Assembly (NCBI GenBank): GCA_002221725.1
Contig: NJFT01000263.1
Coordinates: 1-53,440 of the forward strand
Length of the DNA: 53,440 bases
Reading direction: 5' to 3'
Source of the DNA: Scedosporium boydii
Taxonomy: Eukaryota; Ascomycota; Sordariomycetes; Microascales; Microascaceae
Shown here: positions 1 to 53,440 of the stretch, piece after piece
How the letters are laid out: every line of letters begins with the position of its first letter
Position numbering within the stretch: position 1 is the stretch's first letter
Notes under the pieces: generated by a model
The model's input: only the letters and a program-made list of their open reading frames with translations
Told to the model about the DNA's origin: nothing
Databases searched by the model: none
Program-made: the position numbers and the translations under genes

Positions 1-124
1 TTCGTTTCTATGACCATTAGACCAACCTTTCCAACATCGATCGCTTTGCGATCGATGTCTCCAAGATGACTGTTCCTTTCATTTTGTAGAGGGTGTTTTG
101 GTTTAGTTTCCCTACTCGATCACA
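1..124 (-). mobile_element. Truncated LTR, L family (contig edge)
   Basis: The reverse complement begins TGTGATCGAGTAGG, a TG-initiated LTR start. Bases 1-127 are the exact reverse complement of 53311-53437; the last 3 bases of that match lie outside the LTR and agree by chance. A RIP-mutated copy starts at 9335. The LTR runs off the left edge, so its length and other end are not visible. It interrupts a pogo-type transposase frame at 124/125. It holds a perfect hairpin at 34-58 (11 bp arms, TTT loop, CGATCG core). It is not RIP-mutated although its flank is, so it is a young insertion. Confidence 0.75.
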
Positions 125-721
125 ATACTTAATAAATAAAGTCTATAGCTAAGAACTAGGCTATTTCTTTTAGATTAAATACTTTTTAATATTTCTAAAA
201 ATAAGGCTATTATTAATATAGCCTTCTATTATTCCTATTTTATCTATATTATATCTATTTTCTTATTTAATATTCTTAATATTAGGTAGTTAGAAGTATT
301 AGAACTAGAACTATATTACTTTAGTTCTAGTACTATTTATATAAGTAGAATTAATAGATTTCCCTCTTATAGTCTTAATAGATAGGTTTCTTCTTAAAAA
401 TCCCTCTATCTACCTCTTTTTAAGTAGTCATATATCTCCTTAGGTCTTAAGGATTTTTTTTATAAAAGAGTAGACTTAGATATAAATTAGAGGAAGTCTT
501 AGAGCTCCTTAAGTTAGAACCTATACTATTAAGTAGGTTTCCTAGGAAGTACTAAGTCTCTATAAGCTAGAAAAGGCCTCTTTTCTTAGATTAGTACTAT
601 TTATTTAGTTTATAAGAGTTAGTCTTAGAATATCTTATTCTTTGATAGCCCTAGACTTTAATATCCTGTTTGCAATGGCATTGAGTGCATTCTGAAGGTC
701 TTCTTCTATATATTATTTCAT
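125..721 (-). pseudogene. RIP-degraded pogo/Fot-type (Tc1-mariner superfamily) transposase, N-terminal part
   Basis: Read on the minus strand from an ATG at 721, the frame matches the start of fungal pogo/Fot transposases. A psq-type helix-turn-helix comes first (EEDLQNALNAIANRI, then a KSRAIKE segment). A CENP-B/Tc5-type DNA-binding segment follows (RWIEGFLRRNLSIKTIRGKS-like, with W mutated to stop). The frame then enters the start of the DDE nuclease region (near KKQPSS...TLFI), where the L-family LTR cuts it at 124/125. The catalytic DDE half is absent from the window. Many in-frame TAG/TAA codons sit where Q/W is expected, and TpG/CpA is depleted. Dead copy. Family assignment is by motif recognition. 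Confidence 0.75.
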
Positions 722-830
722 TTTTAATTAGAAAAGCTAAATATAGAATATGAAGATGTTTGGATTTGAAATGGTAGAGGAATATGAGTTTGAAGTTGGT
801 TGGGATGAAATGGCGGTGTGGAATTTAGGG

Positions 831-881
831 TGTCAGAAAGTGGGGGGTGTTAGAAAGTGGGGGGTGTCAGCAAGGGGGGGG
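831..881. repeat. Three tandem 17 bp units, probable subterminal repeat of the pogo element
   Basis: Units at 831-847, 848-864 and 865-881 follow the pattern TGTYAGMAAGKGGGGGG. They lie just outside the transposase start and just before composition returns to normal. That position fits the terminal/subterminal region of the pogo-type element, whose outer end is probably near 885 (TTATAA follows). The opposite terminus is not in the window, so inverted terminal repeats cannot be confirmed. Confidence 0.6.
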
Positions 882-885
882 TCCA

Positions 886-1764
886 ACTTATAATTCTCAA
901 AACCAACAAAGTTAATCGGACACCAACATTCCAAAGCCATGTAAATAAATTTTCAGTTTATTTTGGACTGTCTAGGGGCCTCATAGCCTCTCCGCTCCAT
1001 GTTAACCGGCGGATCTATTTTGAGTCTCTCATAGGACGAGATGCCATTTCTCGGTTGTTTGACTGGGGACAGGATTTCAGCGGGGTGATGCAGTCGTGTC
1101 CTAAGCCATCCCAAAGGTATGATTTTTACTTGACACGACAACTATAGCCTAGGGTAGCCCAAAGCACAGACAAGCTCGTTCACCTGCTCTGGCTAAAGTG
1201 GGAGCTGCCTAGTTCCAAGTAGGAAGATGGTAATTCCCGAGGATCATATTGGAGACGTGTGGGCGTTATTATAATACTTGGCAAATAAGAATAATATCCT
1301 CTACAAAATGACATAAACCCGCATTCGAATATCAACCGGCGATGTCTGGTTGTGTGTGGGGAGAGATATTCAACTTCCAAGGTTTCCGTGAGCATAGCTC
1401 AACATTTCTGCTCTGCCATCCAACTGCAAACATGTGTAACTGACTCCCAGCCAAGGCAGGAATCATTGCCAAGACGAAAATCTGATTTTGACGCCGGGCC
1501 ATCCGCAACCGAAGGGGAAGTCGTCCAGCGAAAAACACTTACTCTGTACGGCTAGTGCTGGAGAAAATCAGCTGCCCGGCCCGGACCTGTGAAATTCAAG
1601 TACCGAGCCGCCAAGACAGCCTCCCGCTTATCCTATACTGCCGGATAGTGCTAATAAGGTTTAGTTAACATCAAGGACGGTAATGCCGATAATAGGTTGT
1701 CTGGAATATTACTTCTTTGAGATTTAAGCTATTATTGTCCTTTTTGTGAAAAGTCAGGGTCGAG
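886..1764. other. Non-coding upstream region of the esterase
   Basis: Normal base composition with CpG, CpA and TpG present, in contrast to the RIP tracts. Small open frames on both strands (up to 96 codons) resemble no recognised protein and have no splice-consistent extension. The stretch presumably contains the esterase promoter. I see no clear TATA box or known operator. Confidence 0.5.
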
Positions 1765-1905
1765 ATGGCATATTTCTTCTCTCACCACTCGCTATTTGTG
1801 AATCATGAGACCCATTTCCGTTTCAACGACCTCAGCGCTGCTAATTTTAAGTGGCATAGCTCTCGCTTTTGCGAGGGCAGGATGCGAACTAGTCGTAGAC
1901 CTTGA
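1765..1905 (+). promoter_or_regulatory. Upstream ORF overlapping the esterase start
   Basis: An ATG at 1765 opens a 46-codon frame ending at TGA 1903-1905. It is in the +1 frame relative to the esterase and overlaps its ATG at 1805. If the transcript starts upstream of 1765, ribosomes would meet this ATG first and bypass the real start. It could therefore reduce translation, or the true transcript start may lie between 1768 and 1804. The peptide has no recognised domain. Confidence 0.35.
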
Positions 1906-3652
1906 AACTTCTAGACACCGAGCAATTGAGAACGTATGCGCCCACTAGCATGTTACTGGACATTCAAGACTTCTTTTTAACATTGACCGATTCAAGGCAA
2001 CTAGGAGTTTCTACACCTTTAAAAACATACCTTACGCCGAACCACCGCTAGGAGATCGTCGCTTCATGGCCCCAGTCCCGAAGACCACAATTAATCGCAC
2101 AATTGATGACGGCTCCAATACACGAATCTGCTATCAGGCTACAGGAAATTTCTACCAATACTCTCTGCCACTCGTCCAGGCATATGCCGCCGGCTGTGGC
2201 AATGTTTCGGAGGCATCTCTTGGAAGCTCTGAGGCCTTGACCCAGTCGGAGGATTGTCTCCTTCTCGACGTACATGTGCCAAAGGGAGTTTGGAAAAATC
2301 GTGTCGATGTCAAGAGACCCGTGTTGGTGTGGATCCATGGCGGCGGTTACACGAAGTGGTCGAAAGAAGCGATTAATGTTGGGGGAATACTGACTAGCAG
2401 CCTCGGGGACAGTAAAGATGGAATAATCGTAGTAACAATCAACTATCGCCTGTAAGCATCGCTGTAGACTCCTCCTCAAGACTCCCTTCCCTAGGTATAA
2501 TGCTGACTGTAACGGCAGTGGTCTCTTTGGCTTCCCCCCGCAGAAAGCAGGTATGCGAGATGTTGCCTCGAACGCTGGACTCTATGACCAGCGCCTTGCT
2601 CTCGGTTGGGTTCAAGATCACATTCATAGGTTTGGAGGTAATCCAGAGCGAGTGACAGTTATTGGAGAATCGGCTGGCGGTGGGAGTGTTATGGCACAGC
2701 TGGTAGCTTTCGGAGGAGAGGATGGATCTTCGCCATTCCAAAGGGCAATTCTCCAGAGTCCCGCGATGAAACCCATCATCAATGCTTCGCAATACGAACT
2801 AGTATACGACTATCTTTTAGAAACTTCGGGACTAGAAAGCTACGACAAGTTGCGGAACTTGTCATCGAAGGATGTCCAAGCTATCAATATGGCAATGGTT
2901 GCTAACGCTGCATTTGCAGATACTGTCTTCCGTATGTCTTCTGTTGAGCAGCGGAATTCCTTGTCTCAGCTAACCAAAACTACACAGAACTCAATGTGGA
3001 CGGGGAACTCCTCCGAGATATTCCGGCCCGACTTCTAATGCAGAATAAAATCGATCGGTCGGTGGATATTCTCGTCGCCCATAATAGCAACGAAGGCGTT
3101 ATGTTTACAGACCCCCGTACGGAAGATGGCGGCACCTTTAGAGCATATTTCGCAAATCTTCTCCCGGACCTCTCATCTGAGAAACTTGACACGATGGCGA
3201 CTGAGATATATCCGCCGGACTTCTCAGGGACACAGCCATACAAGAATCACATGGAGAGATTAGTCCTGGCTGTTGGGGACTGCCTTTTCGATTGCTACGC
3301 TTTTGGTATGAACCTTGCGTATGAGAACCAGACCAGAGGTTATCTTTTTGATATCTGTCCTGGCGTACATGCCCAGGACGTGTCATATTCGCTCCATGAC
3401 GGCGAAGAGACGGATTACTTTGGGCGGCCAATAGATTTCTTGGCGGCTGGGGCTATGAAGAGTTGGATCGTTGATTTCACGCTGATGGGCGGAAGGCATG
3501 GTAGTGCAGCAAGGCAATTGCCGATTTTTGGATCAACGGCCAGAATTCTGCATCTGAGAAAGCAAGACGCAACCGAGTCTAATTTCACAGAAGTGAGGGA
3601 TCCTGCCGCAAATTCTCGGTGTCAGTTCTGGCTTGACGGAGTTTTTGCTTAA
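1805..3652 (+). CDS. Secreted type-B carboxylesterase/lipase, three introns
   Basis: Alpha/beta-hydrolase of the COesterase family (PF00135), which hydrolyses carboxylic esters, probably outside the cell. Exons 1805-1933, 1997-2451, 2519-2931 and 2988-3652 give 553 residues, a normal family length. All three introns (63, 67 and 56 bp) have GT...AG ends and plausible branch points. Residues 1-25 form a signal peptide (a charged start, then a hydrophobic core such as [13 protein letters not shown]). Motifs in order: [12 protein letters not shown], oxyanion-hole HGGG (157-160), INYRLGLFGFP across intron 2, nucleophile Ser246 in GESAGG, acid Glu368 in HNSNEG, His460 in PGVHAQD, and the usual ending [13 protein letters not shown]. 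The triad is complete and no RIP damage is seen. Without splicing, intron 2 and intron 3 would each break the frame. Substrate cannot be told. The start was chosen because it gives the signal peptide. Confidence 0.9.
1934..1996 (+). other. Esterase intron 1
   Basis: GTATGC donor, TTAAC/TTGAC branch region and CAAG acceptor, 63 bp, phase 0. Removal joins ...RAIEN to [15 protein letters not shown], restoring the family pattern. Confidence 0.75.
2452..2518 (+). other. Esterase intron 2
   Basis: GTAAGC donor, CTGAC/TGTAAC branch region and GGCAG acceptor, 67 bp. It splits a Leu codon after two bases. Removal creates the family signature INYRLGLFGFP. Confidence 0.85.
2932..2987 (+). other. Esterase intron 3
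   Basis: GTATGT donor, GCTAAC branch point and ACACAG acceptor, 56 bp. Without its removal the frame stops at 3036-3038. With it, ...ADTVFQ continues into [16 protein letters not shown]. Confidence 0.85.
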
Positions 3653-3938
3653 AGAGGCGCGGGTTTCAAGAAATTAAATTAAATGTTCTTGACTCATATT
3701 CGTGTCAACAGGGAAGGCTCGGCGATCCGAGAGTTGAGTTCCTTCTTTTCGCTGTGCAAGTTTGGACGGTGAGTGACACCGCGATGCCCGCCAATGAGTG
3801 GATTTATAACCTCAAGATTCTATTACCAGGCAGACATAGTCGACTCGCCGGTCCTGAGAATCCAAGGACGAGTTCTGTGACGCTCGAATTGCACCACTAA
3901 GACTTCAATATATTGTGAACGAGAACATTAGAAACTGG
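3653..3938. other. Intergenic region between convergent genes
   Basis: Normal-composition spacer holding the 3' ends of the esterase (plus) and the phosphoesterase (minus). I see no further coding or structural feature. Confidence 0.5.
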
Positions 3939-3941
3939 CAA

Positions 3942-4700
3942 TTATTCAACAATAATGATCTTATCAGGATCAAAGTTAAAAGAGTCCTCCCGCCCATATC
4001 CCCTCTGGTTGGCCACGACTCTCTTCCCTGTCTGAGAGTCCACAAAATCGCAATTAAAATGTGTATGACCAAACGCCCAAACTTTCACGGCAGGACTGGT
4101 CCAGCACCTTTCTTGCTCGAGGGTCGTGACAAAAGCCGTCTGCACGCCACGATTATCCTCAAGGTGGTCAGGATCGTTTGCTTCCGGCAAGTTTGTCAGA
4201 CTGTAGTGTGTGAGGATGACAATGCGACGCTCTGGCTCGGTGCGGTAGATGGTTTCCACTTCATTGTTCAGCCACTCGAGATCTGTTTGATGGCTTGCGT
4301 TGTGCCTGTCCACACTCCAGTTGGTAATCATGGAAAAGTCGGAAACGAACAGGGCGGTAGTGCTCTTTTGCGAGTCGGAAATGCGGGAGAAGAGAGTGCA
4401 GCCCAGAACAGTGACCGTGGGTGATAGATCGAGCCGCCTTCTGTCCAGCAGCACAAACTGTCCAAGTGAGGAACCACCATGGTTCTCAAGTTGGGCCCTC
4501 CTCCGATCAGAAACTGACTGTTCAAAATCGCGCAATATATAGACAGCAGCCGAGGATGTAAAGTTTTGCCGTTCATCTAAGGCGCCATCGTATTCGTAGG
4601 GTTCGTGATTCCCTATGACGAAGCATACAATGTCGAACTGCTCAAGCTGGCCCTCCAGAAACTGAAAAAGCCGCCTGTCGTGAACGTGGCCAATATCAGC
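3942..4700 (-). pseudogene. Calcineurin-like metallophosphoesterase lacking its 5' part
   Basis: About 252 residues are readable from 4700 leftwards. Metal-binding motifs in order: DIGHVHD (GD motif region), GNHEPY, TVLGCTLFS, ILTHYS and GHTHFNCD, ending NQRGYG...DKIIIVE. This matches small fungal cytosolic metallophosphoesterases of about 280-300 residues. The expected first 40-45 residues, with the first metal ligands (S-D-L-H-L-E type), are not found upstream. At 4700 there is either an intron acceptor (TATTAG) or a one-base frameshift: inserting T breaks a readable LLG-DIG. The 5' exon has probably been lost or shifted at the edge of the repeat block, so the protein is likely inactive. 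Codon usage is normal and RIP is not evident. Convergent with the esterase. Confidence 0.7.
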
Positions 4701-4980
4701 CTAATAGCTGAGACGAATCTAGACGTTCACGATTTCCGTTGCTGGCCGCGGTCCTGAGCCGCGGCTGCTCTACCCTGAGCTGCGGTGAGCCCAGTGTGTG
4801 CGTGTACTGCACAGCCCCCGAGCCTCCTTTCTGGCCACCCCGGCTAAAGTTACCATTTTAAAATGGATAGAATCCCTCCAAGAAAATTCTTATTGTCCGG
4901 AAGCATCCAGGATCTATAACATCCTAACTTCCAGAACAATCTCCATTTTCCAATAACTCTTTCCTATTTAAGAAAATAAA
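4701..4980. other. Transition from gene island to AT-rich repeats
   Basis: GC-rich at 4740-4850, with a small CCGCGG...CCGCGG hairpin at 4746-4764, then a sharp drop in GC from about 4960. No recognisable coding sequence, although the missing phosphoesterase 5' exon should lie here. Nothing else can be assigned. Confidence 0.4.
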
Positions 4981-5111
4981 TTTATTAATAAAATTACATT
5001 TACTCTAAGTATATCTCTTATCTTTCCTATCTCTCTCTCTCTACCTTATACTATTAGACTTTATTCTAGTTTAATTTAATAATAGCTATAACTAATTACT
5101 TAGCTTCTCTT
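4981..5111. other. AT-rich flank with a CT microsatellite
   Basis: Low-complexity AT-rich sequence with a (CT)n run near 5030-5041, directly left of the K LTR. No coding signal. Confidence 0.4.
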
Positions 5112-5566
5112 TATTATAATCCTAATACTTAGGGTTCTAGTTAATTAATAGAATAGAGTAGTATTAGAATAGTAAGTACTTATTATAAATAAGTAAAGTA
5201 GTTAAATAGTATTTATAATAATATAGTAAAAAGTATATATTTAAGTATAAAATATAGTTATTACTTAAATTAACTATTAGAAAAACTTAAAAGAAAGACT
5301 AGATATATAATAGAACTTATAATTTATATAAATATTTTTCTTTTTAAACTTTTCTTAGGACTAATTATAATTCTCTATTAGTTTTATTAAAGACTAACTA
5401 TAGTTCCTAGTTAGTCCTAGTTCAAACTAATTATAATAAGGAATTAGTCTTAGAACTAACTCTCTTCTTATTTAATCCTCTCTCTATTAGTTTATATTAC
5501 TTTATAGTTTATTTTTTCTACTATAACTAACTACTTATGGGTTTCTAATATAGTTAACTTATAATA
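5112..5566 (-). repeat. 3' LTR of element K
   Basis: The left end, TATTATAATCC, is the RIP form of the end seen at the other chromoviral LTRs (compare TGTTACAATCC in solo LTR G). The right end, TATAATATAATA, is followed by CCTCCTCTCC, the reverse complement of the polypurine tract that also precedes the 3' LTR of C. Its length of about 455 bp fits the C LTRs. Confidence 0.65.
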
Positions 5567-5739
5567 TAATACCTCCTCTCCTTAGTCTTTATCTTTAAAG
5601 ACTATATATATAATCTAATCTTATACTTCTATTTTTATTAATTATTTCTACTTCTTTTCCTTTTCTAAATTTCTAAAAATACTAATATTATAATAAACTA
5701 TATTTTAAAATATTATATTAATAAACCTATTTCTAACTA

Positions 5740-6270
5740 AAAGACTTATAAAGTTAAAGTCCTAGTCTAATATATTTTTATTATAGGTAAGGAGGAGAAA
5801 AATATATTATATATTTATTATTATAAAGTAAAAATAGTATATTTATTTATAGTAGGTTCCTCTTACTATAAGGAGTATACTTATTAGAAGAAATCTTATA
5901 ATAGGAATTTTATTACCTCTTCTTATTTATTTCTTCCCTTTCTTACTTTCCTTTTACTTCTACTTACTTTCCTAATTACTTATTCCCTAGCTACAACTTA
6001 CTAGGTAGAGGAAGATCTTTCTAAGATAGAAAATGATCTAGCTAAGGCCTTAGCTTAAGTAGCTTATCTTAAAAAATAGTAGAATACTTTTAAAGAGAAG
6101 AATACTATACTATTCTACTATAGTCTTTAGGGTCTAGAGGAGAGTAAGGGATCTAAAGGTATTATTTTAACTATTTAGTAAGTAGTTAAAGATATTTAGT
6201 CTCTAGGTACCTTTAATATAATCAATTAGGATTTAATTAGGTTATCTCTAGATCTATAACTAATAGATTT
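5740..6270 (+). pseudogene. Opposite-strand Cys-motif ORF of element K (degraded)
   Basis: Plus strand, opposite to K's pol, between the chromodomain end and the 3' LTR. About 5790-5905 reads ILYIYYYKVKIVYLFIV, then SSYYKEYTY and SYN. With Cys-to-Tyr RIP changes allowed, this parallels the CX2C...C...CX2C...YN pattern of the A and C copies. A Gln/Lys/Glu-rich part follows at about 6010-6150, probably after an intron. Function unknown; see the finding on antisense genes. Confidence 0.45.
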
Positions 6271-6279
6271 TAAAGTTTT

Positions 6280-7427
6280 ATTAGATTTTTCTAGCAGAAT
6301 ATAGTAAGAAGTTACTAGCTACTTATTAGATATTTAATAAATTCTTAAGTATTAGTATTATATTTATAACTTTTCTATTTTATTAGATATTTAACTTTTT
6401 ATTATCTTCTATTAAGTTAAAGATCTTTTTAGCTTTATAAATATCTTTTTCTACTTTAACTTTAATAAACTTTTTTATAAGTATATTATTATATATAGGT
6501 TTTAAAAATATAATATAAAAGACTAGGTTATACTTTATAGTTTCTAGTAAATTAAGTTTATAATTAACTTTTAAGACTTTTTATTTAATAGTAAATAGTC
6601 TTAACTTTTTATAGTCTAATTTATTACTTAGTTATTTAGTTTTAATTTAAAGATCCTTAGTTTCTAATTTCTTTTATAGTAACTAGACCTTGCTTCCCCT
6701 CTTAAGAGTTAGTCTCTTAAGCTACTTATTATTAGTATAATACTTTATTCTTTCTTAAATAAACTATAGTTCTTTAACTAATTACTTATATAGTTTCTTT
6801 ATTTTATCTATTATAAGAATTACTTATTCTACTTAGGTTTTTATATTTACTAGTTTAAATTCTTTCCTAGGTTTAATATTATAGTTTATATAGAATAGTA
6901 ATATTTAAGTACTTTTTAAGATATTAGTATTATAAGCTCTTTAAGCTAAGAGTAGTAGTAATACCTAGTTGTCTTATTCCTAGTTGATATAGTATTATAG
7001 GTATATCTTAAATATCTAGTTTATTTATTCTACCTACTTTTATATTTCTAAGTAGTAAGTAGTAGATATCTTATAGTTAATTTCCATTTTATCTAATAAG
7101 CTCTACTAAAAGTATAAGATAAATAACTTACTTCTATTAAAGTTAATTTCTTTTAGTAAGTTATAGTTTACTATAATTATCTATAAAAATAGCTTAGTAA
7201 ACTATAGTACTTTTATTACTTTATTATAAAATATAAAATAAGTATACTTTATTAATTTATTAATTACTACTATAATATTATTATATTTTATTTTAATAGC
7301 TAGGTCTTTTAATAGTAGTAGTTTAATAATAAAGTTAATTATAATCTTTTATTATAATATTTTAAGTACTAGTATTAATTATAATTATCTATAAGGCTTA
7401 TAAAGTCGACTTTTATTCTTTCTATAC
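6280..7427 (-). pseudogene. Chromodomain and integrase remnant of element K
   Basis: Read leftwards from 7427: a KNKSRLYKPY-like stretch just after the HHCC region, the DDE core around IIVVINKLIKYTYF, then LLDKMEINYK and STTYYLEI, then a chromodomain (YLIK*KSY...EFIKYL; stop = former W) near 6390-6480. The many in-frame TAG/TAA codons are Q/W positions in copies A and D. Confidence 0.6.
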
Positions 7428-7649
7428 TATAAAGATATATTATATATAGCTCGAAGAAAGACTAGTATTACTAAGAAGTATATAATTTTCAAAAGTTAAT
7501 TAATAATTAAAACTTTAACTTACTTCCTAGACTAACTTATATCTTCTAAAGACTCCTTTTATCTCTAACTATACTCTAACTAAGCTTTATAGCTAAGTTA
7601 TTCTAATAGCAAGTCCTATACTATAGTATACTTTTATATATACCTTACA
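7428..7649 (-). repeat. 3' LTR of B1
   Basis: 222 bp, homologous over its whole length to 15985-16182 plus 23657-23680 and to 34834-35055. On the minus strand it starts TGTAAGGTATA and is preceded by the purine-rich AAGGGGATAAT (7650-7660), a good polypurine tract. Confidence 0.75.
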
Positions 7650-9334
7650 ATTATCCCCTTAAGGCTATCTATTAGTCTTTATAAATAGGCCTTATCTTAG
7701 GCTCTAATAGTACTATACTTTTATCTCCTAATCCTTCCCTTATTATTTAGATTTATAGTAGTAATATTATTTTACTTTATTAGTATATAGTTATTATAAT
7801 ACTTTATTATCTATTATTAGAGAGATTATTATAGTAAAAGTTTTTTATTACTTTATTTATTATTTTATCCTCCTATAGTCTCTAATTAGTCTCTAATTAG
7901 ATAATATATTTACTTTCTATTATTTTAATTAGTTTTTTATTATAAGGCTTAGTTAAGTTACTTACTATTTATAAATATCTTACTATATTATATTATTCTT
8001 TCTAGGAAAATTTTTCTTCCTTATATATATTATTATTTTTTAATTTATATTAATAACTATTTTTTTTTAAAAATATTATATATTTCTATCTCTACTCCTT
8101 TAATATCTTATAAGATATCTATAATTATTTCCTTATTTAAGATTATATTTTAGCTTTACTTTATTAAAAGTAACTTACTAATCTTTTATAATCTTAAAAT
8201 CAAATAGCTAATTAGATTTAATATTAAGCTATACTTCTATTATATTATAAACTATTATTATTTTACTTAGGCTCTCTACCTCCTTATAGAGGCTAGTTAT
8301 ATCTATATACTTTACTATACTAATAGGAAGGCTTATTATAAAGTTTAAGTTTCTAAATCTCTATTTTTTTATAAACTAATCTATACTAACTTTCTAATTT
8401 TTTAGATTCCTAAAAAACTTCTTAGAGCCTATTAATAAGTTTTAATATTTTAAATAGACATTATAGCTTAATAAGCTACTAGAGATCATTATAAGCTAAA
8501 TATTAAACTCTTTACTAATTAAAATCTTCTTAAATACTTTTATTTTCTTTTATAAAGCTTTATAGATAATATTATTTATACTATACCTTCTAAGAAAGCT
8601 AATTAAAGTGAAGATATATTCCTTATTATCTAGACTTAGCTTTATCTTAATATAATTACTACTACTTAGGACCTAATATATATCTTATTTTTCCTTACTT
8701 CTTCCTTTATATTATATTCTCTAATCTAACTCTACTTTATTATCTAGGTTTAAGATTATAACTCCTAAGAAATCTAGTATTATCTTACTATCTTTAATTA
8801 AGTTAAGTTAGAAAACGCTTAATATAAGGCTTCTAAGAAGATCTAAAAAGCTATTACTTTTATTAATAATAGTTTATACTTTCTTAATTTCTATAATATT
8901 TTTAATTTTATTTAAGTCCTAACTACTTTTATTTAAAATTTTACTACTTTTACTAACTATCTTAATAACTTATTTTAAGTTTATAATATTTTTTTAGAAG
9001 TTAATAAAAGTAAATCTAATTTAAAAAAAAATAAAGTATAGACTAGATACTAGTAAGTTTACTAGATAAATATTAACTTAATCTTTTTAAATTATAATTA
9101 CTTTTTAGCTAATAAAGCTAATATAATTTATAATATCTTATATATTTTTAGCTTACTTACTACTAAAAATATTAAATCTTACTATTACTATTATATCTTA
9201 TATAAACTTACTCTAATTTAGCTAAATAGTTAATATTAAATTTATAATATTTATATTTATATAAGTTTTTAGATCTAACTTTTTAATAATACTAATATAG
9301 AGGAAGAAAAGGAGAATATTACTAGTAATATTAG
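7650..9334 (+). pseudogene. 3' non-pol region of B1 with a possible opposite-strand Cys-rich ORF
   Basis: This part lies between B1's integrase side and its 3' LTR. Heavily RIP-mutated. On the plus strand (opposite to B1 pol) a frame near 9174-9334 has Tyr clusters at Cys-like spacing (YYYYYILYK, later QYQIYNIYIY), then an acidic NNTNIEEEKENI stretch. This frame is broken by the L-type LTR at 9335. It may continue as the Ser/Asn-rich frame after that LTR. Elsewhere in 7661-8880 I see only AT-rich sequence with no confident frame. Confidence 0.3.
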
Positions 9335-9640
9335 TGTGATCGAGTAGGAAAACTAAACTAAAATACCTTCTATAAAATGAAAAAAACAGTTATCTTAGAG
9401 ATATTAATCGTAATGCGATTGATATTAGAAAGGTTAGTCTAATGGTTATAGAAAAGAAACTGGAATCGAAAAGGAAAAGAAGAATTCTGATTGAAAAAGA
9501 TATTCTAACTTAAAGTCGATAGCTACTAAGGAATTCTTTACTTTTTATTCTATGCCGCTGCTGCCACGCGTCACGTGCTATGTGGCAGCTACTACTACAA
9601 GCCACAGTTGCCACATGCTAGTCGCCCTACGCACTAATAT
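9335..9640 (+). repeat. L-family LTR inside B1 (RIP-mutated; right end uncertain)
   Basis: Bases 9335-9461 match the LTR starts at both window edges but with many C-to-T and G-to-A changes, so this is an older copy. A GC-rich part at 9554-9632 escaped mutation. The right end is probably near 9632-9645 (CGCCCTACGCACTAATATA). No polypurine tract or internal region is seen on either side, so it is probably a solo LTR. I could not find a convincing target duplication. Confidence 0.6.
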
Positions 9641-9644
9641 ACTA

Positions 9645-10500
9645 GTAATAATAATAGTAGTAATAATAATAAAAATATTAGTTCTAGTCTTCCTACTTCT
9701 TATATTCCTATTCTAAAATATTATAAGACTAATAATAGTAGTTTTATATATAAATAGCTTACTTCTTATAAATATACTACTACTTATATTACTAATTCTA
9801 ATAGTAAGTTTAAGAGCTAAGATAAGGTAGTAGAGGGTAGTAATATTAATATTAATATATCTTAAATATTTCTCTAATTTAATTATTTTTCTTTTCTCTT
9901 TTTTTTTTTAAATAGTATTAGTAGTTTTCCTATATCTTATTTTACTTATAATTTACTTTTTAGTTAATATTATTTTCTAAAGATATCTAAATTACTTAGT
10001 CTTAGTTTTAATTTTAACTAGTAATACTTTATTATTTTCTTAATTAAGAAAATTTAGTTTTTATTTTCTATTAGTTATCTTACTTATAATAAAACTTTAG
10101 TTTCTTTTTCTAATATCTTTATACTACCTTCTATATATTTTCTAGATACTCTTCTAGCTCCTATATATTATATTCTATAAGCTAGCCTTCCTATTTTATA
10201 AGATGCTACTTCTTATCTCTAACTTATTAATATATAACTACTTCTTTTAAAGCTTATTCTTCTAGTTTCTCTAGATTAGGAAATATATCTTCTCTATATC
10301 TCTCCTCTACTCTATTATACTAAAGCTTTAATAATAATATATAAAAGATATTATATATTTAGCTATAATATTTTAGTAGTTCTACTTAATAAGCTTATAT
10401 CTTTATCTTCTTAACTATAATTATTTAGAAATAAGTTAATATAATTTTTCTCTTACTTACTTTAAAATAGAAATTTTCTATTAATAGTTCTATAACTTAG
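9645..10500 (+). pseudogene. Continuation of the B1 3' region, Ser/Asn-rich plus-strand frame
   Basis: Just after the LTR a low-complexity plus-strand frame is readable to about 9865 (TSNNNSSNNN, later KVVEGSNINI). It could be the C-terminal part of the opposite-strand ORF interrupted at 9335. From about 9880 to 10500 only AT-rich sequence is visible. The coding call is weak. Confidence 0.25.
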
Positions 10501-12873
10501 TTAATATTAAAACTTATTAGAATATATTTTTAGTTATATATATATATATATTTAATACTTACTCTCTACTAGTAATACTCCATTACTTTTCTCATTACTA
10601 TTAAGTAAGTTAAATATTCCTTAACTCCTTAAACCTTTTCTAACTAGTCTATAATATATTTAATATAATATAAGTAATCTTATATAAAGCTTTAAATAAA
10701 AATACTTTTAATATTATATTTACTATATTATTTATAGTAAATTCTATCTTCTTAGTCTTCTTTAACTAGTAATAAGGAGGTTAGTTAGTATATACTTTTA
10801 AGTATTTTATAATTATAAAATAAAAGTACTTATTAGCTCTATCTATTTAAAAATACTAGGCTATTAAGATTTACCTCTTTATATTTAAAGCTAGATAGAG
10901 TTCTAATTAAAAAGTACTTATAAACAAGCTATTTTAATTACTAGTAATACTTTTAAGAGTATTTAAGTAATATTTAACTTCCTAGTATAATAATATTACT
11001 AGTTCTATAGCTATTATTATTTTTTTATAAGGATTAAGACTACTATCTAGGTAAATTAATATAATATTATAAGTATTAAATTATATAGCTCTCTATCTAA
11101 GTAAATACTATCTAAAAGTCTTATAATAAAATCTAAACTAATTTCTTAAAAAGGGTATTTAGGAATTAGTAGAAGTTAGAAAGTACTATACTTTTTATAA
11201 TATAGTCTACTTATATACTAATACTAATTATAGATATATATATAGTCTTAGATATCTAGGTATATATTAGCCTAGTAAAATTTACATTTTAGTAAGTTTA
11301 GTATCTAGTTTATACTTATATAGCTTATTTATAAGTTATTATAGTATTCTTATAGTAACTCTATTTTTAAAAAGCTTTCTTTAAGGATTATTAGATAGCC
11401 CTTATAAAATAAAGTCCTATTTAAAGCTAAATAATATCTACTCTTTATATTAGTATCCTATAGACTATTAATAAATTTTTTATAGTTAAGATCTAGCTAT
11501 TATAATTAGTATATAGTCTTCTAGAACTTAGTATTAGTTATTAAGAAAAATACTATTTTATTCTTTATAATTTCTCTTATAACTAAATATAGAATTTATT
11601 AGTTATAAGCTAATATCTTAGCTTTAACTAATAGCTCTAGACTATTACTATCTAATTAGTAAGTAGTTTCTATAGCTTTTTTTAGCTATCCCCCTAAGCT
11701 AGAGGTTTTAGCTTACCCTCTTATAATTACTACTATATACTAGCTAGCTTCTACTCTTAGCTAGTATATACTATATTTATATTCTACTATATAGCTTATT
11801 ATTACTACTTAACTTTTAGAAATAGCTACTTATACTTAGTAGCTAGGATTTTTATTAGCTATAAGATCTTAAATAATATCTATATATTTCCTATACTCTC
11901 CTCTAATATAGGTTTTTCTTACCTTTACTTCTAATATAGCTTTATATACCTAATATCTTAGAGTACTTAATAGCTCTCTTATAAAGTAGACTTTCTAGTT
12001 TATAGTTAAGATAAGGTTTATTAGATATACTCCTAACTCTCCTTTAACTCTAGGCCCCTTCCTTAGCTTAAGTTTAGTTATAAGCTCTTTTATAACCCTT
12101 TAGTATTTAAGCTCCTCTAATATATAATTAAGTTACTTTAATAATAAGTTTATAAGATTTATCTTCCTAGGTCTATATTTAATTTTAAAGTTAAATATAG
12201 ATAGATGATAAACTTATCTAGCTAGTTACCTCCTTAGATTATATACTAATACCTATATAATACCTTTTAGTATTTAGTAGTTAGTAAAGACCTTAAATAA
12301 GTTTCCTCCTTCTAGGAATTATCTTTAATATTTTAAGCTCTCTATAATAGTTAGTAGCTCTTAGTACCTTATAGCTTATTAGTATTTAGTATTAGTTAGC
12401 TTCCTTAACTAGAAAGCTATTAAATACTATTTCCTATTAACTAATTAAAATAAGATATTTAAGATAGTATATATTAATATATTTATTTTTACTTATATAG
12501 GTCTCTTCTAGTCCTAGTAGCTAAAAATTAGAGCCCTATTAAAAGTATTTTTTAAAATAGTAAAAGTATTTTATATTTCTAGTAGTTATTTAAAATAGCT
12601 TTTCTTAATATTTTTCTTACTTTTTTTTAATAATATAGTTATTAGTATAGTTATTTCTAAGTACTTAGTAATAAATTTATAATAAAAGTTTATAAATCTA
12701 AAGAATATTTATATATTTTTAAAATTTTTAAGCTCTAGCTATTTTTATATAACCTATATCTATTTTAAGTCTATAGAGATTTTTTTTTAATTAATCTAGA
12801 ATCCTAAGAACTCTACTTTATCTTAGTAAAATTAGTATTTAGATACTTTAAAATAAAGCTAGGCTGTCTCTAG

Positions 12874-13312
12874 TGTTACAATCCTAACACTGCAGGTTTC
12901 GGCTGATCAATGGGATAGGAAGGTGCTGGGATAGCAGGGGCCTGTTTAGGGATAAGCGAGGCGATCGAGCAGTATTCACAATGATAAGTGCTGAGAGTGC
13001 GTATATAAGTGTAGGGTGTAGATGTTACTTGCATTGACTACTGAAGAGTCTGGAAGATAACTAGACTAGTGGGAGACATCGTAGCTTTATATAGACACTT
13101 CTTCCATCCGTCTTCAGTTCCTTATCGTAGTCGATCGAGTCCTTGCTCGATCGCCTAGTCGATCCTTGGTTCGACCGGCCGGTCGGTCGGATGGCCGTCC
13201 GACCGACTCGTCGGACGCCACGCCGCCCGATTCTATGACTAAGCTATTTTAATTCTGCCGTTCTTCGCTCACCGCCCTGCTCACGTGATGTGGCCGCGGC
13301 CAGCTCATGATA
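12874..13312 (-). repeat. Solo LTR G, nearly free of RIP
   Basis: 439 bp, minus orientation, flanked by exact TCTAG duplications (12869-12873 and 13313-13317). The end, read on the plus strand, is TGTTACAATCC, the intact form of the RIP-mutated ends of A and D. It contains the TATATAAAG box, the CAGTAGTCAATG start region and a U3 hairpin at 13132-13153. It is GC-rich and keeps CpG, so it inserted after, or escaped, the mutation that destroyed B1. The host sequence joins perfectly across it when compared with B2 near 24150. Confidence 0.85.
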
Positions 13313-14871
13313 TCTAGTTATTTTATAATAGCTAGGAGGTTCTATATATATTTCTCTTTAGTTTTTAAGAAAGCTAGAATATTATCTAAGTAAACTATAT
13401 AATATATATCTACTAGTCCTACTAAGGCTTTATAAATATAGGCCTAGAATATAGCTAGGGCGTTTATAAGCTTAAATAGTATTACTATATACTAAAAATA
13501 ACTATACTTAGTATAGAATACTATTTTCTACTAGTCGGAGTCCTTAATCTTAATCTTATAATAAGTATCTTATATATCTAGCTTTAAAAAGAACTTTCTA
13601 CTAGATAGCTATAAGAGTAGCTCTTTAATTAGGAGTAGAAAGTACTACTTCTTAACTATAATATAGTTTAATTCTTAATAGTTAATATAAAAGATATAGT
13701 CTCTTATCTCTTTTTAGTATAAATAGGATTAGCGTCCCTACTAAGTTTATAAAATATAAGATCTAACTACTCTCTAGCCCTTCTTAAATATATTATTTAA
13801 ACTCTTTACTTTATTTTAAAATAAGAAAGTAGATTAGCTTATATAGTAGCTCTTTCTTATTAATAGTATTAATTATATATTCTATACTTATAAGTATAGG
13901 TAATTCTTTTACTATTTATTTTAAAAAAATAATCTTAAATATCTTTAGTTCTAGTAGAAAGTTACCTTTAGGGCTTCTCTTAATTAGCTCCCTATTACTA
14001 CTTAGTTATTTATCTTTTTTACTTAAGATAATAGTTATATAAGTAATATAAAGTTTGCCCTCCTTCTATAGGAATATCTTTATAAATTAAATAGTGTTTT
14101 TATTTATTATTATATTAAACTACTAGTAATCTATTATTACTATTACTATAATCTTTAAGTCTTATATATCTAAGTAGCTAATTAGGATATTAGAAATATT
14201 TACTTCCCTTTCTAATCTAAAATAAAAGACTATAATATCCTTTAGTTCCTTTTTATAATCTATTAATTTAATTTAAATCCTATATACTTCTTAGGCTCTA
14301 AGCTATCTTCTATTAATACTTAATAGCTCTAGGTTATTAAATTCTTATATATATTTAAGTAAATATTATTATATAAAATCTATTAATATAGTATTTATTA
14401 CTACTTTAATATTTAAGTCTATATTAATTTTAACTTATTTCTTTCTACTTTTCTCTTAAAGTCTTATCTTAGTTAATATAGCTATATAGAGAGATTTTCT
14501 AAGTAAGCTTAACTAGAGTAGTTTTTCTACTATAGTAGGCTAGATTAAGTACCTTACTATATAGATTTATTTCTTAACTTATCTATATTAAGGTCTTATA
14601 AGTATTTTAACTAGTTATTAAAGTTAAATATATTTACTATACCTCTTATAGCTAGTTTTTTATAATCTTACTTATAGTAGTCTTTTTTATTATAATTAAA
14701 GTAAGTAATATAATTAGTACTTAGCTTTCTTATACTTTATATATATTATCTTCTAGTATTTCTATTTTAAGAATCTTATAATTTTCCTTAGCTAGGTTAG
14801 CTTAATACCTCTTCTTAGTTCCTTACTTATTTATAAGGTAGTTAGCTAAAGTCTAATTACTTTTAATAAGG

Positions 14872-15020
14872 TGTAACGATATACCTAGAAGTGGCTGGAT
14901 TCCGCCGCGATTAAGAGGGTTCTTAAGTGAATGTAAGGGGCAGTCCCAGCCATGTGGCGCTGGAACTGACGGATCTTTTGGTCTATTGGGCTAATTGTCA
15001 CCCCTTGCAATTATCTTACA
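14872..15020. repeat. 149 bp mini solo LTR H
   Basis: An insert relative to B2 (near 25715), with exact 5 bp duplications TAAGG at 14867-14871 and 15021-15025. It begins TGTAAC and ends TTACA, an LTR-like TG...CA pair. Normal composition (CpG, CpA and TpG retained), unlike everything around it. Too short to code. Orientation cannot be fixed. It resembles no other sequence in the window. Confidence 0.7.
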
Positions 15021-16182
15021 TAAGGGTATTAAAAGTTACTATAAGTTAAGTTAACTTTATCTTACTTTATATTCTTTTTTTATTTTTTAATTTATTTAAT
15101 ATAGTATTACTTTACTTGTAGCTACTATATATAAGCTTTTAATAAGACTTTCTTATAGTTAGTAATTATCTTAAGAAAAGTCTTAACTATATTACTTAAG
15201 AGTTTATTAAAGTATTTCTATAAGTTAAATATATCTATATTATTTCCTTTCTTTAAGGGTTCTCTAATAGTATTATAGAGTCTTTACTATTCTATAGTAA
15301 ATTTAATAGAATATCTATCTAGCTACTATATTTTTTTAGCTTAAATTAAACTTTAAATATATACTATTTAAGGTTATAGTATAACCCTTTTATAAAGGTA
15401 AATAAGTCTTCTAAGATAATCTTTTCTATATCTAATTAGTTAGTATAGGTTTTCTATTTTAGGTAAAGGTTATTATTAATTTTCTATAGAGCTTATTAGA
15501 TATAAATCTACTAGTTAACCTTTTTTTTAACTATTTAGTTATCTTCCTAGATTATAAGCTTCTAATTTTAAACTTTTATAGTAGTAAGTTTCTATATAAG
15601 AGGCTTTATAGTATAAGCTAGGCCCCTAGGGACTATAGATAATATTTTATTTGAGTTAAGCTTATTTTTAACTAGTTTTTAAAATAGATCTTCTCTACTT
15701 TATATCTACTTAATCTCTCTTTAGAGCTCTTAGTTTTTAGCTCTTAACTTATCTTTTATAAATAAATATATATATTTAGTTCCTCTTATAGAGGGCGTTT
15801 ACTATATAGTCTATAATTTATTATTATCTTTATTTAGATTATCTATCTCTAATATATCTAAGAGCTTAGAAAGTTTAGATAGTATTTATTCTTTAGAAGT
15901 AGCCTTTCTAACTATAGTATATCTAGTAATTTTTAATAGTATAATCTTAGTTTAAGCTTAGTATAACTATAGAAGTTAAAGAATTATAAAGATATATTAT
16001 ATATAGTTTAAAAAAAGACTAGTATTACTAAGAAGTATATATTTTTTAAAAGTTAATTAATAATTAAGACTTTAACTTACTCCTTAAAATAACTTATCTA
16101 TTATAAGAAATACCTTTTATCTTCGACTATACTTTAACTAGGCTCTATAGCTAAGTTATCTAATAGTAAGTCCTATACTATA

Positions 16183-16617
16183 TGTTACGACCTGGCCGTG
16201 ATTTGGGCCACCTAGGGCGGTGAGGAACGGCAGGATCAGAACAAGGTCACGTGGTCGCTCTTTGGGAAAGCGACTGGGCGGACGCACTTGAAGCGACCGA
16301 CTACATGAAGGAAATGCGACCAGGCGATTGTTGGAAGAACGATCGGGCGAACGCCTGGGAGGCGATTGCGTACTGAAGATGGATGGGAGAGATGTCTATA
16401 TAAAGCTACGATGTTTCCCACTAGTCTAGTTATCTTCTAGACTCTTTAGTAGTCAATATAAGTAACAACTACACCCTATACTTATATATATACTCTTAGC
16501 ATCTATTATTGTAAATACTGCTTAACTGCCTCACTTATCTTTAAACAGGCACCTGCTACTTTAGCACCTTCCTATTCTATTGATTAGCTAAAACCCTGAA
16601 GTATTAGGATTGTAATA
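16183..16617 (+). repeat. 5' LTR of A
   Basis: 435 bp, TGTTACGACC...TTGTAATA (end CA changed to TA). TATA box TATATAAAG near 16398. The transcript-start region AGTAGTCAA (about 16450) is complementary to the primer site just downstream. Confidence 0.9.
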
Positions 16618-16632
16618 CGTTAACTACTCCTA
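16618..16632 (+). promoter_or_regulatory. Putative self-priming primer-binding site of A
   Basis: CGTTAACTACTCC directly follows the 5' LTR. It does not begin with TGG, as a tRNA-primed site would. TTAACTACT is complementary to AGTAGTTAA found inside the 3' LTR of A and the 5' LTR of D, and matches AGTAGTCAA elsewhere except for one RIP-type change. This is the arrangement of Tf1-like self-primed elements. Confidence 0.5.
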
Positions 16633-16674
16633 TTTAGTAAGTGACCCTATCTAGCAGTATACTAACAAATAACA

Positions 16675-19600
16675 TGTCAACTACTAAGGGAAGTACTACT
16701 TCTATAGAAGATATAAAGAAGGCCTATGCGGCTCTCATTAAAGAAAAAGAATAGCTTAAGGCTAAGAAGTAGTAACTTGAGGATAAGCTGTCTACTAGTA
16801 ATAACTATATTAAGTAGCTAGAGGATCGAGTCACTTATCCCTAATATAAGATCCTACCCCCTAAGCCCTATGATGGGAAGAAGGGAATGCTTCGAGGATT
16901 CCTAATGTAGGCCTAAGCCTATCTCTTGTACTACTATCTTGACTTTAACTAGGAGGAAGACTAGGTGTTTGCTATTGCTGCATTCTTTACTGGGGATGCC
17001 CTGGCCTAGTTTAAACCTTAAATAAGGGACTTTTTAGAAAACCTGTTAAGTAGAAACTAAGATAAAGAAACCCGAAAGCTCTTTAGAAAATATAAGGACT
17101 TTAAATAAGCCTTAAAGGGCGCCTTTAGCGACCTAGATAAAGAACAAGCTAATAAACAGCGACTTGAAAACCTATATTAGAAAGGAGCCGCCTCCTAGTA
17201 TATTACTGAGTTCCGACAGGTAGTATCTTATCTCGACTGGGACAATGAGCCCCTAATAGCTCGATTCTATACTAGACTTAAGGATAAAGTTAAAGATGAG
17301 CTGTATAAAATGGATCGACTAGGAGACTTGTTAGAATATATTGCTATGGTAGTATATATCGACAACCGACAATATAAACGACGTATGGAAAAATGAGGAC
17401 AAGGGCGATCTTATATTAAGAAAAAGATCACTTATAAGACTACTATATAGGGAACCTATGTAGGACCTATAAAGCTTGGCGCTAGTACTGCGAAATAAGC
17501 CCTCCTTAAGAAACTTGAAGAGAAGGTGGGGAAATGCTACGAATGTGGATGTTATAGCTACTATGTAAGGGAATGCTAAATGAGGTACAAGCCTAAGCTG
17601 GGATATGAACGGCTGGATAAGAAGAAATCTAGGTTTAAGCCTATGCTAGAGGGAAAAACTCGACAGCTAGGAGCTAGTACTATTAACTATAAATCCTTAT
17701 TATAGACTATATGCTATGATAACAACTGTGCTATCTACTAAAGCAATAAGGATAGGGCTAGCTACTATTTAAAGAAGCTATAAACATTTAGAATAATAAA
17801 ATGAGAAGAAGTAGCTAAGATTCTAGGAATTGTAGAATAAATCTAGAAGACTAAGGAAGAACTCCTAAAGAAGTTTGACACCCTTACTAGCAAGGACCTG
17901 TCTTATAAAGAATACTATGACGAGGCCTATAAATAGTACTACTGGATGCCTAGATTACTATAGTAGTTTATATATTAATAAAACCTAGAGAAGTAGTACT
18001 AGGAGTGATAAATAGCTTGAACTATTTAGGAATGAGAAGAATAGTTTAAGAACCTCCTAATTAGCTACTATATTATACTTAGGGAAGAAGAAGAAAGATA
18101 AGTACTTAGGGAGATTATTGAAAACCTGGAGAAGGAAGTAATCTAGTAGATCCCTAAGATTGCTAAAGAAGACCTCAACTGCAAATAACTAGAGTATAAG
18201 GTAGCTCAGTGCCTTAAGAATCTATAGAGCTTAATTAAATAATAGGAATATTATATAGAAGCCTTAAGATAGAAAAACTATCTATATCTATTAAATAAAG
18301 AAGAATAGAAGGATTAGGGAGTATGTAAAGTATGAAGGAAGACCGAGAAAACTGATGTAAGAACGGAAGTAGCAACTAAGGACCTAGACACCCACTTTAG
18401 TATACAGGACCTAGATAATAAAATATAGGAGTAGTAGAAGCAATCTATAAGAAAACGACGAATAAACTAAAGGGAAGTAGCTAAGAGGGAAGCCCCCTTC
18501 GCCTAGTATAGAGGTATTAGTAGAAGCTAAATGCCCTATAAGAGACTTAACTAATATTATAATAGGAAGCTAGATGACGTTATATTAGATCTTATTAACC
18601 TTTAAAAATAAATTGATAACCTTCGCTATACTATCTTTAATAAAGCCGACCTCGATACTAGGATTAATAATATAGAAGAAGAAGGTTTTTAAAACGATAA
18701 GAAATAATAAAAGGAAATTTAGAAACTCTAGTAATAAGTCTAGGAACTAGAAGAAGAAAAAGAGCTAAGAGAAAAGTTTTTAGAAGAACTAGAAGAGTAA
18801 GTATGCCTCCTTAAAGGCTAAATAGACCCTGTAGGACTAGAGAACCTCTATAAAGAATTCTAGGAAGAAATAAATAAGTAACTTAAACTTGCCTAGAACC
18901 TAGTTAATTACTTGTAAGAAATGCTAGAATTAAATAGATAGTAATAAAAATAGTAATAAGAAATCAAGAGGCTCTAATAATAGATGGCCAGCTTGTAAAG
19001 ACTATAATATAGGAGTTTAATGTCGGTTATAGAAGAAGTTATAAGAACGATAGGACCTGGACCTAGTTAAGAAATAAGAGAAATAAATATTATAGAAGGA
19101 TAGTAGATCCGCTACCTAAAGGTGCCCGTTACCCTAGCCGGACGAGAGTTCTAGGCTTTAGTAGATAGTAGGGTATAAGGGAACTTTATTTCCCTAACTA
19201 TTATTAACTAGTTAGAATTACTATAGGTAGAAAAGTACTAGCTATATACCCTAAACGTATACAACGGAACGCTAGTAGACTATAAAGGTAGAGTAGTTAG
19301 TATAGAGACTACGTATCTCTATATCTATATTATAGAAAGAGTCGACTATATTTCTTTTAATATTACTAGAACTGCTAGATACCCTATTATATTAGGGATC
19401 TTATAGCTGTAAATAAGGAACCTATAGATTAATTAAGTAACTAATTAGCTTACTTAGAATAAGACTAAGTAAGGCTTAGGAAATAACTTAGCTACTAAGT
19501 AGTATTAACTAGAAGAGTTACCCTTAAGTAAGCTAAGAGCCTTTAGAATAATAATTTACTTTAAAGTATTTACTATAAAAGATTTAAATTACCTACTAAA

Positions 19601-22600
19601 GAAAAGAAAATATAAGTAAGTATATATAATAAGAGCTATAATAATCTTTAAAGCTATACTACTAGTAGAAGAAACGCTATAGTATATACCTAAAGAATAT
19701 TAGAAATATAGTAAAGTATTTACTAAAGAACTAGATACTAAACTACTAGAATATAGCTAGTAAAACTATAAAATACTATTAAAAAAAGAGACTTAACTAA
19801 AGTTTATATTTATCTATAACCTTACTAAAACGCAATAGTAAGCGTTAAGAGACTATATAGTAAAGATATTAAAGAAGGGATATATTAGACCCTTAATATT
19901 ACTAGTAAAATATCTAATCCTCTAGGTACTAAAGAAAAATAGTAAACTATAAATATATATAAACTATTAATAACTTAACGAAATTACTATTAAAAACTGA
20001 TACCTGTTACTACTTATTTTAAAACTATAGAATATACTTTAAGAAGCGTAGTAGTTTATAACTCTAGACTTAAGAGGAGTATATAACTTAATCTATATTA
20101 AGGAAGGTAACGAGTAAAAGACTACTTTTAGGACACGCCTTAGGTACTTTAAGTACTTAGTTATACCTTTTAGGTTAATAAATATCTTTACAAGTTTCTA
20201 GATAATAATTAATTATATCCTATAAGAATACTTAGACTACTTTATAGTAGTATACCTTAATAATATCCTTATCTTTTTAAAAATGCTAGAAGAGTATAAG
20301 GAATATATATATAAAGTCCTCTAGAAGCTATAAGATATAAAACTATTAGTAGAACTAGCTAAGTGCGAATTCTACAAATAGTAAGTAGACTTCCTTAGAT
20401 ATATAATCTAACCTAGGAAGGTTTAAATATAAAAATCGAAGGTTAAAGCTATCTTAGAATAGCTAGTACTAACTAATATTATAGAAGTAAAAAGATTTTT
20501 TAGATTCCTTAACTTCTATAGAAAGTTCTTAAGAGGCCACAGTACTTATATATAAGCCCTTATAGAACTTACTAAGAAAGATAGACTATTCTAATAGGGA
20601 CTAGAGGAATAGAAAGCGTTCTAGGAAGCTAAGTAGTTAGTATATAAGCAACCTATACTCTATTAAGTAGACCCTATAAAACCCTTTGAATTAGAAACTA
20701 ACGTATTAGACTATAGACTGGGCGTGCAATTAGGATAGTAAGATGAGGATAGTAAACTTTACCTAGTAGCGTTTATATTAAAGAAACTTAATAGACCCGA
20801 ATTATATTACACTATCCCTAATAAGGAACTAATAGCTATTATTAAAGTATTTAAGGAATAGAGATACTACCTTATTAAAGCTAAGCATCTGATTACAATA
20901 TACTCTAATTATAAGAACCTTATAGGGTTTACTATGACAAAGGAACTCAACCAACGACAAATGCGATGGGTAGAAGAACTGTCTAAGTATGACTTTAGGA
21001 TTATATATATTAAAGAAAAGGAAAACGGAAGAGCTGACGCCCTCAGCTGGAGATTAGACTACTTTTAGAAAGTACCTAAAGAGATAGGTACCCTCTTTTA
21101 CTATAATAAAGAAGGAAACCTATAGTAGTTGGCTGTAGGGTATTAGATATAATAAGTTAACCTAATTGTAAAGGAAATTAAAAACTACTATATAGATTTT
21201 AGACTATAAGACTAAATATAGACCTAAGAGTAAATGTAGATAATAGTGCTTCTAAACCTAGTAGAAAGATTTATCTAAGTAATCTATAAAGTACTATATA
21301 ATAGGTACCTAGAAATTATGAAAACTATAGAAAAGGTACTAAAGAAGTATTCTACTCTATACTTTAAGAAGGTAACTACTAAGGTTATAGCTAAATGCCC
21401 TCAGTGTAGAAAAAATAAGAATTAGCTATATAAGCTATATGGACAACTGTAACCTATGCTGGTACTAGAGGTACTATAGTAGAAAATTGTTATCGACTTT
21501 ATTGTTAAACTACTGAAGTTAAGAGACCTAGCCACAGGGGTTAGATATAATAGTATTATAGTAGTAATTGATAGGCTGACGAAGTATACTTACTTTATAT
21601 TCTATAATAAATCTATAAAAGCATTATAATTCGTAGAATTATTCCTGCGAACTATAGTAGTAAACTATAACTTACTAGAAAAAGTTAACTTAAATAGAGG
21701 TAGAGTATTTATCTCTTACTTCTAGTAAAGCTTATTAGATAGAATAGGAATTAATTATAAACTATTTACTACCTATTACTTAGAAATATAAGGGTAGGTA
21801 AAACGAATAAACTAAACGCTCGAGATATATTTACAGTACTATATTAACTGGGAATAAGATAACTAAGTATTGCTACTACCTTTAGCCTAGAAAGCCTATA
21901 ATATTAATATATTGGAAAGTCTTAGAATATTACTATTCTATGTAAACTATAATATCGAACTTAGAATAGGATTTAAGCCTATAAGTACGAAAATACAAGT
22001 AGAATAAATAATCCTTATAGTAGATAAGATGAAGGAACTATATAGATAGTTAAAAGAGGAACTATAATTTATCTAATAAAGAATGAAATGCTATACTAAT
22101 AATAAGCAGCTTAAGAGACTAATTCTTAAGAGGGGAAGCAAGGTCTAATTACTATAAAAGAAACTAGGAACTAGGGACCCCTAAATTAAAATAATAAGAC
22201 TAAGTAATAAGCTTGATTACTGAAAACTAGGGCCCTTCCTAGTTAAAAAGAAAGTCTCGGAAGTAAACTACGAGTTAGAACTACTAGAAGGTATAGACAA
22301 CTATCTAATATTCTATATAGTATTACTTAAACTAGCCTATAAAGATATACTATTAGGAAGATTAATCTAGCTCGAAGCTGAAGAATAAGGAATCTTCGAG
22401 GTAGAAAGGATCATTAACTTATAAAATAACGAAGGGACTATTAAATATCTAGTCAAATAGAAAAACTACGAAGAAAGCGATAATATCTAGGAACTTATTA
22501 AATATTTAACAGGGAGCTTATAACTCCTTATAGACTATTACTAGAGGAACCTAGTAAAACTGAGGGATCTAGTAGTGTAGGATCTATTAGCAAACTCTAG

Positions 22601-22620
22601 TTAATCTCTAAACCAGGGAT
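16675..22620 (+). pseudogene. gag-pol polyprotein of A, broken by RIP stops
   Basis: One frame starts at ATG 16675 (MSTTKGSTTSIEDIKKAY). Domains: capsid-like part; CCHC zinc knuckle at 17534-17578 (CYECGCYSYYVREC, His now Tyr); a Gln/Glu/Lys-rich coiled-coil linker at about 17640-19080; protease site VDSR (expected D-S-G) near 19161; RT active site VYLNNILIF at 20250-20276 (YLDD now YLNN); RNase H near 20685-20850; integrase zinc region (CPQCRKNKN) near 21398 and core IIVVIDRLTKYTYF near 21555; chromodomain near 22450-22530. Catalytic Asp and Gly residues are mutated, and Q/W codons have become stops. Chromodomains direct insertion to heterochromatin in this clade, which fits the nested context. 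Confidence 0.85.
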
Positions 22621-23110
22621 AGAGACAGAGGCGCTCTCTGTAGCGTCCTCCTCGGCTACCTACTCCATCCCTAACCTAATAACCTCTAATGCCCTCTTCT
22701 TATAAAGCTCCTTCTCCTAGCGAATCTTCGCAATACAGGATAAGGTAGCCTAAAGCACTGCCTCTACCTCCTACTCTTCCTTTACAATATAAGACTGCTC
22801 CTACTCCAAACAATTAACTAAAGGATATACTAGTTAGGGAAGAAAGGAAAGGAAGGGAAGGGAGACTAACAAGCAGAATCTGTAATTCCCCTAGCATTAT
22901 AATTGGCGTAACGAAGGAGGATGTAGTAATTACAATAGGACTGCCCCTCCTAAACAACACACTCATAGGGAGTGCGAGAATTAAAGCAAGCTATACACTT
23001 CAGCATCTTAAAAGGATACTAATAAGAAAGAATATTATCTACTACCTAAGCTAGGCGCTTATAGTTTACTTTAAAAGAAACCACCAGGGAACGAGACTTG
23101 GAAACACAAG
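22561..23110 (-). pseudogene. Opposite-strand Cys-motif gene in the 3' region of A
   Basis: Minus strand, between the pol end and the polypurine tract. The Cys cluster at about 22997-22890 reads KCIACFNSRTPYEC, then SYCNYY, then ANYNA...GITDSAC, a CX2C-X7-C-X8-C-X2-C(now Y) pattern. A likely intron follows, then NCLEQEQ... and a charged helix (EKELYKKRALEVIRLGMEQ with Q as stop), ending near 22570 (LLIDPTLLDPS). It is homologous to the same region of D, C and K. The few stops are Q-to-TAG changes. Start exon not identified. Function unknown; Cys spacing suggests metal binding (inference). Confidence 0.6.
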
Positions 23111-23198
23111 TCAGCATGATAGAAAGGAAAGATGGTGTAGAGACTTACCTAGGAAGAAAAGGAAGATTAGAACTAATAAGTCTTTAGGGACAAAGACT

Positions 23199-23216
23199 AA
23201 GGGAGAGGGGAAATCG
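23199..23216 (+). promoter_or_regulatory. Polypurine tract of A
   Basis: AAGGGAGAGGGGAAATCG directly before the 3' LTR start at 23217, the plus-strand primer site for retrotransposon DNA synthesis. The same tract precedes the 3' LTR of D. Confidence 0.75.
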
Positions 23217-23651
23217 TGTCATGACCTGGCCGTAATTTGGGCCACCCAGGGCGGTGAGGAACGGCAGGATCAGAACAAGGTCACGTAGTCGCTCTTTGGG
23301 AAAGCGACTAGGCAGACACACTTAAAGCAACCGACCGCACGAAGAAAATGCGACCAGGCGATCGTTGGAAGAACGATCGGGCGAACGCCTGGGAGGCGAT
23401 CGTGTACTAAAGATGGATGGGAGAGATGTCTATATAAAGCTACAATGTTTCCCACTAGTCTAGTTATCTTCCAGACTCTTTAGTAGTTAATACAAGTAAC
23501 AACTACACCCTATACTTGTATACGCACTCTCAGTATCTATTATTGTAAATACTGCTCGACTGCCTTACTTATCTTTAAATAGGCACCTGCTACCTCAGCA
23601 CCTTCCTATTCCATTAATTAGCCGAAACCCTGAAGCGTTAGGATTGTAATA
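23217..23651 (+). repeat. 3' LTR of A
   Basis: 435 bp, TGTCATGACC...TTGTAATA, the same length as the 5' copy and differing from it mostly by C/T and G/A changes. U3 hairpin CGATCGTT-GGAAG-AACGATCG at 23359-23379. Confidence 0.9.
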
Positions 23652-23680
23652 CTATAGTATACTCTTACTTATATCTTATA

Positions 23681-26209
23681 TTAATATTAATTAATTTCTT
23701 TAATTAGAAAGCTACTAAGTACTATTTTCTTTTAACTAATTAAGATAAAATATTTAAGATAATATATATTAATATATCTATCTCTACTTATATAAGTTTT
23801 CTCTAGTCTTAGTAGCTAAAAATAAAAACTTTATTAAAAGTATCTTTTAAGATAATAAAGGTATTCTATACTTTTAGTAGCTATTTAAAATAGCTTTTTT
23901 TAATACTCTTTTTATTTTCTTTTAATAGTATAGTTATTAGTATAGTTATCTTTAAATATTTTATAATAAACTTATAATAAAAGTTTATAAACATAAGAAA
24001 TATTTATATATCTTTAAAATTTTTAATCTCTAACTATTTTTATATAGTCTATATATACTTTAAGTTTATAAAGATCTTATTTTAATTAATTTAAAATCTT
24101 AGGAACTTTATTTTATCTTAATAAAATTAGTATTTAGATATTTTAAGATAAAGCTAGGCTATTTTTAATTATTTTATAATAGCTAAGAGGTTCTATATAT
24201 ATTTCTCCCTAGTTTTTAAGAAGATTAGAATATTATTTAAGTAAATTATATAGTATATATCTACTAGTTTTACTAGGGCTTTATAAATATAAACTTAAAA
24301 TATAGCTAAAGTATTTATAAGCTTAAATAATATTACTATATACTAGAAATAACTATATTTAGTATAGAATACTATCTTCTACTAATTAGAGTTTTTAATT
24401 TTAATCTTATAATAAGTATTTTATATATTTAGCTTTAAGAAGAACTTTTTATTAGATAGTTATAAGAGTAGCTCTTTAATTAGGAGTAGAGAGTATTAAT
24501 TCTTAATTATAATATAGTTTAATTCTTAATAGTTAATATAGAAATATAGTTTTCTATTCTTTTTTAATATAAATAGGATTAATACTTCTACTAGGCTTAT
24601 AAAATAAGAGATCTAATTATTTTCTAGTTCTTTTTAAATATACTACCTAAGCTTTTTACTCTATTTTAAAATAAAAAAGTAGATTAGCCTATATAATAAC
24701 TCTTTTCTATCTATAATATTAATTATATATTCTATACTTATAAGTATAAGTAATTCTTTTATTATTTATTTTAAAAAAATAATTTTAAATTTCTCTAATT
24801 CTAATAGGAAGTTACCTTTTAAGCTTCCTTTAATTAGCTTTTTATTACTACTTAGTTATTTACTCTTTTTACTTAAAATAATAATTATATAAGTAATATA
24901 AAGTTTACCTTCCTCTTATAAAAATATCTTTATAAATTAAATAGTATTTTTATTTATTACTATATTAAACTACTAATAATCTATTACTATTACTACTATA
25001 ATCTCTAGGTCTTATATATTTAAATAGTTAATTAAGATATTAAAAGTATTTATCTCCTTTTCTAATTTAAAATAGAAGATTATAATATCTTTTAATTTTC
25101 TTCTATAATCTATTAATTTAATTTAGATCCTATATACTCCTTAAGCTCTAAACTATCTCCTATTAATACTTAGTAGCTCTAAGTTATCAAATTTTTATAT
25201 ATACTTAAGTAAATATTACTATATAAAATATATTAATATAATATTTATTACTACTTTAATATTTAGGTCTATATTAATTTTAACTTATTTTTTTTTATTC
25301 TTCTCTTAAAATCTTATTTTAATTAATATAGCTATATAGAAGAATTTTTTAAGTAAGCTTAACTAGGGTAGTTTTTCTACTATAATAGACTAAATTAAAT
25401 ATCTTACTATATAAATTTATTTTCTAACTTATCTATATTAAAATCTTATAAGTATTCTAATTAATTATTAAAGTTAAATATACTTACTATATCTTTTATA
25501 GTTAGTTCTTTATAATTTTACTTATAATAGCTTTTTTTACTATAATTAAAGTAAATAATATAGTTAGTACTTAGCCTCCTTATACTTTATATATATTATC
25601 TTCTAATATTTCTATTCTAAAAGTCTTATAATTTTCCTTAGCTAGATTAACCTAATACCTCTTCTTAGTTCCTTACTTATTTATAAAGTAGTTAGCTAGA
25701 GCTTAATCGCTTTTAGTAAAGGTATTAAGAGTTATTATAAGTTAAGTTAGCTCTATCTTACTTTATACTCTTCTTTTATTTTTTTATTTATTTAATATAA
25801 TATTACTTTACTTATAACTACTATATATAAGCTTTTAATAAAACCTCTTTATAGTTAGTAATTATCTTAAAGAAAGTCTTAACTATATTACTTAAAAGTT
25901 TATTAAAATATTTTTATAAGTTAAATATATTTATATTATTTTCTTTTTTTAAAAATTTTCTAATAGTATTATAAAGTCTCTATTATTTTATAGTAAATTT
26001 AATAAAATATCTACTTAACTATTATAAGTTTTTTAGCTTAAATTAAACTTTAAATATATATTACTTAAAGTTATAATATAACTCTTTTATAAAAGTAAAT
26101 AAGTCTTCTAAAATAACTTTTTCTATATCTAATTAGTTAATATAAGTTTTCTATTTTAAGTAAAAGTTATTACTAACTTTCTATAAAGTTTATTAAATAT
26201 AGATCTACT
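23681..26209 (-). pseudogene. RNase H to RT part of the B2 polyprotein
   Basis: Homologous to 12380-15510 of B1 in the same orientation, without insertions G and H, so it shows the empty sites of both. RT active-site region near 24240. Frame destroyed by TAG/TAA. Confidence 0.6.
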
Positions 26210-27126
26210 TATTATAGGCTAACCTTTATATAGGCCTAGAAGTAGTAATAGATAGTAGAATATAGTAGGTAGATATACCTACTAGGTAAGATATATAACT
26301 TACAAAAGCGATTACTAGACTACTTAGCAATTACTTATAGTAATTATAGTAATTACTGTTACGGTCCTACACTATATAAGTATAGTGGAGTACTTAGTTG
26401 GTCGCTAGTAATGCGATCAATGCCTGATTGTTTGCTCTGATAGTGTAATAGTTAATAGGTATACTGTAATATTTTGATCGTAAACGGCTAGTAGCTCCTC
26501 GTTCGAATCCTATTAGTTGTGCGGGATTTTTCGAACTTGCTGCTGCTAACAAAGGCACCTCTGACAATGTTTAGGCAATATTAGAGGCGCGCTTTAGGGG
26601 TTATAATATTTACTTATTCCCTAGAACGAGGACCTAGTTTACTCTCGGGGAAGCTTTATAATGTAGCTTAAGGGTAAGCTATAGAGAGGATGGGTATAGT
26701 ATTATAGTCCTATACTATATAAGTATAGTAGAGTACCTAGTTAGTCGCTAGTAATGTAATCAATGTCTAATCTTTTACCTTTATAGTATAATAATTAATA
26801 AGTATACTATAATTATAATAATAATAAGTATTATAATTAAGGGTAGTAATTATAGCCCTAAAGTAGTAATTACCTTAGAGAGCTTAGAAAGAGAATATCT
26901 ATATAAACTATAAATCTTATTATATATTTAATTTATCTTTTAAGACTCTCTAGTAGTTAATATAAATATAACTATAACTTATACTTATATATATACTTTT
27001 ACTATATTATTATAAATACTATTTAATTATCTTATTTACTAATAATAAGCTCTTATAACTTTAATATTTACTATATTTACTTAATATCTATTAATTAACT
27101 AGTTTCCTAATATTAAAAAAATAATA
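26210..27126 (+). repeat. 5' LTR of C, interrupted by a TRIM-like element
   Basis: Matches 33904-34356 on both sides of the insert 26357-26814. Ends ...AATAATA at 27126, followed by TATTAACTACTTC, the same self-complementary primer-site sequence as in A and D. Confidence 0.75.
26357..26814 (+). mobile_element. TRIM-like non-autonomous element with 115 bp terminal direct repeats
   Basis: Terminal direct repeats 26357-26471 and 26700-26814 (115 bp each) differ mainly by RIP-type changes. The left one begins TGTTACGG and ends TGTAATA (original ...CA). The 228 bp interior ends in a purine-rich AGAGAGGATGGG. The element is absent from the 3' LTR of C, and the LTR length difference (917 versus 453) leaves about 5 bp for a target duplication. 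Across the left repeat/interior boundary lie tRNA-promoter-like box A (TAGTGTAATAG, 26441-26451) and box B (CGTTCGAATCC, 26500-26510). A SINE-derived origin is an alternative. No coding capacity. Confidence 0.6.
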
Positions 27127-27184
27127 TATTAACTACTTCTATTTAGTAAGTAACTTTATTAAATAGTATTAATACTTAGGAATT

Positions 27185-30100
27185 ATAGCTTTAGCTAAGA
27201 AAAAAACTTCTCTTAAATTAGATAATAAAGTTAAAATAAAGGAAGTAACTATACCTCCTACTAAAGCTAATAAGAAATCTAGTAATAATAAGGATATTAA
27301 TTCTATTACTATTAAAGAACTCTAAAATACTATAGATAAATAGTAAGCTAAGATAAAGGAAGTAGAAAAGTTTACTAGCTATTATATAAGAAGAATAGAA
27401 GATTTAATTAGTATTTTAATAATATTAAATAAGTAATCTAAAAAAATACTAGTTTTTTAATTAGATAATAAATTATTTAGCTAAAATAGATAATCTAGTA
27501 ATTAAATATAAATATAGTAGCTTATAAAAGTAGTATACCTCCTATAGTCTTTATATCTATAATAACTAAGCTTAAAATTACTCTACTAAAAAAATATAAA
27601 AGAAACTAATAAAAGCTATAAAGATTTCTTATTTAGATAAAAACTTATTTATAATATTATAAAAATTAGTTTTATATTAAAGCTAATAAAGTAACTACTA
27701 TAGCCTAGTATCTTATAAATAATATACTTATATAGTTTAAACTTATTTTTTAAAACTATTTTAAAAATAATAAAATTATATAAAAAGCTAAGACTATTAA
27801 AATCTTTAAAGACTATAAGGAATTTAAAGAAGCTCTTAAAGGAGCCTTTAATAAGCCTAATAAACTATAAGCTATAATTTAATAGCTAGAAGAGTTAAGC
27901 TAGAAGAGATTTACTACTAAGTATATTATAGAGTTTAAGTTGATTACTATATATTTTAACTAAAGAGATAAACTCTTTATAATCTACTTTTATAATAAGC
28001 TTAAGAAAGAAGTTAAAAATAAACTTTATAAACTTAAAAAACTAATATAATTTATAGAATATATTAAAAGTACTATAAAAATTAATAACTACTTATATAA
28101 ATAATAATAGTAGAAGTAAGGCTAGGCTATAATTAAAACTTATAAGCTATAGACTACTACTAATACTAAATATAAATAAAGTAATAGTAATACTTTATAG
28201 GAGACCTATTTAGAGCTTATAGAGCTAGGAGGTAATAATAAAAGTACTATTTTTAAAGCTTTAAAAGCTAAGATTAGGAAATATTATAAATATAAGTATA
28301 TAAAATACTATATTTAAAAATATTAAATAAAATATAAACTAAAACTAGAATATAAATGGCCTAATAGAAAGAAATTAGGCTTTAAACTAGTACTTAAAGG
28401 AAAAACTTAGTAGCTAGGAGTTAGTTTTATTAACTATAAAACCCTATCTTAGATAGTATACTATAATAATAACTATAGTACCTACTATAGTAAAAAAGAA
28501 AGTATAAGATATTACTTTAAGAAGCTTTAAAAGTTTAGAATAATAAAGTAAGAAGAAATTACTAAAATACTAGAGATCTAAAAATAAATTAAGAAAACCT
28601 AAAAAGAACTCCTAAGAAAGTTTAATACTTTAATAAATAAGGACTTATTATATAAAAAATATTATAATAAGGCCTATAAATAATACTACTAGATATCTAG
28701 ATTACTATAGTAATTTATATATTAGTTGAAGCTAAAAAAGTAAAACTAAAAATAATAAGTAGCTTAGATAGCCTAAAAATGAGAAAAGTAGCTTAGTAAC
28801 CTCCTAGTTAGTTACTATATTACTTTCGAAGAAGATAAAAAAAGATAGATACTTTAGGAATTTATTAAGATATTAGAAAAAGAGGCTTTATAATATACTC
28901 TAGAAATAATATAAAAAAAACTAGACCTAAGATAGCTAGAAAAAGAAGCTACTTATTATCTTAAAGACCTATAGAACCTAGTAGAATAATAGTCTTACTA
29001 TCTAAAAACTTTAAAAGATTATAAGATAAAAGCTAAAATATTAACTAAAGACCTAGATATCTATTTTAGTATTTAAGATCTTGAAGATAAAATCTAGAAA
29101 TAATAAAGGTAGTCTATAAAGGATTAATAGACTAACTAAAAGGAAGCTATAAAGAGATAAGCTTCTTTTACTTAGTATAGGAGGACTAGAGGAAGCTAAT
29201 CTCTCTATAAAAAACTAAACTAGTATTATAATAAGAAGTTAAAAGATATTATAGTAGACCTTATTAACTTATAAAAATAAGTAGATTAATTATAATATAC
29301 CTTATATTTAGAAGACCTATAAGTAGAATTCTAATAATAGATTAATAACCTAGAGAAATAGATTAACTTTATAGAAGATATTAAGCTTAAGGAAAAAGAG
29401 AGGCTTATAAAGGTTAAGGCCACTACCTAAGAGCTTATAGAAGAACTAAAGTAATAAGACTAACTCTACAAAGCCTAATAAATACCTAACTAAGACCTTT
29501 AAAAGTTATAAAAATAGTTTTAAGAAGAAATAAAAAGATAATAAGAACTATATTAAACCTTACTTAATAACCTATAAAAAATAATAAAGTTAAATAGCTA
29601 ATAATAGGTATAATATATAGAAATTAAAAAGCTATAATAATAAGTTATTAGCTTATAATAACTATAGTAATAAATAATTATAGAAGAAGTTACTAGGAAA
29701 ATAAGACTAGGACTATAAGAAATAAATAATATAGAAGGATAGTAGATCTATTATTTAAAAGTATCTATTATTTTAGCTAGTTAAATATTTATAGCCCTAG
29801 TAGATAATAAAATATAAGGAAATTTTATTTTATAATTATTAATAAATTAAAACTACTATAAGTAGAAAAATACTAGCTCTATATCTTAAATATATATAAT
29901 AAAATACTAGTAGACTATAAAGGTAAAGTAGTTAGTATAGAGACTATATACTTTTATATTACTATTACTAGATAGGTTAATTATATCTCCTTTAATATTA
30001 CTAAGATTACTAGATACCTTATTATACTAGGGACCCTATAACTATAAACAAGAAACCTATAGATTAATTAGGTAACTAATTAGCTTACTTAGAATAAGAT

Positions 30101-33100
30101 TAAGTAAAGCCTAGGAAATAACTTAGCTACTAAGTAATATTAACTAGAAAAGTTACTTTTAAGTAAGCTAAGAGCTTTTAAAATAATAATCTACTTTAAA
30201 GTACTTACTATAAGAGATTTAAATCTCCTACTAAAAGAAAGAAAGTATAAATAAATATATATAATAAGAGCTATAATAGCTTTTAAAACCTTACTATTAG
30301 TAGAAGAGATATTATAGCTTATATCTAAGGAATACTAGAAATATAGTAAAGTATTTACTAAAGAATTAGAAACTAGACTACTAAAGTATAGCTAGTAAGA
30401 TTATAAGATACCTCTAAAGGAAGGTATATAACTAAGGTTTATATTTATCCATAATCTTAATAAAGTATAGTTCTAAGTATTTAGAAAATATATTAAAGAG
30501 ATACTAAAAAAAGAATATATCTAAACTATTAATATTACTAGCTAGATATTTTATTCTTTTTATATTAAAAAAGAATAGAAGATTATAAATATATATAGAC
30601 TATTAGTAATTTAATAATATTATAATAAAGAACTAATATCTACTATTTTTAATCTCTAAGTTATAAAATAAGCTTTAAGGAGCTTAATAGTTTATAATAC
30701 TAGATCTAAAGAAAGTATATAACCTAATCTATATTAAAAAAAGTAATAAGTAGAAGATAGCTTTTTAAACTTATTATAGCTACTTTAAGTACTTAGTTAT
30801 ACTTTTTAAATTAACTAATATTCTAGTAAGTTTTTAGATAATAATTAACTATATACTATATAAATATCTAGACTAGTTTATTATTATATACTTTAATAAT
30901 ATCTTTATTTACTTAGAAATACTAGAGGAATATAAAAAATATATATATAAAGTCTTCTAGAAGTTAAAAGAAGCTAACTTACTAGTTAAAGTTACTAAAT
31001 ATAAATTTTATAAATAAAAAGTAGATTTTCTTAGCTATACTATCTAGCTAGGCAAAATCTAGATATAAGAATTAAAGGTTTAAGCTATCTTAGACTAGCT
31101 AGTACTAACTAATATTATAGAAAGTAGAGAATTTCTTAGATTCCTTAACTTTTACTATAGATTCCTTAGAGACTATAGTAAGAAGGTAAAGATACTTACT
31201 AACTTTATAAAGAAAGATATTTTATTTAAATAGAGACTAAAGAAGTAAAAAGTATTTTAGGAAGCTAAGTAGGTAGTAAGTAAATAACTAGTACTTATTA
31301 AAGCTAACTCTATAAAACTATTTAATGTAGAGATAGATACTTTAAACTATAGTATTAGAGCCTAGCTTAGGTAATAAGATAAAAATAATAAGATCTAATT
31401 AATAGCTTTTATATTTAAGAAGCTTAGTAGACTAGTACTATAATATATTATAGAACTTATAGCTATTGTTAAAGCCTTTAAGAAATAGAGATATTATCTA
31501 GTTAGTACTAAATACTATATTATAGTCTACTTAGATTATAAGAACCTTACAAGATTTATAATAACTAAGGAATTAAACTAATAATAAGTTTAATAAGTAA
31601 AAGAACTATTAGAATATAATTTCTAAATTATATATATTAAAGAAAAAGAAAATAAAAAAGTTAACACTTTTAGCTAATACCCTAACTACTTCTATAAGAT
31701 ACCTAAAGAAATATAGACTATATTATATTCGAATAATAAAGGTAACCTATAATAAGTTATAGTAAGCTATTAAGTTAAGTAGAACTAAAAACAACTTAAG
31801 GAAATAAGAAAATAATAGAGAGGCTATAAGACTTTATATTATAAAGACCCTTTAAACTACCTAGATATAAGAAAATAAAATAATTTATAGTATAAAAATA
31901 AAAAACTAATAATTACTAGTAACCTTACTAGTTATATCTTCTAAGAAATATATAAGTTACTATTATATAGTTACTTAAACTTTAAACAAACACTTAAGAT
32001 CTTTAAAAGAGACTATTAAATAGACTATAACCTTAAAGACCTTAAATACTTAATTAAAATATATAAGTACTATATATAAAATAAAATATTATAGTATAAG
32101 CTATATAGAAAACTATAACCTATACTAGTACTAGAAGTATTATAGTAAAAAATTACTATCGACTTTATTATTAAACTACCTAAGTTTAAGGACTTAGCTA
32201 CTAAAATAAAATATAATAGTATTATAGTAGTAATTAATAGACTAATAAAGTATACTTATTTTATATCCTATAACGAAATTATAAAGGCGCTATAGTTTAT
32301 AAAACTATTTTTATGAACTATAATAGCTAACTATAATTTATTAGAAGAGATTAACTTAGATAAAAGTATAGTATTTATCTTATACTTCTAATAGAGCTTA
32401 TTAAATAGAATAAGAATTAACTATAAGCTCTCTACTACCTACTATCTAGAAATATAATAATAGGTTAAATAGATAAATTAGATTCTTAAAGTATACCTAT
32501 AGTACTATATTAACTAGAAATAAAATAACTGAATATCTTTACTACTCTTAATATAAAGAGCTTATAATACTAATATATCTAAAAGTATAAAGCTATTACT
32601 ATTTTATATAAACTATAATATTAAACTCTAAGTAAGATTTAAGCTAAGAGAAATAAAAATACTAGTAAAATAAATAATTATTACTATTAATAAAATAAAG
32701 AAACTATATAAATAACTTATAGAAGAACTTTAATTTATATAATAGTAAATAAAATATTATATAGACTAAAAATAGATTAAGGAACTAATTCTTAAAAGGA
32801 GGAGCAAGGTCTAGCTACTTTAAAAGAAGCTAGAAATAAGGAACCCCTAGATTAAAATAATATAATTAAGTAATAAACTCGATTATTAGAAACTAGGACC
32901 CTTCTTAGTTAAATAAAAGGTCTTAGAAGTTCATTATAAACTTAAGCTACTAGAAAGTATAGATAACTACTTAATATTCTATATAGCCTTCTTTAAACTA
33001 GTATATAAAGATATATTACTTAGAAAAATAATATAAATTAAAACTTAAGAAGAAGAAATCTTTAAAGTAGAGAAGATCTTTAATTTATAATAATATAAAA

Positions 33101-33240
33101 AAATTATAAAGTATTTAATTAAGTAGAAAAACTATAATAAAAGTAAAAATATTTAAAAATTTATTAAATATTTAATAAAGAGCTAGTAGCTTCTTATTAT
33201 ATTCTATTAGAAGAACCTAATAAAACCTTAGGATCTATTA
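27185..33240 (+). pseudogene. gag-pol polyprotein of C, destroyed by RIP
   Basis: Collinear with A and D: Lys-rich N-terminus near 27190, zinc-knuckle remnant KYYKYKYIKYY near 28275 (Cys and His as Tyr), coiled-coil linker, protease region near 29790, RT active site YTLNNIFI at 30886-30910, integrase core IIVVINRLIKYTYF near 32222, and chromodomain near 33110-33185. The start codon is not certain because ATG may have become ATA. Dense TAG/TAA; no function. Confidence 0.75.
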
Positions 33241-33259
33241 ATTATAGATCTAAAAATAA

Positions 33260-33770
33260 CCTAATTAAATTCTAATTGATTATATCTATAGTACTAGAAG
33301 ACTATATAGCTATAGTAGCTTTAGACTCCTAGTACTCTACTTCCTCTAATTTATCTAATAACTTAATACTTTAGTAAATTATCTTTAGCTCTTTTCTTAA
33401 AAGTATTTATTTTTATTTTTAGATATAGGATAAGTAGGTTAACTTTTTAAAAAGAGCTTTTTATAACTAATAGAGGGACTCTTTAGTTTCTTCTTCTTCT
33501 TTATTAGGATAGTACTACTCTAGACTAATCTAAAATACTAGGAACCTATAAGTTAATAAGTAATAGACTAAAGGTAGTAAGAATAATATACTAAATAAAA
33601 TTATTACCTTAGAAGTATTATAAGAACATTACTAATAAATATACTTTCTATAATAAGATATCTTTTTAACTATTTTATAAGTTAATTCCTTCTTTTTATA
33701 AAAAGAATATAATATAACTTTAAAACCTTCTTATTTAATTACTTTAGTATAGTAAAAAGTATAGAGGTAA
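33260..33770 (-). pseudogene. Opposite-strand Cys-motif gene of C (degraded)
   Basis: Minus strand, before the 3' LTR. The region at about 33735-33610 reads EGFKVILYSFYKKKELTYK, then ISYYRKYIY and CSYNTSKV. With Tyr read back as Cys, this matches the A pattern including the final YN. The charged helix at about 33545-33260 (NKEEEETKE, LLRKELKIIY, LLDKLEEVEY) ends in LIDP, as in A. Confidence 0.5.
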
Positions 33771-33903
33771 GGAGTAGATAGAATTTTATTACTATTTAAT
33801 ATAATTAGCTATAATTAAGTAAGGAAGAAAGGAAGAGATAAGAAAAAGGATATAACTTATAGGTAGGTAGTCTATTTATAGGTCTAAAGGAGGAGAGGTA
33901 TTA

Positions 33904-34356
33904 TATTATAAGCTAACCTTTATATAAACCTAGAAGCAGTAATAGATAGTAGAATATAGTAGGTAGGTATACCTACTAGATAAGATATATAACTTATAAA
34001 AGCAATTACTAGACTACTTAGTAATTGCTTATAGTAATTATAGTAATTGCAATAATAAGTATTATAATTAAGGGTAGTAATTATAGCCCTAGAGTAGTGA
34101 TTACCTTAAAGAGTTTAGAAAGGGAATGTCTATATAAATTATAGATCTTATTATATATTTAGTCTATCTTTTAAAACTTTCTAGTAATTAATATAAATAT
34201 AACTATAACCTATATTTATATATATACTTCTACTATATTATTATAAATATTACTTAATTGCCTTATTACTAATAATAGACTCCTACAACCCTAATACTCG
34301 CTGTACCTACCTAATATCTATTAATTAACTAGTTCCTTAATATTAAGAATATAATA
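33904..34356 (+). repeat. 3' LTR of C
   Basis: 453 bp. It starts TATTATAAGC (TG to TA), is preceded by AGGAGGAGAGG (polypurine tract) and ends at the TTACT target copy. Confidence 0.75.
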
Positions 34357-34833
34357 TTACTAGTCTACCTTTTTTTTAACTATTTAATTACTTTCTTAAA
34401 TTATAAGCTTCTAGTTTTAAACTTTTATAGTAGTAAGTTTTTATATAAGGAGCTTTATAATATAGGTTAAGCTCCTAAGGGCTATATATAATATTTTATT
34501 TAAGTTAAGCTTATTTTTAATTAGTTTCTAAAGTAGATCTTCTCTACTTTATATTTACTTAATCTCCTTTTAGAGCTTTTAGTTTTTAGCTTTTAACTTA
34601 TCTTTTATAAATAAGTATATATATTTAATTCTTCCTATAAAAGATATTTACTATATAGTCTATAACTAATTATTATACTTATTTAGATTATCTATCTTTA
34701 ATATATTTAAAAGCTTAAAGAGTTTAAATAGTATTTATTTTTTAAAAGTAGTTTCTTTAGTTATAGTATATCTAGTAATTTTTAGTAATATAATCTTAGT
34801 TTAAACTTAGTATAGCTATAGAAGTTAAAGAAT
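34357..34833 (-). pseudogene. 5' (gag) part of B2
   Basis: Continues B2 to the right of C, collinear with 15512-15984 of B1. AT-rich. No intact frame. Confidence 0.5.
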
Positions 34834-35055
34834 TATAAAAATATACTATATATAGCTTAAAAAAAGACTAGTATTACTAAGAAGTATATGTTTTTTAAAA
34901 GTTAATTAATAATTAAAACTTTAATTTACCTCCTAAACTAACTTATATCCTCCGAGGATTCCTTTTATCTTCGACCGCGCTCCGACTAAGCTCCGCAGCT
35001 AAGTTATTCTAATAGTAAGTCCTATACTACAGTGCGCTCTTACGTATACCTTATA
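34834..35055 (-). repeat. 5' LTR of B2
   Basis: 222 bp, homologous to both B1 LTRs. It keeps a GC-rich, unmutated patch at 34953-35046 (CCTCCGAGGATTCC, then GACCGCGCTCCGACTAAGC), which shows the original B LTR sequence lost in the other copies. Confidence 0.75.
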
Positions 35056-35360
35056 TATATTATATTAGTATATAGGGCGACTGGCGGCGGCGCCGCCACA
35101 TTACTAATCGGCGCTGCCACTAGAAGCCCAATATACTATACATCCGAACCTTACTTACATATAAAAGGATGATGGCCCCCCATTTTTTATAGACTAGTTC
35201 TTAGACAAGGTAGGACAGCAGAAGCAGGTAAAGGACAGCATTGCAATTAGGAGCGATCAGTTATTTCCTATCAGCCAGAGCATTATTATAGTAGACATTC
35301 TTTACTATTCTTTTCTTAATATTACTTCTTTTCCTATCTTTACATTTCTCTTCTCTTCTT
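35056..35360 (+). promoter_or_regulatory. GC-containing leader of E, possible 5' LTR part
   Basis: A GC-rich patch (GGCGACTGGCGGCGGCGCCG, 35077-35096) is followed by a TATA-like ATATAAAAGG near 35160. That fits an LTR/promoter upstream of gag. No second copy exists in the window, so LTR status is unproven. Confidence 0.35.
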
Positions 35361-35369
35361 TAGATATAA

Positions 35370-38335
35370 TATCCCACAATATAGATTCCAACTAATCATC
35401 TACTTCTCAACATCCTACTTAACCATTAGACCATTCTAACAACCATTAGACCATTTCTTCTTTACAGTATAGCTCTCAGCCACTCCTAATTATTCTCTTA
35501 AGTAGATAGCACAGTCTTATTTATATTATTAGTTATACTACCCAGCTCCAACAAATTAGAGGTCTAACCAGGATTCACTCAGCAAGCTTAAGAAGCTTCC
35601 TTTACAAGCTATAAGCAAACTACTTACAAAACAAACTATTAAAAGCATAATAAGAAGTATTAAGGGCTAAAGGCCTTAGAAATTAAGATAATAATAATAA
35701 CTAAGGAAGCTAAATGCTATCTTAGGCCAATAGGTCAGAAAGCAAATATCTCCATAAAGAGAGCTCCCATTAATTAGCCAAAATCATCAGTTAGTACTAA
35801 AAAACTCTATCCTAAAGACAAGGGTCTAACTAAACTAGTATAAGCTAGTCTCCTACAGCGAGAATAGATTATAAGAACTAGAAATATATTATTACAACTT
35901 ATCAATCAGCAATTAGAAAGCTAAGAGAAAACCTTTCTATTAGAAATCCTTATAGGAATCCTAGTTATCTTCCTACTAAAGCTCATCCTAACAATTAGGT
36001 TAGGGTAAATTATTCTTATTAGATACCTTCTCTACAGCACTTAATTACACTATAAGGTAAATTCCTTAAAGAGTAAACTTAAAGCCTTTTAAGAAAATAA
36101 AAAAGCAATAAAAGAACAAGAAGCACCTTCAGTTACTCCCTATCATCCTCTACATCCTTACTTATCTACCTAAAAACTATATACTCCTTATTTAGAGAAA
36201 CTAAGTTAATACTTATTTAAGATATCTTCTTCCTTAATCCCTTAACTAAAAGTTCTATATATAGATTCCTCCTCTAATAAGAAAGGAGCTACTCCTAGCT
36301 TAATTCTAAAGAATAAAGACACCCTTATAGATAAAGGTTCTTATAGCTTCCTAAGTTAAATAATAGCTAAAAATAAGGTCCTAACCTTTAATAGCAATAA
36401 CATTACTAAATTTCTCAATAACTATAAAGACATCTCCTACTATTATCATAGAGGGTTCTCTAGAAAATGTACTATCCTCTATAAGGCTATTTATAAAGCT
36501 AATTAAAATATTAAGTTTACTATCTAGGAAATCCTTAATATAGCTAAGAATTAAGAAGATACTAAGAAATAACTACTTAAATTATTTTAATCTAATAATA
36601 CCCTACAACTTAGAGGCTATAAGGATAAGTATACTAAACACCTAGAGAAGAAAGCCCCAAAGAACTAGACAGAGTTAAATTAGTAGCTTTAAACTTAGAG
36701 AGTCCTAGCTAGCAAGTATAGGAGTATAGTTATCTTAGAAGAACGAAAGCATCAAGACTTATAGACAGTACTTTCAAAGGACCACATTAACTACATTAAA
36801 ATAATTAAATATTATACTAACACTAAGCTAAAAGCTATAACTATAGATTAGTTAGTTAAAGCTATAATAGCTACTATAGCTAAGGAAGTAGAAACTAACA
36901 TACAAGATCAGCATTATTACAATATATCATACACAACCCCAGCTCGAAAAATAGCTAATTAGCCAGTTTTAATATAATTATTTACCCCCAAGCAGCCTAT
37001 AACACCCCTACCTACTAAGCATATTACTATTAATTCCCCTCTTAAGACTACCTTATAATATAAAAAACCTAATACTAATAATAAGATAGATAAGCTAATT
37101 AGTAATATAAAGAAACTTATCCTCTTCTTTATATAAGGACATAGTATAGATAACATCTACTACCTACCTTATCTTAATATACTAAGGACCTAACTATAGT
37201 TTAGATACTAATACTATAGATATAAATATAATCAAAGCAAATACTAAATCTAAGTAAATATTAAATTATATAAGTTTATAGTCTACTATTAAAAATAGAT
37301 TATTATAACCTTTAGTTTTAATAAATAAAATATAGATAAACGTTTAGATATTTTAAAGTCATAGACTCACTACCTTACAGATAACAAAATACCTTTCTTA
37401 GACTTTATTATAGCTATATATATACTTTACGAGATCCCTAGTAGTTAAGCCTATAAGAGAGTAGCTAAGTAAATAGATTTCCCTACTCTAAATACTAAAG
37501 TATAGGCCATTACTAGAGAGTTTTATAAAAATATTTATAAACTTTAAAATAAAGAGAAGGTTAGAGGCTTTATAAAGAATAAAAGATAACTTATCTTCTC
37601 TAAGAAGGAGCCTAAAATAGCTATAATAAACTTCATTAAAGCCTATTTATTTAAAGATAAGACTACCCCTAAATAGTAATTTATTATAGAGGAAAGTAGT
37701 ATAAGTCCTTTAAATAAGGAGGATGCTTATATCTTTATAACTAGAGCCTATAAGAGGTAAAGGGTAACTATTAAGGAACCCTCTAAGACTTCTCTTAACT
37801 AAGGACAGGAATAAGAGATAGAAATACTACCTACTAATTAGCTAATTCCTATAAAGACAAACCTTATAAACATTCCTATAAGCAACAAGACAGTAAAATA
37901 GCTACAACTACTTAACCCACTCTAAATTCTAGTTAAATCTACTATTATATAGCAAATAATAGACAGTACTATTAAGATGTCGATCTAAGAATTAGTCTCC
38001 TTCCTAGGTATCTAGGACCTAATATACTATAAAATCTCTAATATACTTAATAAAATTAGAATATATTATCTTCCTAGTAAGCTAATTTTAAAAGAAGAAG
38101 CCTAGTAATAAAGAGAGAAGAACTAGAATCTAACTACCTAATACTTAGAAGCTATTTCTAATCTAGTAATTAATAATTCCTAATATATACTAGTTAATCC
38201 TAATAAAGTACCTAACTTAAAAGTTAACTAGGATAGGGACTAAATATAAGATATCCTTAGAAATAGCCTCCCTTATATATAAATAATATCTACTACTATA
38301 GAAGATAATAATTAGTAGGATTCTATACTAAGGGA
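35370..38335 (+). pseudogene. gag region of E
   Basis: Frame readable from about 35370 (former ATG now ATA) as SHNIDSN*SSTSQHPT, then a capsid-like helical region (KLRSFLYKL-like near 35590; DHINYIKTIKYY near 36780). No intact zinc knuckle; a possible remnant GHSIDN lies near 37140. Stops are TAA/TAG at Gln positions. The short minus-strand ORF at 36959-37156 is a shadow of this frame. The 3' part joins 45823 when D is removed. Confidence 0.5.
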
Positions 38336-38340
38336 TCTAA

Positions 38341-38764
38341 TGTCACGGCCAGGCCGCAACATGGGCCACAGGAAGGCGGTGAGGAACGGTAGTAATAACG
38401 AGAGCACGTGACCACGGGAAGAATAATTAGTCGATCGAGGATCGACTAACTAATAATCGATTAGAAGGAGTCCGACCGACTAGCCGGTTAGGGACTAACT
38501 GATCAACCAGCCTACTAGTACTAAAGATAGATAGAAGAAGTATCTATATAAAGCTACAATGCCTCCTACTAGTTTAATTATCTTCTAGACTCTTTAGTAG
38601 TTAATATAAGTAATATCTACACCCTATACTTATATATATACTCTTAGCACTTATCATTATAAATACTACTTGATTACCTTACTTATCTTTAAATAGGCCC
38701 CTACTATCCTAGTACCTTCCTATCCTATTAATTAGCTGAAACCTATAATATTAGGATTATAATA
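38341..38764 (+). repeat. 5' LTR of D
   Basis: 424 bp, TGTCACGGCC...TTATAATA. Hairpin at 38427-38449 (10 bp arms, GAG loop), still perfect although both arms carry RIP changes relative to the 3' LTR. The primer site TATTAACTACTTT follows directly. Confidence 0.9.
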
Positions 38765-38823
38765 TATTAACTACTTTTATTTAGTAAGTAACCCTATCTA
38801 GTAGTATACTAACTATAAATAAT

Positions 38824-41800
38824 ATGTCGACTACTAAAGGAAGTACTACTACTATAGAAGATATAAAGAAGGCCTATATAGCCCTTTAGAAAGAAAAAGA
38901 ACAGCTTGAGGCCAAGAAGTAGTAACTTGAGGATGAGCTGTCTACTAGTAGTAACTGCATTAAGTAGCTGGAGGACTGGGTTACTTATCCCTGATATAAG
39001 ATCCTGGCCCCCGAGCCCTATGATGGAAAGAAGGGGACACTCTGAGGGTTCTTAATATAGGCCTGAGCCTATCTCTTATATTACTACCTTGACCTTAATA
39101 GAGAGGAAGATTAGGTGCTTGCTATTGCTGTATTCCTCACTGGGGATGCTCTAGCCTGGTTTGAACCTTGAATAAGAGACTATCTAGAAAACCCTTTAAG
39201 TAGGAACTAGGATAAAGAAACCTAAAAGCTTTTTAGAAAATATAAGGACTTTGAATAAGCCTTAAAGGGCACCTTTAGCGACCTAGATAAAAAATAAGCT
39301 AATAAATAGCAACTTGAAAACTTACATTAGAAAGAAGCCACCTCCTAGTATACTGCTAAGTTCTAATAAGTAGCATCTTATCTTGACTAGGATGACAAGC
39401 TTCTAATAGCCTGATTCTATATTAGACTTAAGGATGAAGTTAAGGATGAACTATATAAGATAGATTAACTAGGAGACTTATCTAAGTATATTGCTATAGT
39501 AGTACAAATCAATGATTAATAATATAAATGATATATAGAAAAACGAGGACAAGGACAATCCTATATTAAGAAAAAGCCTACTTATAAAACTACTATATAG
39601 GGAACTTATATAGGACCTATAGAGCTAGGTACTAGTACTATAAAATAAGCCCTCCTTAAGAGACTTAAAGAAAAGGTGGGGAAATGCTATGAATGCGGAT
39701 GTTATAGCTATTATATAAGGGAATACCGAATGAGGTATAAGCTTAAGCTAGGTTATAAAAGGCTAGATAAGAAGAAGTCTAGATTTAAGCCTGTGCTAGA
39801 AGGAAAAACTCGATAGCTAGGAGCTAGTACTGTCGACTATAAATCTTTATTGTGGACTGTATATTATGATGACAACTGTGCTATTTACTAAAGTGATAAG
39901 GATGGGGCTGGCTACTATTTAAAGAGACTATGAATGTTTGGGATGATAAAGTGAGAAGGGATTGCTAAGATCTTAGGAATTATAGAATAAATCTAGGAGA
40001 CTAAGGAAGAACTCCTGAAGAAGTTTAATATTCTTACTAGTAAGGACCTGTCTTATAAAGAATACTATGACAAGGCCTATAAATAGTACTACTAGATGCC
40101 TGGATTACTATAGTAGTTTATATATTAATAAAACCTAGAGAAGTAGTACTAGGAGTAATAAATGGCCTAAACTACTTAGGAATGAGAAGAATAGTTTAAA
40201 AACCTCCTGATTAGCTACTATAATGTACTTAAAGAAGAAGAAGAAAGATAAGTATTTAGGGAGATTATTGAAAACCTAGAGAAGGAAGTAATCTAGTAGA
40301 TCCCTAAGATTATAAAGGAAGACCTTAACTACAAACAACTAGAGTATGAGGCAGCTTAGTGCCTTAAGGATCTATAGAGCTTAACTAAATGATGGGAATA
40401 TTATATAGAAGCTTTAAGATAGAAAAACTATCTATATCTATTAAATAAAGAAGAATAAAAGGATTAGGGAGTATATAAAGTATAAAGGAAGACTAAGAAA
40501 ACCGACGCAAGAATAGAAGTAGTAACTAAGGACCTAGATACCTACTTTAGTACATAGGACCTAGATGATGAAATATAGGAGTAGTGGAAGCTATCTATAA
40601 GAGAACGACGAATAAACTAAAGGGAAGCGGCCAAGGGGGAAGCCCCCTTTGCCTAGTATAAAGGCACCAGCAGAAGCTAAGCGCCCTATAAAAGACTTAA
40701 CTAATATTATAATGGGAAGCTAGATAATATCGCGTTAGACCTTATTAACTTTTAGAAACAAATTAATAATCTTCGCTACACTATCCTTAACGAAGCTAAC
40801 CTTAATATAAGGGTCGATAATATAGAAGAAGAAGGCCTCTAAAATAATGAAAAACGACGGAAGGAGATCTAGGAGCTCTAGTAGTAAGTCTAGGAACTAG
40901 AAGAAGAAAAAGAGCTAAGGGAAAAGTTCTTAGAAGAACTGGAAGAGCGAGTATGCCTCCTTAAAGGCCGAACAGACCTTGCAGGACTAGAGAACCTCTA
41001 TAAAGAACTCTAGAAAGAAATAAATAAGTAACTCGAACTCGCCTAGAACCTAGTTGATTACTTATAAGAAATACTAGAATTAAATAGACAGTAACAAAAA
41101 CAGCAATAAGAAATTAAGAGGCTTTAATAATAGATGGCTAGCTTGTAAAGACCACGACACAGGAGTTCGATATCGGTCGTAGAAGAAGTTATAAGAATGA
41201 TAGGACCTGGACCCAGTTAAGAAATAAGAGAAATGAACATCATAGAAGGACAGCAGATCCGCTACCTAAAGGTGCCTATCATCCTAGCTAGACGAGAGTT
41301 CTAGGCTTTAGTAGATAGTAGGGTATAAGGGAACTTTGTTTCCCTAACTATTATCAACTAGTTAGAACTACTATAGGTAGAAAAGCACTAGTTATATACC
41401 CTAAACGCATGCGACGGAACGCTAGTAGACTACGAAGGCGGAGTAGTTAGTATAGAGACTGCGTACCTCCGTGTCTATATTATAGGAAGAGTTAACTATG
41501 TTTCTTTTAATATTACCGGAACTACTAGATACCCTATTATACTAGGGATCTTATAGCTGTAAATAAGGAACCCGTAGATTAATTAGGTAACTGATTAGCT
41601 TACTTAGAATAAGACTAAGTAAGGCCTAGGAAATGACTTAGCTACTAAGTAGTATTAACTAGAAGAGTTACCCTTAAGTAAGCTAAGAGCCTTTAAAATA
41701 ATGATTTACTTTAAAGTGCTTACTATAAAAGATTTAAATTACTTACTAAAAAGAAGAAAATATAAGTAAGTATATATAATAAAAGCTATAATAATCTTCG

Positions 41801-44720
41801 AAGCTATACTATTAGTAGAAGAAATACTATAGTATATACTTAAGGAATACTAGAAGTATAATAAAGTATTTACTAAAAAACTAGATACTAGACTACTAGA
41901 ATATAGCTAGTAGGACTATAAGATATTATTAAAAGAAAGTACTTAATTAAAGTTTATACTTATCTATAATTTTATTAAAATGTAATAGTAAGCATTAAGA
42001 GACTATATAGTAAAGATGCTAAAGAAGGGATATATTAGACCCTCGATATCGCTAGTAGGATACCTAATCCTCTAGGTACTAAAGAAGAATGGTGAACTAT
42101 AAATATATATAGACTATTGACAACTTAACGAAATCACTATTAAAAACTGATACCTATTACTACTTATTTTAGAATTATAAGACATATTTTAAGAAGTATA
42201 GTAGTTTATAACTCTAGACTTAAGAGGAGTATATAACTTGATCTATATTAAGGAAGGCAATAAGTAGAAGACTGCCTTTAGAATACGCTTTAGGTACTTC
42301 GAGTACTTAGTTATACCTTTTAGATTAACAAATGCCCTTATAAGCTTCTAGACAATAATTAACTACATCCTACGAGAATACTTAGACTACTTTATAGTAG
42401 TATACCTTAATAATATCCTTATCTTCTCGAAAATGCTAGAAGAGTATAGGGAATATATATATAAAGTCCTCTAGAAGCTATAAGATGTAAAACTATTAGT
42501 AGAACTAACTAAGTATAAATTCTATAAGTAGTAAGTAGACTTCCTTGGATATATAATCTAACCTAGGAAGGTCTAAATGCAAGAATTGAAGGCTAAAGCT
42601 ATCTTAGAATAGCTGGTATTAATTAATATTATAGAAGTAAGAGGATTCTTTGGATTCCTTAACTTCTATAGAAAGTTCTTAGGAGGCCACAGTACTCGTA
42701 TATGGGCCCTTATAGAACTAACTAAGAAGGATAAACTATTTTAATAGGGACTAGAAGAATAAAAAGCATTTTAAGAAGCTAAGTAATTAGTATATAAACG
42801 ACTGGTACTCTATTAGGTAGATCCTTTAAAACCCTTTAAACTAGAGATAGATGTATTAGACTATAGTCTAGGCGCGCAATTAGGACAATGAGACGAGAAT
42901 AGTAAAATTTACCTAGTAGTATTTATATTAAAGAAGCTTAATAGATTAGAACTATATTATACTATTCTTAATAAGGAACTAATAGCTATTATTAAAGCAT
43001 TTAAGGAATAGAGACACTACCTCACTAGAGCTAAGTATCCGATTATAGTATACTCTGATTATAAGAACCTTATAGGGTTTACTACGATAAAGGAACTCAA
43101 CCGACGATAAACGCGATGGGTAGAAGAACTGTCTGAGTACGACTTCAGGATTGTATATGTTAAAGGAAAGGAAAATAGAAGAGCTGACACCCTCAGCCGG
43201 AAACCAGACTACTTTTAGAAAGTACCTAAAGAGACAGGTACCCTCCTTTACTACGATAAAGAAGGAAACCTGCAGCAGTTAGCCACAGGGTATTAGATAT
43301 AATAAGTTAACTTAATCGTAAAGGAAATTAAGAACTACTATATAGACCTCAGACTATAAGACTAAATGTAGACCTAAGAATAAATATAGATAATAGTGCC
43401 TCCAAACCTAGTAGAAAGATTTATCTAAGCAATCTACAAAGTACTATATAATAGGCACCTAGGAATTATGAAAACTATAGAAAAGGTATTAAAGGAGTAC
43501 TCTATTCTATACCTTAAGAAGGTAACTACTAAGGTTATAGCTAAATACCCTCAGTGTAGAAAAAATAAAAATCAGCTATATAAGCTATATAGACAACTGC
43601 AACCTATGCTAGTACTAGAGGTACTATAGTAGAAAATCGTCATCAACTCTATCGTCAAACTACTAAAGTCGAAGGACCCAGCCACAGGGGTTAGATATGA
43701 CAGCATTATAGTAGTAATCGATAGGCTAACGAAGTACGCTTACTTTATACCCTATAACGAATCTATGAAAGCACTACAATTCGCGGAGCTATTCTTATGA
43801 ACTGTAGTAGTAAACTATAACCTATTAGAAGAAGTTAACTTAGATAGAGGCGGAGTATTCGTCTTTTATTTCTAATAGAGTCTATTGGACAGAATAGGAA
43901 TTAATTATAAGCTATCTACTACCTATTATCTAGAAATACAAGGGTAGGTAGAATGAATAAACTAAATACTCGAGATATATCTATAGTACTATATCAACTA
44001 GGAATAAGATAACTAGGTATTACTACTACCTCTAGCCTAGAAAGCTTATAATATTAATATGTCGGAAAGCTTTAAGATATTACTATTCTACGTAAACTAT
44101 AGTATCAAACCTAGGACAGGATTTAAGCCCATAGGCACGAAGACATAAGTAGAACAAGTAATCCTTATAGTAGATAAAATGAAGGAACTATATGAGCAGT
44201 TAAAAGAAGAACTATAATTTATCTAGTAAAGGATAAAGCGCTATACTAATAGCAAGCGGCTTAAGGGACTAACTTTTAAGAGGGGAAGCAAGGTCTAGTT
44301 ACTATAAAAGAAACCAGGAACCAGGAACCCTTAAATTAAAACAATAAGACCAAGTAATAAACTCGATTACTAAAAACTAGGACCCTTCCTAGTTAAGAGG
44401 AAAGTTTCGGAAGTTAACTACGAGTTAGAACTACTAGAAGGTATAGACAACTACCCGGTATTCTATATAGCACTACTAGAACCAGCCCACAAGAGCATAC
44501 TATTAGGAAAGCCAGTCCAGCTCGAAGCCGAGGAACAAGGAATCTTCGAGGCAGAAAAAATTACTAACTTACAAAATAACAAAGGAACTATTAAGTATTT
44601 AGTTAAATAGAAAAACTATAAAGAAAGTAATAACACCTAGGAACCTATTAAACATTTAATAGGGAGCCCATGACTCCTTATAAACTACTACTAAAGGAAT
44701 TTAATAAAGCTAAGGGATCT
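38824..44720 (+). pseudogene. gag-pol polyprotein of D, broken by RIP stops
   Basis: ATG 38824 (MSTTKGSTTTIEDIKKAY). Same order as A: zinc knuckle CYECGCYSYYIREYR at 39685-39729 (last Cys now Tyr), long coiled-coil linker to about 41200, protease VDSR near 41311, RT VYLNNILIF at 42400-42426, RNase H near 42840-43200, integrase HHCC (YPQCRKNKN) near 43545 and core IIVVIDRLTKYAYF near 43708, chromodomain near 44600-44670. Stops are at Q/W codons. Fewer changes than A in the RNase H and integrase parts. Confidence 0.85.
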
Positions 44721-45360
44721 AGTAGTAATAGATCTATTAGTAAGCTTTAATCAATCTCTAAACTAGGGATAGAGGCAGAGGCGCTCTCTGTAGCATCCTC
44801 TTTAGCTACCTACTCTATCCCTAGCCTAATAATCTCTAGTACCCTTTTCTTATAAAGTTCCTTCTCCTTCTTAAGATAACTAGCCCGGGACATAGCTGCG
44901 TTAAGAGCAGCAAGATGACGAGCCACCTTGGCCTCTGCCTCCCACTCCTTACAGTCAAGACAGGATTATTTCTGTTCTAGTTAGTTAACTAGGGAAGTTA
45001 GTAGAAAGATAGAATCTGGAAAGAAAGAAGGACTTACAGGCGGAATTGGTTACGCCGCCAGCATTATAGTTAGGATACTTAAGGTAGATATAACTATCAT
45101 AGCGGGACTATCCCTTATGAACTATATAGTCCTAAGGAACCTTTGCATTAAAATAAGAAGTGTACTTAGGTATCTTAAAAGGATACTATCTGGCTAGAAG
45201 GTTATTAACAGCCTAGGTAAGACAGTCGCAGTTTACCTAAAAAGACCCGGATCGTGACTTAGCAACGCGATCAGGTATAATGAAAGGAAAGGAGGAGTGT
45301 GGACAGGAAGAAAAACACTTACCTGAAGAGGGAAGTTAAGGAAAATAAACCAATAGGTCT
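44720..45360 (-). pseudogene. Opposite-strand Cys-motif gene of D, best-preserved copy
   Basis: Minus strand. A Cys-type region at about 45237-45038 reads VNCDCLT, then IPKYTSYFNAKVP, SRYDSYIYLKYPNYNAGGV and TNSAC (several Cys now Tyr). A clear intron follows at 45037-44972 (GTAAGT donor, ACTAAC branch, ACAG acceptor, 66 bp). The next exon has a second CX2C (SCLDCKEWEAEAKVARHLAA) and a helix (YLKKEKELYKKRVLEIIRLG), almost without stops down to about 44806. A further GTAAGT at about 45322 suggests another intron near the 5' end. It is homologous to the A, C and K copies. Unknown function, probably metal-binding plus coiled coil (inference). Confidence 0.65.
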
Positions 45361-45375
45361 TTAGGGACAAAGACT

Positions 45376-45393
45376 AAGGGGGAGGGGAAATCG
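45376..45393 (+). promoter_or_regulatory. Polypurine tract of D
   Basis: AAGGGGGAGGGGAAATCG directly before the 3' LTR at 45394; the same as in A apart from one base. Confidence 0.75.
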
Positions 45394-45817
45394 TGTCACG
45401 GCCAGGCTGCAATATAGGCCGCAGGAAGGCGGTGAGGAACAGCAGTAATGATGAGGGCATGTGACCACGGGAAGAATGATCGGTCGATCGAGGATCGACC
45501 GACTGATGATCGATCGGAAGGAGTCCGACTGACCAGCCGGTCGGGGACTGACCAATCGACCAGCCTACTAATACTGAAGATAGATGGAAGAAGTGTCTAT
45601 ATAAAGCTACAATGCCTCCCACTAGTCTAGTTATCTTCTAGACTCTTTAGTAGTCAATGTAAGTAACATCTACACCCTACACTTATATATGCACTCTTAG
45701 TACTTATTATTATAAATACTGCTCGATCGCCTCGCTTATCTCTAAACAGGCTCCTGCTATCCTAGCACCTTCCTATCCTATTGATCAGCCGAAACCTGCA
45801 GTGTTAGGATTATAATA
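45394..45817 (+). repeat. 3' LTR of D
   Basis: 424 bp, largely unmutated in U3. Perfect hairpin TCGGTCGATC-GAG-GATCGACCGA at 45480-45502. TATATAAAG near 45598 and AGTAGTCAATG near 45650. Confidence 0.9.
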
Positions 45818-45822
45818 TCTAA

Positions 45823-48800
45823 GGGCCTTTATATTAAATTTTTTTACCTTAGAGAATATTAGCTTAATCTAGTAATCTCTATATATTTAAGTTAAGATTG
45901 GAGCTGGGATAAATAAGGATATTATCGGAGTTATAGATATTAGAGCTAAGCTTAATATAATCTATAAGAGCTATATAATAGCTAATAAGATTATATATAA
46001 GTAGTTAAAAGTAGTATATTAAACCTTTAATAGAAGCCAGCCCCTTAAACTTTATAGATAAGCTAATATAACTTTATAATTAGGAGGATATAAAATTAAT
46101 TTTAAGGTTTTTATTATTAAAGACTTATAAGTGACGGTGCCTCTACTACTTAGAATACCTTTCATCTATACTTTAAAGTTTACTTTTAACTATAATAATA
46201 AAAGTAAGCTTATAAGAGGTAAAATGATTATAGGCGGAGCTTGTCTTATAGTACTACTCCTAGACTTACCTACTCTTGTCAATAGGGAGGGAAATAAGAT
46301 CAGGGGGTCCTAGCTAGAAGAGGCTCCCTTCCTAGCTACCTAGTACTCCCATTCTTTAATCTAAGTCCTCTCCTATTACTTACTAAACTAACTAATTCCC
46401 TTCTCTATAAACCCTTACCTCCTATTTCTATACTAGATAACATTATAACTAACCTCCTTCTAGGAGAATAACTAATTACTAAGATTTTATTTAATCTAGC
46501 CTAAAATACCTATTACCTTCTTATAAAGGTAGGGGGAAGAATATTAAGTACTAAGATATAATTTAAGTTTAAGCTACTCTATAATACTAAGTTATAAGAA
46601 GGTAAAGTAGTAGCTGTCCTAATAATTGATACCTTCTATAAGATAATAGGAAGGTTCTCTATAAGAATGGCCCTAAGGAAAGTTAAAAGAAAAAAAGAGA
46701 AGTAAGCTAAAGTAATTATAGATATCTAGACCTTATATAAACAGAAAGCCCTAAAGGTTTAACTAGTAGATAATATTCCTTCTAATAGAAGTACCCTTAC
46801 TATTAACCCCTAATAGAAGACGAAAGTATAAAATAAAGTAAAAAGATAACTATAAGAAATAAAATATAAAGGATTTATTATACCTCGCTTTACTAAGATC
46901 CCTAAGGGAACTTAGCTTATAAAAGAATATCTAAAGGATATTATTAAAGGTATTATAAACTAAATAACCCCTAAGGAGCTTACCTTATTTACTAAAATCC
47001 TCTATAATTAGGAAGTAGCTTTAGCTTAGGACTTTATAGAAATTAGCCTAATTAAACTAGAAGTTATACCTACTTAAGAAATATAAATAGAACCTTATAG
47101 AATATAGCAATTACTATTAATTAAGATTCTACTAAGAATAATTAAGGCCCTTATTAATATTCTAAAGGACAGGATCACTAGAGGTATCTTAGAGCCTAAA
47201 TATAGGGCATATAGGAACTAAATCTTCCTTATAGGAAAGAAAGATAGCGGATTCTAACTAATTACTAACTATCAACCCTTAAACTAGTATATAATTTATA
47301 ATACCTTTATCCTTCTAAATACTAAAAGATTCTTAGAATCTATAATATAATATATAGTTCTATTTTTAATTAACTTACTTTCTAGATATAACTAGATTAA
47401 GCTTATACCTAAGAGTAGGGACTTTACTACCTTTAAATTGCCTATTAGTCTACTATAGATATACAGGCTGCCTTAAGGAGCTATAAACTCTATTAAGCAA
47501 TTTATAAGAGCTATTACTACTATTCTATATAACTTACTCCCCTATATTACTAAAGTCTATATTAATAATATAGTTACTAAGGGCCCTATAATAAAATATA
47601 ATAATAAGATCTATCTTAAACTACCTAGAGTATAAAGGTATCTATATAAGTACTTCTATAATATTAATATAGTACTATTAAACCTTAAACTTACTAGAGT
47701 ATATACCTTAGAAGAGAAGAGTCTATAAGTAGCTTTATCCTATATTATAGTTAGATATATATATAAAAATAGAATATAATCTCCTAGTAATTTTAAAGTT
47801 TAGAAGATTCTAAAATAGCTACTATATTAAATTATTAAAGATGTTTACAGGTTCCTTAGTATAATAAGATTCTTTAGGGTATAGATTATACAATATACTA
47901 TAGTCACTAAACCCCTAACTAGGCTATTAAAGAAAAATGCTTAATTTATCTAGGAGCCTAAATAGCAAGAATCAATAAACTCCCTAAAGAGAGCCCTTAC
48001 TAATTAACTAGTTTTACAAGTTCTAGTTTACTCTAAAGACACTAGAATAATTTATCTTACTATTAATAGAAGCCTAACTAGCTAGGGTACTATATTAGTA
48101 CAAATCTTTAAAGATAGCAAATATCCTATTTAATATAAAAGTAGTTACTAGATAGAAATAGAGAAGTAGTACAACTAGATAAAGAGAGAAGTAAGAGCTA
48201 TCCTTACTATATTCTAGTAGCTTTACTATTATTTAATAAGAATAAGGTTTATTTTAGAAACTAACTACTAAGTACTTATCTATTAATTAAATAAGAGCTC
48301 TATAGATATCCTAAATATAGTAATTAATAACTAGATCACCTACATTAAACTATTTAACTTTAAAGCCTATTATATATAAGGGAAGGATAATAATATAGCT
48401 AACGCCCTATCTTATAAGCCCCCTAGAGAGTTGGATCTATAGGAGCTCTAAGAAGACTAAGATCTTAATAAATTTATAAAATAATATATCCTTCTTCTAG
48501 AAGAATCTTCACTACTTAATAGATTCTATTTAAAAGAATCTCTCTAGATTACCTAATTTCTTTTAACCCTCAAATGTCCTCTAAACCTCAACGTATAAGA
48601 CTATAGTCAATTCTAGTCTAAGTATTTAAAATTTTATATTAATTATTATGTTCTATAGACTAGAGCTATAAAAATACTTTCTAAATGTAGGGTAGTAGAT
48701 AATAATAGTAAAAAAAATAAAATCTTTATAGAATTATATAATTTATTAGGCTATCAAGGCTAAGATATAATATACTAACTAATTAGCTAAAGGTACTATT

Positions 48801-49990
48801 AGAAAGGACTTTAGAAATAGGTTACAGACAAAGTAAAAGCCTATACTAAATATTAATAATAAGATCTAAGATACTCTAAGGACCTAGTACAGTTTACTAT
48901 ACCCGGGTACCTGTTCTACAAAGTCTTTATCAACATCCAGTACATACCCCAAGACTAATCCTTCCAGTACATCACCAAAGCCCACTATTGCCTCACTAGA
49001 TTTCTACAAGCAGGAGCATTAGCAAAGGCTAACGTGAAATTAATATAAAGATAGTTTTAATAGGATGTCCTTAATATCTATAGCTAACCCTTTAAAGTAG
49101 TCATTAACAGCAGACTAGAAAATAAAGCGGAATTTGTAAAGAACTTAAAAGATAGAGGAATTTAAGTAATCTTCCTATTAGCTTATAACCCTCAAGTAAA
49201 TAGAATAGTTAAATCTAGATACTTTACCTTAGCTAAAATTCTTACTAAGTCTTATACTAAGAAGTAAACTAATATCTTTTCCTATACTTAGATAGCTAAT
49301 AGGATTACAGTTTAAGTCTCTACTAAGTATAGTCCCTTTTACCTTATTTTTAGATATAAACCAGTACTCCTAATTAAAGTTAAAGTCCCTACTTAGAGAC
49401 TACTTAAGTAGGATAAGGTTTAAGGAACAGAAGACCTTATAACTACTTAGACTAAGCTACTACTATAGAAAGAAGAAGATATTATACTTATAATTAGAAA
49501 AGCTATATCCTTTAGAGAGAAACTTATAGACTAGATAAATAAACTTAACTACTTCAAGCTTCAAAATACTCCTCTATAGAAAGGGAACTTAATCTTTCTA
49601 TATAATAAAGTTAGAGTATCTAATATATCTATAACTAATAAGCTTAAACTATATTAGAGAGGACCTTTTTAAATTTAAGAACTATATAAGGATAGTAAGA
49701 GTATATAACTAGAAGAGCTTAATAGTATACTAATTAGTAGTTTTCACCCTTCTTACAAGGTCAAGCGCTTTTATATAACCTCAGATAGCTAGGTAATAAT
49801 AGACAAGGATATAGAAGACAACCCCTAGCTAGAAGTACTTAGTAGCAATAGGGAAACTACTAATCAACTACAAGAGACCTTAATCTAACCCTAGAGACTA
49901 TAGTTTTACCTTAAAGATCCTAATTACAAAATCAAAGTTTAACTCCTAGAAGTTTAGAATTAAAATAAATATAAAGATTACCTTAATAAA
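45823..49990 (+). pseudogene. Protease-RT-RNase H-integrase of E
   Basis: Frame resumes after D. Aspartic protease region about 45900-46320 (GAGINKDIIGVIDIRAK, where DTGA has become DIRA; PLLLRIPFIYTL). RT about 47190-47800 (GKKDSGF, LITNYQPLN, VYINNIV where YIDD has become YINN). RNase H about 48010-48420. Integrase zinc region near 48745-48870 and core about 48900-49260 (INIQYIPQD, AHYCLTRFLQAGALAKANVK, YNPQVN). The core resembles the gypsy clade with an ARDDLSGW-type integrase, not the chromoviruses A/C/D. A 140 bp stretch at 48900-49040 is almost free of RIP. Catalytic residues are mutated and many Q codons are stops. Confidence 0.65.
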
Positions 49991-50059
49991 ACTAGATAAT
50001 AAACTAGATTAAAGAAGCTACTATAGCTTAGTTTTCTTTATTCTAATCTCTTATTTATT

Positions 50060-51110
50060 TCTTTTCTTTTAATTCCCTTAAGTTACTATCTACATTCCTT
50101 AATCCCTTATTCTATCTTTACTCTATTTTCTTTATTATTATCACTCCCTCCCTCTTACTAAATAATATAATCAGCTAGTAGAGCAAATATAGAAATCAAA
50201 GCTCTACACTTACTAAGGTTAGTATATCTAGGACATTTTAATAAGAGAGAAGACTACCTACAACAATTAGCCACTTAGATCTAATCCTTCTTATTCCCCT
50301 TCTCTACCTCATCAAAGAACTCAATACTTATATCCAACTTATCCAAATCTACTATATTAAAAGACTCCCCTACCTTTAATAAAATATAGTAACTATATTA
50401 TAATATATATATAAGAAATATATAGTTTAAGTAAGCCCTAAACTAGTAGCTAGGCAAGGAAATATATTTATTAAAAGGATAAGGTAGTAGCTTATAAGAA
50501 CCAAGGGGGGCCTACTAAAAACCGATACTACTATACCTATATATACAGTACTTATAAGCAATTAGATTACGCCAGCCATAGAAGGCGATCAGTAGGGCCT
50601 TAGTCCTTTATAGCCTCTTAGTCAACTATAAGTCCATATAATAACTCCAAGGAAGCCCTACATTATATAGTAGGAAGACTCTATTCCGAGGTTTAAAAAT
50701 TATATTACTAATAAGCCTACAATCTACAGCCATCCTCCTCAGCTAGCTCATCGTAGTAGTAATAGTACTATTATAATTACTAAGGGATTAGAAGAAGTAA
50801 TAAGGAGTTTAATTCCTACTAAATACTATTAACTCCAATACCTATTTAATAAATCGAGAATCTTAGTACTTATAGATATAGAGAACCTTTAGGATCTAAT
50901 AAGATATTAATAGTTAGATACTTATAAAGTCTTAAGGAACTTACTATCTAGTAAGCCTCAGCATTAGCTTTAAAAATCTCTTCCTTCTTAGGGAACTCTT
51001 TTAAAAGCTTAATATAAATATAATAACTTTTCAGCTTAAAGTTAATAGGGAAATTAGTTTTAAAGGTAATACCCTTTTTACTTAGATCTTAATCCTATAA
51101 TATTATACTA
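50060..51110 (-). pseudogene. Opposite-strand gene in the 3' region of E, unrecognised
   Basis: Minus-strand blocks, readable with only Q/W-type stops: DLSKKGITFKTNFPINFKLK and FPKKEEIFKANAEAY (about 51095-50960); RLISNIIFKPRNRVFLLYNV, then KALLIAFYGWRNLIAYKYCI (about 50745-50530); SFNIVDLDKLDISIEFFDEV, then LLLKCPRYTNLSKCRALISI (about 50370-50180). Frame changes between blocks suggest introns. Cys pairs resemble the layout, not clearly the sequence, of the chromoviral opposite-strand genes. No function assigned. Confidence 0.45.
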
Positions 51111-51469
51111 ATATTAGGATAATTACTATAGAAAAAGAGAGGGAAGAGTTATAGAAGGGAAATAGCTTTTCTAAGTCCCTTTATATTTACTAAAATAGTT
51201 AAGTTTAATAATTTAGAGGGAAGGAAGAGAAGTTAAAGTAAAATAGGTTATAAATAAAGTAACTACCTAAAACTAGTAGTTATAGCTACTAGCATTCCTA
51301 ATTATAAAGAAATAAAGCCTATAAAGGAAAGCCTAAAGATAGTAATAATTCCCTAAACGAAGACAGCAAAATAAATTATTAAACTTAAACAATCTACTAC
51401 TATTCCAGACATCTATAAAAACACCCTTCCTCCTCTTTCTAAATAATATTCCCCCCTCTCCTCACTATA

Positions 51470-53305
51470 ACTAGCTATCTTATCAAATTTAACATTCCCT
51501 AATCAACTATTTAGATTACTAATAAAGAAAGAAAAGTACCTTCCTTAACTAACACCTTATATACTAATAATCCTTACCTTAATATAACCCCTTACTCTAC
51601 AAAATAACCTTAATTCTACCTACTAGTATAGAAACCTACTAATCAATTAGCCCTTAATTACTATACTACCTTAGAGGGTAGTTAAGTAGGGGTTAGATAA
51701 GTTCCCTAAACAGTCTATAGCTATATCCCCTCCAGCATAAAGTACTAACTATAACATCCTCATCTACCCTATTTAAATTCTATAAGTTTAAGAGTATATC
51801 TAATACTAACTAAGAAAGGGAGAAAAGACTATTTTAAAGTAGATTAACTTCTTATACTAGTAAAAGTATCACCTAGTTAAACAACTAGCTTAGGAAAATA
51901 GGAGGCATAAACTCAGCTTTATTAAGATTGTTAATTACTTATACTCCCTTAACAAGACCCTAGTATAGAGGGCCTAGCTAAACTAAGATAAATTAAATAT
52001 TAGGTTTATTTTAGTAATTTTAAAGCTATCTAATATTATTATAATCTTATTATACTACTAGCTCTATCTAGATAACCCTTCCTATATAGCTAGTATTAAG
52101 TTTACTATAAAGGAGGAAAGAAGGGAGAGGCCTTACTAAGCCCTATAGGCAAGTAGTAAAGGGGTATAGTATATATAGTATATAGTAACTTACTTATACT
52201 TTAATAAGCCAGCCTACTAGACAACAATAATCTAAGATAAGGAAGTAGAAGAGTTATACCTATATAATACCCTTTACAAGAAATAAAATACTAAGATTAC
52301 AATTAGTATTAAAGTATAAGCTATATAGAGGAGAAAGAAGAGAAAGTTAGATAAATTTATTACTATCTATTCTACCTAGATAGTATAGGGTATTTAGGAA
52401 TATAGCCTCCTAGCTATTACTAATGTCTTTAACTTCTTCTAACCCCTATTAACTATTTCCTATACCTATAATCTATCTTACTAATAGCGCTCTACCTATA
52501 AAGTAGGTAACTAGATACTTAATAGAATAGACTATATAATAAAGAACAAGTAATTAGATAAGTTAGTTAATTTTTAGAGAGCTACTATCTATAACTTCTT
52601 TAGCAACCTAATTAATATCCCCTTTAACCCCTTCTACCCCCTAACTATTAAGCTACTAGATAGTATATTAAAGGCTAGAGTAAGTAAATAGAAGTTCTTA
52701 TAAGAAGAGAACTTTAATATATCTAAGCTAGTCCTAGAGGAGTTAAGAAAGGATACTAAGGTAGTTAGGAACTAAGCAGGATACCTAGAGAAGTTAGGAA
52801 GAGTATTAAAAAGCTAGGATATACCTCTTCTTACTAAGGAACAAATTAAAGCTTTCCTACTAGCTCCTAGCTTTAAGGCTAGGAAGTTAATATTACCTAA
52901 CTTAGATAATACTTAGTAAGTATATAACCTATATCAAGTTACTATAGATAGGGGGGCAGTATAGTAGCCTTTCCTATTCTTCCTTAGAATAGACTAGTAG
53001 AAGTCCTATTCTTTAGCCCCCCCTCTAAAGTACCCTATCCCTACTAAGCCTACTAAGCTCTTCCTACTAAAGATACTATTAAAAGTAGTAGTTCCTTTCA
53101 AGGGATTTAGTACCCCTACTAACTAACTACCTCTACCTATTAATATACCTAAGCCTTTTATATTTAGCCTAGAAGCTTATAAGAAGAGTAAACCCCTATA
53201 TTATAACCCTATACTATTAAAGCCTTCTAAGTTAGTAAAACCTTCTCAATCCCTAATACATAAGCCTCCCTTAGATTATTTAGTTTATTTAGCAAGCTAT
53301 AAAAA
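51470..53305 (+). pseudogene. Frame F: unrecognised plus-strand ORF remnant
   Basis: About 550 codons of plus-strand frame with stops mainly at Q positions. Readable blocks: FIKIVNYLYSLNKTLV (near 51920), NIPFNPFYPLTIKLLDSILK (near 52620), ISKLVLEELRKDTKVVRN (near 52720), TKEQIKAFLLAPSFKARKLI (near 52840), and a Pro-rich tail with APPLKYPIPTKPTKLFLLK (near 53020). It runs up to the LTR at 53314, which probably interrupts it. I do not recognise the family; it may be a further ORF of E or part of another element. Confidence 0.35.
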
Positions 53306-53313
53306 GGTACTAT

Positions 53314-53440
53314 TGTGATCGAGTAGGGAAACTAAACCAAAACACCCTCTACAAAATGAAAGGAACAGTCATCTTGGAGACATCGATCGCAAAGCGATCG
53401 ATGTTGGAAAGGTTGGTCTAATGGTCATAGAAACGAAACT
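53314..53440 (+). mobile_element. Truncated LTR, L family (contig edge)
   Basis: Begins TGTGATCGAGTAGG and continues off the right edge. Its first 124 bases are the exact reverse complement of 1-124. Hairpin at 53380-53404. No polypurine tract precedes it, so the left flank looks like target DNA rather than retrotransposon interior. Exactly 127 LTR bases are present before the window ends. Confidence 0.75.

Follow-up and report, generated by a model that had tools for sequence, protein, structure and literature searches.

Antisense Genes of LTR Retrotransposons

Reports exist on LTR retrotransposons that carry a further gene on the strand opposite gag-pol. The closest known to the gene described here is brtn, the antisense gene of the Boty-like retrotransposons of Botrytis cinerea (PMC8365987; PMC4227169; PMC7264820), for which these three papers all cite Zhao et al. 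(2011, Virology 417:248) as the reference. As in the present case, brtn belongs to a filamentous fungus, runs antisense to gag-pol between pol and the 3' LTR (PMC7264820), and occurs in gag-pol elements that have a CHROMO domain (PMC4227169). A transcript resembling truncated Pol and BRTN has also been reported from Monilinia (PMC5987419). The two genes are compared by description, and the descriptions of brtn in these sources mention no intron, Cys cluster or selection test; by position and description, the present gene is judged to be another of that kind.

Antisense open reading frames have also been described from plant elements, among them gene23 of Grande, those of RIRE2 and PvRetro13, and ORF4 of Retand with its TRP28 domain (PMC7264820; PMC11963269). 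They share place and orientation with the present gene, and nuclear or DNA-binding roles have been suggested for their proteins (PMC7264820; PMC11963269), while for Grande a promoter upstream of gene23 has been reported (PMC7264820). As described in these sources, the plant proteins differ in carrying other domains, and Retand is non-chromoviral. The protein studied here had no Pfam match to the TRP28 (PF04195) or bZIP models. HBZ of human T-cell leukaemia virus is an antisense, spliced, coiled-coil bZIP regulator that is expressed from the side of the 3' LTR. It serves as a model for how the present gene would work, although HBZ is a retroviral protein of the bZIP class.

In a survey of fungal LTR retrotransposons the word antisense is absent from the main text (PMC3248453), and no report of a conserved intron, a selection test or a Cys cluster in an antisense gene of a fungal element was found in searches of an open-access collection of papers. 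As a kind, such antisense genes are not new; what is notable here is the conserved intron. A 2020 review asks that antisense and spliced transcripts be looked for (PMC7264820). The antisense genes of LTR retrotransposons are known but unexplained; in the present case, changes that RIP cannot produce show that the gene evolved as a protein-coding sequence, the intron being conserved in three subfamilies, and a selected frame together with a conserved intron makes the function of the protein a directly testable question.

The Antisense Gene in Elements A and D, and Probably in C and K

The window, that is, the whole 53,440-nt stretch of Scedosporium boydii DNA that was analysed, is contig C263 of a 42.9-Mb genome in 442 contigs, and its GC content falls to 0.17 in places. 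Comparison of LTRs delimited element D by direct repeats on the plus strand covering at least 38341..38744 (5' LTR) and at least 45394..45797 (3' LTR, with a purine-rich tract directly before it); from their starts at 38341 and 45394 they are 86% identical over 404 bp. The C-terminal part of D pol (44374..44610, plus strand) is open until inside the chromodomain, which is recognized in D by homology to that of a related element, L040, to which the Pfam match itself belongs. Pol and the antisense gene are convergent, and the order along D is the chromodomain end of pol, the antisense gene on the minus strand and the 3' LTR. An initial annotation of the window had put a gene of the minus strand in this interval at 44720-45360; strand and interval are retained, and the limits have moved to 45278-44645.

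Exon 1 of the D gene (45038..45278, minus strand) begins at the ATG-homologous codon at 45278, comprises 80 codons plus 1 nt and contains the Cys cluster; five TAG stops lie inside it, and its start codon and Cys codons are RIP-altered. A 49-nt intron follows (44989..45037, minus strand; GTAAGT...CTAAC...CTAG), and then exon 2 (44645..44988, minus strand), which encodes the charged helix around KEKELYKKR seen already in the initial annotation, an acidic tail and a conserved stop position at 44647-44645. An open relative from elsewhere in the genome (P0001, see below) matched the D gene by tblastn at E 9e-49 and the gene of element A, at 23105-22501, at E 5e-47. In A, exon 1 lies at 22871..23117 (minus strand), the intron (22818..22870, minus strand; GTTAGT...CTAAC...TTTAG) has 53 nt, and exon 2 (22495..22817, minus strand) encodes a shorter helix, its exact end being taken from the frame. 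In elements C and K, P0001 gave no tblastn match at E 1e-4, and a much diverged version was recovered there with a C-lineage query. Exon 1 of this version in C (33587..33766, minus strand) is 78% identical to a C-lineage relative and has Tyr at the six cluster positions. In K, exon 1 (5771..5902, plus strand) matched a C-lineage relative at E 7.5e-7, and a charged helix like that of exon 2 lies at about 6008-6175 (plus strand). Comparison of the D/A and C lineage profiles was weak (probability 20.7, E 0.0011, one comparison), with cysteines 3-6 in register and one gap. The proposal that the four elements carry the same ORF is therefore firm for A and D, which P0001 matches directly, and only probable for C and K.

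Copies Across the Genome

DNA of D as query gave at least 46 genome matches, and at least 62 were obtained at the protein level with exon 1 of L006, the least altered of the D subfamily (80 residues, no stop). One matched copy sits in a 249-codon open frame and runs from its first Met for 213 residues without a stop (P0001). The LTRs of its element, L040, are 99.5% identical over 441 bp, and the L040 pol has an RNase H domain and, at its end, a chromodomain (PF00385, E 5.9e-17). With LTR-only queries, LTR sequence was found to adjoin 57 of 58 copies (missing in L060, weak in L022); an earlier count of 58/58 had used one query that included leader sequence. Pol-end sequence homologous to the chromodomain-bearing end of L040 lies beside 53 of the 58. 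The position at an LTR and beside the end of pol indicates that the antisense gene belongs to the element, and no free-standing host relative was found among the 58 copies analysed. L022 (C4:416162-419094) has a second antisense-gene match on the same strand, about 0.8 kb from the first, which suggests nested or tandem insertions.

A relative from another source is P0002, an ENA protein of 117 aa that has the same Met start and is identical at 69 of 90 residues (77%). It was the sole relative in the protein database searches, in a database seemingly poor in fungi, and the exon 2 part had no match there. In IMG/VR, 24 stretches fitted a pattern and none was a relative.

Most copies are decayed. 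The matched frames contain 585 stop codons, of which 528 fall in columns where the codon of other copies reaches that stop by one or two RIP-type transitions, and at the six Cys columns the variation is to Tyr only (59/59), in agreement with the initial annotation, which had called most stops RIP-type and had ascribed the variation to Cys-to-Tyr changes. The pattern of stops indicates that decay was mostly by RIP after the copies had entered the genome, and we infer from these stops and the transversion counts below that the gene stayed selected in elements that kept moving.

Selection on the Minus-Strand Frame

Because RIP changes C to T on both strands, transversions alone were counted, as parsimony steps on a tree of 54 copies; L022 had been excluded before alignment and the long-branch copies L056, L057 and L060 before counting, and alignment columns had to hold at least 40 sequences. 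Exon 1 showed 18/6/58 steps at codon positions 1/2/3 (0.34 per site), and exon 2 outside pol showed 17/5/32 (0.39 per site). The intron had 1.51 transversions per site, distributed 28/20/26 over the three classes, and the LTR, used as a non-coding control, had 0.68 per site in classes of 80/69/37. The exon 1 pattern recurred within subfamilies I, II and III (21, 17 and 15 copies) at 1/2/16, 1/0/10 and 1/1/5, pooled 3/3/31; exon 2 within subfamilies gave a pooled 2/1/12, on small numbers. Permutation gave p-values of 5e-5 for exon 1 and 9e-4 for exon 2, which are optimistic, since the classes of the LTR control are uneven too, also within subfamily III (14/12/1), and the counts are not fully independent. 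The case thus rests on the 58:6 contrast and on its repetition in three subfamilies. The unevenness of the LTR classes (80/69/37; L040:3527-3833, arbitrary three-base register) possibly reflects clustered misalignment.

In the unbroken copy the antisense frame has no stops and the five other frames have 1 to 7. Judged by these substitutions, the exon 1 pattern is the signature of a minus-strand protein gene, and it is on this selection that the gene is read from the strand opposite gag-pol. The initial annotation had taken the gene to be a working one, and the RIP-proof changes (18/6/58 overall, 3/3/31 within subfamilies) bear it out; of the two observations that it had named as speaking against a gene, neither was made, as minus-frame selection is clear and an uninterrupted copy is present (P0001, 213 codons).

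In the element of P0001, the pol frame extends beyond the chromodomain into the antisense frame, whose final 182 nt it overlaps (L040:4404-4585; the homologous part of the window lies directly above 44645). Of 55 transversions in this overlap, 2 fall at pol third positions and 31 at pol second positions; pol third positions change least, so the antisense frame bears most of the constraint there. The column of the pol stop is identical in all 15 copies translated, which were picked from 57 aligned.

The Intron

With donor and acceptor patterns chosen by the analyst, 56 of 58 copies were parsed (L008 and L013 were not, and the parse of L022, with 71 nt and no exon 2 anchor, is doubtful). These 56 have a donor-like hexamer after one shared codon position and an acceptor ahead of one shared position of exon 2. 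The donor is GT in 10 of the 56; in the other 46 it is AT, which is a RIP-type change following T. The branch motif CTRAY occurs in the last 35 nt of 51, against 8.6 copies on average and at most 18 in 1000 shuffles. The intron measures 48-69 nt in the 53 copies anchored in both exons, and its length falls into classes 0/1/2 modulo 3 in 17/14/25 copies (n=56). The reading frame is kept in 17 of 53 copies unspliced and in 53 of 53 when the intron is removed, which rules out a mere frameshift, and the intron is conserved across the three subfamilies. A spliceosomal intron is supported by its donor, branch site and acceptor and by the restored frame. For D, the GT-AG intron of the initial annotation is upheld by the sequence evidence, and its acceptor is corrected: the intron runs 45037-44989 (49 nt) and not to 44972, where splicing would leave a stop codon at the exon boundary, both in D (TAA) and in L006.

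Some introns, that of P0001 included, have 51 nt and are open, so an unspliced product is possible as well. In the diverged C type and in L075-L079, the frame varies between the exons, with gaps that hold CTAAC- or CTAAT-like motifs; these gaps and the C-lineage frame were read by eye and left uncounted, and exon 2 of L070 contains an indel. The introns of L003, L006 and L027 contain long T runs, which make up part of the length variation.

The Predicted Protein

The Cys-rich pattern of the initial annotation is retained as a six-Cys cluster. In 59 of 59 matches the six columns (P0001 residues 41, 44, 53, 62, 65 and 73) hold only Cys or RIP-type Tyr, and the spacing in the D/A lineages is C-x2-C-x8-C-x8-C-x2-C-x7-C. 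Gal4-type Zn(II)2Cys6 regulators have six Cys in the order C-x2-C ... C-x2-C followed by a helix, with the canonical spacing C-x2-C-x6-C-x5..12-C-x2-C-x6..8-C. The antisense protein resembles them in the order of Cys followed by a helix; the D/A lineages differ in having x8 in the first loop, where the canonical motif has x6. Twelve diverged copies (six of C type, the five L075-L079, and K) have seven invariant Tyr columns, and six of these, chosen as fitting the spacing, are separated by x2, x6, x8, x2 and x6. If these Tyr codons are former Cys codons, the C/K lineages have the canonical Zn2Cys6 spacing. L075-L079 (C407, C13, C21, C68, C58), which share this Tyr spacing, form another diverged lineage, and in three of the five the frame shifts from one exon to the next. 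With this lineage included, the antisense gene seems to predate the D/A/C265 split.

Pfam did not assign the cluster to Zn2Cys6, the antisense protein having no match to PF00172 at E 10. The genome has at least 150 matches to Zn_clus genes (150 of 322 candidates scored), and by-eye comparison found none of these 150 at an antisense-gene locus. A GATA finger was also considered. The pattern of GATA zinc fingers is C-x2-C-x17..18-C-x2-C, and P0001 has C41-x2-C44-x17-C62-x2-C65; AreA appeared at E 0.66 with a single sequence and was lost with a profile, and the two further invariant Cys do not fit, so that this candidate was rejected. No match among Pfam families and solved structures (PDB) was good enough to name the domain. 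Both structure models leave the Cys region at a pLDDT of about 34-51 with no defined fold, and exon 2 is predicted to form a long helix at residues of about 93-170, with pLDDT mostly >90. By its conserved cysteines the Cys domain is probably zinc-binding and zinc-cluster-like, and the modelled helix probably pairs with a partner helix.

Proposed Function and Alternative Explanations

The reading favoured here, with somewhat better than even confidence, is that of an accessory antisense gene of the fungal chromodomain Ty3/gypsy lineage, whose spliced product would be a nuclear nucleic-acid-binding dimer tuning the transcription of its own element from the LTR. The antisense RNA would start in or near the 3' LTR and, on the evidence of the frame, be spliced once. 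The product, of about 196 residues, would consist of the six-Cys zinc-cluster-like domain, in which the cysteines are observed and zinc would be their expected ligand, and then the long predicted helix, through which two molecules may pair into a dimer. By analogy, the protein would enter the nucleus, bind nucleic acid and tune LTR transcription of its own element. Marker genes with an antisense intron are used to score retrotransposition, the sense RNA not recognizing the intron. Likewise, the sense genomic RNA that is the template of retrotransposition would not splice the intron of the present gene, which would survive by being an intron in the antisense transcript alone. In a more specific version, put forward tentatively, the product would be a Gal4-like zinc-cluster transcription factor binding the LTRs of its own element, and the gene a natural antisense-intron gene, with an intron that retrotransposition would not remove, kept across several chromoviral lineages.

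A regulatory function is what we infer for the gene, and the other roles that a real protein might have must be weighed against it. The protein may instead act in the particle or in integration, as a chaperone, a packaging factor or a pre-integration factor, and not in transcription. A protein with a small Cys cluster and a charged helix would be suited to binding RNA or cDNA, and the nuclear placement of the protein is by analogy, so that this role, though doubtful, deserves consideration; against it, antisense coding with an intron of its own means that the protein is probably expressed apart from Gag-Pol, and zinc clusters paired through helices are mostly found in transcription factors. 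The convergence of the two frames, with 3' ends overlapping by 182 nt, would also suit a functional antisense RNA, which might, for instance, give rise to double-stranded RNA that limits the element. This is quite improbable, as such an RNA predicts neither 18/6/58 steps by codon position nor the restoration of frame in 53 of 53 copies. The same restoration weighs against the view that conservation is a by-product of sense coding and the "intron" a frameshift. That view has the open pol tail over the final 182 nt in its favour, but exon 1 lies outside pol and the pol third positions of the overlap change least (2 of 55 steps), and its probability is negligible.

The initial annotation had offered a regulator of the element or a packaged host-type gene, and the regulator fits better. 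Capture of a host gene by one element family would draw on an ample source, the at least 150 Zn2Cys6 matches of the genome (of 322 candidates, 150 scored), and is nonetheless very unlikely, if conceivable as an ancient event: none of those scored coincided by eye with an antisense-gene locus, 57 of the 58 copies adjoin an LTR with no free-standing host relative among them, and diverged versions occupy the same place in other chromoviral lineages.
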